A stretch of DNA of 64,000 nucleotides from an uncultured Bacteroidales bacterium. Lineage in GTDB: Bacteria > Bacteroidota > Bacteroidia > Bacteroidales > Bacteroidaceae. How positions within the stretch are numbered: the stretch's first letter is position 1; every line of letters starts with the position of its first letter. The stretch spans positions 186,001 through 250,000 of the forward strand of contig CACYXI010000001.1 of assembly GCA_902778265.1 (NCBI GenBank). The letters are read 5' to 3'. The notes below the pieces were generated by a model. The model was not told the origin of the DNA. It ran no database searches and worked only from the letters and a program-made list of their open reading frames with translations. This document shows, in pieces, positions 1 through 64,000 of the stretch. The position numbers and the translations under genes were made by a program.

Positions 1-423
1 TATGGGAGTTATGGCCCCAATGCGTTTGAGATGAAGCCTTTATACGGAAAAGTATGTCCCAAGAGGTCAATTCCAATCAAACCTGACACTTATTACGTGT
101 TGAGTTATGATGAAACACAAGTAACAATTAACGCGAATGCATTTAACACCGTGTTTTGGGACATAACGGGAACAAGGAGTTTGGCACAGTTAACCACTAA
201 TGCAAACGGGCTCGTTAACAAGAGAAAATTTAAGTCACCCGCGGATGCCTATTTCGTATCATTTTCCAATTACGGGACCCTAACAGAGGCACAACAACAG
301 ACATTGGTGAATACGCTACAGTTTGAGGAAGGCGAAACTTGGACAGAATATCAAGAACACAGCATTACAAATGCCGCAATATATGAAGGCAAAATGGAGG
401 CAAAACAAATTATTGAAACGTAA
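1..423 (+). CDS. Tail-fibre/receptor-binding protein, C-terminal part (starts before window)
   Basis: The reading frame is open from base 1 and ends at TAA 421-423, so only the last 140 residues are present. The first visible residues (YGSYGPNAFEM) resemble the '..NAFEIMQNGDAYLYG' segment of the two fibre genes downstream. The end carries a 'FEEGETWTEY' phrase like the 'EGxxATxYxPY' phrase common in phage tail-fibre and baseplate appendage proteins. It is followed after 6 bases by another fibre gene. A structural role in host attachment is inferred from context and these phrases, not from a catalytic motif. Confidence 0.6.
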   Translation, partial: YGSYGPNAFEMKPLYGKVCPKRSIPIKPDTYYVLSYDETQVTINANAFNTVFWDITGTRSLAQLTTNANGLVNKRKFKSPADAYFVSFSNYGTLTEAQQQTLVNTLQFEEGETWTEYQEHSITNAAIYEGKMEAKQIIET

Positions 424-429
424 GAGAAT

Positions 430-2889
430 ATGGCACAGTTAAAAAATATCATAGTTGAGGGTGAATCAAGATTAATTGGCGACGTTAATGCCAATAAGAT
501 AACCGCATCAAGTTTTGTTAACCCCAATGGAACATCCAATGACTTTCTTAAGGCAGATGGGTCTTTGGACAGTAACACATATATAACAAGCGATTACCAT
601 GATTCGACAAAACAGGACAAGCTTAGCGAGGGTGATGGTACGGTAGAGATAGCAAACAACCAACTGTCTGTCAATTACGGCGCAGGACTTACGGAGGAAG
701 GCGGTGAACTCGTAAGCAGCACTTTCGTTAACGGGACGGGAGCTAATTCAGTAGTTCAGAAGACGACCAACGGGGACAACACGGCCGGGGGAACAGACTC
801 TTTCGCCGCCGGACGAGGGAGCAAAGCAAGTGGAAATGTTTCACACGCGGAGGGACTTGGCACCGAAACACAAAATATCGCGGAACACGCGGAGGGACAA
901 CACAATAAATCCAATAAGGTCAGTTCAGGAACAGCAGAACAGAAAGCAGCGGGCTCCACAATACATTCAGTAGGGATAGGTACAAGTGAAAATGACAAGA
1001 AGAACGCCTTTGAGATAATGCAGAACGGTGATGCCTACCTTTATGGCGCGGGCGGATACAACGGGACCAACCCAACATCAGCAAGCACCGTACAATATCT
1101 ATTAACACATTCGGCAGAGGTTCCCATTATGGAGAAGACATTCAGCCCAATTACTTGTGCCGCCAACAATCAGAACGAGGCATGGGTATATTTTATGAAT
1201 GTTGTGCCCAAAAGCGATAACTTCTATGAGCCATGGTATATACGTTATAATTTAAAGATAACCACAAACAATACTATTTTGTTAGGTGAATACGATTGTA
1301 TGATAGGGATGGGGGGAGCAACCTGCACATATTCATGCTTCAACAGACTTGGCAATGCAAGTTATTTTCCCTCCTACAATCATATTATTGCAACATATGA
1401 CTCCATAGCCAAATATGAAAACAGGGCGACAAACCCCGTAAAAATTGGTGAAAGAATTCAGGACTCATATAGCGCCGCCACCGCATCAAGAACATTTGAG
1501 ATTAAGGTATTTGAAATATATAATTGCGATGTAGCTTTTACTTCACAGGTAGAATTATTCAAAAATGTATACACTGCAGCAAAATATGGGGTAAGCGCAC
1601 AAATCAACGCCACAGCCAACGGCCTTCAAGAAACGAGTGACCAAAATACAGTACCCCATCAATTATATGAGTACTACACAAGATATCAGATTCACGACAC
1701 GAATACCCCCCTCTACCGATATAAGATATTTGGCCTTGACTCAAAGAGGAGAATAGTACCGTGCAACATAACCAATCAAACAAGCGACACGGTTATAGCA
1801 AAGACCGCGTGCGGAGTTCCTATGGTTGTGTCAAACGGCTTAAGGTACTATATGACCACCACCACAGTGACAGCAACGACCGTATATACACCAGCAGCAG
1901 TTATATACCAACAGTACACAACAAGCGACTCCCCCCGAAAATATAACTTCAACGAAACAGCATTTCCGCCATATACGGACTACTACTTCCAAGGCTCGTA
2001 CAATCCAAATACAGATGAGTTTACCTTGGATACAAGCACTGCCGACAGTTACTATACCACAATACCTATCTCAGCGACGACAGGGTTTGACACATACTTT
2101 ACGGAAGGTAAATATTATTGGTATGTTGGTGGTACGGGGCCCGACACATCCTTCAACTTTACAATTAGCCACCCTCTTTATATTTTCAAGGGAGGGAAAC
2201 TTATCCCTGCACAAAATTACGAGAACCCTGTATTTGTTGCTCAATACGGGGCCACAACCTTTGACGAGCTCTCAAGAGCATATAATGACGGAAAATCCGT
2301 ATTTGTTCAAATGACCAATTGGCATCCATCTCCTTGGAATATTGGACGCGCCGATGATGGCTTTAACGGCAGTGTGCCATTAATAGAAATTGCCTCCGGC
2401 GTGGCACATTTTAGCACATTAGTATTCGCGAACAATGGTAATGATGCAAGCAAGAACGGTATTTGCAGAATTGATGTTATATGTAATGAGGGCTCAACGT
2501 GGAGTAGAGACATAGACGAAACCTATATATACACATCCCCCACACAGAGCGAAATTGATTCATTATTTGATGAGCCCACGCCGCCAACACCGGGAAGTAG
2601 CACCAAAGGAGATGGCGGATATACGCCCGGCACGAATGAGGCCGTTTTTGCGGGGTTTGTTATGGGACAAACACAGAGTGGTGCAGCGGGAGAAATACTG
2701 TATGGAACAGGAACAAATTACAACAGCATCAAGAACGAAGACGGGTGCACACTAATGGACACCAACGGTCAACGGTTATCCTACATAACGACTAGTAGCA
2801 CAGATGATTCTACGTACATAACACTCTCCAACGGCGGAGAATTATCGATAGATATGTATCAACAGAGTCTTTGGGAATACACAGATTAA
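430..2889 (+). CDS. Long tail fibre with trimeric-adhesin-like head repeats
   Basis: An 819-residue protein. Residues ~130-200 carry SFAAGRGS, SHAEGLGTET and EHAEGQHN repeats, the left-handed beta-roll pattern of YadA-type trimeric adhesin heads that also occurs in phage fibres. The repeats end in an 'NAFEIMQNGDAYLYG' segment, typical of phage receptor-binding tips. Near residue ~600 a 'VAQYGATTFDELSRAYNDGK' module recurs in the fibre gene at 4871. The remaining Tyr/Thr-rich C-terminal half has no recognised domain and may be the host-contacting part. It starts at ATG 430, just after the preceding stop, within a co-directional tail cluster. No enzymatic motif was seen. Confidence 0.75.
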   Translation: MAQLKNIIVEGESRLIGDVNANKITASSFVNPNGTSNDFLKADGSLDSNTYITSDYHDSTKQDKLSEGDGTVEIANNQLSVNYGAGLTEEGGELVSSTFVNGTGANSVVQKTTNGDNTAGGTDSFAAGRGSKASGNVSHAEGLGTETQNIAEHAEGQHNKSNKVSSGTAEQKAAGSTIHSVGIGTSENDKKNAFEIMQNGDAYLYGAGGYNGTNPTSASTVQYLLTHSAEVPIMEKTFSPITCAANNQNEAWVYFMNVVPKSDNFYEPWYIRYNLKITTNNTILLGEYDCMIGMGGATCTYSCFNRLGNASYFPSYNHIIATYDSIAKYENRATNPVKIGERIQDSYSAATASRTFEIKVFEIYNCDVAFTSQVELFKNVYTAAKYGVSAQINATANGLQETSDQNTVPHQLYEYYTRYQIHDTNTPLYRYKIFGLDSKRRIVPCNITNQTSDTVIAKTACGVPMVVSNGLRYYMTTTTVTATTVYTPAAVIYQQYTTSDSPRKYNFNETAFPPYTDYYFQGSYNPNTDEFTLDTSTADSYYTTIPISATTGFDTYFTEGKYYWYVGGTGPDTSFNFTISHPLYIFKGGKLIPAQNYENPVFVAQYGATTFDELSRAYNDGKSVFVQMTNWHPSPWNIGRADDGFNGSVPLIEIASGVAHFSTLVFANNGNDASKNGICRIDVICNEGSTWSRDIDETYIYTSPTQSEIDSLFDEPTPPTPGSSTKGDGGYTPGTNEAVFAGFVMGQTQSGAAGEILYGTGTNYNSIKNEDGCTLMDTNGQRLSYITTSSTDDSTYITLSNGGELSIDMYQQSLWEYTD

Positions 2890-2903
2890 AACACAACAAG
2901 CTA

Positions 2904-3680
2904 ATGGATATATTATATATAATAGGCGAAGGATGTTCTCAATGCAATAATAACGAATTGAGATACTCCCTTCGTTCCATAGAGAAATACGGAAAGGGTG
3001 TTGACCGTGTGTTTGTTGTTGGGTATTGTCCCGAATGGCTAAGCAATGAGGTTATAAAAATACCTTTCAAACAACCGCACGCAAAGAAAGAACAGAACGA
3101 GGTCGAAGACCAAAACAACCTTTCAAGAAAGCACGCCAACATTGCCGCATCCCTGCTTTATGCGGTTGATAATTCAGATATTGGAGACGAATTTCTCGTT
3201 AGCATGGACGACCATTTTTACATTAAAAATGTTGATTTTGACCATTATCCTTTTTATTGTAAGATATGCGGGGACGATAACAAATTCCCCATGGAGGGAG
3301 AAACACAATACAGAAAGTTATTGACAGCAACAAGAAGGGAATGCGAAAGAGACGGTCTAAGTGCATACTATTTCTGCATTCACAGGAACATGCACCTTTC
3401 GCGAAAGTCAATAAATGAATGTAGGGATATCCTTGAAGCAGATATAAAGAAGCCAAGACCCCTTGAAACCTTTGGCTATTTGATTAATTATAGATACACA
3501 AAAGACAAGGACTTCAAGATACGCTTTACACACGATTGTAAACTATTGGGTGGATGTGACTGGTGGATGGCTGACCCAAACAAGACCGAGGTGATTTCTA
3601 CGGCAGATTTTAAGGAAGGTACCGGATTAGACTGTCTTCTGAACGGACTATTTATTAATAAGAGCAAATACGAAGGATAA
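2904..3680 (+). CDS. Stealth/GT-A-like glycosyltransferase-type protein
   Basis: The N-terminus 'ELRYSLRSIEKYG..VDRVFVVG' and the later 'FLVSMDDHFYI' resemble the conserved blocks of Stealth-family phosphotransferases and GT-A glycosyltransferases, in which an Asp pair near DDH binds a metal-nucleotide sugar. This suggests modification of a glycan or a virion protein; the substrate is unknown. An upstream in-frame ATG at 2871 would overlap the previous gene, so ATG 2904, 14 bases past that stop, is preferred (258 aa). It lies between two fibre genes, which hints that the fibre or the receptor is the target. Family placement is by eye only. Confidence 0.55.
   Translation: MDILYIIGEGCSQCNNNELRYSLRSIEKYGKGVDRVFVVGYCPEWLSNEVIKIPFKQPHAKKEQNEVEDQNNLSRKHANIAASLLYAVDNSDIGDEFLVSMDDHFYIKNVDFDHYPFYCKICGDDNKFPMEGETQYRKLLTATRRECERDGLSAYYFCIHRNMHLSRKSINECRDILEADIKKPRPLETFGYLINYRYTKDKDFKIRFTHDCKLLGGCDWWMADPNKTEVISTADFKEGTGLDCLLNGLFINKSKYEG
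3646..3655 (+). promoter_or_regulatory. ACTATTTAT late-type element (inside end of previous gene)
   Basis: GACTATTTAT followed by TAATAA, 27 bases upstream of the ATG at 3683. It matches ten other sites in the window but lies within coding sequence (..GLFINKS..), so it could be coincidental. Confidence 0.4.
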
Positions 3681-3682
3681 CA

Positions 3683-4351
3683 ATGGGTAGAACTATAAAT
3701 TACATAACGCTTACTAACCTTTCAAGATTCTTCACCGACCTAAAGAATTGGCTGCCATTTACAAAAGGAAGTGGTGCAAAATCAATGGTAAGTGGGAACA
3801 ATAGTTCGGTCAAAGCAACAGGTAATTATTCAAGGGCGTTTGGCTATTCGGATGCCAATAGTAGTAGCGATGGCATTATCGCATCAGGTGAGGGTAGTTT
3901 CGCTGCGGGATATGCGAATAATGGAATGATAAGCGCAAGCGGCAACGGGGCTCGTGCAGAAGGTTATACGAGCGATAGTTATGGAGATATAACCGCATCG
4001 GGCAATGGCTCGCATGCAGAAGGTGTTGGAACTACTGCTCAAAATCTTGGAGAGCATGCCGAAGGCGTCTGTAATATATCAAACAAAAAGACAACAGGAA
4101 CAAAGGCAGAACAACGGGCAGGAACAACACAACACAGCGTGGGCATTGGTGAGAACGATGCCAATAAAAATGCCTTTGAGATAATGCAAAATGGCGATGC
4201 TTATTTGTATGGATTAGGTACTTATAATGGGACTAACCCTATAAGCGGAACTAACGACATAAAAACTATCATAAACGCAAAGCTTAATAGCGCAGATTTA
4301 GTTACTTTTAATCTTATTTCTCAAGCCGAGTTTAACCAAATATTTAATTAG
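3683..4351 (+). CDS. Short tail fibre with HAEG-type beta-roll repeats
   Basis: A 222-residue protein. It starts 'NYITLTNLSRFFTDLKNWL', an N-terminal anchor pattern similar to the gene at 4871 (LVGLSRFLSNLDN). Residues ~40-130 consist of SRAFGYS, SFAAGYA, ARAEGYT and SHAEGVG repeats of the trimeric-adhesin head type. These are followed by 'NAFEIMQNGDAYLYG', which also occurs in the large fibre at 430. The two genes are clearly paralogous over this tip region. Homotrimeric fibre assembly is inferred from the repeat type. Confidence 0.7.
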   Translation: MGRTINYITLTNLSRFFTDLKNWLPFTKGSGAKSMVSGNNSSVKATGNYSRAFGYSDANSSSDGIIASGEGSFAAGYANNGMISASGNGARAEGYTSDSYGDITASGNGSHAEGVGTTAQNLGEHAEGVCNISNKKTTGTKAEQRAGTTQHSVGIGENDANKNAFEIMQNGDAYLYGLGTYNGTNPISGTNDIKTIINAKLNSADLVTFNLISQAEFNQIFN

Positions 4352-4353
4352 AT

Positions 4354-4812
4354 ATGAATATAAAAGAAATATTACAAGGTATAAAGAGTTGGGTTGTTAC
4401 TAAACTCAACCAAAAACAAGAAGTCCTTGTATCAGGTACTAACATTAAGAATATAAATGGAACAAGCATTCTTGGCAGTGGAAACATCACATTTCCGACA
4501 AGTGATGATATCGCCACCACTACAGAAATTGACTCTCTCTTTACTATAGAGGAAATAATAGTCAATCTATATAACTATGGCGGAGGTAGTTCAATGGGAA
4601 CGACAGATTGGGATGGTGGAGGCTCCGATATGACTCCATATATAGGTGGAGATTATGTGTTTACGTTAATTGACGCCGATGGTGGTGGTTATATAGCCAA
4701 CCGTGCTACTCCCGACCCATCGCAGAGTTCTGATACTGAGGTCGCAATAAAAATTGACGACGGAAACTATATATATCTAAATATAATGTCTGAGTGGAGT
4801 GTGCAAAAATAA
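4354..4812 (+). CDS. Small tail-fibre-associated protein
   Basis: A 152-residue acidic, Gly-rich protein starting two bases after the upstream stop. The segment 'LVSGTNIKNINGTSILGSGNI' is a connector phrase seen in many phage tail fibres, and the rest is Gly/Asp-rich. No enzyme motif. Position and phrase support a fibre or adaptor role. Confidence 0.55.
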   Translation: MNIKEILQGIKSWVVTKLNQKQEVLVSGTNIKNINGTSILGSGNITFPTSDDIATTTEIDSLFTIEEIIVNLYNYGGGSSMGTTDWDGGGSDMTPYIGGDYVFTLIDADGGGYIANRATPDPSQSSDTEVAIKIDDGNYIYLNIMSEWSVQK

Positions 4813-4870
4813 ATGTAACCATAATGACTAATAGAAGAATAAGTTAACAAAATAAAATATTATTTCTCAA

Positions 4871-5680
4871 ATGAGTAAATTAGTAGATTTAGTCGGGCTT
4901 TCAAGGTTCTTATCTAATCTTGATAATCGTTTTATAGGGGTTCAAAAAGGTTCTTTTAATTACGAAAATTCGATAACCTTCTCAGGGGATGGAATTGGGC
5001 TATTGTGTCTTTCCGACCCAACGAGCACAAGATATTGTATCTTATTAATCAACTTGGATAGGACAGGTACTGATGCTGTTGAAATCATCAGTCTTTCTAA
5101 TAGTATAGACGATTCAGAAATCATTGCAGCCGACCCTGATGCAATGGGAGAGAGTGCGTGGATTTTTAATAATATGGGTAATGGCGAGCTTCTTGAATAC
5201 ACATTTATACCACTGTGTGCAAACGACAATATTAGTGTTATCGACGGCGGGTACACTTATGACATTGGTTACGTAACAATTCCCATTAAAAAAATGGCAA
5301 CTACCGACGATAATAAGGTCTTTGTGGCGACTTATGGGGAGACAACAGCGCAAGAAATTATAGATGCATATAATGCAGGGAAGTTGGTGATATGCAACTA
5401 TTCCAATCGAACCTACACGTTGAGCACCATATCCTCGGGTGACTATATATATTTTAACGCCGTCATATCTGACAGCACTACCATCTTTCTTCGCGTTGCA
5501 ATATCAAACAATAGTTGGATATCAAGTGGTGGAACGATAGAAAAAGCAAGCAACAAGCAAAAGACCACTCCCACATCAACCGACCTCACAAGCACGGACA
5601 AGTACCCTTCTATGAAGATTATGGCAGACTACGTAGACAGCAAACTTGGCAATATAGAAACTTTATTATCAAATATATAA
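4871..5680 (+). CDS. Tail-fibre protein with shared 'ATYGETTAQEIIDAY' module
   Basis: A 269-residue protein with the N-terminal anchor 'LVDLVGLSRFLSNLDNRF', like the gene at 3683. A module at ~residues 155-180, 'VFVATYGETTAQEIIDAYNAGK', is also present in the large fibre at 430, pointing to exchange of receptor-binding modules. The C-terminal 'STDKYPSMKIMADYVDSKLGN' segment looks like a short coiled coil. It precedes the Hint-domain gene by 6 bases. Role inferred from context. Confidence 0.6.
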   Translation: MSKLVDLVGLSRFLSNLDNRFIGVQKGSFNYENSITFSGDGIGLLCLSDPTSTRYCILLINLDRTGTDAVEIISLSNSIDDSEIIAADPDAMGESAWIFNNMGNGELLEYTFIPLCANDNISVIDGGYTYDIGYVTIPIKKMATTDDNKVFVATYGETTAQEIIDAYNAGKLVICNYSNRTYTLSTISSGDYIYFNAVISDSTTIFLRVAISNNSWISSGGTIEKASNKQKTTPTSTDLTSTDKYPSMKIMADYVDSKLGNIETLLSNI

Positions 5681-5686
5681 GATGTT

Positions 5687-6955
5687 ATGAGTGTAGAAAC
5701 AGAATATCAAAGAATACTAACTGCGAAATCTAATATTAAAACAGCTATTGAAGGGAAGGGAGTAACCGTCCCTTCTACTACAAAGATTGACGGATATCCA
5801 AGTTTAATAGACAGTATCCCTACTGGTGGTGGGGGTAGTAGCAAAATACTTAATAAACTGAACGGAAGGACAATTATAGCAACTGATTTTACCGGATATG
5901 CCAGTACATCGGCTTCATTTACATATACGTATGAGTTCAGTGAGCAACCTATAATGGGTACGATACTGTTAAAAACAGGTGTATGGGGAGCCAGCACTAG
6001 TAATCACTATGGAGACCCGGTTCCAAATACCACCTATCATAATTTCTATAGATTTCATGTTTTTAACCAAGACTTTACGTTAGGAGTAACTAATGTCTCA
6101 GAAGATTTTGCTCCATCTCCAAATTTACAATCAGGTAAGGTTATTACTTCAGTAACATTGGACCACCGATACGGATTGAATTTAACTTTAAATGGAAATA
6201 CTATATCAGTACAAAGACCCGCAGGCGATAGTCGAATTATGTGGCATAACGAAACTGAAACAATTGTTGTTGGATATAAGTTTCAGGATGGGAGTTATGA
6301 CTTTGACACATTCTTTGTTCAACAATGTAATGTAGCATGTTTTGTTAAAGGTACAAAAATAACACTCGCGGATGGCACTAGGAAGAATGTGGAAGAACTG
6401 GATTATAATGATGATGTGGTAGTGTGGAATTTTGATAATGGTAAGTCCACATCTACAAAGCCGTTGTGGATTACAAAATCAGGGTTAACTACTGATTCTT
6501 ATACTAAAGTAACGCTGTCTGATGGCACTATTCTGAATTTATGCGGTCCTCAATCGCATCGATTGTTATGTCTTGAAGATGGCAAATTTGCATATGCTGT
6601 TGATATGGTTGGCAAACACACATTTAAACAGAATGGAATGATTATAGAGGTAGTATCCACAGAAATTGTTAATGAGCAAGTCGAGTTCTATAATGTGATT
6701 ACAGATTATCATATGAATCTATATGCAAATGGTATTCTCACTTCTTGTAGGTATTCAAATCTTTATCCCATTAAGGATATTAGGCATAGTATGTTAATGA
6801 AATATGAAAAAGACGGACGCGAAATCATTCCTTTTGAAGCGTATGAAGGAAAGATTGACAGAAAATGGTATGACGGACTGAGACTCGGAGAACAAACTAT
6901 TCCTATTGAAGAAACAATAAAATATATCGAGAGGTTGGAGGCTCTAAAGAAGTAA
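5687..6955 (+). CDS. Tail protein with C-terminal Hint (intein-like) autoprocessing domain
   Basis: A 422-residue protein. The N-terminus ('IKTAIEGKGVTVPSTTKIDGYPSLIDSI') is a phage tail-appendage pattern; a Ser/Thr-rich beta region follows to ~residue 215. At Cys218 a Hint domain begins with ACFVKGTKITLADG (intein block A type). A block-B-like 'GPQSHRLL' has the conserved His, and the domain ends near residue 352 with 'YNVITDYHMNLYANGILTSC'. About 70 residues follow, so this is not a canonical intein ending His-Asn plus Cys/Ser/Thr. It resembles bacterial intein-like or hedgehog-type Hint domains, which cleave or ligate at the N-terminal Cys. Processing could release or attach the tail module. 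Activity is inferred. Confidence 0.7.
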   Translation: MSVETEYQRILTAKSNIKTAIEGKGVTVPSTTKIDGYPSLIDSIPTGGGGSSKILNKLNGRTIIATDFTGYASTSASFTYTYEFSEQPIMGTILLKTGVWGASTSNHYGDPVPNTTYHNFYRFHVFNQDFTLGVTNVSEDFAPSPNLQSGKVITSVTLDHRYGLNLTLNGNTISVQRPAGDSRIMWHNETETIVVGYKFQDGSYDFDTFFVQQCNVACFVKGTKITLADGTRKNVEELDYNDDVVVWNFDNGKSTSTKPLWITKSGLTTDSYTKVTLSDGTILNLCGPQSHRLLCLEDGKFAYAVDMVGKHTFKQNGMIIEVVSTEIVNEQVEFYNVITDYHMNLYANGILTSCRYSNLYPIKDIRHSMLMKYEKDGREIIPFEAYEGKIDRKWYDGLRLGEQTIPIEETIKYIERLEALKK

Positions 6956-6956
6956 T

Positions 6957-7337
6957 ATGAAAATCTTAAACGACATAACGAAGACAGAGGTTGGTTGGAT
7001 AGCACCTGATGGAGAGGTATTTGGTTATCCAATGTATATCTATGGTTCACAAGACCATGAGGAAATGGCAGATTACATAAAAGAGATACATGGCTTCCCC
7101 GATGCTATTGTTGAAAAGTATGGCTATATCAAATATTCTGTTCTAAGGATTGCAAAGGCATATAGATACCATATGACACAGGAGCAAAAACAAAAAGTTC
7201 TTGAGTTTATGGATGCCAATAATCTTGCTGAAATCGGACTTGGATATCCCGGTAACTCTGTCAGTAGAGATGAATTTGATTCGATGCCAACAGAAGAAAT
7301 CGACTACCGTTGTGGAGGAATAATGTTTCAGGAATAA
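6957..7337 (+). CDS. Conserved hypothetical protein
   Basis: A 126-residue protein beginning one base after the Hint-protein stop. 'GWIAPDGEVFGYPMYIYGSQDHEEMADYIKE' and 'LRIAKAYRYHMTQEQKQKVLEFMD' are visible, but I do not recognise the family. It closes the fibre cluster and may be co-transcribed with it. No signal peptide or membrane segment. Confidence 0.6.
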   Translation: MKILNDITKTEVGWIAPDGEVFGYPMYIYGSQDHEEMADYIKEIHGFPDAIVEKYGYIKYSVLRIAKAYRYHMTQEQKQKVLEFMDANNLAEIGLGYPGNSVSRDEFDSMPTEEIDYRCGGIMFQE

Positions 7338-7346
7338 TTGAATGTA

Positions 7347-7356
7347 GACTATTTAT
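7347..7356 (+). promoter_or_regulatory. ACTATTTAT late-type promoter element
   Basis: GACTATTTAT followed by an A/T-rich run, 18 bases upstream of the ATG at 7375. One of 11 similarly placed sites. Confidence 0.55.
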
Positions 7357-7374
7357 TTAAAAAACAGAGAAACG

Positions 7375-7725
7375 ATGAAAACACTTGTAGAACAAATAGT
7401 AAATCGCGTAATGGCGACTTTAAAGGAGTCAAAAGGCGAGAGAATGGCAAATCCCCCACAATCGGGAGAAACTGTTGATTTAGGATACCAAGAGAAGATT
7501 GACCTTGCAAAGCAAATTTTAGATTACGGAGACTTCCCTATTTATTCGGCAGAAGCACCGTACGAGAGCATCTCAACAGTCAACAATGCAGAGTGGTTGG
7601 GTGATGTTTTGAAGGACATTTTTGTCGGCCCCGTTGGGGCACTTCCAAGAGAAGGCGAAATGCCTGTGTTTAAACTTCAAGACAATAGTTCTAAAAAGTT
7701 TTATTTGATTGACCTAAGTGAGTAG
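7375..7725 (+). CDS. Hypothetical late protein
   Basis: A 116-residue protein whose N-terminus (MKTLVEQIVNRVMATLKES) is an amphipathic helix ending in 'KES', similar in character to the N-termini of other late genes here (12929, 13964, 31945, 34613 minus). A late-type element precedes it and a strong terminator follows, so it appears to be a monocistronic late unit. Possibly a minor virion protein; no domain was recognised. Confidence 0.55.
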   Translation: MKTLVEQIVNRVMATLKESKGERMANPPQSGETVDLGYQEKIDLAKQILDYGDFPIYSAEAPYESISTVNNAEWLGDVLKDIFVGPVGALPREGEMPVFKLQDNSSKKFYLIDLSE

Positions 7726-7735
7726 AAAAAGAAAA

Positions 7736-7763
7736 GCCGCGGGATTTCTCCTGCGGCCTTTTT
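7736..7763. terminator. Bidirectional intrinsic terminator
   Basis: Stem GCCGC(G)GGA / TCC(T)GCGGC followed by CTTTTTG on the + side and an A-rich flank that is a U-run on the minus strand. It separates the convergent genes at 7375 (+) and 7779 (-). Confidence 0.8.
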
Positions 7764-7778
7764 GTTAATAGAGCAACA

Positions 7779-8153
7779 CTATTTTTGAGTTGCGCGGTAT
7801 TTGTACTTTCCAATCATTTCTGCAAGGTCATCAAGAATGTTGTGTAGCCCATGAAATTTTTTCTCGTCATCAATGGTCTTGAAGAAGGCGTCAAGGTCAT
7901 CCCCCAATTCATCAAGCATTGAAAGAAGTGTTTCAGCATTAGGAAGAACGGGCAGTAGCTGTCCAATCTTCACCTTTTTACCCTCCATGCCCATAGCGCA
8001 TTCGGCGAAGCGGTCTTCTATATCGCAAAGGTCATCCTCTATTTCGTCACAGAGTTTATGTATGGCATTGCTGTCAGTATTCCAATGAATTTCCTTTATA
8101 CGGATTGTGTATCCGTGCAGGCAACAAAGAAAGTCTATAATATTCTTTTTCAT
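7779..8153 (-). CDS. Dps/ferritin-like protein
   Basis: A 124-residue helical protein. The stretch 'IKEIHWNTDSNAIHKLCDEI.DDLCDIEDRFAE' follows the Dps ferroxidase pattern (HW-N, then H, then D/E-x-x-D and A-E). Dps proteins form 12-mers that oxidise iron and protect DNA. This protein is shorter than typical Dps (~160 aa) and lacks an obvious basic DNA-binding tail. A late-type element precedes it on the minus strand, so it is probably made late and might be packaged or protect DNA during lysis. Family assignment is by motif; function is inferred. Confidence 0.6.
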   Translation of the reverse strand: MKKNIIDFLCCLHGYTIRIKEIHWNTDSNAIHKLCDEIEDDLCDIEDRFAECAMGMEGKKVKIGQLLPVLPNAETLLSMLDELGDDLDAFFKTIDDEKKFHGLHNILDDLAEMIGKYKYRATQK

Positions 8154-8174
8154 AATAATAAAGTATATTTTAAT

Positions 8175-8184
8175 ATAAATAGTT
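8175..8184 (-). promoter_or_regulatory. ACTATTTAT late-type element for the Dps-like gene
   Basis: Minus strand AACTATTTAT, ~21 bases upstream of the start codon at 8153. It overlaps the TTTG (-33) of the divergent host-type promoter. Confidence 0.6.
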
Positions 8185-8214
8185 TGTTTTTCTCATTTTT
8201 TCTTCATATCTTTG
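8183..8214 (+). promoter_or_regulatory. Bacteroidetes-type promoter (TTTG-N20-TATCTTTG)
   Basis: TTTG at 8183-8186 and TATCTTTG at 8207-8214 with a 20-base spacer, matching the Bacteroidetes -33/-7 consensus. It drives the gene at 8238, and probably the 8581 nuclease and the sigma factor. Confidence 0.75.
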
Positions 8215-8237
8215 GCGAAAAGTAGGAAAATATCATT

Positions 8238-8570
8238 ATGCGAAGCGTATCTATAGACGATAAGTTATACGGAGACATCAAGGATTACTGTGATATTAAT
8301 AATCTTCGCATGAGGGAATATGTTGAAACCCTTATTAGAAAATCCTTCATGGTGGACAAATACGGTGCAACACCATTCGCAAAAGAGATACACAGCATTG
8401 ACGCCGAACCTGCCACGAAAGAAGAACCAAAGGAAGAAATACCAACTACGACAATTGAACCACAGATAAAGATTGAGGAAAACCCCGAGGATATTATTGT
8501 AGAAAAACCAAAGGAAGAAATTCCCGTCGTAGAGAATAAGCCACAAAGAAGAATTAAAAAATTAAATTAG
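8238..8570 (+). CDS. Ribbon-helix-helix-like small protein with Pro/Glu-rich tail
   Basis: A 110-residue protein. Residues 1-35 (MRSVSIDDKLYGDIKDYCD..NLRMREYVETLI) fit the beta-strand/helix/helix layout of CopG/Arc-type DNA-binding proteins. Residues ~55-105 are repetitive EEPKEEIP / VEKPKEEIP, probably disordered. First gene after a host-type promoter and immediately upstream of the Rad50-like gene, so it may be an early regulator. The RHH call is tentative. Confidence 0.5.
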   Translation: MRSVSIDDKLYGDIKDYCDINNLRMREYVETLIRKSFMVDKYGATPFAKEIHSIDAEPATKEEPKEEIPTTTIEPQIKIEENPEDIIVEKPKEEIPVVENKPQRRIKKLN

Positions 8571-8580
8571 TTGGGAAGAA

Positions 8581-10959
8581 ATGGCAACTAAAGTAGGACA
8601 GAATTCTAATGTTTGGGTGGTATGGAATGTACTACCCGTGGATTATAGTGAGGATAAACTTGAAGAGATACGTTTGCGTTTTGCAAAGAAGTATTCTATT
8701 GAACCCTCTCAGGTAAAAGTAATGCCCAATTACTATACCAATGAAGGTGGGGAGTCTGTATCTCTTAATCAATCCGCGATTAACAATATTCAGGACCCGA
8801 AGTTCCAACAGGAATTGTTCAAGCAGTATTTAGAGGAAAAGGGTATTACTGATTATGATTGGGAGGAAATCTTAAAGATTGATAGCCAGATAAACTCACA
8901 GATAGACTATGATTCCTACGAGCAGGGAAGACGCTATAAGTTAAAGTGGATTGATTGGTCCAACTTCCTCTCCTATGGTCCCAACAACCATTTTGACTTC
9001 ACGAAACTCAAGGGATTGGTTCTTCTCAACGGAACCCCCGCAAACCAAAGTGGCAAATCAACCTTCGCATACGACCTACTCCACTTCTTGTTTTTTGGCC
9101 GCACAAAGTCGGGTAAAGCAGAAGTCTTATCGGAATACTTCAATAGATACCTTCCCAACGAAACAGAGTTAAAGGTGGAGGGCTGTATTGAGGTGGATGG
9201 TATTGATTATGTTATCCGCAGAACGCTCACCCGTCCCGCAGCAGGGAAAAAGACACGCACGGTTACACAGAAAGTAGAATATTTCCGAGTATGTGATAAC
9301 GGTGAATTGGAGGACCTCGCCGAGATGGAAGACCTTCGCGGAGAAAACAATGTCAAGACCACCAAGGCCATCAAGGAAGCAATTGGCAACGAACAGGACT
9401 TTGACCTTGTCATTTCAGCAAATTCAGACAACCTTAAAGATTTAATTAGTCTCAAAGACACCGAGAGAGGAAGGCTCCTTTCAAGATGGATTGGTCTTAT
9501 GCCCATAGAGGACAAGGATGTCAAGGCCCGCGAAATGTGGAATAAGACAATCAACGTCAAGCGCGTATCTTCCTTATATAATAAAGAACAACTCAGCATT
9601 GATATTGATGGGTTGAATACCTCTATTGGCGAAAAGCAGGGGGAGATTGAGAGATACAAGAAGATTGCCGAGGAAAGTAATGCCAAGATTACCGAGGAAG
9701 GAGACAAGAGGGATAAACTCCTCGCTTCCCTTCAGAAAGTGGACGAAACTATTGCCAATACCGATGTTACCACAGTAGAAAGACAATTGGAAGACCTCAC
9801 CGAAAAAGGAAAGACGCTTGCTGCATCCATAGAAGCCCTCAAGGCAAGCATAGCAGCATACGGAGATGTTTCCTTCAATGTGGATGAATATCAGGGTCAG
9901 CAAAACGAGAAAGAAGGAATCATAGAAGAGATTGTCACCATAAAGAGTGCAATAAAGACACTCAAGGATACAAATAAGTCTCTTGCCGAAAGCGAATATT
10001 GTCCTGTATGCCACAGGAAATTTGATAATGTGGATAATTCCGCAACAATAAAGGACAATGAAAATAAAATCAATGCCCTTATTGCCAATGGAGTGGAAAA
10101 GAACAAGCGCAAGGAAGAGTTAGAGGCCTCCCTAACAGAATTGGAGAAGCGCAGAAAGCTCAATTTTGAAAAGAACAAGGCAGAAGTACAGCTTTCAGCA
10201 CAACAGGTTAATCTGACACAGTTGAGAAGCGACTACAAGGAAAAGAAGGCAATTATCAAACAGATTAATGACAACAAGGAGGCAATTCGTCGCAACAATG
10301 AGATAAATGCACAAATAAATATTGTTAAAGCTAATATTTATACTGAAGAGCAAATTCGTAACAACGCGAACAACGAAATTACGATTAACTCAAGAGATAT
10401 TGTCAACATGCAGAACCAAATAAAGGAGAAGCAGGTGTTGATACAGAAAATTTTAGAAGAAGAGAAAATTGAGAAGAATTGGAAAATTTACCTGCTACTG
10501 ATAGGTAAGGATGGTATTTCCAAGATGGTACTGCGAAATGCACTACCCATTATCAACAGCGAGTTAAATCGCCTTTTGGACGGTGTTTGTAACTTTGACG
10601 TGTTGGTGGAGATTAACGAGAAGAACGATGTTGAGTTCTACTTGGTCTCTGACGGGGTAAAACAAAGTTTGGCAAGCGGTTCAGGTTTTGAACAGACTGC
10701 TGCATCTTTGGCATTAAGGGTGGTTCTTGGAAATATGTCGTCGTTATCTAAACCACCATTCCTCCTTTTGGATGAAGTTCTTGGTGGAGTAGCACAGGAG
10801 AATTATGACAACATTAAAAAACTTTACGATAAAATTTTGGCGAATTATGACTTCATTTTCCAAATTACGCACCTCAATAACGAGGTTGTGGATTGGCATG
10901 ATATGACGGTAACGGTCAGCAAGGGTAAGGACCACATTAGTCATATCTCCCAAGTATAA
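8581..10959 (+). CDS. Rad50/SbcC-like recombination nuclease subunit (T4 gp46-type)
   Basis: A 792-residue SMC-like ATPase. It shows a Walker A variant NGTPANQSGKST at ~150-161, a long coiled coil with a zinc-hook CPVC centred at Cys474/Cys477, an ABC signature-like LASGSGFEQ near 697 and Walker B FLLLDEV near 730. With the SbcD/gp47-like partner at 22742 it should form the Mre11-Rad50-type complex that resects ends in recombination-dependent phage replication. The ~100-residue N-terminal extension before the ATPase start is unusual. It lies in a probable early operon with the upstream RHH-like gene and the sigma factor 19 bases downstream. Confidence 0.88.
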   Translation: MATKVGQNSNVWVVWNVLPVDYSEDKLEEIRLRFAKKYSIEPSQVKVMPNYYTNEGGESVSLNQSAINNIQDPKFQQELFKQYLEEKGITDYDWEEILKIDSQINSQIDYDSYEQGRRYKLKWIDWSNFLSYGPNNHFDFTKLKGLVLLNGTPANQSGKSTFAYDLLHFLFFGRTKSGKAEVLSEYFNRYLPNETELKVEGCIEVDGIDYVIRRTLTRPAAGKKTRTVTQKVEYFRVCDNGELEDLAEMEDLRGENNVKTTKAIKEAIGNEQDFDLVISANSDNLKDLISLKDTERGRLLSRWIGLMPIEDKDVKAREMWNKTINVKRVSSLYNKEQLSIDIDGLNTSIGEKQGEIERYKKIAEESNAKITEEGDKRDKLLASLQKVDETIANTDVTTVERQLEDLTEKGKTLAASIEALKASIAAYGDVSFNVDEYQGQQNEKEGIIEEIVTIKSAIKTLKDTNKSLAESEYCPVCHRKFDNVDNSATIKDNENKINALIANGVEKNKRKEELEASLTELEKRRKLNFEKNKAEVQLSAQQVNLTQLRSDYKEKKAIIKQINDNKEAIRRNNEINAQINIVKANIYTEEQIRNNANNEITINSRDIVNMQNQIKEKQVLIQKILEEEKIEKNWKIYLLLIGKDGISKMVLRNALPIINSELNRLLDGVCNFDVLVEINEKNDVEFYLVSDGVKQSLASGSGFEQTAASLALRVVLGNMSSLSKPPFLLLDEVLGGVAQENYDNIKKLYDKILANYDFIFQITHLNNEVVDWHDMTVTVSKGKDHISHISQV

Positions 10960-10978
10960 GAGACTATGTTTAACTTAA

Positions 10979-11662
10979 ATGCTAAGAACGAAGAATGACA
11001 ACAATGTCTATGACAAAAGCGCCGAAGTTTACATCAATGATATAGTAAACATTAAGCCACTGAAAAAGAGCGAGGAATATCGCATTTGGAAGAAATATAA
11101 GGAAACGGGCGATATATCCTTAAGAAACAAACTTGTTACGAGCAATCTTAAATTTGTAATGAAGGTTGCAAAGGAATTCCGAGGAAGGGGACTTTCATAT
11201 CAGGACCTGATAGAAGAAGGCAATTTGGGTCTTATAAGGGGGATTGAGAAGTTCGACGGGAGCAAGAATGTAAAGGTTATCAGCTATTCTGTGTGGTGGA
11301 TTAAGCAAGCCATAATGGAAGCGTTGGAAAAACGAAATCAGTCCGATTGCGAGGACCTTCCATATGATTACACAAGCAATGATTATTACGAAAAGGAGGA
11401 AGAATCTTCTTGTGTCAGCACCGAATATATAAGCGACGATAAGGAAGGGGAGGAAGACCCCCAAAAAGCCCACTTAAAGGAACTCATGGCTTGCCTAACA
11501 CCAAGAGAAGCCGATGTTATTTCAATGTATTATGGCCTCAACGGTGAAACCCCTCTGAACTTGGAAGATATCGGCACGGAAATAGGACTGACCAAAGAGC
11601 GCGTTCGTCAAATAAGCGAAACCGCCCTGAAGAAAATGAGAGAGAAGAGTCTCTTTGTTTAG
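10979..11662 (+). CDS. Phage sigma-70-family RNA polymerase sigma factor
   Basis: A 227-residue protein. Region 2 is clear: 'NLKFVMKVAKEFRGRGLSYQDLIEEGNLGL', then 'ISYSVWWIKQAI' (regions 2.3/2.4, -10 recognition). Region 4.2 is 'NLEDIGTEIGLTKERVRQISETALKKMR' (helix-turn-helix). Region 1.1 and a full region 3 are absent; the linker is short and acidic. It probably redirects host RNA polymerase to phage late promoters. The repeated ACTATTTAT element in this window is the natural candidate target. It lies in the early operon after the Rad50-like gene, consistent with an early-made late regulator. The target assignment is inference. Confidence 0.88.
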   Translation: MLRTKNDNNVYDKSAEVYINDIVNIKPLKKSEEYRIWKKYKETGDISLRNKLVTSNLKFVMKVAKEFRGRGLSYQDLIEEGNLGLIRGIEKFDGSKNVKVISYSVWWIKQAIMEALEKRNQSDCEDLPYDYTSNDYYEKEEESSCVSTEYISDDKEGEEDPQKAHLKELMACLTPREADVISMYYGLNGETPLNLEDIGTEIGLTKERVRQISETALKKMREKSLFV

Positions 11663-11686
11663 ATATCACGAACAAAACTTCATTAT

Positions 11687-12034
11687 ATGGCAAAAAAAAC
11701 AACAAAAGTAGTGGGAACCAAGAGTACCACAGTTAAAGCTGCGGCAAAAAAAGCACAGCCCAAAACAAAAGTAGAAGAACCCCTCAAGGTAGCAGAACCT
11801 GAGCAGAAACTGAATCTTGAGGAGCTTAACAATGAGGTTCAGAAAGTATCTGAAACCGTTGAAGAAACAATTGAAAGCCTCAACACCACATTAGAGAAGG
11901 CCGAGAGCAAAGAAGATGCCGTAAAGGTTCTTGAAGGCGCAGAGAAGAAACTCAAGGAGGAGCAGGCAAAATTGGAAAGAATCGCAAAGAAGGCACCAAA
12001 GACCACATCTTATTGGAATGGCTCTATGTGGTGA
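11687..12034 (+). CDS. Lys/Ala-rich N-terminus plus coiled-coil protein
   Basis: A 115-residue protein with a histone-H1-like basic start (AKKTTKVVGTK..AAAKKAQPKTK). An acidic heptad region (~45-100, 'EELNNEVQKVSETVEETIESL') is predicted to form a coiled coil, and the end is aromatic (SYWNGSMW). It could bind DNA or act as a scaffold. No family recognised. Confidence 0.5.
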   Translation: MAKKTTKVVGTKSTTVKAAAKKAQPKTKVEEPLKVAEPEQKLNLEELNNEVQKVSETVEETIESLNTTLEKAESKEDAVKVLEGAEKKLKEEQAKLERIAKKAPKTTSYWNGSMW

Positions 12035-12089
12035 TTTTTCGGAAACTATGTACCTGTCGTCCAAAAACAACTCTTAAATTATTGAAATC

Positions 12090-12302
12090 ATGACAATTAT
12101 TGAAATATTACCGTTCTTCTTAAAAGGTGGAAAAATAAGAAGGGAATCTTGGGGCAAAAACGCATATTATCAAAAAGATGGGATTATAGTCCATTCTGTG
12201 TACAATAATAACGGGACAAGTGGCGATTGTAAAGCATATATTTCAGAACCATTGTTCAGCCTTGATGACATAATGGGTAATGATTGGACAACAAGTATAT
12301 AG
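12090..12302 (+). CDS. DUF2829 / Tad2-like small protein
   Basis: A 70-residue protein with the layout of the DUF2829 (Thoeris anti-defence 2) family: 'ILPFFLKGGKIRRESWGKNAYY' near the N-terminus (family pattern ..G..v.R.gW....), a short beta region, then 'SLDDIMGNDWT' at the end (family pattern L...D..a.DW). Characterised Tad2 proteins sequester the gcADPR signal of Thoeris immunity, but many DUF2829 members are untested. Anti-defence activity here is inference; the fold assignment is reasonable. Confidence 0.6.
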   Translation: MTIIEILPFFLKGGKIRRESWGKNAYYQKDGIIVHSVYNNNGTSGDCKAYISEPLFSLDDIMGNDWTTSI

Positions 12303-12323
12303 TTTCCATTTTTTCCCCATCCT

Positions 12324-12333
12324 AACTATTTAT
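12324..12333 (+). promoter_or_regulatory. ACTATTTAT late-type promoter element
   Basis: AACTATTTAT followed by TATAAAA, 16 bases upstream of ATG 12350. Confidence 0.65.
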
Positions 12334-12349
12334 TATAAAATGGTATTGA

Positions 12350-12859
12350 ATGATGACTCAAGACGAAATTACAAGAAATATGTTGCGAAGAATCAATGAG
12401 GTTCGAGCAGGCGAGGTGGCCAAAAGAGCACTCAACGAGGCAGAAGAGAGGGCGGAAACCCCAAAGGAAACTGCAATTGCAATTACAGACGACCCCCGTT
12501 TCGGTCAGCAGGTAATGTCCACACAAATCAGGGCATTCCGTGCTGCCGTTGATGGCGGTGCCGAATTTGCCGCCGCTGACCCGCAGAATCCCGCTTCAAG
12601 CCCACTCATTTTCCTTCCCGAAACCAAGAACCTTATTTTCTCAGGCTCAATTCCGAGTATGGGCAATCTAAAGTTCCAAATGCAGCTACGTTCTTCCGCT
12701 TGCGGTCTATTCATTTTCTGTACACAAGGCACCGTTTTAAGCGACGAAGCACTATCCAAACTCTATAAACTTCAAGGATTTTATAAATCATGGGTCGAAG
12801 AGTGGAACATGGAAAGCGCTGACCTTGAACGACTTGCAAGAATTATAGAAAATGACTAA
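12350..12859 (+). CDS. Probable virion-associated protein
   Basis: A 169-residue protein with a helical charged N-terminus (DEITRNMLRRINEVRAGEVAKRALNEAEERAE) and a more hydrophobic C-terminal domain (LIFLPETKNLIFSGSIP). It has its own late-type element and its own terminator. I do not recognise the family; a structural role is suggested only by late regulation and neighbours. ATG 12353 is an alternative start. Confidence 0.5.
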   Translation: MMTQDEITRNMLRRINEVRAGEVAKRALNEAEERAETPKETAIAITDDPRFGQQVMSTQIRAFRAAVDGGAEFAAADPQNPASSPLIFLPETKNLIFSGSIPSMGNLKFQMQLRSSACGLFIFCTQGTVLSDEALSKLYKLQGFYKSWVEEWNMESADLERLARIIEND

Positions 12860-12863
12860 AATG

Positions 12864-12886
12864 AGGTGGTTTAACCACCTTTTTTT
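12864..12886 (+). terminator. Intrinsic terminator
   Basis: Perfect inverted repeat AGGTGGTT/AACCACCT followed by seven T, directly after the gene ending at 12859. Confidence 0.85.
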
Positions 12887-12895
12887 GTTTCTTCT

Positions 12896-12905
12896 AACTA
12901 TTTAT
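12896..12905 (+). promoter_or_regulatory. ACTATTTAT late-type promoter element
   Basis: AACTATTTAT followed by TTTAAAGG, 23 bases upstream of ATG 12929. It heads a probable late operon 12929-15480. Confidence 0.65.
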
Positions 12906-12928
12906 TTTAAAGGTGATTTTGCCACATT

Positions 12929-13126
12929 ATGAAAAAGTTTATTATAACAGAGTCACAAGCCCGCATGCTTCTCGAAAAAAGCATGTCCAAAGACGAGATT
13001 AAAGACGTCGTGGACAGCAAAGAATTTGAGAAGAAGGTTAAAACAATCACAGGGGACGTGATTAAGAAGCTGTTTCAGATTTTGTGGCAAAAGAACAACT
13101 TTTACGACAACGAGATAAGAAAATGA
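12929..13126 (+). CDS. Small late protein with ITESQAR N-terminal motif
   Basis: A 65-residue Lys-rich helical protein. Its N-terminus MKKFIITESQARMLLEKS closely resembles MKTFVLTENQARLIAES of the minus-strand gene at 34613. Its TGA stop overlaps the next ATG (ATGA at 13123-13126), indicating translational coupling. Function unknown; the shared N-terminus may be a targeting or core-association peptide. Confidence 0.6.
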   Translation: MKKFIITESQARMLLEKSMSKDEIKDVVDSKEFEKKVKTITGDVIKKLFQILWQKNNFYDNEIRK

Positions 13127-13740
13127 GCGCAAAGACAAACAAGCCGCTTTGTGAGAACCACTTCGGCGAGGACGATGAAATGACGAGATATGCTTTCATG
13201 AGCAACATGGAGGCTTATATGCTTGACTTATTGAATCACCCCGGCACAGGGAATGTCTCCGAGTTTCTTAAAAAACACGGTATAGACAACCAAAAGGCAC
13301 AAGAACTACTACTTACAAGGCGCGACCCGAAAGACCCATATTCTGCAATTATGTTCAAAAAGACATCAATCAAGAAAGGACCCGACGGAAAAGATGTCTT
13401 CGCCATTTCTTATCGCGTTCCCCGTGAAAATTTAAAAAGAAAGCTTAGAGACCTTTACATTTCCCTTTTTGAAAGTAATATTATCGATGGTACACAACTT
13501 GACGAAACCGATTGCGGAGAATCAAGCGGGCAGTATGTGGCACCTCTTATGAACGGCACCCCAATTCGGCGCAAAACTATTTATATGACACAAGAGCAGG
13601 TAAATGAAATTGCAAAAGTGTTGAAGGAAGAAGCGGGAGACCCAATGGGTGGAGGATATGATGCCCCCGCTTTTGTTCGGAAAGCAGGCGACCCCGCATA
13701 TAACCACAAGGACATGATAAAGGGAGGTATTGAAAAGTGA
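13123..13740 (+). CDS. Hypothetical virion protein
   Basis: A 205-residue protein with the start chosen at the ATGA overlap (a frame extending further upstream lies inside the previous gene). It has a mixed alpha/beta composition with 'ISYRVPRENLKRKLRDLYISLFE' in the middle and a Gly/Pro-rich end ('GDPMGGGYDAPAFVRKAGDPAYN'). It is coupled on both sides (ATGA upstream, GTGA downstream) in a late operon. No recognised family. Confidence 0.55.
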   Translation: MSAKTNKPLCENHFGEDDEMTRYAFMSNMEAYMLDLLNHPGTGNVSEFLKKHGIDNQKAQELLLTRRDPKDPYSAIMFKKTSIKKGPDGKDVFAISYRVPRENLKRKLRDLYISLFESNIIDGTQLDETDCGESSGQYVAPLMNGTPIRRKTIYMTQEQVNEIAKVLKEEAGDPMGGGYDAPAFVRKAGDPAYNHKDMIKGGIEK

Positions 13741-13946
13741 ATTACACAGGATACGGTTTCAGCGCACTTGACGCAAAAACAATGAGCGCACTGAATCAAA
13801 TAAATAAAGAAATCGCCAACGAAAAGAAAAAAGAAACCATAGACGAAGACGCCCTCCTAAAACTATATGAGATACAGCAAAGTCTGTTAATGGACAATGG
13901 GACATTCGGTGTTGGTTTAAATAGATGCGGATATTATCCTTATTAA
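13737..13946 (+). CDS. Small coupled late protein (GTG start)
   Basis: A 69-residue protein starting at GTG 13737, which overlaps the upstream TGA (GTGA), with a purine-rich GGGAGG ~10 bases before. It has a central amphipathic helix ('MSALNQINKEIANEKKKETIDEDALLKLYEIQQ') and a Tyr/Gly-rich end. Function unknown. Confidence 0.5.
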   Translation: MNYTGYGFSALDAKTMSALNQINKEIANEKKKETIDEDALLKLYEIQQSLLMDNGTFGVGLNRCGYYPY

Positions 13947-13963
13947 AAAAAATATAAGCTAAG

Positions 13964-14770
13964 ATGGAAACAAGATTAACCGTAGGAGAATTTAAAAAAC
14001 TCGTTAGGGAAAGTGCAGGAGAATTCAAACCTAAATTTGGTGTTGGTTACAATGCAAAGGACGAGAAAAAAGAAAACGACAAGTCCTACAAAGATTCAGA
14101 AAAGAAGGCTCTTGACTACAACCCTATGAAGGAGCCAAAGAAGGCGGAGTACAAGAAAGTAGACGCCAACAGAACAACTCTTGACATTCAACCCGACAAC
14201 GAGCTTGACGATGCAACAAAAGAGCGCTATAAAGCTCAGGCCGAAGGCTACACCTCTGTTGCAGAGAAGAACAACGGGATTGAAAAAAGTGGCGAGTTCA
14301 ATGATAAAGAGTACAAGGGATTCAAGAAATCAGCAGAAGATTTCCATAAGAACGAAAAACTTCTGAAGAAGTCAGGTCTTGCAGCAAGAACATATCCCGA
14401 CGACGCATTTGACCGCGAGGATATGTATGAAGGCGTTTCCTATAATACAGCATATTTCAAAAAGACACAGTTCCTTACCGAGGGTCACATGGCATCCCTT
14501 ATTCCCGATGAATTAAAGGAAGAAGGCAAAAGGTTTTGGATGAAAGATAAGACGGGAAACCGCTATCTTGTTGAATGGAGTGACAATAGGAGCAATATCA
14601 TTACTCACGTCAACAAACAGGGAATGATGGAATCCATCAACAGGATGAAGGAATTGATGAACTATAATCCTAACGCGAAGATTGTTGAATCAAAGAATAG
14701 TAGGGGAGCGGCGGTTTCGGAAGATTTCTTCCAAGCCACCATGGATAACGCAAGAAAATATATCAAATAG
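13964..14770 (+). CDS. Late charged protein, likely virion/scaffold-associated
   Basis: A 268-residue protein. It begins METRLTVGEFKKLVRES, another 'x(L/I)T..EF/QxRxLxxES' type N-terminus. The region ~25-150 is very Lys/Glu-rich and probably disordered. A small folded domain follows ('FWMKDKTGNRYLVEWSDNRSNIITHVNKQ', 'INRMKELMNYN'). Composition and position suggest a scaffold or internal head protein. No enzymatic motif. Confidence 0.5.
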   Translation: METRLTVGEFKKLVRESAGEFKPKFGVGYNAKDEKKENDKSYKDSEKKALDYNPMKEPKKAEYKKVDANRTTLDIQPDNELDDATKERYKAQAEGYTSVAEKNNGIEKSGEFNDKEYKGFKKSAEDFHKNEKLLKKSGLAARTYPDDAFDREDMYEGVSYNTAYFKKTQFLTEGHMASLIPDELKEEGKRFWMKDKTGNRYLVEWSDNRSNIITHVNKQGMMESINRMKELMNYNPNAKIVESKNSRGAAVSEDFFQATMDNARKYIK

Positions 14771-14772
14771 GC

Positions 14773-15480
14773 ATGTCTGTAATTAATGAAACTCCACAGG
14801 CAGAGGTTCAGGACAGCGGAAAAGTAATTGGATGGCTCGACAAACTTCTCGCCCTTGAACAGCGCTACGGCGTTGCGAAGATTCTTGTTGGCATTATCAT
14901 GCTCTTCTTTATGATAACACTGACAACCGTGGCGTTTAACCCCACGATTATTGTCAACGCGATAGAGAAGGTACAGCAAAAGGCCCACAATGAAGGAATG
15001 CAAAAACGCTTGGCCGCTGACCCCATCATTAGGTCCAACCTTGCTGAACTCAGATTAGCGTTAGGCGCATCACGAACCTTCGTTCTCGAAACACACAACG
15101 GAGGAACAAACCTAACCAATCTTCCTTTCCTATATATTGATATGACCTATGAGGATTCCGAACCCGGTACTCTTCCTTTGGAGACCGACTATAAGAATTT
15201 CCGTCTTTCAAGATACCCCTTCTCAAGTGAACTTTATTCGTGTCACTTTTGGTTCGGAAGCGTCGAACAGATGGAAACAATAGACAAGGAACTGTCCTAT
15301 CGAATGTACACTGACGGTACAAAATATATGGGTCTTATGGTCCTCTACGGGGCTTATAACCCATGCGGCGTCTTGGGCGTAATCTATTGTAATGAAAATC
15401 ACCCCAACGCAGAAGTAATCAACATTGAATTACAGAAACACGGAGCAAGAATCGCAACGCTCTTAAATAATGAGCGATAG
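14773..15480 (+). CDS. Single-pass membrane protein with GAF-like soluble domain
   Basis: A 235-residue protein with a short cytoplasmic start and one hydrophobic helix (~38-58, ILVGIIMLFFMITLTTVAF). A ~170-residue domain follows with 'LRLALGASRTFVLETHNGGTNLTNLPFLYID' and 'GLMVLYGAYNPCGVLGVIYC', reminiscent of GAF-type sensor or lysis-control ectodomains. In a late operon ended by a terminator, a role in lysis timing (holin/antiholin-like) is possible but unproven. Confidence 0.5.
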   Translation: MSVINETPQAEVQDSGKVIGWLDKLLALEQRYGVAKILVGIIMLFFMITLTTVAFNPTIIVNAIEKVQQKAHNEGMQKRLAADPIIRSNLAELRLALGASRTFVLETHNGGTNLTNLPFLYIDMTYEDSEPGTLPLETDYKNFRLSRYPFSSELYSCHFWFGSVEQMETIDKELSYRMYTDGTKYMGLMVLYGAYNPCGVLGVIYCNENHPNAEVINIELQKHGARIATLLNNER

Positions 15481-15501
15481 CATTTCAACAACATACAAAG
15501 A

Positions 15502-15531
15502 AAGCCGCAGGTTAATTCCTACGGCTTTTTT
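15502..15531. terminator. Bidirectional terminator of the shared GCCGCAGG family
   Basis: AAGCCGCAGG-TTAAT-TCCTACGGCTT with T-runs on both strands, between convergent genes ending at 15480 (+) and 15533 (-). Almost the same sequence as the terminator at 27002. Confidence 0.85.
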
Positions 15532-15532
15532 G

Positions 15533-16669
15533 TTAAATGGCGTAAATACCTAACGGTGTTAATTTCTGAATCTCAAGTTGGTTCTGCATTAATTTTGCGT
15601 TTTCTTCCATGACATTTGCAGGACGCAGACGTTCAAGGCGCTTATCCAAACGGTCCATTGTCTTGTCATATTCATCCTTTCCCTGCTGGATTAACATTTG
15701 GTAATCCATACTGAGTTCAGCCTGCGGAATACTAACCTTTCCTTGGAATTTACCACGAATAATGCCAAGCAGCTCCTTCGCTTTAGCAATAAGCAACTGA
15801 CGCACAACGGTCTTTGAGGGGTCATTCAAGAACCCAAATTCAACCCTCGACATTGGAACTTGGTCAGGAGAAAGAATAACATTATCTGCATTTGCAAGCA
15901 TGCACTCAAGGGCATCATCATCGTCCGTAACATCGTAATATGTGTACCACACATCGCACCCCACAAGGCCATATACGCCGCCCATATAACCAATACTATT
16001 AAATGAGAAACGGCTACCGGGTGTAGACATAAGGTGTATGATGTGGGTTCCGTCAGGGCCCGCAGTTACCTTATATGTCATTGCTCCACGCAGAAGACTA
16101 TTCTTAAAGTTCAGGTCGCTTGCAAGATAAGCAATGTCAGAAGACTGCATCGTATAGAAACCGCCCATCATACTGCCCATGTAGCCCGCGCCCATTCCTG
16201 CGCCCATACCAAAGCCAAGGCCGAAGCCGAGACCACTATAATTGGCAAAGAGAGCCAAATCGGTTGACGGAGGGGCAACATACATCACCTTATTGATAAC
16301 ACGCCCCGCAGGGACAACATAGGACTGCTTGCCCATCTCAATGTGGATATAGTCTTTTTTAAGCTCCCATTTACCCGTTTGCTGCAGCCCGACTTCCTTA
16401 GAAAACCATTGGCTATAGTCTTTTGCCATATCAAGGCTACGCATAGTAAAGGCGTAAGCAAGTTCCTTGGACGTTATATTCTTTCCATAAAGAGCAATCC
16501 AATTGTTATCAATGATTGCATTTTGGGTCCTCTCCAAGTAATCTCCTATTGCTATGTCTAACAAATCACAAAGTTGTTGGTCAGTCAGTTCAACACTTCT
16601 GACTCCACTACCGAGAGCCGTTCTTACCAACTCAAACAATCTTGCAACCTCATCGTTAATTTTAGCCAT
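15533..16669 (-). CDS. Probable virion structural (neck/tail-type) protein
   Basis: A 378-residue protein. The N-terminus 'DEVARLFELVRTALGSGVRSVELTDQQLCDLLDIAIGDY' followed by 'TQNAIIDNNW' resembles neck or tail-completion proteins of large T4-like phages. A Gly/Met-rich low-complexity stretch sits at ~150-172 (GLGFGLGFGMGAGMGAGYMG). The C-terminus is helical. It is expressed from a late-type element 142 bases upstream with an unusual structured leader between. The exact virion part is not determined. Confidence 0.5.
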   Translation of the reverse strand: MAKINDEVARLFELVRTALGSGVRSVELTDQQLCDLLDIAIGDYLERTQNAIIDNNWIALYGKNITSKELAYAFTMRSLDMAKDYSQWFSKEVGLQQTGKWELKKDYIHIEMGKQSYVVPAGRVINKVMYVAPPSTDLALFANYSGLGFGLGFGMGAGMGAGYMGSMMGGFYTMQSSDIAYLASDLNFKNSLLRGAMTYKVTAGPDGTHIIHLMSTPGSRFSFNSIGYMGGVYGLVGCDVWYTYYDVTDDDDALECMLANADNVILSPDQVPMSRVEFGFLNDPSKTVVRQLLIAKAKELLGIIRGKFQGKVSIPQAELSMDYQMLIQQGKDEYDKTMDRLDKRLERLRPANVMEENAKLMQNQLEIQKLTPLGIYAI

Positions 16670-16810
16670 ATTTTATCCTCTTTCTTTCCGATTGACATAC
16701 TCCTACGATTAAAATCATGGAATTCTTGGTTCAAACGCGACTGCCGATAACCTTATGGTCCGCGGACTTACCAACGCTCACCAATTCGTCGATGCCCCGA
16801 CGACTTTATA
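16670..16810 (-). other. Structured 5' leader (~140 nt) of the 15533-16669 gene
   Basis: On the minus strand, transcription from the late-type element would give a leader that opens with the hairpin TCGTCG-GGGCAT-CGACGA. A perfect palindrome GTCCGCGGAC follows ~20 nt later, then further GC-rich sequence, and an AGAGGAT near the start codon. It is much more GC-rich than other intergenic DNA here and contains no ORF. It could control translation or bind a protein. Not a recognisable riboswitch or tRNA. Confidence 0.45.
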
Positions 16811-16820
16811 GTAAATAGTT
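16811..16820 (-). promoter_or_regulatory. Late-type element (AACTATTTAC) before the structured leader
   Basis: Minus strand AACTATTTAC followed by TATAAAG; one mismatch to the window consensus. Unlike the others it sits ~140 bases from its start codon. Confidence 0.55.
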
Positions 16821-16886
16821 TCTTTTTAAAGTTTTCTCTTGCCTTTTTACTAAAAAGCAATATATTATTACTAAAGAAGTTGAAAA

Positions 16887-17078
16887 ATGATACTCTCAAG
16901 GATTATTCTATTCGTATTTATTTTCTCTGTCATTTTCCTGTTCAGAGAGGCCTACCTTTTCGTAAGCGCCCTGTTCAACGATAAAAAGGCCGAGGAATAT
17001 AAGCCGAGCCCTGTACGAAAAATCGGTGTTGGCGCGGCACTTTCTTTCATAATATCAACACTAATTATTGGTTTCTAA
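16887..17078 (+). CDS. Small two-helix membrane protein
   Basis: A 63-residue protein with two hydrophobic helices (~4-18 and ~46-62) separated by a charged loop (NDKKAEEYKPSPVRK). It starts a co-directional run through 18994. Membrane location is clear; function unknown. Confidence 0.55.
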   Translation: MILSRIILFVFIFSVIFLFREAYLFVSALFNDKKAEEYKPSPVRKIGVGAALSFIISTLIIGF

Positions 17079-17079
17079 G

Positions 17080-17592
17080 ATGGTTGGAAGTATGCAGGAT
17101 AAAGTAAAGGCCCTACAGCCTTATTTTAAGGGCATGGAGATGTCAGAATCAAAGGAAGGCGGATTGCTGACCTACATAAAGGTTCTATTTCCCCCTGAAT
17201 GGATTATTGACGAGAGCACCACAGAGCGTTTTGGCGTTGAGGTGGCTGAAAATGAAGGAATTTTTTACTTTTGGTCCGAAGGTACCAATACGGACACGAT
17301 TTTTGATGCTGTAGAATTTAACATTAAGCAAAACAAGACAGCAGAAGAAAAAACAAAAATATACAAGCAGAAAGTCGCAGAGCTAAAGACCGTCTTTGCC
17401 GATGAAAATAATAGTGTAGAAGCCCTAAGGTCGCTTTCCTTTGTTATGAACTTCGCAGCAAATACCGAAACCATTAGTTCCATATCCACAAAAGAAGGGG
17501 ACGAAACTAAAATAACCCCCAAGCAACTCATGAAGAGTAAAATAAAGAAGAGCAATAAGGAGGCAAAGGAAAATGAGCCCATGGCTGATTAG
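17080..17592 (+). CDS. Hypothetical cytoplasmic protein
   Basis: ATG 17080 follows the previous stop by one base; the frame also opens 12 bases earlier without an ATG. A 170-residue acidic protein with 'LTYIKVLFPPEWIIDESTTERFGVEVAENEGIFYFW' and a Lys-rich C-terminus. The gene runs 20 bases into the next one. Unrecognised family, but the 'P.eW.i......gv' layout resembles small phage structural-accessory proteins. Confidence 0.55.
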   Translation: MVGSMQDKVKALQPYFKGMEMSESKEGGLLTYIKVLFPPEWIIDESTTERFGVEVAENEGIFYFWSEGTNTDTIFDAVEFNIKQNKTAEEKTKIYKQKVAELKTVFADENNSVEALRSLSFVMNFAANTETISSISTKEGDETKITPKQLMKSKIKKSNKEAKENEPMAD

Positions 17593-17998
17593 TCTCTGTT
17601 ATTGCCTTGCAATATATGGGGCAAGCAACATAATAGCATTCGGAAGCGGCCCGTTTAGGATTTTTGAGCGCATTCGTTTTTGGGCAGGAAAGATAAGCGA
17701 CCACTTTGCCCTCCTATTCAGCTGCATGATGTGCCTACCAACCAATCTTGGATTGATTGCGTCCATTGTTAGCACATTGTGCCCCGTTAAGTTTACTCCC
17801 TTTACTATTGCGTTTGCAAGCGCACCTCACCTATGGTGGATAGCATTGGTTCTTGATGCGGCCCTATCTTCGGGCTTTGTGTGGGTCATGCATCATATGG
17901 TAGAGTTTTTTGAAAAAGTTATTGACGCACAGGAAGTTGTCATAGAAGATGACGAAAACGAAAAAACAATATACGCAGACGATATTACCAAGAAATAA
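17573..17998 (+). CDS. Integral membrane protein
   Basis: A 141-residue protein with about three hydrophobic segments (~2-22, ~45-68, ~85-107) and an acidic C-terminal tail. 'LLFSCMMCLPTNLGLIAS' carries a paired Cys motif inside a membrane region. Overlaps the upstream gene by 20 bases and the downstream start in TAATG. Function unknown. Confidence 0.55.
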   Translation: MSPWLISLCYCLAIYGASNIIAFGSGPFRIFERIRFWAGKISDHFALLFSCMMCLPTNLGLIASIVSTLCPVKFTPFTIAFASAPHLWWIALVLDAALSSGFVWVMHHMVEFFEKVIDAQEVVIEDDENEKTIYADDITKK

Positions 17999-18213
17999 TG
18001 ACAGCAGACGAGCAAAATGAAATAGGCGGCCTCAAAAATGATATCCTAAACTCCCAAACAGTTCTTGATGTACAGAAAGAGGCGATGGGACGGGAACTGC
18101 TTAATGGGCAGGGGGACGCCTTTATCAATTATTTAAAGAATCCAACACCACCACAACCCATACGCAAAGAAGGGTGGTTCAAAAGAATAATAAGAAAGAT
18201 GTTTAACCTTTAA
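17998..18213 (+). CDS. Small hypothetical protein
   Basis: A 71-residue protein starting at the TAATG overlap. Polar helical N-terminus and a basic, amphipathic C-terminus (GWFKRIIRKMFNL) that could associate with a membrane or nucleic acid. It sits directly before the RuvC-like gene. Confidence 0.5.
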   Translation: MTADEQNEIGGLKNDILNSQTVLDVQKEAMGRELLNGQGDAFINYLKNPTPPQPIRKEGWFKRIIRKMFNL

Positions 18214-18214
18214 A

Positions 18215-18994
18215 ATGGAAGAAAATGTATCCTATCCGAGGATTATTATGGGATTGGACGTCAGTACCGCATGTATTGGCGTTAGTATAGTGAAAGACAA
18301 TGGGGACGGAAAAGACCCCGAGATTTTGAAATTAACACACATTTCCCCAAAGGTTTCGGGAGATATAAAAGGGATTGAGGCCCTGTTCCTCAGAAAGAAT
18401 ATCTTTGAACAGGAGTTTCTCCCCTCAGTCAAACAATTTGGCATTACCGACGTTGTAATTGAAGAACCTCTCCTGTCCTCCAATAACGCATATACCGTGG
18501 CAACACTCCTGAGATTCAACGGGATGATTGCTGAATGCATTTATCGCACCCTCAGAATCGTTCCTGCATTTATCTCAAGTTATGATGCACGCACATATTC
18601 ATTTCCTGACCTGTTGGCAATCAGAAAATATGACAAGAAAGGGCATGTATACCCCATAAAGCACATTGTGAAGGCGCTGAAAGATAATCACCTTGTTCTT
18701 TTTGGCGCATATCCCTTTGATATTGACAAGAAGACCGTAATGATGAATATGGTCAACAATAAGTTTGACAACATCGAATGGATATATAATAAGAAGGGTG
18801 AAATCCGAAAGGAGAATTATGATGCCTGTGATAGTCTTATCTGCGCCTTAGCATACATCAACTTTAATCGTAACGGTTTTGAAGAACCACAAATTGAATC
18901 CTATTCTATTGAAAAAGATGACAGAGGTAATACTATCGTGGAATATATAGTAAAGATGTGGGGACAAACCTTTGCAAAGACAATTAATCTTTAG
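18215..18994 (+). CDS. RuvC-like Holliday-junction resolvase
   Basis: A 259-residue RNase-H-fold nuclease. 'IIMGLDVSTACIGVS' gives catalytic Asp15, 'VVIEEPLL' gives Glu83/Glu84, and 'NYDACDSLICALAY' gives Asp203 and Asp206, the spacing expected of RuvC-type resolvases. It would cut branched DNA before packaging, the job done by endonuclease VII in T4. It is longer than bacterial RuvC (~170 aa), with insertions in the middle. Followed by a terminator. Confidence 0.8.
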   Translation: MEENVSYPRIIMGLDVSTACIGVSIVKDNGDGKDPEILKLTHISPKVSGDIKGIEALFLRKNIFEQEFLPSVKQFGITDVVIEEPLLSSNNAYTVATLLRFNGMIAECIYRTLRIVPAFISSYDARTYSFPDLLAIRKYDKKGHVYPIKHIVKALKDNHLVLFGAYPFDIDKKTVMMNMVNNKFDNIEWIYNKKGEIRKENYDACDSLICALAYINFNRNGFEEPQIESYSIEKDDRGNTIVEYIVKMWGQTFAKTINL

Positions 18995-19024
18995 TTTTTA
19001 GCAAAAACTTTTCGTTATTGATGC

Positions 19025-19055
19025 AAAGAGGTTGGATTTTCTCCAATCTCTTTTT
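19025..19055 (+). terminator. Intrinsic terminator
   Basis: GCAAAGAGGTTGGA / TCCAATCTCTTTTTGC hairpin with a T-run, between the resolvase gene and the next promoter. Confidence 0.8.
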
Positions 19056-19083
19056 GCTTTTTAGAAAAATATGTTTATCTTTG
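19053..19083 (+). promoter_or_regulatory. Bacteroidetes-type promoter (TTTG-N19-TATCTTTG)
   Basis: TTTG at 19053-19056 and TATCTTTG at 19076-19083. It drives the 19104-23575 replication/repair operon. Confidence 0.75.
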
Positions 19084-19103
19084 TCCGCAAAAGATATTTA
19101 AAC

Positions 19104-19889
19104 ATGCTAATACTACCTGACATCCACGGACGCGACTTTTGGAGAAAGCCCGTACAGGAAACACTCAAAGAGGGCGACGAGAAAATCATCTTCCTCGGTG
19201 ATTATCTTGACCCTTATCCTCATGAGTGGGACAAGGATGCGGACTATCGAAAAATAGCCATTGAAAGATTCAAAGAGATTATAGAACTAAAGAGAAACAA
19301 CACCGAAAGAGTTACCCTTCTTTTGGGAAATCATGACTGTGGCTATTGTATTGGTGATGATGTATGTTCCTGCAGGATGGACCACGCAAATAGGCACGAG
19401 ATAGAGAAGTTGTTCAATGACAACAGGGGCTTATTCCAAATTGCTGAAGAAGCAGACCTCAACGGAAAACACTTTGTATTCAGCCATGCAGGAATTTTGA
19501 AGGGATGGGCCGAACTTGTTTGGGGCGAAGAGGGCATAAAGCGCAAAGGGTTCAATGTTGTAGAAGAGCTCAACAACGCATGGTTTACCAACCATTATGG
19601 AATCCTTGATTCACTTGCAAACTGTGACACCTATCGCGATTGGGGAGGATTTAAGTACGGTTCTCCCGTTTGGTCAGACATAAGGTCTTGGGCAAATATC
19701 ACACCCGAAGACACATATGGGTTTAATATCGTGGGTCATACACAATGCATTGAAAATCCCGTAGTCCTTGAAACAATAGCCGACCTTGACTGTAGAAAGG
19801 CCTTTATCCTTAACAGTGAAGCGGAGCTCATGAATTACGACACCAAAGAGAAGACACAATTATTTAAGGATGCGAAGAAAGAAAATTAA
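19104..19889 (+). CDS. Calcineurin-like metallophosphatase
   Basis: A 261-residue phosphoesterase of the PPP/bis(5'-nucleosyl)-tetraphosphatase type: 'LPDIHGRD' (Asp6, His8), 'FLGDYLDPY' (Asp33), 'GNHD' (76-78), 'SHAGI' (His128) and a late 'VGHTQ'. The set is complete, so it is probably active on phosphoproteins or nucleotides. An in-frame ATG at 19071 lies within the promoter, so ATG 19104 is preferred. First gene of the operon; its 3' end overlaps the next gene by 20 bases. Substrate unknown. Confidence 0.8.
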   Translation: MLILPDIHGRDFWRKPVQETLKEGDEKIIFLGDYLDPYPHEWDKDADYRKIAIERFKEIIELKRNNTERVTLLLGNHDCGYCIGDDVCSCRMDHANRHEIEKLFNDNRGLFQIAEEADLNGKHFVFSHAGILKGWAELVWGEEGIKRKGFNVVEELNNAWFTNHYGILDSLANCDTYRDWGGFKYGSPVWSDIRSWANITPEDTYGFNIVGHTQCIENPVVLETIADLDCRKAFILNSEAELMNYDTKEKTQLFKDAKKEN

Positions 19890-20781
19890 AGAAGAGAAAG
19901 TCGAACAACTGACATTCGCTTTTGATTGGGACGAGTTGACCGTCGCACAACCATCAGAAGGCGAACAGGGCAAAAAGTGGACAAATGACAATGTTGTAAG
20001 GAACCTGTCTCTTGACCAAAGGGAAATCCTGCATAATATAATAGAAATGCACAATAACGGAGAACCCTTTGAATGCGATATCACAGCAAGCGAAATGCAG
20101 TTCTATCGTCCGAAGGGTAAATTTGTCATACCCGAGCCCAAATATCTTTTTGACGTATATCCTCAGAGAGACGATATTGTTAAAATTGAGCCCGACGGAA
20201 GAATTCCCCTTGAAGATAATTCCGTTTCAAGCGTTGTGTGCGACCTACCCTTTGTTGTTAGTACGCCCATTAAAGAATCCACCGACAATGATGGCGCATG
20301 CTTAATCTTCAAGAGATTCCACGGATACTATCCCGTATATAACCTTTATTGGTCTTACGCACATTGGCTTTCCGAATGTTATCGCATCCTTAAAGATGAT
20401 GGAATTCTTATATGGAAGTGTCAGAATACCGTAAGCGGTGGCAAGTTTTATGCAACAGAGGAGTTCTCGTGGCAGGAAGCCGAAAAGCTTGGCTTCTACA
20501 CCCTTGATAAGTTTACCCTCGCAGCAAAGGCCCGCCTAATCAGCGGTAAAGTAAAGACGCAACAGCACGCAAGAAACTACCTTTCCGTATTTTGGGTATT
20601 CAAGAAAAACGGCAGAATTAAGACAATTGACTATTACGGCTTAATAGATAAGGCAGAGCAAAAGAGGGCCGAAGGTAAAAGTGTTCAGATTGTTGCCCGC
20701 AGAGACGACAGATTGCGACCGAACGAGCCACTAAATGGGCCGCAAACGCCCGAAATTGAGCCACAAACCACCGAAGAGTAG
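19870..20781 (+). CDS. DNA methyltransferase-like protein
   Basis: A 303-residue protein. 'DNSVSSVVCDLPFVVSTP' near residue 120-130 resembles motif IV (D/N-P-P-Y/F) of N6-adenine/N4-cytosine methyltransferases, followed by 'ECYRILKDDGILIWKCQN' (typical motif V/VI beta strand). The N-terminal ~80 residues differ from the core fold. The motif reads DLPF rather than DPPF, so activity is uncertain. It may protect phage DNA from host restriction. Confidence 0.6.
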   Translation: MRRKKIKEEKVEQLTFAFDWDELTVAQPSEGEQGKKWTNDNVVRNLSLDQREILHNIIEMHNNGEPFECDITASEMQFYRPKGKFVIPEPKYLFDVYPQRDDIVKIEPDGRIPLEDNSVSSVVCDLPFVVSTPIKESTDNDGACLIFKRFHGYYPVYNLYWSYAHWLSECYRILKDDGILIWKCQNTVSGGKFYATEEFSWQEAEKLGFYTLDKFTLAAKARLISGKVKTQQHARNYLSVFWVFKKNGRIKTIDYYGLIDKAEQKRAEGKSVQIVARRDDRLRPNEPLNGPQTPEIEPQTTEE

Positions 20782-20786
20782 AAGAT

Positions 20787-21833
20787 ATGCTTATACCCGA
20801 ATTAAAGCGCTTACAGGACCTTTTAACGAGTTTTCTCGGCACGCCCAAGAATGAGATTACCGAGAACAACTACCAATTGCAATACCCCTGTCCTCGGTGC
20901 ATTGAAGAAAGAGGTTCAGAAGAAGCGGAGAAATACAACTTGGAAATCACCCTTGGCAAATGCCTCCTTTCACAGGGTGGTTTATTCCATTGTTGGTCCT
21001 GCTGCTCCACGGATGATGAAATGCGTGGCGGTGTTTATAAGCTAATTCGCAAATACGGTAACTCTGAAATCCTTAGAGACTACAAGAGCATCATTGCAAC
21101 AATCAAGGATTCAGCATATTATAAAATGCCTGAATTTGAAGAATTGTTCTCTAATGAGAATACAAAGCCATCCGTAGTGCTACCTTCAACCTACACCAAA
21201 GTCAATCTTGCAACATGTAAGAATAGCAGGGTGGTTCATTACCTTGAAAGCCGCAAAATATCGCAAGATATCATAGACCGCTATAATATCGGTTATACCA
21301 CCAATAACGAAACCAAACGCTCTTTCAGAAACCGAATAATTATACCCTCCTATGACGAAGCAGGCGAGTTGAATTTTTGGACAGGGAGAGATTTTACGGG
21401 AGCGCCCAAGAGGCCCAAGTACTTTAATGCCCCCGATGTAGATAAGAACCAAATCATCTATCAGGAAAAATTAATCTCATGGGATGCTGATATCTTGTTG
21501 GTAGAAGGCGGAATGGATGCACTTTTTTACCCCAACGCCATTGCCTTATTAGGAAAGTCCTTAGACAATAAAACAGAATTATATAGAACACTACAGGAGA
21601 AGGCGAACGCACATGTGATAATTTGCCTTGATGCAGATACCGAAATATATGAAACAAAACGAATCTATAAGGTTCTAAATACAGGACGCCTAAGGGGTAA
21701 AATAAAGTACATAAGAATGACAAATCCAAAGGACCTTGCGGATGTATATGCCCTTGGAGGCCCCAAGGCGGTTGCCGAATTGTTAAAGAAAGAGGAAACT
21801 TTTAGTGAAATTGATTTATTATTAACATACTAA
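20787..21833 (+). CDS. DnaG-type primase (zinc finger + TOPRIM)
   Basis: A 348-residue protein. An N-terminal zinc-binding domain (Cys35-x2-Cys38 ... His68/Cys69-x2-Cys72) and a TOPRIM domain (LLVEGGMDAL near 236-245, then 'CLDADTE' near 280) match DnaG/phage primases. The intervening 'YLESRKISQDIIDRYNIGYT..N' is the typical primase N-subdomain. It synthesises RNA primers for lagging-strand replication. The C-terminal helicase-interaction domain is reduced. Overlaps the HD gene at TAATG. Confidence 0.87.
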   Translation: MLIPELKRLQDLLTSFLGTPKNEITENNYQLQYPCPRCIEERGSEEAEKYNLEITLGKCLLSQGGLFHCWSCCSTDDEMRGGVYKLIRKYGNSEILRDYKSIIATIKDSAYYKMPEFEELFSNENTKPSVVLPSTYTKVNLATCKNSRVVHYLESRKISQDIIDRYNIGYTTNNETKRSFRNRIIIPSYDEAGELNFWTGRDFTGAPKRPKYFNAPDVDKNQIIYQEKLISWDADILLVEGGMDALFYPNAIALLGKSLDNKTELYRTLQEKANAHVIICLDADTEIYETKRIYKVLNTGRLRGKIKYIRMTNPKDLADVYALGGPKAVAELLKKEETFSEIDLLLTY

Positions 21834-22522
21834 TGGAGAAATTATTAGACGCATTGATTGTTAAGAAAGACGGAAAATATGCTTACGATTGGGAAGCAAT
21901 TGAGAAGATTGAAGAGTTCGCGGTACTAAAGGACTGCAAGCAGAGTCCAAAATATCATGGAGAAGGAACCGCATGGGAGCACACAAAAATGGTTTGCAAG
22001 GCAGCTCTTAGACGACTATCTAATTGGGACATGGATGGAACCGAATGGGCAAAAACGATGCTCACCGCAGCCCTGTTTCACGATATCGGCAAGGGCACCA
22101 CAACAACATTTAAGAAGGAAAATTGGCACGCCTACAATCATGAGTTGGAAAGCGAAGTCATTACCCGACGCCTTTTGGCTGACGAAGACGAAAAATTCAG
22201 AGAGACTGTCTGTGCTCTTGTTCGGTGGCACATGGAACCACTCAGAATATACGAGCACAGGGACGTATTGGAGCATATTGTACTCTTGTCGAGGGCAGTA
22301 AACATCGCAATGCTTTGTTTCCTTAAAAGATGCGACCTTGATGGTAGTATTGCCGAAGACAAACAAATGCAAGAGATAGACTACTTGAAGGTTGCAGAAC
22401 TTCAGTCAATCGCAAGCCGGTTGGGATGTTACATAGGACCATCTACGATTCCAATGAAGGGAGAATATAAATGGCTTGCAGAAAAGAACGTATTAGAAGA
22501 AAAAAGGAAAAACAAACAATAA
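21833..22522 (+). CDS. HD-domain phosphohydrolase
   Basis: A 229-residue protein with 'GTAWEHTKMV' (His50), 'TAALFHDIGKGTT' (His83-Asp84) and a further 'VRWHMEPL', the metal-binding layout of the HD superfamily. It resembles tRNA-nucleotidyltransferase-associated or (p)ppGpp-type HD phosphohydrolases. Possible roles are nucleotide signalling or breakdown of host second messengers. It begins inside the primase stop codon and is co-transcribed. Confidence 0.7.
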   Translation: MEKLLDALIVKKDGKYAYDWEAIEKIEEFAVLKDCKQSPKYHGEGTAWEHTKMVCKAALRRLSNWDMDGTEWAKTMLTAALFHDIGKGTTTTFKKENWHAYNHELESEVITRRLLADEDEKFRETVCALVRWHMEPLRIYEHRDVLEHIVLLSRAVNIAMLCFLKRCDLDGSIAEDKQMQEIDYLKVAELQSIASRLGCYIGPSTIPMKGEYKWLAEKNVLEEKRKNKQ

Positions 22523-22523
22523 T

Positions 22524-22745
22524 ATGGAAGAGATTAGAACTTTTTTTGTCGTTGGTCACACCGCAAAAGCCGAGGACGCCATCGCCGCCCTCAATTTTGC
22601 AAAGGAAAACAATTGCATTGTTGACCTTAAGTGGTACGGCCCTGCGCACGGTTATTACGGCAACGATGAATATATCGCAAGAATATTCAAAACGGACACG
22701 CCCGACATCGCAATTAATAAACTCCCCAAAATTTATGGTCTATGA
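22524..22745 (+). CDS. Small hypothetical protein
   Basis: A 73-residue alpha/beta protein ('IRTFFVVGHTAKAEDAIAALNFAKEN'), one base after the HD gene and overlapping the next start by 4 bases (ATGA). No family recognised. Confidence 0.55.
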   Translation: MEEIRTFFVVGHTAKAEDAIAALNFAKENNCIVDLKWYGPAHGYYGNDEYIARIFKTDTPDIAINKLPKIYGL

Positions 22746-23575
22746 TTAAAAAGATTATCCACGTTTCAGACATTCACATTAGGAACCTTACCCGCTTAGA
22801 CGAAAGCAAGGAGTGCTTCGACCGTTTCATTGAAGAGTGCGCCAAGATAATAGAGCAGGAAGGTGGACCCGAATTTGTCCGCATCTGTGTTTGTGGCGAC
22901 ATCTTTGAAAGCCACATCACAATATCAAACGAAGCCACCGCATGCTGCCTATATTTCTTTAGGAAGCTAAACGAACTTGGTTGTAAGGTTTATGTTGTGG
23001 CCGGCAATCACGATTACTCTCGCGGCAACGTAGAAAGATTGGATTCACTCAGCCCCATCTTTGCTATTGCCAACTTTGACAATATTATATATATGGATAA
23101 GGCTCTTGACTACGAGTCAGGCTGTATTGCAGATGAAAATGTTGTTTTCTGTCTTTTTAGCACCTTCTCCAATTTTACACGCCCCGATATTGATTCGTGG
23201 AAGATTTTAGCCCCCCAATCAAAGAAGGTCGGCATTATCCATGGGGATATTAACGGTGCGGTAACCTATTCGGGCATTAAATCCGATAAAGGCGTTGATA
23301 CAAATGTATTCAAGGGGCTTGACTTTGTCATGGCAGGGCACATTCATAAGTTTCAGGAGCTCAAGAAAGGTAAAGTGAAAATTGTTTACAGTTCATCGCT
23401 TATTCAACAGAACTTTGGCGAAACTATTAGCGGACACGGCTTTGTCGTATGGAACGTAGAAGATGATACATATGAGTTCCGAGAACTCCCCAACGAAGAT
23501 AGGGGGTTCTATAAAGTAGAACTCAATAAGATTGATGATTTGGATGAGGACAAAGAAGTATTCCTCAACCTATAG
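22742..23575 (+). CDS. SbcD/Mre11-like nuclease subunit (T4 gp47-type)
   Basis: A 277-residue metallophosphoesterase: 'HVSDIHIRN' (Asp10, His12), 'CGDIFES' (Asp53), 'VAGNHDYSRG' (89-91), then 'IIHGDI' and 'MAGHIHKFQ'. This is the nuclease half of the gp46/gp47 complex; its partner is the gene at 8581, ~12 kb away rather than adjacent. Last + gene of the 19104 operon. Its 3' end overlaps the minus-strand 43-aa gene by 6 bases. Confidence 0.87.
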   Translation: MIKKIIHVSDIHIRNLTRLDESKECFDRFIEECAKIIEQEGGPEFVRICVCGDIFESHITISNEATACCLYFFRKLNELGCKVYVVAGNHDYSRGNVERLDSLSPIFAIANFDNIIYMDKALDYESGCIADENVVFCLFSTFSNFTRPDIDSWKILAPQSKKVGIIHGDINGAVTYSGIKSDKGVDTNVFKGLDFVMAGHIHKFQELKKGKVKIVYSSSLIQQNFGETISGHGFVVWNVEDDTYEFRELPNEDRGFYKVELNKIDDLDEDKEVFLNL

Positions 23576-23701
23576 CGGACGCCGAATGATGATTCTTTTA
23601 ACCACCTTCTTAGCAGTGCCACCCTTCTGTGATACATTCCTCACAACCTGCCTGACGGCGTTGGATTGCTTCTGAGAATTTGCTTTACAAGGACATCCCA
23701 T
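23570..23701 (-). CDS. 43-residue basic CxC protein
   Basis: Minus-strand ORF of 43 residues starting MGCPCKANSQ and ending in KKVVKRIIIRRPL, with nine or more Lys/Arg. A late-type element (23721-23730) sits 19 bases upstream of its ATG, which is the main reason to believe it. The CPC motif could bind metal; the basic C-terminus could bind nucleic acid. Too short for family recognition. Confidence 0.5.
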   Translation of the reverse strand: MGCPCKANSQKQSNAVRQVVRNVSQKGGTAKKVVKRIIIRRPL

Positions 23702-23720
23702 AATTCAAAACAATTTTAAA

Positions 23721-23730
23721 ATAAATAGTA
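23721..23730 (-). promoter_or_regulatory. Late-type element (TACTATTTAT)
   Basis: Minus strand TACTATTTAT followed by TTTAAAA, 19 bases before the start codon at 23701. Confidence 0.6.
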
Positions 23731-23748
23731 AGATTTTACAATTAGAAT

Positions 23749-23779
23749 TTTGCAAATCGAAAATCTTTGTTTAACTTTG
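23749..23779 (+). promoter_or_regulatory. Bacteroidetes-type promoter (TTTG-N19-TAACTTTG)
   Basis: TTTG at 23749-23752 and TAACTTTG at 23772-23779, 22 bases before ATG 23802. Confidence 0.78.
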
Positions 23780-23801
23780 TCGCATAGAAATAATTGCACT
23801 G

Positions 23802-25109
23802 ATGGTAATCAACAATTCAAAAAACGAAGAATACAAGAAGTTGTTCTTTAGGGACGACAGTTACACACTTTTGACATCAGCATTATATACTGATACGTTC
23901 AATGATATCCCCAATATTTTTGTCATAGACTACGAAGACGCTTCCAAGCTCGATAGGCCCACCCCTTATGGAGAGGAATGCGAAGATGATGATTCAAAAG
24001 ACAAAAGGGATGAATTGGATTATTCCAAAATTGATAACGCTCTCATCATTGAGAAATATGTTGATGCTATAAAGAAGTTTAACGAGGGCGCGGAAAATGA
24101 CAAAAACAGAATGGCAATTCCCTCCCAAGCAGAGACATCGTCCGATGGCCTCCTTTTAGAAAAGGCCGCAATAAATGTACGCATAAAGATTACAAAACGG
24201 TTTGAAATGGTGACCGATGGCTCATATCGGCCCTCTTATTCGGGTTGTAATTATAATGAGTGGAACCTACCCGAAATAGTTTTGTTCGATACGGAAAACC
24301 GTATTATTATTAAGATTGTCAGAAGCCGACTCATGTGTTGCTACCAAAGCACCCAAAAGGCAAACGATATTGAAAAGTTCTGCAATATCTTCTTTAATTT
24401 CCTACCACATAGGGAAGATGATGGGGGAAAGAACAATCGGATATTTGTCATCACCGACACGGGTCACGGCTTAGACACCGTTGCAGGTAAGATAAATGAG
24501 ACTACAGTAGATATTAAAAAAACCTACAATGACGACCTTGTCCCCATCTACAAGAAGATAGAAGATTTCGTCAATTCAGACGAGCGCAAATGTGGTATTG
24601 TTATCCTGAATGGAGAACCGGGCACAGGAAAAACGACACTCCTTAAACATTTGATAACCCACAGCAAAAAGAACTTTCTTTTCTTGCCACCAAATCAGAT
24701 TATGGGCCTGTCGTCACCAAGCTTCACCAATCTCCTTTTTGAGAATCGAGACAGCATAGTTGTTATGGAAGACTGCGAGGAAGCACTGAAGGACCGCTCA
24801 CAGCAAAATGCCTTATCTACTGTGGCAACATTGTTAAATATGAGTGACGGTATATTGGGGGATGTATATAATATGAAGTTTATATGCACATTTAATGCCG
24901 ATATGGATGAAGTTGATAAGGCCCTGATGAGAAAGGGACGTTGCATCGCCAAATACACCTTTAAGAAGCTCAAAAAGGAAAAAGCGAAGAAGCTTCTTAA
25001 CGAGAGGGGAATAACATTGGACAAGTATGAGGATATGACACTTGCCGATATCTTCTACAACGAAGAAGACAATGGATGTATAGTCGAAAACAAAAAGATT
25101 GGTTTCTAA
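23802..25109 (+). CDS. AAA+ ATPase (BCS1-like core)
   Basis: A 435-residue protein. The AAA core starts at Walker A GEPGTGKTT (~272-280), with Walker B 'IVVMEDCEE' (~318) and a sensor region 'FICTFNADMDEVDKALMRKGRC' typical of BCS1/ATPases that handle protein substrates. The N-terminal 250 residues are not recognised and may be the substrate-binding domain. A strong host-type promoter suggests early expression. Possible roles are remodelling of replication or host proteins. Confidence 0.75.
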   Translation: MVINNSKNEEYKKLFFRDDSYTLLTSALYTDTFNDIPNIFVIDYEDASKLDRPTPYGEECEDDDSKDKRDELDYSKIDNALIIEKYVDAIKKFNEGAENDKNRMAIPSQAETSSDGLLLEKAAINVRIKITKRFEMVTDGSYRPSYSGCNYNEWNLPEIVLFDTENRIIIKIVRSRLMCCYQSTQKANDIEKFCNIFFNFLPHREDDGGKNNRIFVITDTGHGLDTVAGKINETTVDIKKTYNDDLVPIYKKIEDFVNSDERKCGIVILNGEPGTGKTTLLKHLITHSKKNFLFLPPNQIMGLSSPSFTNLLFENRDSIVVMEDCEEALKDRSQQNALSTVATLLNMSDGILGDVYNMKFICTFNADMDEVDKALMRKGRCIAKYTFKKLKKEKAKKLLNERGITLDKYEDMTLADIFYNEEDNGCIVENKKIGF

Positions 25110-25121
25110 ACACAGCTATCT

Positions 25122-25478
25122 ATGACTAAGAAAGAACTTGCACAATTTGAAGAAAAACTCGTCGCTGCAGGATATAAAAAAATCACGTCAGCAAAAGCGA
25201 CACCCGACGACGAGTATGAATACTACAAAGCCTTCTACGAAAATAAAGATAAAGAACGGCCCAAGTATCAAATCTTTTTTGAGGTTTGGGACTTTGAAAA
25301 ATATCGCTACCTTGCAGGATATAGTGTATCATCCGTTATTATACCTGATAGCATTACCGAAGACGCGGGCCGCAGAGACCTTCATCTCTCCGTTGATTGG
25401 AATGATGACATAGAGAAAACTGAAGCCATGGCCGAACAGTTCTATAACTTCTTAATCGATTTTGAGAAAACACATTAA
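25122..25478 (+). CDS. Hypothetical protein
   Basis: A 118-residue acidic protein with aromatic-rich beta strands ('PKYQIFFEVWDFEKYRYLAGYSVSSVIIPD', 'DLHLSVDW'). Same transcription unit as the AAA gene. Unrecognised; possibly a small partner protein. Confidence 0.5.
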   Translation: MTKKELAQFEEKLVAAGYKKITSAKATPDDEYEYYKAFYENKDKERPKYQIFFEVWDFEKYRYLAGYSVSSVIIPDSITEDAGRRDLHLSVDWNDDIEKTEAMAEQFYNFLIDFEKTH

Positions 25479-25490
25479 AAGAAAAATATC

Positions 25491-25664
25491 ATGATTTATC
25501 GCGTTGTTATTGGCCTTCTTGTTTTGGCCACCCTCATCTACTACATCTTCTGCTTCTTGGAGATTTATGAGGTACTAAAGTTTACCGACAAGAATACTAC
25601 GGTTAAAGTACCGCAAATGTTTATTCCTTTTTATTATCTAATTCACAAGGACAAGAAAAAATGA
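25491..25664 (+). CDS. Small single-pass membrane protein
   Basis: A 57-residue ORF, 12 bases after the previous stop, with one hydrophobic helix (~4-24, VVIGLLVLATLIYYIFCFL) and a Lys-rich C-terminus. Codon use and spacing fit an operon member. Function unknown. Confidence 0.5.
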   Translation: MIYRVVIGLLVLATLIYYIFCFLEIYEVLKFTDKNTTVKVPQMFIPFYYLIHKDKKK

Positions 25665-25731
25665 CACATATTATCCTATTCCAGCTATGGCCAATGGCAG
25701 AGCTTACGGTGGAGTGATAAAGACGGCTGGT

Positions 25732-25752
25732 AAAACACTCCTATGTGTTTTT
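25732..25752 (+). terminator. Possible weak terminator
   Basis: AAAACAC-TCCTAT-GTGTTTTT, an A/T-rich hairpin ending in T-rich sequence, after the small membrane gene. Confidence 0.4.
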
Positions 25753-25802
25753 ATTTAAAATATATACTATAAGAAAATTTCATTTTTTTAAAAAATCAGC
25801 AT

Positions 25803-26987
25803 ATGTATACCATTTCAAAAGGAAAAGTAACTGCCGCCATCTTTGGCGTATTTACAATTGTCTGCCTCTGCCTTATGGGAAGCGTTGCAGAAGATGTCAA
25901 GAACGAACAGATTGTTGTCAATCAGTATCCCATCACAGGTAATATGTCTTATTGGACCGACCCGGGTCTTCGGTGGCAGTGGTTTGGCCGCACTACAAAG
26001 TATTACAAAACTCAGCAGTTTTGGTTCGGGGGAAAGGACGTGGACGGACAGTCCCACGGCACACCTATCAAAGTTATCTTTAACGACGCATCCGTAGGTT
26101 ATATCTATGGTTCACTGCGAGTAGTCCTCCCTACCGATGTTGAACATCTCAAACTCATTCAGACCGCATACAACGGAATGGACAGGCTCATGAATGACCT
26201 CGTGGCACAGAACGTAGTTAAGGTTATCTACGCATCAGGCCCCCTTATGTCAGCTTTTGAATCCTATGCGGAGAAGAAGAACGACATGGTGTTTTACATT
26301 ACCGACCAATTGACATATGGTGTATATAAGACCACAATCCGCGAAATTGACACCATTGACTCTTTTACGGGCGAAGTGAAGAAAGTTAAGGTTGCATCCC
26401 TTGTCAAGAACGAAGATGCACCCAATGGGTTCGTGCGCTCAGAACGCTCCCCCTTCACCTCTTACGGTGTAATCATTGACCAAGTGTCTATCACTGAGAT
26501 TAGCTATGACGAAAAAGTAAATCAGCAGATTCAGACACAGCAGCAAGCCAATATGTCCATTCAGACAAAGAAGGCCGAAGCCCTCGCCGCACAGCAGGAT
26601 GCAATTAAGGCCGAAGCCGAAGGTAAGGCCGCAGCAGCAAAGGCGAAGTGGGAACAGGAGAAGGTTAAAGCCGCAGCAGTAACCAAGGCGGAACAGGATT
26701 ACGAGGTCGCACGCCTTGCTGCATTAAAGGCAACCGAAGACGCAAAGAAGGTTGAAGCAGAAGGACGCGCAAAGGCGGCAGCAAACCGAGCCCTCGTCTC
26801 CGCAGGTCTAACACCGCTTGAAAGAGCAACCATTGACAAGGAAACAAAAATTGGTGTAGCAGAAGCACTCTCACAAACCAAATGGCCCACCGTTGTAATG
26901 CAGGGTGGTGCACACGGCGGAAGTGCCGCAATGGATGTGATAGCGCTCAAGCAGATGACAGATTTGGTTAAAGAACTTTCAAAGTAG
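25803..26987 (+). CDS. SPFH/prohibitin (Band 7)-like membrane protein
   Basis: A 394-residue protein with an N-terminal membrane helix (~8-28), an SPFH-like beta/alpha domain (~35-230, 'SYGVIIDQVSITEISYDEKVNQQI'), and a long Ala/Glu/Lys coiled coil (~230-345, 'KKAEALAAQQDAIKAEAEGKAAAAKA'). This is the architecture of prohibitin/HflC/flotillin proteins, which form membrane cages and regulate FtsH-type proteases. A phage copy may protect phage proteins from host proteolysis or organise the membrane. Terminated by a strong hairpin. Confidence 0.78.
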   Translation: MYTISKGKVTAAIFGVFTIVCLCLMGSVAEDVKNEQIVVNQYPITGNMSYWTDPGLRWQWFGRTTKYYKTQQFWFGGKDVDGQSHGTPIKVIFNDASVGYIYGSLRVVLPTDVEHLKLIQTAYNGMDRLMNDLVAQNVVKVIYASGPLMSAFESYAEKKNDMVFYITDQLTYGVYKTTIREIDTIDSFTGEVKKVKVASLVKNEDAPNGFVRSERSPFTSYGVIIDQVSITEISYDEKVNQQIQTQQQANMSIQTKKAEALAAQQDAIKAEAEGKAAAAKAKWEQEKVKAAAVTKAEQDYEVARLAALKATEDAKKVEAEGRAKAAANRALVSAGLTPLERATIDKETKIGVAEALSQTKWPTVVMQGGAHGGSAAMDVIALKQMTDLVKELSK

Positions 26988-27001
26988 AAGCGAAAAAGAA
27001 A

Positions 27002-27030
27002 GGCCGCAGGTTAATTCCTGCGGCTTTTTT
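27002..27030. terminator. Bidirectional terminator of the shared GCCGCAGG family
   Basis: GCCGCAGG-TTAATT-CCTGCGGC followed by TTTTTT; lies exactly between convergent ends at 26987 (+) and 27031 (-). Confidence 0.88.
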
Positions 27031-28410
27031 CTAAAGATGATTAACAGATAAGTTTCCGAAGATTCCGATTTTCTCATTAAACCAATCTTTTAAGACCTGT
27101 TTAAGAAATCTATCCCTATGGTCCTTATCCATATAGATGTTTTTAAACCTATCAATCAAAAGGTCAAGAGCATCTTCAAAATCCATTGTCTGCAACACGC
27201 TTCCATCAGAAGCAACCATTGATAACACATATGATGTTGTTGGGAAGCCATTTCCTCCCACCGTCGGAAACATTCCACGCTTAAAGTTTTTATCAAGGAA
27301 TCGTTTGACTAAAAGAACCTTTTCACCATCAATGGACTCATGCCCTTCTTTGAGTATATGCCGAACACATTCGACAACAAGACCACGAATATCTTTTTCA
27401 CTTAGTTTTATTGATTCGTTGATATTGTCGGGCAGGTCATTCAGGTAGCAGATAGGCATACCATCAAAGTCAGTAACGACATAATTACCATCGTCATACT
27501 TGGATATTTTAAGTTTCTTACCTTTATATAAAACCTCAGCCTCACCGTTTTCATCAAAGTTAGAAGCAAAGTCAAACCAAACATCAGAGATTAGTTTATT
27601 CTTGGCGACTTCAAAATAGTTGGCTTTATTATCTTTATTATATGTGATAACATAGCCATTGATTGAACGTTCCGCTGTATCTGCAAAGATTTTATGTCCC
27701 TTCTCATCTCGGGCGTTCTGCAGATTGGCCTTTACATCAGTATCATGGCCCGCACGCCATACAAGTTCATCAGAAATACCCACCTGCCAAGTTTTTCCAT
27801 TATCGGTTGAATAGCTATATGGTACAACTTCAGAGAAGTTTCTTACGAAAGCGCAGTTCCCATCATGTCCACCGCTATAAATAATTCCCCTAATTTTTGT
27901 TTGGGAAATTCTACTTCCAAGATAATTTGTAACCGCAACTGCAGGCACCGATGTTTTTATGTGATTGCAGGTTGAATTGTCGTTCATGTATAATCTGACA
28001 GAGCGGATAACAGCTTCAGCCAATTTTGGGGGCATAAGCATGCGAATCTGATTTTCTATTGGCCAATTAGAACCATAGACCCTCTTCGCCATATCTTTAT
28101 TAAAGATGAGAAAATTTTGATATCCACCAAGAAGATAAGATTTAACAATGAAACGACCGTACCCGCTTGCACTATGTATGGAAGAGCCTAAAGAGTAAAC
28201 ATTATAAACGCCCGGTCCGTACATGTTACCACCATTAGAACCTGTATACTCACGACTAAAGCCGTATTTCATCAGGCTCCTTATAACGGCATAGGGGTCA
28301 TCTCCCGCTGCATCCTTAGGGCGATGATATAACGGTTCACCCCGCTTGATTTCATCAATGGTTAATTCTCCCTTTACGTTGGGGCCGAAGTCAAATGCAT
28401 TTTGCTCCAT
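27031..28410 (-). CDS. Late protein with ADP-ribosyltransferase-like N-terminal domain
   Basis: A 459-residue protein. Residues ~28-105 contain 'LYHRP', 'LMKYGFSREYTG..GGNMYGPGVYNVYS' and 'SASGYGRFIVKSYL', reminiscent of the H-Y-E ADP-ribosyltransferase layout (His-x-T-like strand, G-x-G-x-Y-x-A loop). 'RGIIYSGGHDGNCAFV' follows at ~190. A 'IKLSEKDIRGLVVECVRHILKEG' helix at ~345 resembles the N-terminal helix shared by other late genes here. Late cotranscription with the 28412 gene suggests a virion protein, perhaps injected. The enzymatic call is tentative. Confidence 0.45.
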   Translation of the reverse strand: MEQNAFDFGPNVKGELTIDEIKRGEPLYHRPKDAAGDDPYAVIRSLMKYGFSREYTGSNGGNMYGPGVYNVYSLGSSIHSASGYGRFIVKSYLLGGYQNFLIFNKDMAKRVYGSNWPIENQIRMLMPPKLAEAVIRSVRLYMNDNSTCNHIKTSVPAVAVTNYLGSRISQTKIRGIIYSGGHDGNCAFVRNFSEVVPYSYSTDNGKTWQVGISDELVWRAGHDTDVKANLQNARDEKGHKIFADTAERSINGYVITYNKDNKANYFEVAKNKLISDVWFDFASNFDENGEAEVLYKGKKLKISKYDDGNYVVTDFDGMPICYLNDLPDNINESIKLSEKDIRGLVVECVRHILKEGHESIDGEKVLLVKRFLDKNFKRGMFPTVGGNGFPTTSYVLSMVASDGSVLQTMDFEDALDLLIDRFKNIYMDKDHRDRFLKQVLKDWFNEKIGIFGNLSVNHL

Positions 28411-28411
28411 A

Positions 28412-29890
28412 TTAGAACTTTACACTATTAATGCGATTATAGTAGTTATTAAAGCTTTCCTTAATACTGTTCAGTTCATCCTCATCAGAGACAAGTTCAA
28501 TACCCACCTTTTTCATAGCCCTGTAGAATGCTGCCATGAAATCATCATCACCCGCCTCAACGAGAGCCCTACCGATAGCGCCAACAGCCTTACGGATAAT
28601 AGGAGCAAGCGCACTCGCTTCTTTCTGTGTATATTGCAGTGAATGGTGAAACCTGTTTAGTTGGTTGAGTGCAATATTATCCATGCAGAGAGTTAGTTGC
28701 ACTGCATCTTCTGCATATTGACGAACATTTTCCGCCTTCAACACATTGGCCTTTTGGGGAACAAGGGCGAGGTAATATTGCATAAGCATATCAACCAAGC
28801 GTGCTTCAGGGTCACCCTTTATGTTATCAACATCAATCTTCACATCCTTGCAAAGTTTCTCCATAGCACCAACCGCCTTGTCCGTCCTATCAAGCATTTC
28901 CTTGTTGAACTCATCGTCAACACCCTCGCCATTCTTTTTGGCCTTTTCTGCCTCCACCTCCTTTGCGAGTGCATTGATTTCATAAACCACATTACTCGAC
29001 ATATTGGGTTTGGAGAGCAGAGGGTCCTCTTCGTTTGCATCGTACAGATAAGTGTCAGAAATATCGTAACCAATATAACGGATAGGAATAAGGTCTTCCT
29101 TTTTATTGGCTTCTTTTTGGGCTTCAATTTGAATCGCATTCTGAACTGCAACACCAAGATTACCGAACTCTTCAAGACCATGTCCGAGAGCTTCCTGTGC
29201 TGCTGCTATCTGTTGCTCAGATGCGTCGTGCTTGGCTGTAAAACGCCACAGAGGGAATTTCTTCGCATTAGCCTTAACACCACGGCCAAAGGAAGCCCAA
29301 GTGCTCTTACCAAGCACAAAAGTTGCATTTGGGTCAACAGCCTTAATAGACATAACGTTCTTAAGAGAGAGTGCATGGCCGTAGATAGTCTTGCCGTAAA
29401 TCTTGGAATAAAGTTCAAGGGCCTTACGCACTTCAGGGTCATTAATGTTATTCAGGTACTGTGTCCACATATCAAGAACAGATGCGTCAGTATCAGCATA
29501 GAGCTTATTCATCTCCTCTTTGCTCATAGCACCCAACACAGCGAAGCTTGCCTCATCCTCAAGGTGAACAATCTTATCGTTGTCATAATTACCTGATTTT
29601 ACAAGGGCCGAGACTATTGATTTCAGGCCCGTATCCAAGAACGCCTGTGCCTTATCAGCAGCAACCTTAACAAAAAGGGTACCACCTTTTGCCCATGCAT
29701 TAACGATGTTTTTAAGCGGATTGGGTTTTCTGAAAGGACCGTCACCGGGAAGAAGAAGACGATTAAGAACCGCGGGCATATCCGCAGGCTTAATACCGAA
29801 AAAACTAACAATCTTTCCGTCCCCTTCTGCAGTATTCTTTGCGCTGACGGAAACCTCCAAATACTTATTGTAATTAGTATTATTTGCCAT
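28412..29890 (-). CDS. Large late protein, probable virion component
   Basis: A 492-residue soluble helical protein. A segment near ~190-210, 'FVLGKSTWASFGRGVKANAKKFPLWRFT', has the look of the ArdC N-terminal motif (W...G..V.KG.K), a family of ssDNA-binding antirestriction proteins. The long helical remainder ('EVEAEKAKKNGEGVDDEF') is unassigned. Immediately downstream of a late-type element and one base from the next gene. It could be an internal, injected protein; the ArdC resemblance is weak. Confidence 0.45.
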   Translation of the reverse strand: MANNTNYNKYLEVSVSAKNTAEGDGKIVSFFGIKPADMPAVLNRLLLPGDGPFRKPNPLKNIVNAWAKGGTLFVKVAADKAQAFLDTGLKSIVSALVKSGNYDNDKIVHLEDEASFAVLGAMSKEEMNKLYADTDASVLDMWTQYLNNINDPEVRKALELYSKIYGKTIYGHALSLKNVMSIKAVDPNATFVLGKSTWASFGRGVKANAKKFPLWRFTAKHDASEQQIAAAQEALGHGLEEFGNLGVAVQNAIQIEAQKEANKKEDLIPIRYIGYDISDTYLYDANEEDPLLSKPNMSSNVVYEINALAKEVEAEKAKKNGEGVDDEFNKEMLDRTDKAVGAMEKLCKDVKIDVDNIKGDPEARLVDMLMQYYLALVPQKANVLKAENVRQYAEDAVQLTLCMDNIALNQLNRFHHSLQYTQKEASALAPIIRKAVGAIGRALVEAGDDDFMAAFYRAMKKVGIELVSDEDELNSIKESFNNYYNRINSVKF

Positions 29891-29909
29891 AGTCTTATAA
29901 TAATTTACT

Positions 29910-29919
29910 ATAAATAGTT
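29910..29919 (-). promoter_or_regulatory. ACTATTTAT late-type promoter element
   Basis: Minus strand AACTATTTAT followed by AGTAAAT, 19 bases before the start at 29890; overlaps the -33 TTTG of the divergent host-type promoter. Confidence 0.65.
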
Positions 29920-29948
29920 TGGGTTTTCAATTTTTTGTACTATATTTG
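29918..29948 (+). promoter_or_regulatory. Bacteroidetes-type promoter (TTTG-N19-TATATTTG)
   Basis: TTTG at 29918-29921 and TATATTTG at 29941-29948; drives the gene at 29983. Confidence 0.75.
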
Positions 29949-29982
29949 CCCCACGAGGCAGAAGAACAACCTCGTTTAAGAT

Positions 29983-30195
29983 ATGTTTAAACTTATTGCT
30001 ATTTGCACCCTCATTGTTGCCGTTTTGGCATACGCATGCTACAGGGCATACCGCCACGCCGAGATATCGGAGTTACACAAACTTAGAGCCTGTTTTGAGC
30101 ACTACCTTGAAGCCCACACAGAATTGTCAGAAGAGTTCATTAAGGGAATAAAAACAGCAGAAGACATTCTTGATTTGGAAGAACTTTCGCGCTAA
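29983..30195 (+). CDS. Small membrane-anchored protein
   Basis: A 70-residue protein with an N-terminal hydrophobic helix (~3-20, LIAICTLIVAVLAYACY) and a polar helical remainder ('AEISELHKLRACFEHYLEAHTELSEEFIKGI'). Expressed from its own host-type promoter. Could be a membrane or superinfection-related protein; no family. Confidence 0.5.
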   Translation: MFKLIAICTLIVAVLAYACYRAYRHAEISELHKLRACFEHYLEAHTELSEEFIKGIKTAEDILDLEELSR

Positions 30196-30227
30196 TTTTT
30201 TAAAAAAATTGCTCTTTCTTGAAATTT

Positions 30228-30243
30228 TGGCACACTCTTTGTA
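30228..30243 (+). promoter_or_regulatory. Sigma-54-type promoter (TGGCACACTCTTTGTA)
   Basis: TTGGCAC with a TTTG 5 bases later fits the -24/-12 layout (consensus TGGCACG-N4-TTGC) except C to T at -12. 33 bases upstream of ATG 30276. Similar sites at 49913 and 55662. Confidence 0.55.
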
Positions 30244-30275
30244 GTAAGGATGCTTGTTAACTTAAAAGGACAAAA

Positions 30276-31271
30276 ATGAGAAAATTTTTTACGCTTGTAA
30301 TTTTTGGCATTCTCGCCACAAACATCTTTGCTTACAATTTAGGAAACGTCTCCTATAGGATTGGTGACGATGACCGTATGTATATATCCTATGATATAAG
30401 GGAGAACTCCTTGGTTTTCCTTTGGGTGTCTTTTGACGGCGGTAGCACCTACGAGAAAGAATGGAATTACTTCTCGGGAGACGGCGGTGGAGTAACCGCA
30501 GGAAGGTATAGACTTATGACTGTCGACAAGGCGATTTTGCGTGGACTGACTTGGGATGACGTTATTATCCGCCTCGGAACTTATAGCTTGGTGTCCAACG
30601 AAATACGCAAGAATATATTTCATCCTACTGTCAGGATTTACAGCGAATGCCCCAAACTAATCTTCTCCTATAGTAATGGTGGATGGGCTGTCTACGACGA
30701 GTCGGGCAATATGGTTCAGCCCCACAATATTGTTATACCCCCTGTTTCCTTTGTGAACGGAAGGGGTATTGCAAAAAGAAGTAACGGAGAATGGATTAGC
30801 ATAAACACAAGAGGATACGTCGAAGCGACCTTCAAGTACGAATATGTTAACCCCGTATTTCTCAAATATGTTATTGTTGGCAACGGAGAGGGGAAGGTAG
30901 GCTTGGTGTCACTTAACGGGAACGAATTACTCCCAACCGAATATGATGCAATATATCAGGATTTTAACGGTGGAGACAATGTAGTTGTCGAGAAGAACGG
31001 AAAGTATCAGATTATCAACGGAACATATCGCAGAGTTGTACATGAAGGGTGGCTTGACCATGTTGACCTTGCCGTGGTAGATGGAGAAGGAACGTGGTTT
31101 TATGGCTACAAGCACGGTGTAACCCGAGTTAGAGTTGGAGACAAATATGGTTATATGGACCCCGATGGACAGTGGTATATTAGACCGATGTATAGCGCCG
31201 CATCAGCACCCCAAGAGGACGGAACAGCAGTAGTAATATATAAAGGCGAACTGAAAACTATTAAACTTTAA
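30276..31271 (+). CDS. Secreted WG-repeat protein
   Basis: A 331-residue protein with a classic signal peptide (MRKFFTLVIFGILATNIFA). Its C-terminal half contains WG/KWG-type beta repeats: 'GEGKVGLVSLNGNELLPTEYDAI', 'KNGKYQIINGTYRRV' and 'GDKYGYMDPDGQWYIRPMYSAA'. It is probably exported to the host periplasm or surface. WG repeats are common in Bacteroidetes surface proteins, so a cell-surface or superinfection-exclusion role is possible. Preceded by a sigma-54-type site, which is unusual for a phage gene. Confidence 0.65.
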   Translation: MRKFFTLVIFGILATNIFAYNLGNVSYRIGDDDRMYISYDIRENSLVFLWVSFDGGSTYEKEWNYFSGDGGGVTAGRYRLMTVDKAILRGLTWDDVIIRLGTYSLVSNEIRKNIFHPTVRIYSECPKLIFSYSNGGWAVYDESGNMVQPHNIVIPPVSFVNGRGIAKRSNGEWISINTRGYVEATFKYEYVNPVFLKYVIVGNGEGKVGLVSLNGNELLPTEYDAIYQDFNGGDNVVVEKNGKYQIINGTYRRVVHEGWLDHVDLAVVDGEGTWFYGYKHGVTRVRVGDKYGYMDPDGQWYIRPMYSAASAPQEDGTAVVIYKGELKTIKL

Positions 31272-31276
31272 ACAAT

Positions 31277-31945
31277 ATGGCAAAAAGCGAATTTGAAAAG
31301 TACGCAATTTCAGGGGGTATAAACCCCTTGACAATAGACCGATATGCAAGGTCTTTCGGGTATGTAAACCCCACCATTATTGAGGAACGCAAACTGAATA
31401 TCGCCGCAATGGACGTATTCAGCCGTCTTATGATGGACAGGATTATTTTCCTTGGGGCCCCCATTGATGACGATGTGGCAAACATTGTTCAGGCACAGCT
31501 TCTCTTCCTTGCGTCAACAGAGAACGGCAATTCCGATATTTCCCTATATTTGAACACGCCCGGCGGCGTTGTCTCTGCGGGTCTCGGCATCTATGACACA
31601 ATGCAGTTAATTAGCCCCGATGTTGCAACAATCTGTACGGGATTGGCCGCATCTATGGGCTCAGTATTGCTATGTGCAGGAACAAAGGGAAAAAGGGCAA
31701 TGCTCCCCCACGCAAAAGCAATGATTCATCAACCCTTGGGCGGAGCATCGGGACAGGCAAGCGATATCCTTATTGAAGCAAAGGAAATAGAAAAGTGCAG
31801 AGAAGAACTATTCCATATCATCGCAGACCACTGCGGACAGCCCTACGAAAAGGTCTTTGCCGATGGGGATAGGGACTTTTGGATGACGCCTCAGGAGTGC
31901 CTTGATTACGGCATGATAGACAAGATTCTAACAAGTAAAAGGTAA
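31277..31945 (+). CDS. clpP: ClpP-like serine protease
   Basis: A 222-residue ClpP homologue with 'NTPGGVVSAG' (oxyanion region), nucleophile Ser126 in GLAASMGSV, His151 in 'MIHQPLGG' and an Asp near 200 ('ADGDRDFWM'). The N-terminal ~40 residues exceed typical ClpP and may be a propeptide. Phage ClpP-like proteases may act as prohead proteases or work with host Clp ATPases. It lies five bases after the WG-repeat gene and overlaps the next start. Confidence 0.85.
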   Translation: MAKSEFEKYAISGGINPLTIDRYARSFGYVNPTIIEERKLNIAAMDVFSRLMMDRIIFLGAPIDDDVANIVQAQLLFLASTENGNSDISLYLNTPGGVVSAGLGIYDTMQLISPDVATICTGLAASMGSVLLCAGTKGKRAMLPHAKAMIHQPLGGASGQASDILIEAKEIEKCREELFHIIADHCGQPYEKVFADGDRDFWMTPQECLDYGMIDKILTSKR

Positions 31946-32736
31946 TGGATAAGAAGAAGATAACGCAACATATTAAACAGATAGTAGAAGAATCAGTAAA
32001 AAAAGTTCTTCGAGAATATCGATTTGAGGATGACGAAGAAATTTTGGAATATCTTTGGCTTCGGCCATCAATTACGAAACTTCGCGTTGACCTTTTTGTC
32101 GATGACGGCGGCTCTTATAAACGACACGGTCACAGGCTTTTTGTTTTGGCCCGAAACGGCTATGACAAGAGTGTATCGGAATTTATACCGTTCGAAGTTT
32201 CACAGAATGCACGCATATTAGACAGCAAGACTTCTTACCACATCTCGTACGATGATATCTTTGCAATCCAAGATTTCATTGTGATGAATGCCAAGGTTTT
32301 ACAAATGTTGGCCAACCGAGAAATTGGGCACGAACTGTTTATGCATTCAATTAAAGTACCTTCGTATGTTTTACGAGAAGGAAACGCACATCTACTCCTT
32401 GAAATGGCAACGCTCAGAAAGGAAGAGAGCAGTCTTCCGATGGATATTTGGCTTGACGAAGGGGGAACCTATCATGACCACGCCCCAAGACTAAAGTTTA
32501 GGGCAAGCAGAGAACAACGCACAACAAGAGAATACTCCTCAATGTTGCTAACAAATCCACCAACAATAGAGAATATGCCACGGAACTCTCCACTCAAAAG
32601 CGAGGACATTGAAGCACTGAAGATGTTTGTAGTTAACCATTTGGAAGACTTGCTTTTGCTTGCAAACGGGGAGATTGACTACACGAGCGAATTTTTGCCA
32701 AGAATACGAGGAGAATCAGAGAAGCAACAGGATTAA
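31945..32736 (+). CDS. Protein with internal duplication, downstream of ClpP
   Basis: A 263-residue protein. After an N-terminal helix (MDKKKITQHIKQIVEESVKKVL), a ~100-residue unit occurs twice: 'TKLRVDLFVDDGGSYKRHGHRL' (~45-66) and 'SLPMDIWLDEGGTYHDHAPRL' (~165-186). Each copy is followed by a helix with 'LQMLANREI' / 'LLLLANGEI'. The duplication is internal and diverged. It starts within the last base of clpP, so the two are probably co-produced; it might be a ClpP substrate adaptor. No family recognised. Confidence 0.6.
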   Translation: MDKKKITQHIKQIVEESVKKVLREYRFEDDEEILEYLWLRPSITKLRVDLFVDDGGSYKRHGHRLFVLARNGYDKSVSEFIPFEVSQNARILDSKTSYHISYDDIFAIQDFIVMNAKVLQMLANREIGHELFMHSIKVPSYVLREGNAHLLLEMATLRKEESSLPMDIWLDEGGTYHDHAPRLKFRASREQRTTREYSSMLLTNPPTIENMPRNSPLKSEDIEALKMFVVNHLEDLLLLANGEIDYTSEFLPRIRGESEKQQD

Positions 32737-32754
32737 CGTCCTGTTGTTTTTTTT
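32725..32754 (+). terminator. Intrinsic terminator
   Basis: CAACAGG-ATTAACGT-CCTGTTG followed by eight T. Works for the + strand unit; the minus-strand flank lacks a T-run. Confidence 0.82.
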
Positions 32755-34609
32755 AGAATGGAATTAACTCTCCCCGCCCCATAAAGGAAGATTGTTCAAA
32801 CGACCTATTAGTATAGAACATGGTGGGGTATTTATCCTTAATGTCTGTTTGCTTATCTTCAGAAGGCGTTCCATTAATGGGGATACCCGATAGTGCTTTT
32901 AGGAACGCAACATCCCTTTTCTTGGCTTCAATTAGTTTATTGAGAGAGTATTTCATCACAAATAGTCCCATGGCCAAACAAGTTAGGGTGTCATCATGAC
33001 AGCCACTCATATGGTCAATTCTTTGGGCCTCTCCCTTATATATCCAAGTGTCAAGTTCACCAATTACCCTCTTAGAACGAATTTTAAATTCGTTTGTCTT
33101 TACCATATTGGCAAACCCCGTAAGCATTTGAAAGCGCACTGAACCACTATGGAAACCCGGTACTTTCCCGTCGTCAGTTGTTTGCACAGAGGAGATTTCC
33201 CTTTCCATCGTATATCTCTTTAGATTGGGGTCATCATAGTAAAGATTCGGATAGCCCATATTCCTCAAACCAAGCACGCATGCGTCCCCCGAGCCGCCAA
33301 TGCAATCGACGACAGCAAACGCCCAACCATATGCCTTGCCATATTCAAAAGCGAGTTCTGCCAACTCATCGCCCGTCCTTTTTCCGTGGAATTCAAGAAC
33401 CTGCTCCAAGATTGGGGCACCGTTCTCGTCCACCCCGTCCATATCAATAATCTCAATTGCAGACCTATCGCTTGCGTCTCCACGGCTTGCATCAATTGAC
33501 ATTAAATAACGATGACCTTCAATAGGTGCTTTCCACACCCAAGTATCGTCAACAAACTTATCCTTATAGAGAGGCTCCCTAACGTTGGTTTTGAGCTGCA
33601 TCTCAATAAATTCAGGCTCAACCACGTTAGCGGCAGACCCCAAGAACGAAACATCCAACTCCTGTGCAATCTTCTTTGAGTCATTGTTAAACTGACGGCA
33701 CATCTTAATATACCAAGGGGAACGGGGCTTCCATCCATCGGCTTCCATCTTCTCCCAATGTTCCTCGTCATACTTGATATTTCCCAATTTATCAAGCGTC
33801 GGCTCGGCAACCACCTCAACCTCACCCGTTTCGGGATTCTTTTTGGTCCACTCAAGGAAGCGGTTATAACGAGGGTCCTGAATCCATTTCAATTTAATGA
33901 GCTCAAAGTTGTTCCAATCATCAGTGCCCTTAAGTTCGGCACGACGGCAGGTTTCATAATAGAGTTGGTCCTTACCATTAGGTGTAGAAATCATAACGGT
34001 ATGACCACCCGTACTTGTTGCAGCAAGAGCAGACGAAAAGGTGTCAACACCATCAGCAATGAACGCGGCCTCATCAACTATAAGCCAATGCACCGAAGAC
34101 ACGCCACGGCTCGCGTCCTTACCTGACGATTTTGCATATATTTTACAACCATTGAAGAGTTCAACATATTTATCGTTTCTCTTTACATAAAGTTTATGCA
34201 TGTCTGCAGGAGCCGAGATATCATCATTATAAAAGTCATCGCCAAAGAACCACCACGGGAGCTGCTCAAGAAAATCACGAATCTTGAATAACATGTTCTG
34301 CGACAAGTCAATAGTATTTCCAATAATAAGAATATTCTTAGGGGATTCCCTTGGGGACAAAGCAAGCTCACAGGAAATAAAGGCCGCAACAGTTGTTGTG
34401 ATTCCGGCTTGTCTTGGTTTACTCGTAACAACGTTATTGGCACTGCCCAATGCTTGACACAGGTCTTGTTGCCGAGGAAAAAGTTGAAACGGTACCGTTT
34501 GGTTAACCGTGGTATCGTATGTTTTGAGATAGTGTGTAATCATATAAACCCGCGACTTATCTCTAAGGCAGGTTATATACTCTTTTCTCAAATAATCATA
34601 ATCTATCAT
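32753..34609 (-). CDS. Terminase large subunit (T4 gp17-type)
   Basis: A 618-residue packaging motor. ATPase: Walker A-like 'SKPRQAGITTT' (~63-73), Walker B 'HWLIVDEAAFI' (~180). RNase-H-fold nuclease: 'LMSIDASRGDASD' (~370) and a C-terminal 'CHDDTLTCLAMG' (~537). The layout matches the T4-like terminase, consistent with headful packaging into a contractile-tailed virion. It is the second gene after the late ITEnQAR protein on the minus strand. No small subunit was seen nearby. Confidence 0.93.
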   Translation of the reverse strand: MIDYDYLRKEYITCLRDKSRVYMITHYLKTYDTTVNQTVPFQLFPRQQDLCQALGSANNVVTSKPRQAGITTTVAAFISCELALSPRESPKNILIIGNTIDLSQNMLFKIRDFLEQLPWWFFGDDFYNDDISAPADMHKLYVKRNDKYVELFNGCKIYAKSSGKDASRGVSSVHWLIVDEAAFIADGVDTFSSALAATSTGGHTVMISTPNGKDQLYYETCRRAELKGTDDWNNFELIKLKWIQDPRYNRFLEWTKKNPETGEVEVVAEPTLDKLGNIKYDEEHWEKMEADGWKPRSPWYIKMCRQFNNDSKKIAQELDVSFLGSAANVVEPEFIEMQLKTNVREPLYKDKFVDDTWVWKAPIEGHRYLMSIDASRGDASDRSAIEIIDMDGVDENGAPILEQVLEFHGKRTGDELAELAFEYGKAYGWAFAVVDCIGGSGDACVLGLRNMGYPNLYYDDPNLKRYTMEREISSVQTTDDGKVPGFHSGSVRFQMLTGFANMVKTNEFKIRSKRVIGELDTWIYKGEAQRIDHMSGCHDDTLTCLAMGLFVMKYSLNKLIEAKKRDVAFLKALSGIPINGTPSEDKQTDIKDKYPTMFYTNRSFEQSSFMGRGELIPF

Positions 34610-34612
34610 TCA

Positions 34613-35266
34613 TTATGAATTAGATATCTTATCGCAGGTTGCGTCGCCGCCTTCAATAAAAGCGGACGACAGGTTACCTCTTTGGTGATATACATCCAGG
34701 GCACGATTAATCAATATCAAGGTTTCTTCGTTACTTGTTGCAGTATCATCATATTCATTAAGTATACGAAAAAGAGGCTCAAGACCATAGTCACTCCATG
34801 CGTCAGAACCATCAGGAAGTTTTGTCCAATCGTAGAAACCAATTCTATAAAGAAATTCACTGCAATCACTGAAATTTGTCATATCGCCATCCTTTCCCAA
34901 CACATCATTAAACTCCTCCTCCGAAAAAGAATCCGCAAAATCATCATAGGGAAAATAACCCGAATGGCCGGCAAAATCCGTTGTCGCGCTCAGCAAAAGT
35001 GTGTTTCTCGCAATAATAGCAAACCAATCCCTCACAACATTAGGAATACGTGCGAACTCGCCCATCTGCTGAAACCTTTTCAAAAGGTTATGATATTGCT
35101 CGGCGGGTATCAACGTTCCCCAACTCATCACTTTAACACCGTGAGCTTTATCACTAATGAAGTTTTGGAGAACATCATAATGTGTGAAGTTCTCGTACAT
35201 TTCGTCAAGCAGCTCTGACTCAGCAATGAGACGCGCCTGATTTTCTGTTAGCACAAACGTTTTCAT
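34613..35266 (-). CDS. Late protein with LTENQAR N-terminal motif
   Basis: ATG 35266 is preferred; the frame extends slightly further upstream. A 217-residue acidic protein beginning MKTFVLTENQARLIAES, nearly the same as the gene at 12929. Middle region: 'VMSWGTLIPAEQYHNLLKRFQQMGEFARIPNVVRDWFAIIARN'. Its start codon overlaps the upstream gene's stop (ATGA). The terminase starts 3 bases after it. A role linked to packaging or head assembly is suggested by position only. Confidence 0.55.
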   Translation of the reverse strand: MKTFVLTENQARLIAESELLDEMYENFTHYDVLQNFISDKAHGVKVMSWGTLIPAEQYHNLLKRFQQMGEFARIPNVVRDWFAIIARNTLLLSATTDFAGHSGYFPYDDFADSFSEEEFNDVLGKDGDMTNFSDCSEFLYRIGFYDWTKLPDGSDAWSDYGLEPLFRILNEYDDTATSNEETLILINRALDVYHQRGNLSSAFIEGGDATCDKISNS

Positions 35267-35553
35267 AATACACAAATCAATACACCAAGGCCGATACCCC
35301 CTGCGTCACAAACAAGGTCCTTAACCTCTACAGAATGCGTGTCGGGTAAGAAATAATCAAACACTTCCTTCAGAATACCGAATGCGACACCCGCAACGGC
35401 ACCCCAAACCCAACAATTAGTAAATGTTCCCACAAGGGCAACAATAAGCGCAATGGATTCTATGTGCAGAAGCCCATCAACACCGATTAGTTTTAACATT
35501 GATTGGTAGCACTTCTCCAAGAAGCATAAGACCTTATAAATGAACATTTTCAT
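35263..35553 (-). CDS. Small membrane protein, VanZ/YfiM-like
   Basis: A 96-residue protein with two hydrophobic stretches around 'HIESIALIVALVGTF' and 'GAVAGVAFGILKEVFDYFLPDTHSVEVKDLVCDAGGIGLGVLI'. The pattern S-I..HF-like start, G..KE..D, D...D..G...G matches VanZ/YfiM-type small membrane proteins. First gene downstream of a late-type element; possibly a lysis-phase membrane protein. Confidence 0.5.
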   Translation of the reverse strand: MKMFIYKVLCFLEKCYQSMLKLIGVDGLLHIESIALIVALVGTFTNCWVWGAVAGVAFGILKEVFDYFLPDTHSVEVKDLVCDAGGIGLGVLICVL

Positions 35554-35579
35554 AACAAAACACAACTTTTTTATATATT

Positions 35580-35589
35580 ATAAATAGTT
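35580..35589 (-). promoter_or_regulatory. ACTATTTAT late-type promoter element (terminase operon)
   Basis: Minus strand AACTATTTAT followed by AATATATAA, 26 bases from the start at 35553; divergent from the polymerase promoter. Confidence 0.65.
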
Positions 35590-35605
35590 TTTCAGAAAAA
35601 ATGCA

Positions 35606-35613
35606 TATCTTTG
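35606..35613 (+). promoter_or_regulatory. Host-type -7 element (TATCTTTG) before DNA polymerase
   Basis: TATCTTTG, 52 bases upstream of ATG 35666; the -33 box is degenerate. Confidence 0.6.
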
Positions 35614-35665
35614 TGCCAACAAATGCCCCAAGCGATTTGGAGCACTAACCTTTAATATATTATAT

Positions 35666-38221
35666 ATGGAAGAGAACAAAGTACAACCCAATGTTGGCAT
35701 AAGTGAATTTCTTGAAGGTAGAGACCCACAGGAGAGAATCGTAAATCTCTCATACAAATACAAAGATGACTATATCACGGTAATCTATCGTGACGAGCAA
35801 GACAGAAAATGTCTTTCCCAACAGCCTTTTTATCCATTTCTTTGGGCAACAAGAGATGCATGCCTGAGACTCTGCAATGGCGATAGGACTGAGGTTAAGA
35901 AACTCATGACACAATTCGGCATAAAGTGCCGTGCTTTGGACTATAAGGACACCAAGGGTAATATCTGCGAAAAGATGCTCAATGGATACTTGTTCATCTT
36001 TGAAGCACAGAACCCAATGGCATATAGTGATTTTCTGCGCTTTTTCAAAAAGGCGGGGAATCCTGTTTATGGAGAAAAAGACAAGAACGGCAACGAGAAA
36101 AAGAGAGATGCCGCCCTTGAAAGGCAATACATGGTGGCAACACCACAGGAACAATACCTAATAAGAACAGGAAAACGCTTCTTTAAGGGATACGAAGATT
36201 ATGACGACCTGCTTCGCTGTACATTTGACTTGGAAACAGAAGGTCTTGATGCCAATCGTCATAGAATTATCTCTATTGGTATTCGTTTCAACCGCCCCGT
36301 AACATACAAAAATGTCACCAAAGAGTTTTCCAAGGTCTTGGAATTAGAGGGGAATACCGAGGACGAGAAGAATCGCTCGGAATTGCGCATGATAGATACG
36401 ATGCTTCGTATATTATACACATTCAAACCCGATGTAATTACAGGACACAACTCAGAAAACTTTGACTGGAATTTCATCATAAAAAGATGTACCATACTTG
36501 GATTGCCCTTGGAAGAACTTTCAAAACGTTATTTTGACGGGGAATCCATTAGAAAGGATAGCAGAGAGGCAATACTTAAACTCGGAGGTGAGGTAGAAAA
36601 GTTTCAAAGAACAATTGTTCCAAACATTACCGTAACCGACTCCCTTCATGCGGTACGAAGGGCACAGGCAACAGACAGTAGTTTCAAGAAGGCAGACCTT
36701 AAGTATGCAACCCAATATCTGAAATTGGGTAAGAAAAACCGCGTATATGTACCCGGCAGCGACATCGCCAAGATATCCGATGATTATGAAGAACATTACG
36801 CCTTCAATAATGAAGATGGATATTGGTATGTCTATGACCCCATAAAGGGCTCAGATTCCACAACATACACAAAAGAAAACTCCAAAGCATTCAAGATGAC
36901 AACAAGGAAAAACCTGCTTGAAGGTTTTACCTTAGTCAGTGGTCATTATATTGTGCAGCGCTATCTTGAAGATGATATTTGGGAATGCGACAAGGTTGAA
37001 TATGCATTGAATGGCACTGACTTTATGCTTACCAAGATAATACCCATTCCATATCAGAAAGTGGTAACTATGGGAACCGCAGGCTTATGGAAGGCAATTA
37101 TGTTGGCATGGAGCTACGAACAGAACCTTGCAATCCCCAAGGCGGAAAACACGGGGGCATTTACAGGCGGACTATCTCGCCTTTTAAGGGTTGGGTTCGT
37201 AAAAGATGTTGTAAAACTCGACTATAACTCCCTTTACCCTTCTATTATCCTTACATGGGGAATCAGCGATGAAACCGACCTTAAGGGAAGCATGCTTTCA
37301 ATGTTGGAATATGTCCTTACTACCCGAGAAAAACACAAGAACTTAAAGAAAGCCGCCGGTAAGATTGTTGACGAGTACGAGGCCGAGATGAATAACGGAA
37401 AAATCCTAACCGAAGAGGAGCGAGAGGAATATAGCAAGGCGGGCAGGGACTTCAAGATTGAAGATAATAGGCAAGCTTCGGTAAAGAAACTTGGAAACTC
37501 CTTTTTCGGTTCATATGGCTCTAATAACGGGAGTGTTTTCCCATGGAAATCGCCCACTTGTGCCGAGAGAACGACGTGTACGGGTAGAATGGCCCTTCGC
37601 CTAATGATTAGTCATTTCAAGAATCTTGGATATGAGCCCATCGTTGGCGACTCATTTACCGAAGACACCCCAGTTTTTATTCGTTATACTAAAACTGGCG
37701 AGATTGATATTAAACCGATATCAGAACTTATTAATGAGGATGCAATTGAAATTGACGCTCTCGGTAGGGAATATGATTATAGTCCCAAGAATTACCAAGT
37801 GCTCTGTCGTAGCGGATGGGTAAGCCCCTCTTATATCTATCGTCATAAGACCGACAAAGACATTTATGAAATTGCCGATGGGGATATGAGGATAGAAGTT
37901 ACCGAAGACCACTCCTTATTCGATTCTAAACAGAAGAAAATTAAACCATCTGCAGTGAATGGAGATACAGAGCTTGAATATTTCACTAATAACAAAGTAT
38001 TCAAAGAGAGTAAAATACTAACTTGCGACGCACGGATGGCAGACTATTATGCAAAAGAACTTGCAGATGGCAAAATAGACCGGGTACCGAAATGGTTCCT
38101 TAATCGTGCTGAAGAGGGCAAGAAGTTTTATGCCGCCTTCATTGAAAATCAACGTGATGATGTCGAATATTCCAAGACCTGTCTTGCAGGGTTACAATTT
38201 TTGAAATTTTGCTCTAAATAA
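35666..38221 (+). CDS. DNA polymerase family B, N-terminal part fused to split-intein N half
   Basis: An 851-residue product. Exonuclease motifs: 'FDLETEGLD' (~187) and 'GHNSENFDW' (~258). Polymerase motif A 'DYNSLYPSII' (~520) and motif B 'KKLGNSFFGSYG' (~608). Motif C should be GDTDS/G, but after Gly661-Asp662 the sequence turns into an intein starting at Ser663. So this ORF supplies exonuclease, palm A and B and the first catalytic Asp; the rest of the active site is encoded 1.7 kb downstream. Replicative function depends on trans-splicing with the product starting at 39966. Confidence 0.9.
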   Translation: MEENKVQPNVGISEFLEGRDPQERIVNLSYKYKDDYITVIYRDEQDRKCLSQQPFYPFLWATRDACLRLCNGDRTEVKKLMTQFGIKCRALDYKDTKGNICEKMLNGYLFIFEAQNPMAYSDFLRFFKKAGNPVYGEKDKNGNEKKRDAALERQYMVATPQEQYLIRTGKRFFKGYEDYDDLLRCTFDLETEGLDANRHRIISIGIRFNRPVTYKNVTKEFSKVLELEGNTEDEKNRSELRMIDTMLRILYTFKPDVITGHNSENFDWNFIIKRCTILGLPLEELSKRYFDGESIRKDSREAILKLGGEVEKFQRTIVPNITVTDSLHAVRRAQATDSSFKKADLKYATQYLKLGKKNRVYVPGSDIAKISDDYEEHYAFNNEDGYWYVYDPIKGSDSTTYTKENSKAFKMTTRKNLLEGFTLVSGHYIVQRYLEDDIWECDKVEYALNGTDFMLTKIIPIPYQKVVTMGTAGLWKAIMLAWSYEQNLAIPKAENTGAFTGGLSRLLRVGFVKDVVKLDYNSLYPSIILTWGISDETDLKGSMLSMLEYVLTTREKHKNLKKAAGKIVDEYEAEMNNGKILTEEEREEYSKAGRDFKIEDNRQASVKKLGNSFFGSYGSNNGSVFPWKSPTCAERTTCTGRMALRLMISHFKNLGYEPIVGDSFTEDTPVFIRYTKTGEIDIKPISELINEDAIEIDALGREYDYSPKNYQVLCRSGWVSPSYIYRHKTDKDIYEIADGDMRIEVTEDHSLFDSKQKKIKPSAVNGDTELEYFTNNKVFKESKILTCDARMADYYAKELADGKIDRVPKWFLNRAEEGKKFYAAFIENQRDDVEYSKTCLAGLQFLKFCSK
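37652..38221 (+). other. Split-intein N half (IntN) at the polymerase motif C site
   Basis: Residues 663-851 of the ORF. Block A 'SFTEDTPVFIRY' with Ser1 as nucleophile; block B 'VTEDHSLFD' with the conserved T-x-x-H spacing. The C-terminal ~90 residues ('IDRVPKWFLNRAEEG', then 'CLAGLQFL') look like a remnant of an intein endonuclease region. The insertion site GD/TDG is a known polymerase intein site (the 'pol-c' position). The ORF ends with TAA before any block F/G, so the intein is split. Confidence 0.85.
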
Positions 38222-38243
38222 AATTGCTTTTTTGGTATTATTA

Positions 38244-38253
38244 GACTATTTAT
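38244..38253 (+). promoter_or_regulatory. ACTATTTAT late-type element before the homing endonuclease
   Basis: GACTATTTAT followed by ATATAAAAAAG, 18 bases from ATG 38272. Suggests the endonuclease is expressed late and separately from the polymerase. Confidence 0.65.
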
Positions 38254-38271
38254 ATATAAAAAAGAAAAATT

Positions 38272-39933
38272 ATGCCGAAAAAACAAACATTAGAGCAACT
38301 GCTAAAAATGGCGAAAGAAATACATGGTGATAAGTATGACTATTCGTTGATTACTGAATACCATGGGGCGGATTACAAATATCCGATTATTTGCCCCGAG
38401 CATGGTGTATTCTATAAATCCCTTTCAAAACATGTCTATTCGAAACAGGGCTGTCCGACATGTGCTAAACGATTCAGGTATAATACAGAAACATTTATTC
38501 GCACAGCACAGAAATTGCCACATTGTAAAAACTATTCTTTTGAAAAAACAGAGTATGTAAATAATAAAACAAAAATCATTGTTACGTGTAAAGAACATGG
38601 CGATTTTCTTATCGCCCCCGGTCACCTATTAAGTGGAGAGGGGTGCCCAACTTGTCGGTATATTAAGTCATCTGCAGGGATACGGCGTTCTATAGACGAA
38701 ATAAAAGAAATAGCCACGAGTGTTCATAAGTCAAAATATGACTACAGCCTAATAACAGACTACAAAAACGATAGAGTTAAATACCCAATAATTTGTCCCG
38801 AGCACGGCGTTTTTTATCAAACCATGAACAACCACATAAAAGGCAGACAGGGCTGCCCAATCTGTGGTCGAGAAAAATGTGGTTTGTCACGACGAATAAC
38901 ATTCGAGGAATGGTCTGAGATGGCAAAGAGCGTTCATAATGATTTTTATACCTATCATAAAGAAGATTATATCGACAATTCATCTAAGACGCGAATTACT
39001 TGCCCCAAACATGGTGATTTTTGGCAATTGGCGAGCAATCACACTTGGTTAAAACAAGGATGTCCCAAATGTGGACACACGATATCATCAGCAGAAGATG
39101 AGATTGCAGCCTATATAAAATCCCTTGGCTTTGAAATTGAAACGAGAAAGAGAATAACAGGAAGGACGGAGGTGGATATTTACGTCCCCTCACAGCATTT
39201 TGCTATTGAATATGATGGGCTGTATTGGCATTCTGAACTAATGAAGACGAGGGGTTTTCATTTAAAAAAGACTAAAACCGTAGAAAGTTTGGGGGTGCGG
39301 CTTTTTCATATATTCGAGGACGAATGGCTTGAAAAGACCGAGATTGTAAAATCAATGATAAAAAACCAATTGGGTATAACAGGCAACAGAATCTTTGCAA
39401 GAAAATGTCAATTGAAGGAAATAGACACTCCAGCAGCAAGAAAGTTTTTAACTGAAAACCATCTTCAGGGATATTGCCCGTCTGGTGTCCGAATTGGTCT
39501 GTTTTATAACGATGAATTAGTCGCCGTTATGACTTTTGGCAAATCAAGGCATTTTATTGGTAGTGGGAAATATCAGATTGAATTGCTACGATACGCGACC
39601 AAAATAAACACCCTTGTGACCGGCGGTGCGAGTAAAATGTTTAAATATTATGTGAGAACCTATAACCCCCAAAGCATTGTCTCTTATGCAGACAGAAGAT
39701 GGTCCGATGGTCACCTATACACGACTTTGGGGTTTGAGAAGTATAATGAGTCGAAGCCAAATTACTATTATATACGGAGGCATAAAAGAATTTATCGCTT
39801 TAATATGCGAAAAAGTATCCTTGTCAAGAAGTTTGGGTGCCCGCCCGATATGACGGAAAGGGAATTCTGTTATAAAAACAAATATTATCGCATATACGAT
39901 TGTGGTTGCTTATGCTATTGTTGGAAACAATAA
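38272..39933 (+). CDS. Free-standing Vsr-like homing endonuclease with zinc-finger repeats
   Basis: A 553-residue protein. Four N-terminal DUF723-type repeats of about 55-65 residues each read 'HGDKYDYS...ICPEHGVF......H....GCPTC', each with Cys/His zinc ligands, probably for DNA binding. From ~270 there is a Vsr-like nuclease domain: 'SSAEDEIAAYIKSLGFEIE', 'EVDIYVPSQHFAIEYDGLYWH' and 'VRLFHIFEDEWL'. A ~170-residue C-terminal domain ends Cys-rich. It sits between the halves of the split polymerase, the arrangement described as 'fractured genes' in phage metagenomes. It probably cleaves the uninterrupted polymerase gene and spreads the whole cassette. Confidence 0.85.
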   Translation: MPKKQTLEQLLKMAKEIHGDKYDYSLITEYHGADYKYPIICPEHGVFYKSLSKHVYSKQGCPTCAKRFRYNTETFIRTAQKLPHCKNYSFEKTEYVNNKTKIIVTCKEHGDFLIAPGHLLSGEGCPTCRYIKSSAGIRRSIDEIKEIATSVHKSKYDYSLITDYKNDRVKYPIICPEHGVFYQTMNNHIKGRQGCPICGREKCGLSRRITFEEWSEMAKSVHNDFYTYHKEDYIDNSSKTRITCPKHGDFWQLASNHTWLKQGCPKCGHTISSAEDEIAAYIKSLGFEIETRKRITGRTEVDIYVPSQHFAIEYDGLYWHSELMKTRGFHLKKTKTVESLGVRLFHIFEDEWLEKTEIVKSMIKNQLGITGNRIFARKCQLKEIDTPAARKFLTENHLQGYCPSGVRIGLFYNDELVAVMTFGKSRHFIGSGKYQIELLRYATKINTLVTGGASKMFKYYVRTYNPQSIVSYADRRWSDGHLYTTLGFEKYNESKPNYYYIRRHKRIYRFNMRKSILVKKFGCPPDMTEREFCYKNKYYRIYDCGCLCYCWKQ

Positions 39934-39942
39934 AATTTTGAT

Positions 39943-39950
39943 TATCTTTG
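39943..39950 (+). promoter_or_regulatory. Host-type -7 element (TATCTTTG) before the polymerase C-terminal part
   Basis: TATCTTTG, 15 bases upstream of ATG 39966; the second polymerase half therefore appears to have its own early promoter, like the first half. Confidence 0.65.
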
Positions 39951-39965
39951 TAAAAATTTTCTTAT

Positions 39966-41870
39966 ATGGTAACTATTAAAAACAAAGGAAGAACGTCCGC
40001 GTATGTTTACGACATTTCCCTCGATGGAACGGTAGTCAATGCCCTTGGCATGAGTGTCGCAAGCAACACGGACGGCTAAATGGTTTCAACTTTAAACTAC
40101 CCAAAGAATCCGAGTATCGTTATACAAAGGAAAAACCTTATATCGGAAAAGGATTAAGTCGGGAGACAAAAGAAGGAAAAGCCTACGTCGGCTTTGAAGC
40201 TGATGTCGCAGAGTTTAATGATACTTTTATGCGCGATTTCAACTATGCCCCAATGGCAGTAAACAAGATGGGGCTTGGCATAAAGAAAATCTGTGCCGCC
40301 TGAGAGTAATTTCAGGGCAATAACCTCTCTAATTGCTGGAAACCCCAAAACGAGCAAGTAGATACGACTTTAACATAGTAATATAGTTAAAGAAGATTGG
40401 GTAACGCCAATTTAAACGTAAAAACTCTATTTGTGGGGCAATCAACTAAAAGCAGCCAAGTGTCCTAAAGGACAAAGGTTCAACGACTATTCCGAAAGGA
40501 AGTACACTGAAAAGTGGAAATGGGAGGCTCCCGAAAGGGATGATGATATAGTCTTAAAGACGCGAATAGACAAAGGCGTTATATTTTGAGATGAAATCGT
40601 AGATGCAACTATTAACGTATCAAGGAAGAACTACTGTGATTTTTTCCCCGAGAAACCATACCCCGAGGATGTGAAACTTGTGGGCAATACCATCAAGTCA
40701 AAAAGGATATCTGCATACGTAGAGGCCTTTATTGACAGGGGCGTCCGTCTTCTTCTCCGAGGAAAGGGACAGGACTTCATTGAGGAGTATTATGACACCA
40801 TATCCAAGATATACAACTATCAGATTCCGCTTAAGGACATTGCGTCCAAGGCAAAGGTGAAGAAGACCGTTGATGATTATATCGCCGATTGTCAGACGCT
40901 TACCAAAGCAGGTAGGCCCAAGTCAAGACAGGCGTGGATGGAACTCGCAATCAATGCGGGTATCAACCCCGACCTTGGAGATACCTTATATTATATTAAT
41001 ACGGGAAAGGCCAAGTCTCAGTCCGACGTTAAGAAAGTAACGCACTACTATCAGATAAACGAAGATGGCACCAAACAAGATGTCATCACCAAGATAGAAA
41101 AGGCATATAAAGAATACAAGAAGGAACGCAAGGACAAAGGCAAAGAGCCCCTGCCTAAAGATGAGTTTATAGTAAGGAAATTCCCCACAGTGGTAAAGGA
41201 TGATGAGATTATCCTCAACGCACAGCTCCTTCCGAGGGAGATTGTGGAAGCAGAAGAAGATACGCCCTGTAACCTCACGATTGAATATAATGTTCCAAAG
41301 TACATAGAACAGTTCAATAAAAGGATTACGCCACTTCTTGTTTGTTTCAAAAAGGACATCCGAAATAAGATTCTCGTTACAAAACCTTCAGACCGACAGT
41401 ATTTCACTCAGGAAGAATGTGAACTTTCAAGCGGAGAACCCAACAGGAAAGGTGACCAAGATACCTACGAGCAGTTGATGACGATGGAAGACAAGGAAAT
41501 CGCCTTTTGGAAGGCCCACCCCGAATTTAAAATTCCCTACTTGAAAGAGTGTGGTATGGATTGGAATCAAATCCTTGATGATTACAACAAACGCAAGGAA
41601 GAAGAAATTCTCTACGGCGTTGATAAAGAACGCGAAAAGTTCAATAAGCTTGTTGAGGGCTTGTCCAAACAAGAGATTGAAGATATGCTTGACGGTGTTA
41701 TTCCTGACAGGATTTCCGCTGCAGCCGACCTTGATAACGAAACATTAAATTTTGTTTCCAAGACACACCCCGAGTTCGTATTTAGCTCAATCTACGACAT
41801 CCTTGAACAGGGGGATAAAACAAGTGACTACGACGAAGCTTCCTATGACATTGAAGAAGAGGAATATTAG
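39966..41870 (+). CDS. Split-intein C half plus DNA polymerase C-terminal part (interrupted)
   Basis: Codons 1-34 (39966-40067) encode IntC: block F 'VYDISLDGTVV' and block G '..SVASN', ending Asn, followed by extein Thr-Asp-Gly, which completes motif C as G-D/T-D-G. A TAA then follows at 40077. Eight bases after the start of the last Gly codon the polymerase frame resumes at GGT-TTC (GFNFKLPKES...). It runs to base 40281, where a group I intron interrupts, and continues from 40589 (..GI-DEIVDATINVSRKNY) to TAG 41870. Joining all parts gives a continuous polymerase C-terminus of ~495 residues. The total mature enzyme would be ~1,157 aa, longer than T4 gp43. Confidence 0.8.
40077..40081 (+). 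other. Five-base out-of-frame interruption TAAAT (candidate translational bypass site)
   Basis: GAC-GGC is followed by TAA-AT and then GGT-TTC. If a Gly-tRNA took off from GGC and landed on GGT, five bases would be skipped and the conserved T-D-G-F frame restored. The take-off codon is followed directly by a stop, as in the phage T4 gene 60 bypass. A -1 shift would also restore the frame but adds two residues. Confidence 0.5.
40282..40588 (+). ncRNA. Group I self-splicing intron in the polymerase gene (no ORF)
   Basis: The 5' exon ends GGCAT/ and pairs with intron GTGCC (P1, with the required U-G at the splice site). Adjacent intron ATCT pairs with 3' exon AGAT (P10). The intron ends in G at 40588. 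The core contains a GTTCAACGACTA block (P7 side) and 'GATATAGTCT' (partner), plus 'AATTGCTGGAAACC'. Removal joins ..GGC-ATA-GAT-GAA.. in frame (Gly-Ile-Asp-Glu). 307 bases, with no endonuclease gene inside. Splicing is inferred from structure. Confidence 0.9.
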
Positions 41871-41888
41871 TCAACGGAAGAAAAAAAG

Positions 41889-41918
41889 AAACCGCGGGAG
41901 AAATCCTGCGGTTTTCTT
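41889..41918. terminator. Bidirectional terminator of the shared family
   Basis: AAACCGCGGGA-GAAA-TCCTGCGGTTTTCTTT between convergent ends at 41870 (+) and 41919 (-). Confidence 0.82.
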
Positions 41919-42140
41919 TCAGATATAGAACACAAGCTCCCTTTCTACATTACAGGGGTCTGATGGTTTATTACCACCCCCTGATGGCTTCGGCGGATTA
42001 GGTGGTACAGGTGTTGGTTTTGTGCCGTCAATAGGATAACCATAAAGAAGTGGCTTATCCATAATGTTACCGGGGGTAACGTATTCATCACCCGTTAATG
42101 GCTCGCAGCCAATACATATTTCACATGCTTTACACGCCAT
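41919..42140 (-). CDS. Small Cys-rich/Pro-rich late protein
   Basis: A 73-residue protein. The start is taken at ATG 42140, because a longer in-frame start would lie inside the promoter element. It begins MACKACEICIGCEPLTG, with CxxC-type pairs that may bind zinc or iron-sulphur. A Pro/Gly-rich linker follows (PTPVPPNPPKPSGGG). Its leader is only a few bases if the late element is the promoter. Function unknown. Confidence 0.5.
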   Translation of the reverse strand: MACKACEICIGCEPLTGDEYVTPGNIMDKPLLYGYPIDGTKPTPVPPNPPKPSGGGNKPSDPCNVERELVFYI

Positions 42141-42147
42141 AACAATA

Positions 42148-42157
42148 ATAAATAGTT
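42148..42157 (-). promoter_or_regulatory. ACTATTTAT late-type element
   Basis: Minus strand AACTATTTAT, only 7 bases before the ATG at 42140, the closest spacing of all sites. Confidence 0.55.
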
Positions 42158-42167
42158 TCAACTACAG

Positions 42168-42193
42168 TTTGTCGTAAAAATAGGCTATCTTTT
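42168..42193 (+). promoter_or_regulatory. Degenerate host-type promoter
   Basis: TTTG at 42168 and TATCTTTT at 42186; spacer of 14 bases is short and the -7 box lacks the final G. Weak candidate for the gene at 42210. Confidence 0.3.
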
Positions 42194-42209
42194 AGACAAA
42201 ACGACGATT

Positions 42210-42575
42210 GTGGCAACGGTCTATTTATTAGGAAACAGCGCTGATGATGGCACCTTCAAAATAGGTGTCACAAGGGGAAACATAGAAAAGCGCATCAAAA
42301 AGCTACAGACAGGAAACGCAGAAGAAATCTACGTTGTTATGTCTTATGAGACCGACATCCCCTTTTTGATTGAAAAGAATCTCCACCAAAGGTTTAGCAA
42401 CAAGAGAATGGGGGGAGAATGGTTCAAATTGGACAGTGACGACATCGTTCACTTCAAGGAGACATGCAAGGAAATTGAGGAAATGTTTGCTTCGCTGCAA
42501 GATGCCAACAATCCCTACATAACAAAAATGCTAAAGAAAGCAACAAAAATTGCAAAACTCAAAGATAATAGCTAA
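42210..42575 (+). CDS. GIY-YIG/T5orf172 (MUG113)-like protein
   Basis: A 121-residue protein starting at GTG 42210. 'VYLLGNSADDGTFKIGVTRGNIEKRIKKLQTGNAEEI' matches the GIY-YIG-like MUG113/T5orf172 family, with 'EKNLHQRFSNKRMGGEWFKL' as the second half (Arg, Glu and Trp positions conserved). Members are often stand-alone nuclease-like or regulatory proteins of phages. Whether it cleaves DNA is unknown. Confidence 0.7.
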   Translation: MATVYLLGNSADDGTFKIGVTRGNIEKRIKKLQTGNAEEIYVVMSYETDIPFLIEKNLHQRFSNKRMGGEWFKLDSDDIVHFKETCKEIEEMFASLQDANNPYITKMLKKATKIAKLKDNS

Positions 42576-42580
42576 CTTTG
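42550..42580 (+). promoter_or_regulatory. Host-type promoter (TTGC-N19-TAACTTTG)
   Basis: TAACTTTG at 42573-42580 inside the end of the GIY-YIG gene, with TTGC at 42550. It lies 5 bases upstream of ATG 42586. Confidence 0.6.
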
Positions 42581-42585
42581 CAATT

Positions 42586-43284
42586 ATGGTTTTTGAAAAA
42601 AGAGACAAGTTTTATATCATCACCCTTGTGGTTATGGGACTAATTGCGCTATGGGGCATCCTTAGAAGCGAGCGCCTTAACAGGGAATCCAAGAATTGGA
42701 AGCACAACTATCAGGTACTTCAGGACTCTGTGCGGGTGATAAACACCAAATACGGCGAGGTCCTATACGAGAACAATTCTCTCATTATTGAAAAGAAGGA
42801 ACTGAACGACGCTCTCGGAATATCCAAGAAGCAAGTCAAGGACTACGAGAAGAAACTCAATGCAAGCCTTGCTTATATCAGTAAATTAGAAGCCGCTTTA
42901 GAGGTAAAAGATACCATCAAGGTTACTGAAGTCGTGAAGGACAGTACAGGAAATTATAATCTCAAATATGGAGATAAATGGCTATCCTTTGGTGAAACAT
43001 TACATGTAGGAGAAAAGAATTGGGTTGATGTTTATGATATAAAGATGGACGTTCCCCTTAAGGTTGGTCTCACAGATGACTATAAGATATTTGTAACGTC
43101 CCCTAACCCCTACTTCAATGTAACCTCTATTGATGGTGCCGTTATAGACGGCTCAAAGTTTGCACCGAAACCGAAACGTTTTAGCTTTGGCTTATATGGT
43201 GGTTTTGGGGTTGGTTATGGTATTGTATCCAAGTCTATTGATACTGGGCCACAGATAGGCGTGGGTGTCACCTTCAAATTGTAG
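42586..43284 (+). CDS. Membrane-anchored coiled-coil protein, possible spanin-like role
   Basis: A 232-residue protein from ATG 42586; an in-frame upstream start would sit before the -7 box. One hydrophobic helix near ~14-30 (IITLVVMGLIALWGIL), a coiled coil (~35-105), then a beta-rich C-terminal domain ending 'GFGVGYGIVSKSIDTGPQIGVGVTFKL'. The layout is that of Bacteroides-phage DUF6808-like periplasmic proteins, possibly spanning to the outer membrane at lysis. The mRNA would be almost leaderless. Confidence 0.5.
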   Translation: MVFEKRDKFYIITLVVMGLIALWGILRSERLNRESKNWKHNYQVLQDSVRVINTKYGEVLYENNSLIIEKKELNDALGISKKQVKDYEKKLNASLAYISKLEAALEVKDTIKVTEVVKDSTGNYNLKYGDKWLSFGETLHVGEKNWVDVYDIKMDVPLKVGLTDDYKIFVTSPNPYFNVTSIDGAVIDGSKFAPKPKRFSFGLYGGFGVGYGIVSKSIDTGPQIGVGVTFKL

Positions 43285-43304
43285 AGAATGGCAAAGAGAA
43301 TCAT

Positions 43305-43335
43305 TTTGTAAATTCAAAATCTTTTAATATATTTG
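43305..43335 (+). promoter_or_regulatory. Bacteroidetes-type promoter (TTTG-N19-TATATTTG)
   Basis: TTTG at 43305-43308, TATATTTG at 43328-43335; perfect boxes and spacer, only 4 bases before ATG 43340. Confidence 0.75.
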
Positions 43336-43339
43336 CAGT

Positions 43340-44029
43340 ATGATACATTTTTTAACAAACAGCGAACAACATCCGCAACTGCAGCCGCGCATTGCAGATG
43401 AGGATATTATTGTAATGCAAATTCTGCTTACTAATCGCACAACGTACGACCCCGATAATGACGCGCTATGCTTCTTGAGGGAGAACGAATACCTTACGCT
43501 GCACGAAGGGCAACGTATAAAGTTTGACGGAGAAATTGCACACATTAAAGTTGACCCCTCACTGCCGGATGCAAAAGTGGAAATATACCACGACGATTTT
43601 TATCTTCACATCAAGAACGCCCCTATGGCGTTTTCACGGCTACCATATGACAGTATTGAAGATAACGCTATCTTTTTGGCCTGTCTTGCCCACCAATACT
43701 CAGAAGGAGCTTGCCCGCTCCTTACATACGGAATAATACCAAAAGGAACACCTTATTGGATTGGAAACCGCTATGATGTTGCTGCGGCAGAAATGTTTTT
43801 ATTTCGCCCAATAGAGCGATGCGACGACTACAGCGAAAAATGGGAGAGGCGTTTCGAAGAATATTACAGGGGGCAGTTTTGCTTAGGGACTAAGGCCGAA
43901 GAGCTTCCTTGCCGTTACCTTAAAGCAGAAGAAATTGGCCCATCAATGAAGTGGCCTCCGATACCAAAGGAATTAAAAGACAAAGACACCACAAGTCCTG
44001 TTATAAATATATTAATGTTGTTTATTTAA
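43340..44029 (+). CDS. Hypothetical protein
   Basis: A 229-residue protein, or 204 if ATG 43415 is used. 'LTYGIIPKGTPYWIGNRYDVAAAEMFLFRPIE' resembles 'CIAEAIIPKGAKYYRGEYDEIVADRMLIKKP' in the next gene, so the two share a C-terminal module of the pattern IPKG..Y..G.YD..A...... It contains no catalytic motif that I recognise. The promoter lies unusually close to the first ATG. Confidence 0.5.
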   Translation: MIHFLTNSEQHPQLQPRIADEDIIVMQILLTNRTTYDPDNDALCFLRENEYLTLHEGQRIKFDGEIAHIKVDPSLPDAKVEIYHDDFYLHIKNAPMAFSRLPYDSIEDNAIFLACLAHQYSEGACPLLTYGIIPKGTPYWIGNRYDVAAAEMFLFRPIERCDDYSEKWERRFEEYYRGQFCLGTKAEELPCRYLKAEEIGPSMKWPPIPKELKDKDTTSPVINILMLFI

Positions 44030-44030
44030 A

Positions 44031-44462
44031 ATGTGTTTAGTTTTACAGAAACGTCACCTTGATTGTAATGGTAAAATATTGCCACCTCTTGTAGCCAAAA
44101 AAGACATTAAGGTTTATAAGGTTATCCGAGATGTAGGCGAAATATGTCCTAAATATGTTACACCTTGCTTCTATACCAAACTTGTTTTCAATGAACAAGG
44201 GATAGCAGAATTAGCATCCCAATTAAGGACCTACAAGGGGAACGACCATTATCTTCCACAAGTAAATGCAGGAATACACGCATATACAAACAAAGACACT
44301 GCAAGAAGATGGAGCTATAGTGGGGCCGACTATAGCGATTGCATAGCAGAAGCAATCATCCCCAAGGGGGCAAAATACTATAGGGGAGAATACGATGAAA
44401 TCGTTGCAGACAGGATGCTTATAAAGAAACCAAGTTGGCAAAAGATAAGCAGAAACAATTAA
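44031..44462 (+). CDS. Hypothetical protein sharing the IPKG module
   Basis: A 143-residue protein one base after the previous stop. 'CLVLQKRHLDCNGKI..PLVAKKDIKVYKVI' at the start and 'IPKGAKYYRGEYDEIVADRMLI' at the end. Such 'DI.VYKV' plus 'IPKGa.Y' proteins are common in gut phages without known function. Confidence 0.55.
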   Translation: MCLVLQKRHLDCNGKILPPLVAKKDIKVYKVIRDVGEICPKYVTPCFYTKLVFNEQGIAELASQLRTYKGNDHYLPQVNAGIHAYTNKDTARRWSYSGADYSDCIAEAIIPKGAKYYRGEYDEIVADRMLIKKPSWQKISRNN

Positions 44463-44472
44463 ACACATAATA

Positions 44473-45300
44473 ATGCGAAAAAAACTTGTTATTGCAATAG
44501 TTGGGCCAAGCGGCTCAGGGAAAACAACTCTGTCTCTTTATCTTAAGGAACAGGGTTATAACTTAATTACATCCTACACGACAAGGCCAAAGAGAGACGA
44601 AGAAACGGAGGCTGTAGACCATTATTTCATAGAAGAATCCCCCGAACAAATTAAAGAAAAGATTATGAACGGAAGGATTGACACTGTTGCACATACCGAA
44701 TATGGCTCCCATTACTATTGGACTACTTTTGAACAGTTCTCCAATACAAAACCTAATGTATATGTAATTGACGAATACGGACTTCAGGGGATGATGGAGA
44801 AATTCCCCTCGGAATTTGACTTCATCACAGTTTACCTCAATTTCAAAGGCGAAAGTACCGTAAATAAGGGAAGAACAAGCAGGGATAACAAAAGGGCAAA
44901 GAAATTCCCACTGAAGTGGTATGATATCGTGGTAAGAAACGGATACGACCTACCCAAAGAAGAATTCCTAACAAAAGCATATATGAAAATTAAGAAAGCC
45001 GTAATTCAGAAGCAGACCATCTTCTTGCAAAGCAGAGAAGGGCAGCAACATTTCCTCATACCTACTGAAATGCCAAACATATATGAATTCAGGACCGCAG
45101 AGGATTGGATGCCGATATATTGTACCCTCGACCATGATAGAAACATAAAAGCCATAGATGCCGACGGTGGCCCATATCTTGCAATTGGGTCAGAAATTGA
45201 AGGGCGAAAGATTAAAAGCTTTGTGCCTCTAAAAATATATAACGGGGCAGACAAGGAGAAATTCACGTTCGCTACAGGAATAGAATTTGAGGAAAATTAA
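44473..45300 (+). CDS. Guanylate kinase-like protein with C-terminal extension
   Basis: A 275-residue protein. Residues 1-185 are guanylate/nucleoside-monophosphate kinase-like: Walker A 'GPSGSGKTTL' (10-19), then 'SYTTRPKRDEE' (GMP-binding) and 'VDHYFI'. The last ~85 residues form an extra domain ('TEMPNIYEFRTAEDWMPIYCTLDHDRNIKAID') of unknown role. It probably raises nucleotide supply during replication. Ends just before the glycosyltransferase gene. Confidence 0.72.
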   Translation: MRKKLVIAIVGPSGSGKTTLSLYLKEQGYNLITSYTTRPKRDEETEAVDHYFIEESPEQIKEKIMNGRIDTVAHTEYGSHYYWTTFEQFSNTKPNVYVIDEYGLQGMMEKFPSEFDFITVYLNFKGESTVNKGRTSRDNKRAKKFPLKWYDIVVRNGYDLPKEEFLTKAYMKIKKAVIQKQTIFLQSREGQQHFLIPTEMPNIYEFRTAEDWMPIYCTLDHDRNIKAIDADGGPYLAIGSEIEGRKIKSFVPLKIYNGADKEKFTFATGIEFEEN

Positions 45301-45309
45301 TTCTGTGCC

Positions 45310-46965
45310 ATGGTTGACCTGATAGTTTCTTTAACATCGTATCCAAATAGAATCAAAATAGTTAAAGACGCTCTGCTTGCACTAACACAACAAGCGGTTC
45401 CCGTTGATTTTACGTACAAGATTGTTTTCGTTTTGGCAGACCCCGAATTTCCAAATAAAGAAGAAGACCTTCCCGAAGACCTCCTATCTGTCATACGCGA
45501 GAACAACATTGAGCTCCTATGGCACCCAAGGAATATTCTTAGCCACAAAAAGTTAATACCTGTTATTAAGAAATACCCGAAAACACCAATTCTTATTACG
45601 GACGATGATGTAATTCGGCCCAAGTATTGGTTAATGCAATTTTGGGAAGAGCACATTCGCCACCCACAAGATATTATTTGCGGTATGTTTTGCTATAGCC
45701 TTGACGAAAATGGCGAAATGGTCCGTTTTAATGACTATAAACGAAAAGGGGCAAAACCTATTAACGGCGTAGGAGGCTGCATATTTAACTTTGCCCGCCC
45801 AGCAAACGGCAGCGGCGGAGTGTTATATCCAAAGGGGTGTTTTAAAGACAAACGATTCTTCGACGAAGACCTTATGATGGAGCTATCTCCAACATCGGAC
45901 GAGTCATGGCAGTTCATGTTTAATATTCTTGAGGACCGAACCATTAGGCAAACGCTCTCAATTGTAGATACGGCCACACAAACAATCAGCGGAAGCCAAT
46001 TATCGCCCACCTGCTTATACAAACGCAACAACTACAATCAAATAACAAAGGTGCTAATGTCGGCATTCCCCGAGTTCAAAGAGAAACTCAACGAAAGACA
46101 AAAGAGAATAATAGTTGCACTTGCATCCTACAAGGAAAGAATTGTTAATGGGTCTTGCGAAACAGCCATTGAATCTATACTCCGTCAAAGCATGAAACCA
46201 ACCAAGATTGTTTTGACAATACCACGCGGTCACAAGAAGTTTCTAACACAAAAACTAAAAAAGTGGATAAACGAAAACATCGTGGAGTTGATTGTTGCCC
46301 CAAAAGATTTAGGACCGCACAACAAATACTTCTACGCGATGCAGAAATATCGCGAATACGCAATCATAACGGTAGACGACGACTTTATCTATGATGTTGA
46401 TTTAGTGAAAAGCCTGCAGGAATCCTATGTCAAATATCCCAATTGTATATCAGCAAGACGAGTGCATTTAATGAACATAACTAATGGGAATCTGACAGAC
46501 TATGAGGATTGGGGATACGAATACAGCGGGCAAATCGAGCCATCCTATCAACTGATGGCTACGGGCGGTGGCGGCACGCTATATCCGCCCGATATACTTT
46601 GCATTCACAAAACAACAAATGAGCACATTGATGAATTTCGCTACGTTGATGACATCTACCTGAAACTAATGGAGCTTAAGAGAGGCATTAGAGTAGTGCT
46701 TGTTCAAGAAAACGTCCCATGGGGCACAGAAATCGCCAAAGGGGGAAACAGGGAAAATGCCCTCTATAAAAAGAATTGTCAAAGAGGCGGTGGTAATGAC
46801 GAAGCCATTAAAGTTCTCAATGAAAACTATTCTTTTTTATTCAAAAAATATATTCCTAATCCTATTCATGTGACGAAAGAAATGATGCGGAGATACAAAA
46901 AGAAGAGCACTACCACTACCATAACGCATAGAACAAAAAGGAGAATATCCATACGCACCAAATAG
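45310..46965 (+). CDS. Tandem glycosyltransferase (two GT2/GT-A domains)
   Basis: A 551-residue protein with two related halves. The first has 'VSLTSYPNRI' and 'LITDDDVIRPKYW' (~97). The second has 'VALASYKERI' and 'AIITVDDDFIYDVD' (~355), followed by 'MATGGGGTLYPPDILC'. The DDD motifs bind metal and sugar-nucleotide in GT-A enzymes. Two catalytic sites may build a short glycan on virion proteins or modify host surface sugars. The C-terminus is basic. Substrate unknown. Confidence 0.68.
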   Translation: MVDLIVSLTSYPNRIKIVKDALLALTQQAVPVDFTYKIVFVLADPEFPNKEEDLPEDLLSVIRENNIELLWHPRNILSHKKLIPVIKKYPKTPILITDDDVIRPKYWLMQFWEEHIRHPQDIICGMFCYSLDENGEMVRFNDYKRKGAKPINGVGGCIFNFARPANGSGGVLYPKGCFKDKRFFDEDLMMELSPTSDESWQFMFNILEDRTIRQTLSIVDTATQTISGSQLSPTCLYKRNNYNQITKVLMSAFPEFKEKLNERQKRIIVALASYKERIVNGSCETAIESILRQSMKPTKIVLTIPRGHKKFLTQKLKKWINENIVELIVAPKDLGPHNKYFYAMQKYREYAIITVDDDFIYDVDLVKSLQESYVKYPNCISARRVHLMNITNGNLTDYEDWGYEYSGQIEPSYQLMATGGGGTLYPPDILCIHKTTNEHIDEFRYVDDIYLKLMELKRGIRVVLVQENVPWGTEIAKGGNRENALYKKNCQRGGGNDEAIKVLNENYSFLFKKYIPNPIHVTKEMMRRYKKKSTTTTITHRTKRRISIRTK

Positions 46966-46979
46966 AAGAATGCTTCAGA

Positions 46980-47032
46980 ATATCAGGGAAAAACTAGATA
47001 TTTGCTAAATATCAAGGAAAAATTAGATATTA
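46980..47032 (+). repeat. Two 24-bp imperfect direct repeats (intergenic)
   Basis: ATATCAGGGAAAAACTAGAT and ATATCAAGGAAAAATTAGAT repeat with a 29-base period after the glycosyltransferase stop. The second copy runs into an ATTACCAC...GTGGTATT inverted repeat with a T-rich tail (47029-47066) that may be a terminator. Possible operator. Confidence 0.5.
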
Positions 47033-47107
47033 CCACGATTCTTGTAGGAAACAATGGTGGTATTTTAATTTTTGGAAACTATACACTTATTTTCTAAAAA
47101 GATTTTT

Positions 47108-47115
47108 TAACTTTG
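47108..47115 (+). promoter_or_regulatory. Host-type -7 element (TAACTTTG)
   Basis: TAACTTTG, 15 bases before ATG 47131; -33 box not clear. Confidence 0.5.
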
Positions 47116-47130
47116 CAAAAAGCAAAGGAA

Positions 47131-47895
47131 ATGTTGACTCTGAACGCTGAAATATGTAAGGCTGACCGCGATTTGCTCAAGAAGAAGCACGGAATCTCCA
47201 AAATATGGAATGACCACTACTCGCCCGCAAAGAGTATTGGTAAATGCTCCACACTTTACAAGATTCTTAAGCCTAATAGTTATCAAGACTTCTTGCAAAA
47301 GTATCTTGAATATGCCGAAAGAAACAAAGATACACTTCGGGTTATAGACCGAGGGCTCACAGAGGACGAACTTATATTGTTGGCCCAAGAATACAAATTT
47401 CTATGCGAAAGGCAAGTCAACATCAACGAACCATTAACCACATACCTGAATGACGCAATCTGCCATATAATTATTGAGACTTATGACGGAATGCGACGGG
47501 AAGAAGAGGCAATCTCAATTATCTCAAGCCGAGGATATCGTGTCCGTAAAGGTGGCGACTTTCTTGATAGAAGGTATGGTGTTGATTTGGCCTGCACCGA
47601 TGGGCACGGAAAATGTTTTGCCGTACAGGTAAAACCCGTATCTTTTTTTCTTTCAAACCGCATAGACGTAACCGAAGATAGGAATCTGATATATCAAAAG
47701 AAGGAAAAACTCAAGAAAGAGAAAGGAATGGAGACCTTCTATATGATATATGACAAGAATGTAGACGGAAGAATTACGTGGATAAAAAACCACGACGATA
47801 ATTTTGCATTTGCTTTTGATGACGCCCTCTACTTGGGCGAAAACAATAATGTCCTTGTTTTAAAAGGGCTGCTTCAAAAAATTAGAAACAAATAG
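47131..47895 (+). CDS. PD-(D/E)XK nuclease, MjaI-like restriction endonuclease type
   Basis: A 254-residue protein with the start taken at ATG 47131, after the -7 box. 'YGVDLACTDGHGKCFAVQVKP' (~149-169) contains an Asp, a beta hairpin and Q-x-K, the PD-(D/E)XK core. 'PLTTYLNDAICHIIIETYDGMRREEEAISII' precedes it, as in MjaI-type restriction enzymes. No methyltransferase is adjacent. It could attack host DNA or competing phages. Confidence 0.6.
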   Translation: MLTLNAEICKADRDLLKKKHGISKIWNDHYSPAKSIGKCSTLYKILKPNSYQDFLQKYLEYAERNKDTLRVIDRGLTEDELILLAQEYKFLCERQVNINEPLTTYLNDAICHIIIETYDGMRREEEAISIISSRGYRVRKGGDFLDRRYGVDLACTDGHGKCFAVQVKPVSFFLSNRIDVTEDRNLIYQKKEKLKKEKGMETFYMIYDKNVDGRITWIKNHDDNFAFAFDDALYLGENNNVLVLKGLLQKIRNK

Positions 47896-47917
47896 TTGGT
47901 TTTTTCAAAACTTTCGC

Positions 47918-47925
47918 TATATTTG
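47918..47925 (+). promoter_or_regulatory. Host-type -7 element (TATATTTG)
   Basis: TATATTTG, 12 bases before ATG 47938; partial TTG near -33. Confidence 0.55.
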
Positions 47926-47937
47926 CAAAAAATATTT

Positions 47938-48117
47938 ATGATGGCGCTTGCTCAAATAGGATTATTTTTATTGTATCTTGGCATTGCAATATGGTATGCC
48001 CTTCGGTTCTTCAAGGAAAATTGCAACGAAGATGAAGCGGAGGCTATAGCCTGCGGCCTTTTTGGCACCATTTGGCCGCTTTCGATGGCGGTAAGCATAC
48101 TCCTCAAGGGAAAATAG
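47938..48117 (+). CDS. Small two-helix membrane protein
   Basis: A 59-residue protein from ATG 47938 (ATG 47941 is also possible). Two hydrophobic helices flank an acidic loop ('NCNEDEAEAIACG'). Resembles the small membrane protein at 57506 in ending 'GL.GTIWPLS' versus 'GLVWPISL', possibly paralogous. Confidence 0.5.
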   Translation: MMALAQIGLFLLYLGIAIWYALRFFKENCNEDEAEAIACGLFGTIWPLSMAVSILLKGK

Positions 48118-48134
48118 TTTAAAGAATAGATATT

Positions 48135-48329
48135 ATGGCAGACAAAGTTAACATTAGCATGAGCGGGGGAACAAGTTTCATGGGTCTCCTATTCCTTGTT
48201 TTTCTTGTGTTGAAACTTACACATGTAATTGATTGGTCGTGGTGGTGGGTCACGGCACCACTATGGGGTGTATTCGCCCTATGGGCCATTGCCGTGGTTA
48301 TTGCTTTCGTATTTATTTATCGCAATTAA
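48135..48329 (+). CDS. Small two-helix membrane protein
   Basis: A 64-residue protein; polar start (ADKVNISMSGGTS), two membrane helices separated by 'HVIDWSWWWV'. Followed directly by a lipoprotein gene; such a pair might function in the envelope. Confidence 0.5.
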   Translation: MADKVNISMSGGTSFMGLLFLVFLVLKLTHVIDWSWWWVTAPLWGVFALWAIAVVIAFVFIYRN

Positions 48330-48331
48330 AT

Positions 48332-48613
48332 ATGAAGTCGTTTTTAGCTCTGCTTATCGGTGGCCTTTGCCTCTGTTCTTGCAAGGCCTATGGAAATTAT
48401 TTTGACGAAACCCCTATTGACACACTTCCAAACGTTGGACAAGACAGGCGGACTTTTGAACAAATTTTTGAATTTGAGTATAAAGGGCACCAATATATAT
48501 GGTTTCGCTGTCATAATGGCGGATATGCGGGATTTGATGGTGGAATTGTTCACAATCCCGAATGCAACGCCTGCAGAGGCAAGGAAGATACTACTATTCA
48601 ATATAGACTTTAA
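48332..48613 (+). CDS. Small lipoprotein
   Basis: A 93-residue protein from ATG 48332. Signal MKSFLALLIGGLCLCSC with lipobox L-C-S-C (Cys17), so it should be lipidated in the host envelope. The mature part contains 'FEYKGHQYIWFRCHNGGYAGFDGG' and a C-x2-C near the end. Phage lipoproteins often block superinfection; that role is inferred. Confidence 0.65.
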   Translation: MKSFLALLIGGLCLCSCKAYGNYFDETPIDTLPNVGQDRRTFEQIFEFEYKGHQYIWFRCHNGGYAGFDGGIVHNPECNACRGKEDTTIQYRL

Positions 48614-48617
48614 CGTT

Positions 48618-49067
48618 ATGGAAATGTTAGAAAAAAAGATACAACAGGATTTGGTCGCAGCCATTAAAGGCCACGCCGATGCCGCAATAAGCGCCATCAG
48701 GTCCATCAAAACCGCAATACAGAACGAGAAGGTTAGCGGAACATATCACGAGTTGACCGACAACAACATTTTGGGGCTTATTCAGAAGCTCGCAAAGCAG
48801 CGACAGGAAAGCATTGAGATATACTCACAAGCAGGGCGCCAAGACCTTGCTGATAAGGAGAGTGCAGAACTTAAGGCGCTCAATACCTATCTTCCGCAAA
48901 TGCTTTCTACCGAAGAACTTCATGCCACCATTAATAATATCATCAGTAAAGGAGGCTACTACTCAATGAAGGATATGGGCCTTGTGATGAAGGCCCTAAA
49001 GGAAAGATTTCCTAATCAGTACGACGGAAAAACAGCAAGTACATATATTAAAGAAAAACTATCCTAA
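48618..49067 (+). CDS. GatB/YqeY-domain protein
   Basis: A 149-residue protein from ATG 48618; an open frame upstream is out of context. 'QKLAKQRQESIEIYSQAGRQDLADKESAELKALNTYLPQMLS' is the YqeY signature, and the full-length family (~150 aa) fits. YqeY resembles the tRNA-binding tail of GatB amidotransferases; its role in phages is unknown but might touch tRNA. Confidence 0.8.
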   Translation: MEMLEKKIQQDLVAAIKGHADAAISAIRSIKTAIQNEKVSGTYHELTDNNILGLIQKLAKQRQESIEIYSQAGRQDLADKESAELKALNTYLPQMLSTEELHATINNIISKGGYYSMKDMGLVMKALKERFPNQYDGKTASTYIKEKLS

Positions 49068-49069
49068 TT

Positions 49070-49444
49070 ATGCTAAAAAGTTACAACGTAATAACCTTTG
49101 ATGTGAACCGCTGTGAATTTGTTCCGTTTAACATCATGCCATACTTCCTCGGGGTATACGTGGAACAGCGCGGTTCTAAAAATTTCAAAACACCCCAAAC
49201 AAGAGACGAGTTCAAGCAGTTTGTTAAAGATTGGGGGATGTATCAGTTTTGGGCCCGATGTGAGTATGAGGTCATTCTTGTTGATTGGCCCTCACAGCAG
49301 AAGGAGAAAAAGATTGATGTTTGGGAACAGATAAAGATGAACATTGATACCGTTACCGATATCCTAATGGAAAACGTCGCGCAATTGCCCAAAACAAAGG
49401 CTGCAGCAAAGAATTTTCTTGAGAAAAAATTGTTAGTCATATGA
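49070..49444 (+). CDS. Conserved hypothetical phage protein
   Basis: A 124-residue protein: 'YNVITFDVNRCEFVPFNIMPYFLG', then 'FKQFVKDWGMYQFWARCEYEVILVDWP' and 'KIDVWEQIKMNIDTVTDILMEN'. This pattern recurs in phages and prophages of Bacteroides and Firmicutes with unknown function. Overlaps the next gene by 4 bases. Confidence 0.65.
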   Translation: MLKSYNVITFDVNRCEFVPFNIMPYFLGVYVEQRGSKNFKTPQTRDEFKQFVKDWGMYQFWARCEYEVILVDWPSQQKEKKIDVWEQIKMNIDTVTDILMENVAQLPKTKAAAKNFLEKKLLVI

Positions 49445-49893
49445 CCCCTGAAAAATCAAACAAACAGCCCTCCAACCGAGAACTAATTCAAAACGAATGC
49501 AAGGAACTCTGCGGTCGTTATTCAAATATATTCTTGCATGGGAATGGGTATCTACTCGGTGCCGTAGACCTTGCGGACGACTACTATTATATCTTCCTCT
49601 GTGAGGACGGAGGTGTCAGTTACAGTACCTGTGTATCATTACCTGAACTTCTTCCCGAAGACGATAGCCCCAATTCCTTGTTTTCGTTATCAGACGAAGA
49701 GGCAAAGAAACAAATAGATTTCGCCTACAAGCGCATAATTGAGGAAATCAGATGGTCGGGCATCAACTATATCAAGACTCTTGGCATTGAACTTTCAGAG
49801 AGTAACCTCGTTCGACAAGAGGTCTGTAACCGCATTCTTCACCCGGAAAACTATATCATCTATTGGCTTGACACATCCAAAAACGAAAAATAA
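49441..49893 (+). CDS. Hypothetical protein
   Basis: A 150-residue acidic protein starting at the ATGA overlap. 'YSNIFLHGNGYLLGAVDLADDYYYIFLCEDGGVSYSTCVSL' suggests a beta-rich domain. Unrecognised. Last gene before the accessory zone. Confidence 0.5.
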   Translation: MTPEKSNKQPSNRELIQNECKELCGRYSNIFLHGNGYLLGAVDLADDYYYIFLCEDGGVSYSTCVSLPELLPEDDSPNSLFSLSDEEAKKQIDFAYKRIIEEIRWSGINYIKTLGIELSESNLVRQEVCNRILHPENYIIYWLDTSKNEK

Positions 49894-49912
49894 TTTCAGC
49901 TCCTGCCAAGTT

Positions 49913-49928
49913 TGGCACGATTTTTGAA
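49913..49928 (+). promoter_or_regulatory. Sigma-54-type promoter (TGGCACGATTTTTGAA)
   Basis: TTTGGCACG-N4-TTG, matching -24/-12 except GA for GC at -12; 39 bases upstream of ATG 49967, the first gene of the accessory zone. Confidence 0.6.
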
Positions 49929-49966
49929 ACACAGTTCCTTTAAAAGAACAATTTTAAAAAACCATT

Positions 49967-51028
49967 ATGGACTACGAAAAGAAATACAAAGAAATGGTGG
50001 AAAGAGTTAAAGCCTTTCACAAAGAGGGAAACGCTCTTACCAAAGCACAAATGGAAATTATTCTTCCCGAACTTGCAGAGAGTGAGGACAAGAGGATTAG
50101 TAATTTGATTTATTGCATTGTTCGGGATAGAGAAGACGTAAGGACCACTCTTGAGTCCAATGGTATTTCGGTTGATAAGGCTCTTGCCTACCTCGAAAAG
50201 CAGAAAGAGCCGGAGAATGTAAGTGCAACTACGATGATTCCGTCTTGTTGGACCGAAAAACAGAAAGAGCAGAAGCCAAGTATTGTTGAAAAATTGAGAG
50301 AGATTTCAACTCCTGCTGACGAAAATTGGTTTGAGATTCAGAAGCGGTGGGAAAAGGAAGATGAGCAGAAGCCCGCAGAGTGGAGCGAGGAGGATGAGGA
50401 AATGCTTGAAGACATTAAATTCAGCTTTACATATAATAAAGGTGAAATGACTGATGCTCTTAAGTCTTTAAAGCCACGGCTAAAGCAAGAATGGAGTGAG
50501 GACGATGAGAGGAATTATGAATATCTGCATCAGATTATTTGTGATTATATCAATAATCCTCAAATAGAATACAAAGAACGGGAGAAAGCATCTAAAGAAC
50601 TTATTCCGTTTTGGGAAAGACTTAAATCTCTTCGTCTACAGATGAAGCAAGAGTGGAGCGATGAAGATGAGAAGATGTTGAATGTAATAATCTCTGACAT
50701 TAGAAGAATACAAAGGAATTGTGGAATTGGGACAGATGAGTGGAATATTCATTCAAAAGCAATCCGATGGCTCGAATCCCTCCGTCCACAGCCTCATACA
50801 GTATCCATAAAAGATGCTACAAAGTTTGGCAACCTTGAGTATGAACGCGGAGTAAAAGACGGAATACAGAGTGAAAAAAGCCGTCAATGGAAACCGAGCA
50901 ATGAACAGATGAATGCGTTTCGGAAACTTATTCGTAGTGCAGTGTTTCTTTCTTCGTGGAGAGAACTTGAAAAAGAAATTGACTCACTTTATCTTGACCT
51001 TAGAAACTTTAGCCATGAAATACATTAA
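49967..51028 (+). CDS. KPAEWSEEDE-repeat protein (first copy)
   Basis: A 353-residue acidic helical protein. Repeated phrases: 'YLEKQKEP', 'WTEKQKEQK', 'QKPAEWSEEDEEMLEDI', 'KQEWSEDDERN', 'KQEWSDEDEKM' and 'QWKPSNEQMNAF', each followed by a ~40-residue helical unit ending 'LKSLRPQ'. These repeats are widespread in gut Bacteroidales phages, but their function is unknown. Two DNA segments are identical to parts of the gene at 61258. Preceded by a sigma-54-type site. Confidence 0.65.
   Translation: MDYEKKYKEMVERVKAFHKEGNALTKAQMEIILPELAESEDKRISNLIYCIVRDREDVRTTLESNGISVDKALAYLEKQKEPENVSATTMIPSCWTEKQKEQKPSIVEKLREISTPADENWFEIQKRWEKEDEQKPAEWSEEDEEMLEDIKFSFTYNKGEMTDALKSLKPRLKQEWSEDDERNYEYLHQIICDYINNPQIEYKEREKASKELIPFWERLKSLRLQMKQEWSDEDEKMLNVIISDIRRIQRNCGIGTDEWNIHSKAIRWLESLRPQPHTVSIKDATKFGNLEYERGVKDGIQSEKSRQWKPSNEQMNAFRKLIRSAVFLSSWRELEKEIDSLYLDLRNFSHEIH
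50188..50275 (+). repeat. 88-bp exact direct repeat, copy 1
   Basis: Identical to 61956-62043; encodes 'YLEKQKEPENVSATTMIP' and the following residues. Perfect identity over 88 bases, 11.8 kb apart, in otherwise diverged genes. Confidence 0.85.
50363..50462 (+). repeat. ~100-bp exact direct repeat, copy 1
   Basis: Identical to 62503-62602 (codes for QKPAEWSEEDEEMLEDIKFS...). Similarity continues ~28 bases further with one inserted A in the second copy. Confidence 0.85.
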
Positions 51029-51329
51029 CGCAGAAAAACTGATAGCCGAGATAGAGAGGCGAATTCGTATCAAAGAGAATCTTGCTCAACATCCCGAAAT
51101 GAGTGATATGAAAGATTCCCTATACGATATTATTGGGGCATATCAATCATTAAAATCTTTCATTAATTATCTACAGCAGGAACAGTCGGAGGTAGATTTG
51201 GAGAAAGATATAGAAAAGATATGCGATTTCAATAAGGCACAAACTACAATCACAATGACTAAAGGGGCATTTAAAATAGCTGCTCATCATTTCTATGAAC
51301 TTGGGTTAAACACAAGAAAGGAGGAATAA
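51015..51329 (+). CDS. Family C small protein (MKYI-A/S-EKLI... QQEQ.EVDLEK)
   Basis: A 104-residue protein from ATG 51015, overlapping the previous stop. Opens MKYINAEKLIAEIERR and contains 'LQQEQSEVDLEKDI', then 'AAHHFYELGLNTRKEE'. Paralogues at 54646 and 56613 share all three parts. The last codons plus stop (AGA AAG GAG GAA TAA) form a Shine-Dalgarno-like sequence for the next gene. Function unknown. Confidence 0.65.
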   Translation: MKYINAEKLIAEIERRIRIKENLAQHPEMSDMKDSLYDIIGAYQSLKSFINYLQQEQSEVDLEKDIEKICDFNKAQTTITMTKGAFKIAAHHFYELGLNTRKEE

Positions 51330-51330
51330 T

Positions 51331-51492
51331 ATGTTTATCAAAGAGCTAATATGGAAAATAAAAGAACCGTATGTAAAAAGGAAACGGGCATGCTACGAAC
51401 AACAGTGGTGTGAGAATAAAATGTCCGCAAAAGAAATGTGTGAAAGAGTTGCTGAACTTTATAGAGCAAAACCGGAAAGAAAGGAGAAATAA
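51331..51492 (+). CDS. Small basic protein
   Basis: A 53-residue ORF 8 bases after GGAGG, starting MFIKELIWKIKEPYVKRKRACYEQQW and ending in KPERKEK. Lys/Arg-rich; function unknown. Good RBS and no overlap support it. Confidence 0.5.
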   Translation: MFIKELIWKIKEPYVKRKRACYEQQWCENKMSAKEMCERVAELYRAKPERKEK

Positions 51493-51494
51493 TT

Positions 51495-51695
51495 ATGAAC
51501 GTACCATACAAGATTTGGGTTACCCCAAGTGAAATGACAGAATTACTATCTGAAAAAAGACACGACTACGATGTTGCTTACATCCGCAAGGATGCTCTGT
51601 TGGAGTGGGTAAAAGAAATAAAGAGAATTTGTAAAGGTGCGGAGCCAATAGAAAAGGCATATCAAACAGTAATTGACAAAATCGAATCGCTATGA
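51495..51695 (+). CDS. Small hypothetical protein
   Basis: A 66-residue protein ('YKIWVTPSEMTELLSEKRHDYDVAYIRKDALLEWVKEI'). Overlaps the next start by 4 bases (ATGA). Similar 'AYIRKDALLEW' proteins are common in gut phages; role unknown. Confidence 0.55.
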   Translation: MNVPYKIWVTPSEMTELLSEKRHDYDVAYIRKDALLEWVKEIKRICKGAEPIEKAYQTVIDKIESL

Positions 51696-52075
51696 CAAGA
51701 GAAGAAGAACAACTCCTTCTAAAGGATTTATGTGCAAGGTTGCCTTATAATGTTGTTATTCGTTGTACGGATAATGATACGGACTACGAGTGCTTCTTGA
51801 CAACAGTTATATTGAACGAGCTTTTGTATAGTACTGAATATTATGACTACAAACCATATCTTCGTCCAATGGCAAGTATGACCCCGCAAGAATGGATTGA
51901 GTTATGTGATGCGGGAGTTGAAGACGAAAAGTCCGCAATCTTCATAAAAGGCATCCGCAAATTTGTCCCTTGTACAAACAGGGAAAATTTTTTAAATTCA
52001 AAACATTTTGACCATCATAATCTCATTGAAAAAGGTTTGGCATTAGAAGCACCTGAAGGGATGTATACGGCATAA
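51692..52075 (+). CDS. Family A protein (MTxEE.QLLLKDLCARLPY)
   Basis: A 127-residue protein with 'LLLKDLCARLPYNV' at the start, 'KPYLRPMASMT' in the middle and 'HFDHHNLIEKGLALEAPEGMY' at the end. Paralogues at 57128 and 59082 share these blocks. Widespread in Bacteroidales mobile DNA; function unknown. Confidence 0.65.
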   Translation: MTREEEQLLLKDLCARLPYNVVIRCTDNDTDYECFLTTVILNELLYSTEYYDYKPYLRPMASMTPQEWIELCDAGVEDEKSAIFIKGIRKFVPCTNRENFLNSKHFDHHNLIEKGLALEAPEGMYTA

Positions 52076-52087
52076 AGCTATACAAAC

Positions 52088-52405
52088 ATGATAGATAAAT
52101 TTGAAACATTATATCCAGAATTTTTAACTTCAACAAACTTATGGTGCTATGACGAACCTTATGCTTATTGGTTGTCTGCTCCCGAGTATCATGTACATGA
52201 ATGGGTATTATATAAAGAATACAACAATTACAAGTCAGTTGTTGGAAACGGCGGATTAAAAGGTGTGTCTTATGAAGAATTAATGAATAGTTTTAGAACT
52301 TATAGCTTTTACGATAACATAGATAGGGAAATGCTATGTAGAACATTTAGGCAACGTTCTTTGTACGATGATTCTTGTGATTTTGAAGATTTCATAAACG
52401 AATAG
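52088..52405 (+). CDS. Hypothetical protein
   Basis: A 105-residue aromatic-rich protein ('WCYDEPYAYWLSAPEYHVHEWVLYKEYNNYKSVV'). Sits between family A and family B genes in cassette 1. No paralogue seen in the other cassettes. Confidence 0.5.
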   Translation: MIDKFETLYPEFLTSTNLWCYDEPYAYWLSAPEYHVHEWVLYKEYNNYKSVVGNGGLKGVSYEELMNSFRTYSFYDNIDREMLCRTFRQRSLYDDSCDFEDFINE

Positions 52406-52407
52406 AT

Positions 52408-52512
52408 ATGATTACCGAAGATTACATAACTTATAGTTCTCAAATGCTTTTTTGGAACGGATATAGGTATTTTTGCCTTAATGTTAACAATTATGAAACA
52501 ATCTATTATTAA
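52408..52512 (+). pseudogene. Family B fragment (start and end joined)
   Basis: A 34-codon ORF starting MITEDYITYSS, the same opening as the full family B gene 2 bases downstream. The internal ~80 residues are missing and only a tail-like 'FWNGYRYFCLNVNNYET' follows. Best read as an internal deletion remnant. Confidence 0.55.
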
Positions 52513-52514
52513 AT

Positions 52515-52916
52515 ATGATTACAGAAAATTACGTTAGCTTTGAAACAGCGAAACTCCTAAAAGAGAAGGGGTTTGATGCCGAATGCGATTATCTCTATGT
52601 TGATGGGAAACTTGTAAGAGCTCAAGGATGTGCATGTAATTGGAATGACGGGGAAACGCTTTTTTCTGATTACAAGAACGAATGTTCTGCCCCATCCCTT
52701 CAAATGGTAATGAAATGGTTGAGGGAAGCGCATAGATTGTTTATTTTTGTTTCACCTTGGATAATGCTTGAAAACAACATTCAGTATTATTTCGAAATTC
52801 GTGATATAAAAACACGTGATTTTGAAACACTTTATGATTATACGTCAAAAGAATTGAATTCCTTTGAAAAAGTTACCGAAGCAGCTATTAAATATTGTTT
52901 AGAAAATTTGATTTAG
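52515..52916 (+). CDS. Family B protein (MITE.YVSFETAKLLKEKGF)
   Basis: A 133-residue protein. Opening MITENYVSFETAKLLKEKGF, middle 'SAPSLQMVMKWLREAHRL', end 'EAAIKYCLENLI'. Paralogues at 57725 and 59686. The helix plus W-L-R-E core is typical of a gut-phage family of unknown function. Confidence 0.65.
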   Translation: MITENYVSFETAKLLKEKGFDAECDYLYVDGKLVRAQGCACNWNDGETLFSDYKNECSAPSLQMVMKWLREAHRLFIFVSPWIMLENNIQYYFEIRDIKTRDFETLYDYTSKELNSFEKVTEAAIKYCLENLI

Positions 52917-52918
52917 TT

Positions 52919-54040
52919 ATGAATAAAGAAATAGAAATTCCAGAGGGTTACGAAGTCCGAATTGAGGGTAACAAGGTTGTTCTTACACCGAAAGAGAGTG
53001 AGGATGAGAGGATAAGGAAAGCGATTTTAGGGCTGACTTATCTTGATGGAATTGAACCAATCCTTACGAAGTGTTCCATAACGGCAAGGGACATTCGTAC
53101 CTACCTCGAAAAGCAGAAAGAGCCTGCCGATGGTGATTTTGCCAGAGGTTATGATTGTGGCTATGAATGTTGCCTTCATTCTCACGGAGCAGAGTGGTTT
53201 GAAAAGCAAAAAGAGCAGAACAATATAACAATTCAAAAGGCTTTTGAAGCATCTAAAGGTGGTTTTTCACTCGAAGAGAAAAGGCAGGCTTCTGATTATG
53301 CGGAAAGCATTCTTCCTACATCCATTGCACACGGAGAGAACGAGGATGAATATATGTTACATAAAGTCATCGAAGCTGCTTATATTGTTGGGCAGAAAAA
53401 GCAAAAGTCTGTTGAGTGTATTGAATTTAATAATGAATTTGAGAATCAAGTATCCCATCTTCTTGCATCTACCTTGAATAAAGAACACAATTATACTGAA
53501 GGCTTTGTTAAGTATGCCGCACAATCACTTCTTGGATATGCAAAGAATGAATTAAAATCCACAGAATTGAGTGATGAGGGTGTTCATACTCGTTTTGCCT
53601 TTTATACTTATAGAGATGAACCGGAAATTCTTTATCTTTCTAATGTATATGTAGAAGAATCAAGTAGAAATAATGGTTTAGGCACACTAATTCTTAAAGC
53701 TGCAGAAAAAGTCGCTGAGACAATTGGTGCTAAATCTATTCGCTTGAAAGTAAAGCGAGGCTCTCCCGTTAAAGCTTGGTATCGTAAACACGGATATGAC
53801 TATATTGCATTTGAAGATGGGTATGACTGGCTTGAAAAGACTTTAGAGTACTCAAAATCAGTCAAGCAAGAGTGGAGTGAGGAAGATGAAGGAGAACTAC
53901 AAAATGCAATTGACTGTTTGGAGTATCTTGGCAACGGAGGGGTTTATGCCTCTGAATCTGGATATGATGCTGCAAAAAATGCCGTGAAATTCTTAAAGTC
54001 ACTGACAGAGAGATTTAATCTTCAACCGAATCAGGAATGA
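52919..54040 (+). CDS. KPAEWSEEDE-type repeat protein with inserted GNAT acetyltransferase domain
   Basis: A 373-residue protein from ATG 52919. Opens 'IEIPEGYEVRIEGNKVVLTPKE', then 'YLEKQKEPADG', and a module 'EFNNEFENQVSHLLASTLN...YAAQSLLGYAK' shared with the gene at 61258. Residues ~225-310 form a GNAT domain: 'ILYLSNVYVEESSRNNGLGTLILKAAEKVAE' (acetyl-CoA loop RNNGLG) and 'AWYRKHGYDY'. Then 'KQEWSEEDEGEL' returns. It ends at a TGA where the repeat family has Trp, so it may be truncated (see next). Confidence 0.65.
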   Translation: MNKEIEIPEGYEVRIEGNKVVLTPKESEDERIRKAILGLTYLDGIEPILTKCSITARDIRTYLEKQKEPADGDFARGYDCGYECCLHSHGAEWFEKQKEQNNITIQKAFEASKGGFSLEEKRQASDYAESILPTSIAHGENEDEYMLHKVIEAAYIVGQKKQKSVECIEFNNEFENQVSHLLASTLNKEHNYTEGFVKYAAQSLLGYAKNELKSTELSDEGVHTRFAFYTYRDEPEILYLSNVYVEESSRNNGLGTLILKAAEKVAETIGAKSIRLKVKRGSPVKAWYRKHGYDYIAFEDGYDWLEKTLEYSKSVKQEWSEEDEGELQNAIDCLEYLGNGGVYASESGYDAAKNAVKFLKSLTERFNLQPNQE

Positions 54041-54439
54041 AGCGAGGAAGATGAAAATGCAATACTAATTGCAATTGATTGGCTGCAATATTATAGAGAT
54101 ACGTTTGTAGCTTCTGAGCAGGCCAAAGATGAAATCACTACTTGTGTTGAACGCTTAAAATCTCTCCGTCCTCAGTCTTATTGGAAACAGCTTTCAGAAA
54201 AAAATACTCTCGGAAGAGACAAGTGTTATATTGCAGTTCGTGATTCTGAACTTTCTGATGAAGAAAAAGAATGGGCATTTAATTTTCTGAAAAGATGTGA
54301 ACCCAAATCTCATTGAAAACCAAGCGAAGCGCAGATGAATTCTCTCCAAGAAGTAATTAATATTTTGACAAATCTTCGTAGAAATACAGGTGATAGATAT
54401 AATCTCGAATCGCTTTACAAACAATTAGAGAATTTGTAA
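54041..54439 (+). pseudogene. In-frame continuation after TGA (repeat-protein tail)
   Basis: Past TGA 54038-54040 the same frame continues 133 codons to TAA with only one more TGA (54314-54316). The flanks read 'NQE-[TGA]-SEEDENAIL' and 'KSH-[TGA]-KPSEAQM'. In the intact relatives both positions are Trp (EWSEEDE, HWKP/QWKP). Either two TGG-to-TGA mutations ended the gene, or the stops are read through. Confidence 0.6.
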
Positions 54440-54447
54440 AACTATAG

Positions 54448-54513
54448 GGGTGCGGAAAAGCATTTCTCATGATATAAGACATTTACTTACTCTGCCAAGT
54501 ACGCACCCTTTTT
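54448..54513 (+). terminator. Long-loop terminator-like hairpin
   Basis: GGGTGCG (54448-54454) pairs with CGCACCC (54502-54508), followed by TTTTT. The loop is ~47 bases, longer than usual, so a structured small RNA is an alternative. Confidence 0.45.
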
Positions 54514-54538
54514 ATTGAGACATAATTACGAACAACTC

Positions 54539-54643
54539 AAGAAACCAAATTTGGAAGATAGAGGATGTTATTTATGTGACTTTGATACATATCATGTAAA
54601 GAAGGCTACGGAAATAATAAAGCATAAACTGATGGAGGAATAG
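54539..54643 (+). pseudogene. C-terminal fragment of a gene like 63356
   Basis: The frame ending TAG 54641-54643 encodes 'LEDRGCYLCDFDTYHVKKATEIIKHKL', closely matching 'LENGGCYLSSFDTYHVRKALEIIKNKL' at the end of the 63356 gene. No N-terminal part or start codon precedes it. Confidence 0.65.
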
Positions 54644-54645
54644 TT

Positions 54646-54969
54646 ATGAAATACATTGATGCTGATAAACTGAAAAAACTCATTGATGAGAAATGGAAAG
54701 AACTTGCTGATAAGGGTGTAAAGGATGGAGGAGGTAAATATGAAAATGAAATTTACACATATTTGTCAGTATTGAGACTCATTGATTCTCTACAGCAAGA
54801 GCAGCCGGAGGTGGATTTGGAGAAAGAGATAAATGGTCTTGATAATGCTTATTTTGATTTAGACGGTATTGCTGTTGTAGGAGCAACACACTATATAACG
54901 GTTGAAGATTTGAAAGATATCGCCCGCCACTTCTGGAACAAAGGATATAACGCAAGACATGAGGAATAA
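54646..54969 (+). CDS. Family C small protein
   Basis: A 107-residue protein opening MKYIDADKLKKLIDEKW, with 'DSLQQEQPEVDLEKEI' and ending 'DIARHFWNKGYNARHEE'. Preceded by a GGAGG 8-10 bases upstream. Paralogue of 51015 and 56613. Confidence 0.65.
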   Translation: MKYIDADKLKKLIDEKWKELADKGVKDGGGKYENEIYTYLSVLRLIDSLQQEQPEVDLEKEINGLDNAYFDLDGIAVVGATHYITVEDLKDIARHFWNKGYNARHEE

Positions 54970-54974
54970 TTGAT

Positions 54975-55388
54975 ATGCCATCATACGAAATTGAAAACGG
55001 TGTTTGTATTTGTATTGAACATGAACATGTAAAGTACAATGAGTATCGAGATATACTATCGTATTATGATACGGATGGTAGTTGTTTTAGCGATTTTGAT
55101 ATAACCGATGAAAATATTTATGAAGTGGAGAATCCATATTTCCTTTCTGATGTTTTTGTTTTTCAAAAGAAGCGCTTCAATCATTTTATTGATGGAGACA
55201 TTGAAACCATCTGTTTTATAAAATTAAATAGAGAAAACAAAATAGAGGAAATTGGGTTTGATTTTTCTTCAAGGTTTAATTTAGAAAAAGATAAAACATA
55301 CAAACAGGCCACACCGTTGCACAAGATTCCATTTCTTTTAATTGGTGATGAAATGTGGCTTAATGCAAGAAAGGAGGAAATCAAATGA
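54975..55388 (+). CDS. Hypothetical protein
   Basis: A 137-residue acidic protein with 'YYDTDGSCFSDFDITDENIYEVENPYFLSDVFVFQKKRF'. No family recognised. Overlaps the next start by 4 bases. Confidence 0.5.
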   Translation: MPSYEIENGVCICIEHEHVKYNEYRDILSYYDTDGSCFSDFDITDENIYEVENPYFLSDVFVFQKKRFNHFIDGDIETICFIKLNRENKIEEIGFDFSSRFNLEKDKTYKQATPLHKIPFLLIGDEMWLNARKEEIK

Positions 55389-55486
55389 CATCGACAGCAA
55401 TCGCCATCATCATCGCTGGTGTACTTATCTCATATAGCCTAGATGAGATAGCGAAAGCGATAAAGGGAAAGAAGGAAAAAGAATGA
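55385..55486 (+). CDS. Very small membrane protein
   Basis: A 33-residue ORF: one hydrophobic helix (AIAIIIAGVLISY) and a Lys-rich tail (KGKKEKE). Coupled to both neighbours by 4-base overlaps (ATGA). Confidence 0.45.
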   Translation: MTSTAIAIIIAGVLISYSLDEIAKAIKGKKEKE

Positions 55487-55650
55487 AAGAAAAATTCGAA
55501 TTGATTGGTCACGGTGATTCCGCTCATCTTATCAGAAAATATAAGAAGCACTTGTGGAATAAATCTCTTGGCACAAGTCATTTGAAAACCATGGCGACGA
55601 TGCTGAAAAATGATGCCGACACTATTGCCGCTTATTTAAAAAACTTTTAA
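55483..55650 (+). CDS. Small basic hypothetical protein
   Basis: A 55-residue ORF with 'AHLIRKYKKHLWNKSLGTSHLKTMATMLKNDADTIAAYL', likely two helices. Coupled by overlap to the previous gene. Function unknown. Confidence 0.5.
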   Translation: MKEKFELIGHGDSAHLIRKYKKHLWNKSLGTSHLKTMATMLKNDADTIAAYLKNF

Positions 55651-55661
55651 CGCAAGAAAGT

Positions 55662-55677
55662 TGGCACGATTCTTGTA
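55662..55677 (+). promoter_or_regulatory. Sigma-54-type promoter (TGGCACGATTCTTGTA)
   Basis: TTGGCACG-N4-TTG, GT instead of GC at -12; 34 bases before ATG 55711. Shares 14 bases with a degenerate sequence at 47033-47048 that lacks the GG. Confidence 0.6.
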
Positions 55678-55710
55678 GTAGAACATTCTGATTTTTTAAA
55701 CTACAAAATT

Positions 55711-56262
55711 ATGAAAGAAATCAAATTTTATGGCGGAGATACCATTGCCGAGGCTTGGCGAGAGCTCCTTAGACAAAGCGCTGATTGCGGGGAAACCTGC
55801 TTCGGAATGTTTAATGACAAGCAGTTGCTTTCCACCGACACTCTCGACGAGGCATATAAAAAAGTAACGGGGCTTACAAAATCTGAGTTCGACGAACGGG
55901 ACAGAAAGGAACGCGAAGAATATAAGCGTTGGGAAGAGGCATTCGTTGCCTCCATACCATCTAAGACAGAAGAATATAAGAAAGCCGCGAGAGGCGTGAT
56001 TATTGAAGACCAATATGATTATTGGGATAAAATTGTTCCCATTCGCCTCAATGACCTATATCACGGAATGGAGCTCGATGCCACACTTGAAATCTGCAGG
56101 ATAATGCGTGACGAATCCGTTAGTCTTGAAGAGCGTATCGAAAAGGCAAAAGAGACATTCCACAATCAGGGGCATAGCGGAATGTCAGGTGGTCTCGTGC
56201 TTTCTATGATAAGGGCGTTCTGTCCCGAAGGTACGGCAGTATGCGACAGGATAAGATTTTAA
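55711..56262 (+). CDS. Hypothetical protein under a sigma-54-type site
   Basis: A 183-residue mostly helical protein: 'YGGDTIAEAWRELLRQSADCGETCFGMFNDKQL', 'FDERDRKEREEYKRWEEAF' and 'FHNQGHSGMSGGLVLSMIRAFCPEGT'. No known family. Higher GC and different codon style than the neighbouring cassette genes suggest it belongs to the phage core rather than the cassettes. Confidence 0.55.
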   Translation: MKEIKFYGGDTIAEAWRELLRQSADCGETCFGMFNDKQLLSTDTLDEAYKKVTGLTKSEFDERDRKEREEYKRWEEAFVASIPSKTEEYKKAARGVIIEDQYDYWDKIVPIRLNDLYHGMELDATLEICRIMRDESVSLEERIEKAKETFHNQGHSGMSGGLVLSMIRAFCPEGTAVCDRIRF

Positions 56263-56304
56263 CTTGTGGAATTCTTGCCTATTTTTGTTAAAGGAGGAAT
56301 AGAT

Positions 56305-56610
56305 ATGAAAGGGAATTGTATGACAGGATGTAAACACTGTATTGTAAAAGACATCTATGAAAAACGTAAATTTAAGGACGAAAACGGAATTGTATATGCC
56401 ACGATGAACGAACATGCGGGGTATGAGCGGTTATGTGACGGCGGACATCAGAGAGAATACGAAAAATGGCACGAAAGAAATAAAGACAACGTTTACGAGA
56501 TTTATAAAAAGGATTTTCTTGATTGCTTTGAACCAACGGAAGTTGCCGCAAGCCTCAATGAAATGATAAATCTTGCCGAAGAAATTCTTAATGCAAGAAA
56601 GGAGGGATAG
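56305..56610 (+). CDS. Small Cys-containing hypothetical protein
   Basis: A 101-residue protein from ATG 56305, chosen because AAAGGAGGAA lies 6 bases upstream (a GTG at 56266 is in frame). 'GNCMTGCKHCIVKDIYEKRKF' carries three closely spaced Cys that may bind metal. Ends 'LNARKEG', which doubles as the SD for the next gene. Confidence 0.55.
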   Translation: MKGNCMTGCKHCIVKDIYEKRKFKDENGIVYATMNEHAGYERLCDGGHQREYEKWHERNKDNVYEIYKKDFLDCFEPTEVAASLNEMINLAEEILNARKEG

Positions 56611-56612
56611 TT

Positions 56613-56984
56613 ATGAAATACATTGACTCAGAAAAACTGATTGCCGAGATAAAACGGTATAAAAACAAAGCAGATGAACGTCTTAAAATAAAAGGCAGAA
56701 CTTTCAGTGAAGAACAGAAAGATTCAGCCCTTCAAAATCTTTGTGGTAACTTATTGCACTTCATTGACTCTCTACGGAAAGAGGAGCAGTCGGAAGTGGA
56801 TTTGAAGAAGGAAGTTGAAAAGTTCTGTCTTGAATATGATTCAAGAAAAGAAGTGTGGTTTGGTATGACTCCAAGGGATAAGAAAATGTTAAGCATTCCA
56901 ACATTGGCTAATTTTGCTGTAAATATTGCCCGCCACTTTGCCGAATGGGGAGCAACCCATCTTAACACAAGAAACGAGGAATAA
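56613..56984 (+). CDS. Family C small protein
   Basis: A 123-residue protein opening MKYIDSEKLIAEIKRYKNK, with 'EEQSEVDLKKEVEKF' and ending 'NIARHFAEWGATHLNTRNEE'. SD-like AAGGAGGG upstream. Third paralogue (see 51015, 54646). Confidence 0.65.
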   Translation: MKYIDSEKLIAEIKRYKNKADERLKIKGRTFSEEQKDSALQNLCGNLLHFIDSLRKEEQSEVDLKKEVEKFCLEYDSRKEVWFGMTPRDKKMLSIPTLANFAVNIARHFAEWGATHLNTRNEE

Positions 56985-56985
56985 T

Positions 56986-57126
56986 ATGAGAACCAAAGAA
57001 AGTGTAATATACCGTTTAGAGGATGAACGGCACAACATTCTACCAGCCGACAACGACTATCGAAAAGGCTATTTGAAAGCAATTGAATTAGCGTTGTATC
57101 TCGTAAAAGACATTAAGGAGGAATAA
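56986..57126 (+). CDS. Small hypothetical protein
   Basis: A 46-residue protein from ATG 56986, one base after the previous stop. 'DERHNILPADNDYRKGYLKAIELALYLVKDI' is predicted helical. Ends 'IKEE' with the AAGGAGGAA SD for the family A gene. Confidence 0.5.
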   Translation: MRTKESVIYRLEDERHNILPADNDYRKGYLKAIELALYLVKDIKEE

Positions 57127-57127
57127 T

Positions 57128-57502
57128 ATGACACAGGAAGAAAAACAACTATTGATTAAAGACCTTAGTGCGAGGTTGCCTTATGGAGTTAAATTTAACT
57201 ATGGAGGTAATGATGGATGTGATTATAAAGCAGAAACAATATCACTCGCGGCCATCAATAATTCTTTCCCCATTGAAGATTGTAAGCCTTATCTCAGACC
57301 AATGCCTTCAATGACTGAGGAAGAGAATGAAGAATGGATTAAAGTGTCTGATATGAAGTTTGACAGGGAAGGTGGTTTCTTTTATATTTATGATGCTCAT
57401 CTTCCTTTTGATTGGCTTAATGCACATCACTTTGACTATCGCGGCCTCATTGAAAAGGGACTTGCCCTTGAAGCAAAAGAAGGAATGTATAAAACCGAAT
57501 AG
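57128..57502 (+). CDS. Family A protein
   Basis: A 124-residue protein: 'LLIKDLSARLPYGVKFNYGG', 'KPYLRPMPSMTEEENEEW' and 'FDWLNAHHFDYRGLIEKGLALEAKEGMY'. Paralogue of 51692 and 59082. Confidence 0.65.
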   Translation: MTQEEKQLLIKDLSARLPYGVKFNYGGNDGCDYKAETISLAAINNSFPIEDCKPYLRPMPSMTEEENEEWIKVSDMKFDREGGFFYIYDAHLPFDWLNAHHFDYRGLIEKGLALEAKEGMYKTE

Positions 57503-57505
57503 AAT

Positions 57506-57721
57506 ATGCAAATCAGCTTTTATTTATTTCTTATTATAATAGTTACGTGGATTCCAATAGGGATTCTTATTGATTATATTGCATATAAGTGCAAGTTTCC
57601 TATGCAGGATGCTTTAAATCCATCACCATGGGCACTTCTTGGATTAGTTTGGCCAATATCTTTATTTCCATTTCTGACATATTGCTTATGGTATAAACAT
57701 CGTAGAAACAAAGTAGAGTAA
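57506..57721 (+). CDS. Small membrane protein
   Basis: A 71-residue protein with two hydrophobic helices (~4-25 and ~43-60, 'PWALLGLVWPISLFPFL') and a basic tail (KHRRNKVE). Lies between family A and B genes in cassette 2. Confidence 0.55.
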   Translation: MQISFYLFLIIIVTWIPIGILIDYIAYKCKFPMQDALNPSPWALLGLVWPISLFPFLTYCLWYKHRRNKVE

Positions 57722-57724
57722 GAT

Positions 57725-58090
57725 ATGATTACAGAAGATTATGTTGGTTTTGGTGTTGCTAAACTCCTGCAGGAAAAGGGGTTTGATGTGTACATATCTT
57801 CGTTTTATGAGGACGAAGGAAAGCCTATTAGAAAGGGAGCTGATTGGAATTGGAATATTGGACCTCGCTATTCCGCTCCAACTCTTCAAATGACAATGAA
57901 ATGGCTGAGAGAGGTTCATAAAATTGCAATAAACATTGGATGGGGTGAGGTGTTTGAAGAAAATTATCAATGGTGGTGCATTATTCTCAATCAAAATAGT
58001 GGGGAAATACTCAGAGAAAGTGAGTATGGCAAGACTTACGAAGAAGTTTGTGAAACTGCAATCAAGTATTGTCTTGAAAAATTGATTTAA
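57725..58090 (+). CDS. Family B protein
   Basis: A 121-residue protein: MITEDYVGFGVAKLLQEKGFD, 'APTLQMTMKWLREVHKI', 'ETAIKYCLEKLI'. Paralogue of 52515 and 59686. Confidence 0.65.
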   Translation: MITEDYVGFGVAKLLQEKGFDVYISSFYEDEGKPIRKGADWNWNIGPRYSAPTLQMTMKWLREVHKIAINIGWGEVFEENYQWWCIILNQNSGEILRESEYGKTYEEVCETAIKYCLEKLI

Positions 58091-58093
58091 ACT

Positions 58094-58294
58094 ATGAAAG
58101 CAAAAGATTTTAAAGAAATTATATCTAGAATACCTGATGACGATGAACTTATTTTCACCTATTCTATGTTTGAATTTGAAAATATAGGTAATGTCTTTAA
58201 TGGTAAAGAAATAATAAAATATTTTGGTTCCCCGGATGCAAAAGATTGTTTTCCCCATTCTAAAAGAACGTGGATGATTGAATTCGATAATTAA
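58094..58294 (+). CDS. Small acidic hypothetical protein
   Basis: A 66-residue protein ('MKAKDFKEIISRIPDDDELIFTYSM'). Such 'KDF...I..IPDD.ELIF' proteins are common in gut phages; function unknown. Confidence 0.55.
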   Translation: MKAKDFKEIISRIPDDDELIFTYSMFEFENIGNVFNGKEIIKYFGSPDAKDCFPHSKRTWMIEFDN

Positions 58295-58377
58295 TCTTTA
58301 AAAATTTGAGATGGTTATGACAAGAGAAGGAAAAAATAAAAGAAATACGATTAGACGGCAAGAAAACTTCAAAAAGT

Positions 58378-58408
58378 ATTGTTTTATTAAAACAAAGTAG
58401 TATATTTG
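58378..58408 (+). promoter_or_regulatory. Host-type promoter (ATTG-N19-TATATTTG)
   Basis: TATATTTG at 58401-58408 with ATTG at 58378-58381. The spacer contains the near-palindrome GTTTTATTAAAAC, a possible operator. Confidence 0.6.
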
Positions 58409-58426
58409 TCTGCGCGATTCATCCTG

Positions 58427-58440
58427 ACGGTTAAAACCGT
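58427..58440 (+). other. Leader hairpin ACGGTT-AA-AACCGT
   Basis: Perfect 6-bp inverted repeat ~20 bases after the -7 box and 38 bases before ATG 58478, without a T-run, so not a terminator. Could stabilise or regulate the mRNA. Confidence 0.4.
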
Positions 58441-58477
58441 GGATTTTCTCACTTAAATATCATAAAAATGGAAATAT

Positions 58478-58861
58478 ATGGCACAAGAAGACATACAGAA
58501 AATAAAAGACAGACTCCATAAAGAAAGGGAGAACCGTATTCCCAAAATTATCAAGTGGTTGGATGAGTTGAAACCATTCACAGAGGAGTCCATACCCGAA
58601 CCTCCGATACTTGGCAAGGAACTGTACAACAAGTATGTAATTCCCAACTTTATCCGTTGCGGAGCAATTCCGAAGGATAAGTTAGTCATCGGAAAGACTT
58701 ACATTGGAAAATGCCGTAACGCAAGCGAAGCGGTGTGGAATGGCAAAACTTTTACTTACAAGCGCACCAAGTTTGGATACGCATATGACGAGGATATAAA
58801 CCATTTTCAAGACGATGACGGTTATGATGTTTTCGTCCCAATCAAAATTAAAGAAGCATGA
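58478..58861 (+). CDS. Hypothetical protein, SH3-like C-terminal region
   Basis: A 127-residue protein: helical N-terminus ('DIQKIKDRLHKERENRIPKIIKWLDEL'), then a beta-rich part 'IGKTYIGKCRNASEAVWNGKTFTYKRTKFGYAYDEDI' followed by acidic 'DDDGYDVFVPIKI'. Own host-type promoter. Its less A/T-rich codon use differs from neighbouring cassette genes. Confidence 0.55.
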   Translation: MAQEDIQKIKDRLHKERENRIPKIIKWLDELKPFTEESIPEPPILGKELYNKYVIPNFIRCGAIPKDKLVIGKTYIGKCRNASEAVWNGKTFTYKRTKFGYAYDEDINHFQDDDGYDVFVPIKIKEA

Positions 58862-59073
58862 TTAACAAATTATCTCAAAGGCACTCTTACGAGGAAGTTG
58901 AAGATTACACGAAATATGTAGTCAAATGCCCTACTTGCGGAACAATTCTTAATTTCGGGAAAGATGATGTTCATAAAGATGAGGACGGCTGCTGTATTCA
59001 TTATGAATATATTGTTTGTGCTGAATGCAATGAACATATTAGGTTGAACGACGATGAGTATTTTGGCTATTGA
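58858..59073 (+). CDS. Small zinc-ribbon protein
   Basis: A 71-residue protein with 'VVKCPTCGTILNFG' (CxxC) and 'YIVCAECNEHIRL' (CxxC), a typical four-Cys zinc ribbon. Overlaps the upstream stop by 4 bases. Confidence 0.65.
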   Translation: MINKLSQRHSYEEVEDYTKYVVKCPTCGTILNFGKDDVHKDEDGCCIHYEYIVCAECNEHIRLNDDEYFGY

Positions 59074-59081
59074 TTTAGAAT

Positions 59082-59504
59082 ATGACAGCTGAAGAAAAAC
59101 AACTCTTACTCAAAGACATTTGCGCAAGGTTGTCGTACCACAATTTGTGGATGCAGTACGACAATAAAGATTGGTTGGCAATTGGCTATGGGCACGGAAG
59201 AATAGAATTACTGACAAACCCCGTTTCATCCGCCACCGGTCCTTGTCCTCTGATTGAAGAGATTAAACCCTATCTCCGTCCTATGTCAAGTATGACTGAG
59301 GAAGAGAAAGAAGAATTATATCATTACTATTGCAAAGAAATTGCTGATAATTTAAGCACTCCAAATTTAACTTGGGAACTTAGATGCTGTGTCTCTAATT
59401 CCTTTGGAACTGATTGGCTCAATGCTCATTATTTTGACTATCGTGGATTGATTCCTATGGGATTAGCTCTTGAAGCTCCTGAAGGAATGTATAAAACTGA
59501 ATAG
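59082..59504 (+). CDS. Family A protein
   Basis: A 140-residue protein: 'MTAEEKQLLLKDICARLSY', 'IKPYLRPMSSMTEEEKEEL' and 'DWLNAHYFDYRGLIPMGLALEAPEGMYKTE'. The longest of the three copies. Confidence 0.65.
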   Translation: MTAEEKQLLLKDICARLSYHNLWMQYDNKDWLAIGYGHGRIELLTNPVSSATGPCPLIEEIKPYLRPMSSMTEEEKEELYHYYCKEIADNLSTPNLTWELRCCVSNSFGTDWLNAHYFDYRGLIPMGLALEAPEGMYKTE

Positions 59505-59507
59505 ATT

Positions 59508-59684
59508 ATGGAATATTGTTTGAAGATAACCAAAAAAGACGGCTCTGTAAGTAATCATTATTTTTCATCCTATGAAGAATTGGATTACAATGCTACATTC
59601 TGTCAGTTTTCTACCAACATTGCTGAAGCGGTCGGACTGAAGGTTGGGCTTTTCAAAAATGAGATACTTTTTAAAATAGGATAA
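59508..59684 (+). CDS. Small hypothetical protein
   Basis: A 58-residue ORF exactly filling the space between family A and family B genes (3 bases after one stop, 1 base before the next start). 'CLKITKKDGSVSNHYFSSYEELDYNATFC' suggests a small beta fold. Confidence 0.5.
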   Translation: MEYCLKITKKDGSVSNHYFSSYEELDYNATFCQFSTNIAEAVGLKVGLFKNEILFKIG

Positions 59685-59685
59685 T

Positions 59686-60180
59686 ATGATTACTGAAGAT
59701 TACGTCAGTTTCGAAACCGCCAAACTCTTGAAGGATAAGGGTTTCAAAGAGTGGTGTTTCAAATGCTATGGCGTCGCAATACTTCATAATGGAGCGGATA
59801 TCAGTTTCGATGAAGAATGCGAACTGAGAGATTATGGTAGAGAGAACGAAATTGAGTATATAGAAGGCGGCAGGCTCTATGGTTATGGATGCAATAATCA
59901 TGACAAAGATGCGAAGGTGTGGGCAGCTCCGACATTGTGGGTTGCAATGAAATGGCTGAGGGAAACACATAGTATAGACATCTCGGTAGTTCCGCATTCT
60001 CATAAAGAAGGCAAAACATTTGACTACGAGTTTGTATATTGGAATGGTGAGGAATACCATATACCATACAGTGAAAAATATCCAACATACCATGAATTGT
60101 TCGGAAAAACTTGGAAAAAATATGAAGAAGCTTGTGAAGCCGCAATAAAATATTGTCTTGAAAATTTGATTTATTTATGA
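59686..60180 (+). CDS. Family B protein
   Basis: A 164-residue protein: MITEDYVSFETAKLLKDKGF, 'APTLWVAMKWLRETHSI', 'EAAIKYCLENLIYL'. Longest copy; ATGA overlap with the next gene. Confidence 0.65.
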   Translation: MITEDYVSFETAKLLKDKGFKEWCFKCYGVAILHNGADISFDEECELRDYGRENEIEYIEGGRLYGYGCNNHDKDAKVWAAPTLWVAMKWLRETHSIDISVVPHSHKEGKTFDYEFVYWNGEEYHIPYSEKYPTYHELFGKTWKKYEEACEAAIKYCLENLIYL

Positions 60181-61034
60181 CATATTCAGAAGCAATGGGA
60201 AGTTACGAAGCGGAATTCCTCGAGAATATACTTGACACCACTTATAAGTATGGCGTCCCTTATATCATTGACAGGGAGAAATACGAAGCCGTCATGAAGG
60301 AATTTGGAAAAGAAGTGAGGATTAAGGACGCTGATGTCGTTATATTCCACGCTAATAAAGACGAAGAAGACGGAGATATTTACAATTATACGTTTTTTGT
60401 ATTCCCCAAGAATAGTCCTGATGGGAGCGAAGACTTTTATGACTGCTTTCAATTTGGGGACTACGACTACGATTATAAGCACAAGGAGAAATTTGAAGAG
60501 TTTGTTCATGCAATTCTTGAAAGCGTAGTCGGCGTTGATGTTCCTACGACAATGAACCTACGCGATGAAAAGACTAAGGAACTCAGGTATGCCTTTAAGG
60601 AACTTAACGAATTGGACAACATTATCCAGTCCCAAATCCCCCACGATTTAACTGCGGGAGTAGTCAGGGATAAGAAATTTTCAGAACTGAAGGCGGGCGA
60701 TTCCGTATGGATTTGGTGGGTCAACGAATTGTATGAATATAGCGTACAGAATATTAGGCACACTAAATGTTTTATGCTTACCAATGATGGCGAAAAAGAA
60801 CTTGAGCCGAATGGCGATATGCATTTGACATTGAATGACGGATGCGCATATTATCTTACCAAAGATTGTGCTGACAGCGAAGCCGTCATTTGGGGTATGG
60901 ATGGATGGCACGAATATAAAATTTTCGGCACATCTAAGGAAGCAGTAAAGAGCCTTCTCCAAGCACAGTTGATTGCTGATGCAAAGACACTTGAAGATGA
61001 AACAGAAAAATGGTTGAAAGAGTTTGATAAATAA
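60177..61034 (+). CDS. Hypothetical protein
   Basis: A 285-residue acidic protein with no recognised family: 'LDTTYKYGVPYIIDREKYEAVMKEFGKEVRIKDADVVIFHAN', a Tyr/Asp-rich 'FGDYDYDYKHKEKFEEF', then 'LKAGDSVWIWWVNELYEYSVQNI', possibly a small SH3-like barrel. Coupled to the family B gene. Confidence 0.55.
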   Translation: MTYSEAMGSYEAEFLENILDTTYKYGVPYIIDREKYEAVMKEFGKEVRIKDADVVIFHANKDEEDGDIYNYTFFVFPKNSPDGSEDFYDCFQFGDYDYDYKHKEKFEEFVHAILESVVGVDVPTTMNLRDEKTKELRYAFKELNELDNIIQSQIPHDLTAGVVRDKKFSELKAGDSVWIWWVNELYEYSVQNIRHTKCFMLTNDGEKELEPNGDMHLTLNDGCAYYLTKDCADSEAVIWGMDGWHEYKIFGTSKEAVKSLLQAQLIADAKTLEDETEKWLKEFDK

Positions 61035-61049
61035 AATTTGACTTTAATC

Positions 61050-61241
61050 ATGAATTGGTTAAAAAAGATATTCAGCAATCTCATTCCGCAGAGATGTGAG
61101 CACTTTTGGAAATGTGTCCATGTGGTTAAACACGTTGTTTATGATGAAGAATGGGACAAACAGCCTTCGGAGGAATATCTTGAGAAGACATGGGAATGTC
61201 AGAAATGCGGAAAGGTTAGATATACAAGGATAGATTTATAA
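61050..61241 (+). CDS. Small Cys-pair protein
   Basis: A 63-residue protein from ATG 61050. 'RCEHFWKCVHVV' and 'TWECQKCGKVRYTRIDL' give two Cys-containing clusters that could coordinate zinc. Confidence 0.55.
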   Translation: MNWLKKIFSNLIPQRCEHFWKCVHVVKHVVYDEEWDKQPSEEYLEKTWECQKCGKVRYTRIDL

Positions 61242-61257
61242 AATTATTAATTTAATT

Positions 61258-62649
61258 ATGGAAACAAAGTATACACAAATTCCTTTTGGAGTAAAAAAAG
61301 ACGCCGAGTTAAAAGGATGGGAATATACCATTCCCGAAGGAATGGAAGCCATTATTAAAGATGGTAAAGTTATTGTGCGAGTAAAAGAGAACGAAGACGA
61401 TAAGATGCGTAAAGCAGCTCTGAAAGGAATAGAGTATCTTGAACGTATTTTGGGTTGGGATGCCATTGGTGACACAGACATTCTCGATGTAAAGGAATAT
61501 CTCGAAAAGCAGAAAGATGAACAATATGTAATAGACTTATCTCTCGAGCAAGAGGCATATATAATGTCTGAAAAATTCAAGGAAGCGGAAAAAGAGAAGG
61601 ATAAATTTACGGCTCTTCGGTTTCTTCAATGTTTAGAATCTTTCGATAAATTTAGAGAGGGTGAACATTACTGGCTTGAATATATCGGAGGAGATATGTA
61701 TGTCGGAAGAAGTGATAATGTACTTGGTGAGAAATTCCATATTACACCGAGACAGTTGTTCACTCTTTTTAGTGATAAACTTGAGGAAGTGCAATGTCCT
61801 CCACAGGAAGAAAAACAATTATCACCAAGGTCTGAATCGGTACTTATTAAAAGTCCGTCTAACGAAGAAATTATAGATGCTCTACTACATCACTTAAGTG
61901 AGCAAGACGGTATCCTTACTGCAATTGACGGTGTAAGTACTAAGGCAATTATGAGCTACCTCGAAAAGCAGAAAGAGCCGGAGAATGTAAGTGCAACTAC
62001 GATGATTCCGTCTTGTTGGACCGAAAAACAGAAAGAGCAGAAGGATTACAACAAACTATATGAAGATATTGGCAAGTCTGAGTGGTTCAAGAAGTCGTAT
62101 GAAGGCAAGTCATTAGGATGCAATTCTGAGCAGGAAGAGCAGAAGCCTGTGGAGCCTATTGAGTTTAGCAATGAATTTGAGAATCAGGTTTCGCATCTTC
62201 TTACATCGGTGTTAAATGGCGAGCACGAATACAATGAAGACTTTGTCAGGTATGTCGCCCAATCTCTGTTGGGGTATGCAAAGAAAAAATTGAAGAATGC
62301 AGAGCAGAAACCAGCAGAAAGTATATCACGACTGACTGTTCAAGGTAAAGGCGTTTATAAAATCTGTCCTCGCTGTAAAGAGCGTATGGTAAGGGATGAT
62401 AGTAAGATTTATACTTCTATACCGCCAAAATATGGTTATGAATGCCCTAAGTGTGGAGAGATGGAATTTGACACGGTTATGTACGATAGTCCCGAAATGG
62501 AAGAGCAGAAGCCCGCAGAGTGGAGCGAGGAGGATGAGGAAATGCTTGAAGACATTAAATTCAGCTTTACATATAATAAAGGTGAAATGACTGATGCTCT
62601 TAAAGTCTTTAAAGCCACGGCTAAAGCAAGAGTGGAGCGAGGAAGATAA
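61258..62649 (+). CDS. KPAEWSEEDE-repeat protein with zinc-ribbon segment (frameshifted at 3' end)
   Basis: A 463-residue product. 'IPFGVKKDAELKGWEYTIPEGME' at the start, 'YLEKQKDEQ', a lipocalin/SH3-like stretch ('FREGEHYWLEYIGGDMYVG'), 'YLEKQKEPENVS', the 'EFSNEFENQVSHLLTSVLN' module also present at 52919, a four-Cys zinc ribbon ('KICPRCKERMVRD' ... 'YECPKCGEMEFD') and 'EEQKPAEWSEEDEEML'. After 'MTDALK' an extra A shifts the frame and the protein ends 'ATAKARVERGR', while its relative at 49967 reads on as SLKPRLKQEW. Confidence 0.6.
   Translation: METKYTQIPFGVKKDAELKGWEYTIPEGMEAIIKDGKVIVRVKENEDDKMRKAALKGIEYLERILGWDAIGDTDILDVKEYLEKQKDEQYVIDLSLEQEAYIMSEKFKEAEKEKDKFTALRFLQCLESFDKFREGEHYWLEYIGGDMYVGRSDNVLGEKFHITPRQLFTLFSDKLEEVQCPPQEEKQLSPRSESVLIKSPSNEEIIDALLHHLSEQDGILTAIDGVSTKAIMSYLEKQKEPENVSATTMIPSCWTEKQKEQKDYNKLYEDIGKSEWFKKSYEGKSLGCNSEQEEQKPVEPIEFSNEFENQVSHLLTSVLNGEHEYNEDFVRYVAQSLLGYAKKKLKNAEQKPAESISRLTVQGKGVYKICPRCKERMVRDDSKIYTSIPPKYGYECPKCGEMEFDTVMYDSPEMEEQKPAEWSEEDEEMLEDIKFSFTYNKGEMTDALKVFKATAKARVERGR
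61956..62043 (+). repeat. 88-bp exact direct repeat, copy 2
   Basis: Identical to 50188-50275. Confidence 0.85.
62503..62602 (+). repeat. ~100-bp exact direct repeat, copy 2
   Basis: Identical to 50363-50462, ending at the A-run (CTTAAAG here, CTTAAG in copy 1) where the frame is lost. Confidence 0.85.
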
Positions 62650-62947
62650 GAGAAAACTAAATCGCATTTATGAGATTCTTGGTCATGCAGCAGATGATAA
62701 AGGATTCCTCACATCAAAGCGTATAATTGGAGATAACGAAGCAATAGAATTGCAAGACTTTCTCAAATCTCTCCGTCCGCAGCAAAATAGTTCTCCATAT
62801 CCGACCAAGGAGGTCATATTTGACTATCCCCATTGGAAGCCCACTAAGGTGCAGATGGATGCATTGAAAGAAGCCGCTGAATACTATTTTTATATTGGAA
62901 GAGGTGCGACATTAAGACTCCTTTACAACGACCTTCAAAAGTTATAG
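62603..62947 (+). pseudogene. Out-of-frame 3' end of the 61258 repeat gene
   Basis: In the +1-shifted frame the expected sequence continues: 'SLKPRLKQEWSEEDKRKLNRIYEIL', 'FLKSLRPQQNSSPYP', 'PHWKPTKVQMDALKEAAEYYF', to TAG 62947. This is a normal repeat-family C-terminus, so the gene was intact before a single-base insertion or needs frameshifting at the A-run. Confidence 0.7.
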
Positions 62948-62949
62948 TT

Positions 62950-63126
62950 ATGGAAAATAAATCACTCAAACAAGAAACTCCGGAGGAGATAATCCGTTCC
63001 ATTCACAACATTCATGGAAGTCTTCCAGTGGTAATGGATGCAGATTCTCCTACTGGTTATCCTGATGGACAATCCAATCGTAGAAAGCGTAGGGAGTTAG
63101 AACGTCAAAATAAGAAAAGGAAATGA
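62950..63126 (+). CDS. Small basic protein
   Basis: A 58-residue protein: 'ETPEEIIRSIHNIHGSLPVVMDADS' then a strongly basic tail (SNRRKRRELERQNKKRK). ATGA overlap with the next gene. Nucleic-acid binding is possible. Confidence 0.5.
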   Translation: MENKSLKQETPEEIIRSIHNIHGSLPVVMDADSPTGYPDGQSNRRKRRELERQNKKRK

Positions 63127-63317
63127 TGAAAAGTAAATTCAAGCTCAGTGACAGATTCACTAAAAAATACACACGTGACTTAATACCATATGAGGTATTT
63201 GAAATAAATAATGATGGTATTGAACCAGTATATAAATTAAAACCACTTAGATTATGTGGTGATAGTATTATATTGGGAGAAGAAGCATTAATAGAATTAT
63301 TTAATAAAATCAACTAA
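63123..63317 (+). CDS. Small hypothetical protein
   Basis: A 64-residue protein ('FKLSDRFTKKYTRDLIPYEVFEINNDGIEPVYKLKPLRL') with a beta-rich pattern. Function unknown. Confidence 0.5.
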   Translation: MMKSKFKLSDRFTKKYTRDLIPYEVFEINNDGIEPVYKLKPLRLCGDSIILGEEALIELFNKIN

Positions 63318-63355
63318 TATTACATATTAAGAGTAATTAAGAAACTGATTTAATT

Positions 63356-63724
63356 ATGAAAATAGCTAGCCTAATATTATTAATCATTATGCTCATTGCA
63401 TTGGTTACAGTGGTTATCAAAACTTTATATTGTTTTGTCTTTGAGCATAAAGATTGGAAAAAGTGGAAAGAAATATATAAATTGTTGCCATCTTCATCCC
63501 TTGTAAATCATGATATATTTGAAGCCGAACACTCTTATCTCAATTGTTATGTTTTTCATATCCCAATTGTTGATTCAATCGGGTGTCCAGTAAATGTGTA
63601 TTATTGGGAAAATCTAAATATAGTATCTGTTTATTTGGAAAATGGAGGATGTTATTTAAGTAGCTTTGATACATATCACGTAAGGAAGGCATTGGAAATA
63701 ATAAAGAACAAATTAGAGAACTAA
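63356..63724 (+). CDS. Small membrane-anchored protein
   Basis: A 122-residue protein: N-terminal hydrophobic helix (ASLILLIIMLIALVTVVI) and a soluble part with 'CPVNVYYWENLNIVSVYLENGGCYLSSFDTYHVRKALEIIKNKL'. A truncated relative lies at 54539-54643. Confidence 0.6.
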   Translation: MKIASLILLIIMLIALVTVVIKTLYCFVFEHKDWKKWKEIYKLLPSSSLVNHDIFEAEHSYLNCYVFHIPIVDSIGCPVNVYYWENLNIVSVYLENGGCYLSSFDTYHVRKALEIIKNKLEN

Positions 63725-63765
63725 TAATAAACTATTCACAGAAATAATCCAAACCAAGAATAAAA

Positions 63766-64000
63766 ATGGAAAGGATAATAGCGGCTGCATATAAAGTCAA
63801 GTCCGAATTTAGTTGTAAAAAGAACATAATCAAAAAAGTGGGAACAAATGAAGCGGACGACATTTACCAATGCAGGATTGCCAGACATCACGCAGAAATT
63901 CTGCATATGTGGGGAAAGGAAGTCGACCACAATACAGACGGATTCTACACATCCTACGGTAGGTGGGTAGATAGAAGAGAAGCGGCGAGAATAGCAATAG
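63766..64000 (+). CDS. Conserved phage protein, runs past window end
   Basis: ATG 63766 opens a frame still open at base 64000 (78 codons). 'HHAEILHMWGKEVDHNTDGFYTSYGRWVDRREAARIAI' matches a widespread phage pattern (GF.tS.GRFvdR.EA..IA..AGQ). Function unknown. Confidence 0.65.
   Translation, partial: MERIIAAAYKVKSEFSCKKNIIKKVGTNEADDIYQCRIARHHAEILHMWGKEVDHNTDGFYTSYGRWVDRREAARIAI

What the first reader, a model, noticed from the sequence alone, without database searches (positions are those of the whole stretch)
40068..40090. Possible miniature ribosomal bypass: GGC-[TAAAT]-GGT directly after the polymerase T-D-G
The frame stops at TAA right after ACG-GAC-GGC. Skipping five bases from Gly codon GGC to Gly codon GGT restores T-D-G-F-N-F and ~490 further polymerase residues. 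Take-off and landing codons are both readable by one tRNA-Gly, and a stop follows take-off, as in T4 gene 60. In T4 the bypass also neighbours a homing endonuclease and is thought to alter its target; here the interruption lies 9 bases from the intein insertion point. If real, it is far shorter than the 50-nt T4 gap.
Basis: partly seen in the sequence, partly recalled or inferred. Interest (0 to 1): 0.9.

Follow-up and report, generated by a model that had tools for sequence, protein, structure and literature searches.

The report
Ribosome stop-hops in phage polymerase genes
Twelve phage sequences, this one among them, carry a stop codon between two glycine codons in the active-site stretch of a DNA polymerase gene, and the ribosome likely hops from the first glycine codon to the second so that the normal enzyme would still be made.

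Summary
Window 40068-40084 reads ACG GAC GGC | TAAAT | GGT; the stop lies 9 nt after the junction of a split intein at the polymerase motif VGD|TDG. Eleven further viral contigs carry Gly codon, stop codon, 0-3 nt, Gly codon at exactly this place, with gaps of 3, 4, 5 or 6 nt and all three stop codons, so the downstream frame varies while the protein implied by a hop (TDG-F) does not. All 24 flanking glycine codons are GGC or GGT. Downstream codons are under purifying selection (dN/dS 0.046 and 0.069 in the two gap-gap pairs where it could be computed). No start codon is shared that could begin the second part alone, and each of 10 records searched holds one copy. A short ribosomal hop explains every case; frameshifting, readthrough, reinitiation or decay each fail for some. 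The gap occurs in 12 of 40 split-intein, 0 of 12 contiguous-intein and 0 of 46 intein-less alleles. One relative (GGT-TAA-GGT) has the form of the synthetic 'stop-hop', of which a 2016 review knew no natural in-frame case. Hopping itself, its efficiency and its purpose are untested.

The parts
35666..37651 (+). N-terminal part of a family B DNA polymerase, ending in PIVGD
   Evidence: Pfam DNA_pol_B_exo1 E 3.7e-11, DNA_pol_B E 1.5e-8; PHROG 262 DNA polymerase E 3.5e-55
37652..38221 (+). N-half of the split intein (SFTEDTP...EVTEDHSLF...), in one ORF with the N-terminal polymerase part
   Evidence: 34% identity over 157 aa to the contiguous intein of relative L179, which matches Pfam Intein_splicing E 1.1e-6, below the curated cut-off; the window's own N-half matches that model only at E 0.15
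38272..39933 (+). free-standing homing endonuclease ORF (553 aa; DUF723 stretches, EYDGLYWHSE)
   Evidence: PHROG 559 HNH endonuclease E 1.7e-131, PHROG 3339 homing endonuclease E 8.2e-110; Pfam DUF723 E 6e-17, MTES_1575 E 1.9e-6 (below cut-off)
39918..39950 (+). promoter-like TTG-N-TAnnTTTG element upstream of the C-intein ORF
   Evidence: pattern match in 14 of 34 distinct split loci against 2.5% of 5000 random 131-nt stretches of the window; that the pattern is a Bacteroidota-type promoter is recalled
39966..40067 (+). C-half of the split intein (MVTIKNKGRTSAYVYDISLDGTVVNALGMSVASN)
   Evidence: alignment A1 of 10 C-inteins
40068..40076 (+). first C-extein codons T-D-G; GGC at 40074-40076 is the predicted take-off codon
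40077..40081 (+). predicted untranslated gap TAAAT, stop TAA at 40077-40079
   Evidence: gaps at the same codon in 11 other contigs
40082..40084 (+). predicted landing codon GGT
40085..40281 (+). C-extein, first exon (FNFKLPKESEYRYT...NKMGLGI)
   Evidence: alignable with relatives from the landing codon on
40282..40588 (+). ORF-less group I intron; boundaries inferred from the protein sequence
   Evidence: Rfam RF00028 at 40251-40559, E 8.7e-8, below the gathering score; boundaries
40589..41870 (+). C-extein, second exon of the polymerase, ending in TAG
   Evidence: profile built on this piece and relatives: 458 relatives in viral contigs, best 80 kept

Best explanation
In this phage polymerase gene the ribosome is predicted to hop from glycine codon GGC over the stop-containing gap TAAAT to glycine codon GGT, keeping the same peptidyl-tRNA-Gly, so that one glycine would be made where the DNA holds Gly-stop-gap-Gly. 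Inferred steps: (1) the C-half of the split intein is translated from its own ATG, and the stop meets the ribosome 37-41 codons later (counted from the first in-frame ATG in each of the 12); (2) the slow stop codon in the A site lets tRNA-Gly leave the first codon and re-pair at the GGY codon 3-6 nt further on; (3) decoding resumes at Phe, giving TDG-F-(N/D)-F as in uninterrupted alleles; (4) the C-intein trans-splices with the N-half, leaving an ordinary polymerase. Ribosomes that fail to hop would release a short C-intein-TDG peptide. Shown directly: the sequence, its recurrence with different gap lengths and stops, the codon bias of the flanking glycines, purifying selection downstream, and restriction to split-intein alleles in the set examined. 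Most likely role (inferred, weaker): the gap changes the DNA at an invariant catalytic codon without changing the protein, perhaps making the allele resistant to a homing endonuclease that cuts near this point, as proposed for T4 gene 60. It may be tolerated in split alleles because the C-part is a separate translation unit that could be over-produced to offset lost ribosomes.
For: Twelve contigs with Gly-stop-gap-Gly at the same codon: gaps TAA; TGAA; TAAAT, TGAAA, TGAAT x3; TAGCTA x3, TGAATA x2. Gap length modulo 3 takes all three values. dN/dS downstream of the gap between gap alleles is 0.046 (L125/L126, 477 codons, dS 3.2) and 0.069 (L125/L135, dS 2.2); in the other gap-gap pairs printed dS was saturated and no ratio could be given (25 closest pairs printed). 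The 47 codons from landing on are alignable across the 12 (mean pN 0.236, pS 0.818, 66 pairs); the other two frames hold 0-2 and 4-10 stops. No start codon in the landing frame upstream in 11 of 12 (L143 has some), and the first one downstream lies anywhere from codon 5 to codon 82. One polymerase match in each of 10 records searched, some of them fragments. None of the 86 gap-less contigs has extra sense codons here. Stop-hops between matched codons are known from synthetic constructs (PMC5009743, passages read).
Against: No translation data of any kind. No unusual RNA structure: z from -1.37 to +1.05 in 11 of the 12 gap alleles folded, and no T4-like KKYK in the C-inteins seen, so the efficiency could be low. 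Six of 12 gaps are in frame, where readthrough alone is possible. Three contigs share TAGCTA, three TGAAT and two TGAATA, so the cases are not independent. The gap label is scattered on the polymerase tree (11 changes for 12 rows, shuffled mean 11.5) and on the N-intein tree (8 changes for 9 rows, shuffled mean 8.1), so joint transmission with the whole intein cassette is not shown. A shared choice of codons upstream (AGC AAC ACC/G GAY GGC) is unexplained.
Confidence: 0.85

Rival explanations
1. Two-piece polymerase: translation ends at the stop, the intein would add only TDG to the N-part, and the C-part would be made separately and associate without a peptide bond, as in split gene 43 of Aeromonas phage 25.
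For: Split gene 43 products of phage 25 co-purify and have polymerase activity (PMC2988022, passages read). TDG would complete the catalytic motif.
Against: No start codon in the landing frame upstream in 11 of 12; in five of these an in-frame stop stands one codon before the landing codon and in L113 directly before it; first downstream starts lie at codons 5 to 82. Codons are conserved from the landing Gly itself. It does not explain why both flanking codons are GGY.
Confidence: 0.06
2. Different known recoding events in different phages: stop readthrough for the 3- and 6-nt gaps and -1 or +1 frameshifting for the 5- and 4-nt gaps.
For: Each gap can be reached by some such event. The contig of L133 (G305) has a predicted tRNA with anticodon TTA.
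Against: Needs three mechanisms at one codon. No slippery run is present: tRNA-Gly on GGC would have to re-pair at CGG or TGG (-1) or GCT (+1), poor matches (judged by eye). Products would carry 2-3 extra residues in motif C, seen in none of 86 gap-less contigs. All three stops occur, so no single suppressor fits; L133's own gap stop is TGA. On the window's contig 11 tRNA candidates were found; in the stretches then scanned 9 tRNAs had a sense anticodon, one was unassigned, and two of the candidates were not called by the second program.
Confidence: 0.04
3. The gap is removed before translation, by RNA excision or template slippage, so the ribosome never meets it.
For: Would explain gap-length variation with an unchanged protein. 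The gene already has a group I intron nearby.
Against: Would not require the wobble base of the flanking glycine codons to suit one tRNA, nor a stop codon flush after the first Gly. No unusual structure.
Confidence: 0.03
4. Inactivated genes or assembly errors.
For: All sequences are metagenome assemblies; reads could not be examined.
Against: Twelve contigs from eight IMG data sets plus the window's assembly, with seven different gap sequences at one codon; dN/dS 0.046 and 0.069 downstream at dS of 2-3; no second copy in the 10 records searched.
Confidence: 0.02

Closest known systems
Programmed bypass of T4 gene 60
   Same: Glycine take-off and landing codons, stop codon directly after take-off, short distance from the start (46 codons there, 37-41 here), a homing endonuclease nearby (PMC5009743 and PMC11194080, passages read)
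   Different: Gap 3-6 nt instead of 50; flanking codons identical in only 4 of 12 (GGA/GGA in T4); no unusual folds and no KKYK signal; twelve contigs instead of one gene
Synthetic stop-hops (Weiss et al. 1987, as described in PMC5009743; original not seen)
   Same: Matched codons flanking a stop, 9 nt giving one amino acid: L113 GGT-TAA-GGT has exactly this form
   Different: Natural and recurrent; the review says of natural in-frame stop hopping that no occurrences were known
Mitochondrial bypassing elements of the yeast Magnusiomyces
   Same: Short inserts skipped in translation (PMC5009743, passages; the title of a work it cites speaks of their mobility)
   Different: Bacteriophage gene, one fixed site, GGY on both sides, stop codon always first in the gap
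Fractured genes with split inteins and a free-standing homing endonuclease (Dassa et al. 2009; not held; recalled)
   Same: N-part with intein N-half, endonuclease ORF, intein C-half with C-part
   Different: Adds a hop site 9 nt into the C-extein; two gap alleles lack an endonuclease ORF between the halves
Split gene 43 of Aeromonas phage 25
   Same: Interrupted family B polymerase near a homing endonuclease (PMC2988022, passages)
   Different: There two separate polypeptides; here no usable second start
Candidate bypasses: terminase of Streptomyces phage Hau3; 29-nt hop in a Prevotella loescheii adhesin gene
   Same: Reported or suspected bypassing in a phage or in a Bacteroidota gene (PMC5009743, passages)
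   Different: Both described there as likely or not followed up; other genes and gap types

Membership tests
T4 gene 60-type programmed bypass | take-off and landing codons readable by the same tRNA | tested here: met
   12 of 12 GGY/GGY; identical codons in 4 of 12 (L113, L131, L136, L143). That one tRNA-Gly reads GGC and GGT is established knowledge, not tested
T4 gene 60-type programmed bypass | stop codon 3'-adjacent to take-off | tested here: met
   12 of 12
T4 gene 60-type programmed bypass | 50-nt gap with 5' and take-off stem-loops | tested here: not met
   gaps 3-6 nt; fold z-scores -1.37 to +1.05 in 11 of 12 alleles
T4 gene 60-type programmed bypass | KKYK nascent-peptide signal | tested here: not met
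   no KKYK in the C-inteins of the 12 (read by eye)
T4 gene 60-type programmed bypass | fused product made | not testable with these tools
   no expression data
Stop-hop (short forward hop over a stop) | matched codons flank a stop within a few nt | tested here: met
   gaps 3-6 nt; GGT-TAA-GGT in L113
Stop-hop (short forward hop over a stop) | hopping demonstrated | not testable with these tools
   needs reporter or peptide
Split intein | intein motifs with splicing residues at both junctions | tested here: met
   Ser1 and TEDH in the N-half, shared with the contiguous intein of L179; SN|T at the C-junction. Pfam Intein_splicing alone is weak for the window's N-half (E 0.15)
Split intein | two halves in separate ORFs | tested here: met
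   ORF 35666-38221 and the ORF from 39966
Split intein | trans-splicing activity | not testable with these tools
   bench test needed

The most novel reading that the evidence does not exclude
A family of naturally selected minimal stop-hops in phages: ordinary host ribosomes cross 3-6 nt with little more than GGY-stop-GGY, and the hop site behaves as a tiny translational intron beside a split intein, letting DNA at an invariant catalytic codon change (to escape a homing endonuclease) while the protein stays identical.
Probability: 0.5. Interest if true: 0.95.

Novelty: new variant of a known kind. Interest (0 to 1): 0.9.

Why it matters
Proven ribosomal bypassing in a phage has rested essentially on T4 gene 60, whose long gap and elaborate signals hide the minimum needed; the other phage and bacterial cases in the review read here (Streptomyces phage Hau3, a Prevotella loescheii adhesin) are candidates. 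Here is a set of natural variants with gaps of 3, 4, 5 and 6 nt, all three stop codons and closely related gap-less alleles: a ready-made experiment on what a ribosome needs to hop. In-frame stop-hopping had been shown in synthetic constructs but, per that 2016 review, was not known in nature. Gene finders would break such genes in two, so more may be hidden. If the homing link holds, it shows a way to alter an essential target's DNA without touching the protein.

Tried and rejected
Assembly error, pseudogene, a single frameshift, suppressor tRNA, reinitiation and a two-piece polymerase were considered and rejected as described. Phage-encoded release factors: none in 4 viral records; the window's assembly has 2 matches, on contigs other than C1. 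RNA structure around the site: nothing unusual. Rfam at gathering threshold found nothing in the window; the group I intron appears only below that threshold. Genome contigs gave no relative with the single protein and 7 with the profile, none with a gap (L227 has a contiguous intein, the other six none). A search of 301 genomes of the host family matched only the window's own copy. An intein-less version of the hop pattern, with GGT alone for the Gly before D, had no match. The named-phage collection had no protein match. Limits: the best 80 of 458 polymerase relatives were kept; denominators rest on 98 distinct contigs with near-copies among them; the first pattern scan allowed only GGC and TAA/TGA and missed true cases that later scans found.

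Full report
What is there. The window is part of a 286,648-base contig with a terminase large subunit, i.e. most likely a large phage binned with an assembly of 4.96 Mb. Its family B DNA polymerase gene is in pieces: an N-part ending in PIVGD fused to an intein N-half (35666-38221), a free-standing homing endonuclease ORF (38272-39933), and a C-part that starts with an intein C-half (ATG 39966) and continues with TDG at 40068. A group I intron without an ORF follows at about 40282-40588. Nine bases after the intein junction the frame ends in TAA; polymerase sequence resumes in another frame at GGT 40082.

Relatives. Profile searches with the C-intein (35 loci) and with the second polymerase exon give, with the window, 98 distinct contigs: 46 without intein, 12 with a contiguous intein, 28 with a split intein and no gap, and 12 with a split intein and a gap. 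The gap-less ones read TDG followed directly by F, V, I or M. The 12 gap alleles read GGY, a stop codon, 0-3 further bases, GGY, then F-(N/D)-F: window GGC-TAAAT-GGT; L113 GGT-TAA-GGT; L143 GGC-TGAA-GGC; L133 GGC-TGAAA-GGT; L136 GGC-TGAAT-GGC; L137 and L142 GGC-TGAAT-GGT; L125, L126 and L135 GGC-TAGCTA-GGT; L131 GGC-TGAATA-GGC; L140 GGC-TGAATA-GGT. Window, L137 (as L009), L131 (as L010) and L143 (as L016) were first met through the polymerase or endonuclease protein without any search for a gap. L136 (as L100) and L142 (as L095) first came from a gap pattern. All 11 non-window cases also came up in the C-intein profile search, which does not look at the gap, though five of them were rows of its alignment. 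Two broader pattern scans returned the same 11 contigs and no further true case; the four chance matches have GGG, GGG, GGT and GGA as first Gly codon.

Why a hop. The gap length is 0, 1 or 2 modulo 3, so no fixed frameshift and no readthrough can serve all. A hop from the first glycine codon to the second gives TDG-F in each, as in gap-less alleles. All flanking glycine codons are GGY; distinct gap-less split alleles have GGY in 13 of 22 (Fisher p 0.013 for take-off, and the same for landing) and GGC in 4 of 22 against 11 of 12 (p 4.8e-5). These p-values treat sequences as independent, which they are only in part: there are seven distinct gap sequences. Selection at the wobble base points to tRNA pairing, hence to translation rather than RNA processing.

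The gene is alive. Between gap alleles dN/dS downstream is 0.046 (L125/L126) and 0.069 (L125/L135) at dS of 2-3; other gap-gap pairs were saturated. Conservation starts at the landing codon. No usable start is shared. Each of 10 records holds one polymerase match; the records of L125 and L136 were not in that search. The standard code fits the window: mechanical ORFs of 150 aa or more end in TAA 30, TAG 14, TGA 5 times.

Where it occurs. The gap is confined to split-intein alleles in this set: 12 of 40 against 0 of 12 contiguous (Fisher p 0.047) and 0 of 46 intein-less (p 3.7e-5). In all 12 the take-off lies 37-41 codons from the first in-frame C-intein ATG. On the polymerase tree (96 rows) the gap label needs 11 changes for 12 rows, no better than shuffled, and on the N-intein tree (37 rows) 8 changes for 9 rows: it comes and goes, or moves in short tracts. 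The last 54 nt before the gap are more alike among gap alleles (0.770) than among distinct gap-less split alleles (0.710; 86 of 20,000 label draws as high), while the 12 nt after the landing codon are not (0.746 against 0.784). The codons before the gap share AGC AAC ACC/ACG GAY GGC, with third-position GC 0.64 against 0.36. This may be a short shared tract or a requirement of the hop; it is unexplained.

Purpose (inferred). The site is a catalytic motif; no gap-less contig has extra residues there. A hop is a way to insert DNA at this codon without altering the protein. [quoted passage not shown] The same could hold here, but two gap alleles have no endonuclease-sized ORF between the intein halves (L137, L140), and no cleavage data exist. 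A dosage role is the alternative.

Literature. Passages of PMC5009743, PMC2988022, PMC11194080 and PMC3653736 were read. The listings of searches of the held library showed no title or abstract start reporting such sites in phage polymerases; most subscription papers are not held, so this is not proof of absence in print.

Noticed in passing
window 40282-40588: ORF-less group I intron in the same polymerase gene, about 200 nt after the hop site; part of its core is near-identical to stretches of Lak, Enterococcus and Staphylococcus phages. L004 appears to carry a similar intron but no gap.
   Followed up: partly
L261 2009-2080 (contig of L133, G305): Predicted tRNA with anticodon TTA (would read UAA), on the same stretch as a tmRNA gene; the contig's own gap stop is UGA.
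   Followed up: partly
G303 (contig of L126): 44 tRNA matches on one 409,537-base phage contig, two without a readable anticodon in stretch L255.
   Followed up: no
window 39918-39950: Promoter-like TTG-N-TAnnTTTG directly upstream of the C-intein ORF; similar matches in 14 of 34 distinct split loci.
   Followed up: partly
the 12 gap alleles, last 5 codons before the stop: Preferred synonymous choice AGC AAC ACC/G GAY GGC that most gap-less split alleles lack.
   Followed up: partly
L112, L114, L123: Two endonuclease-sized ORFs one after the other between the intein halves.
   Followed up: no
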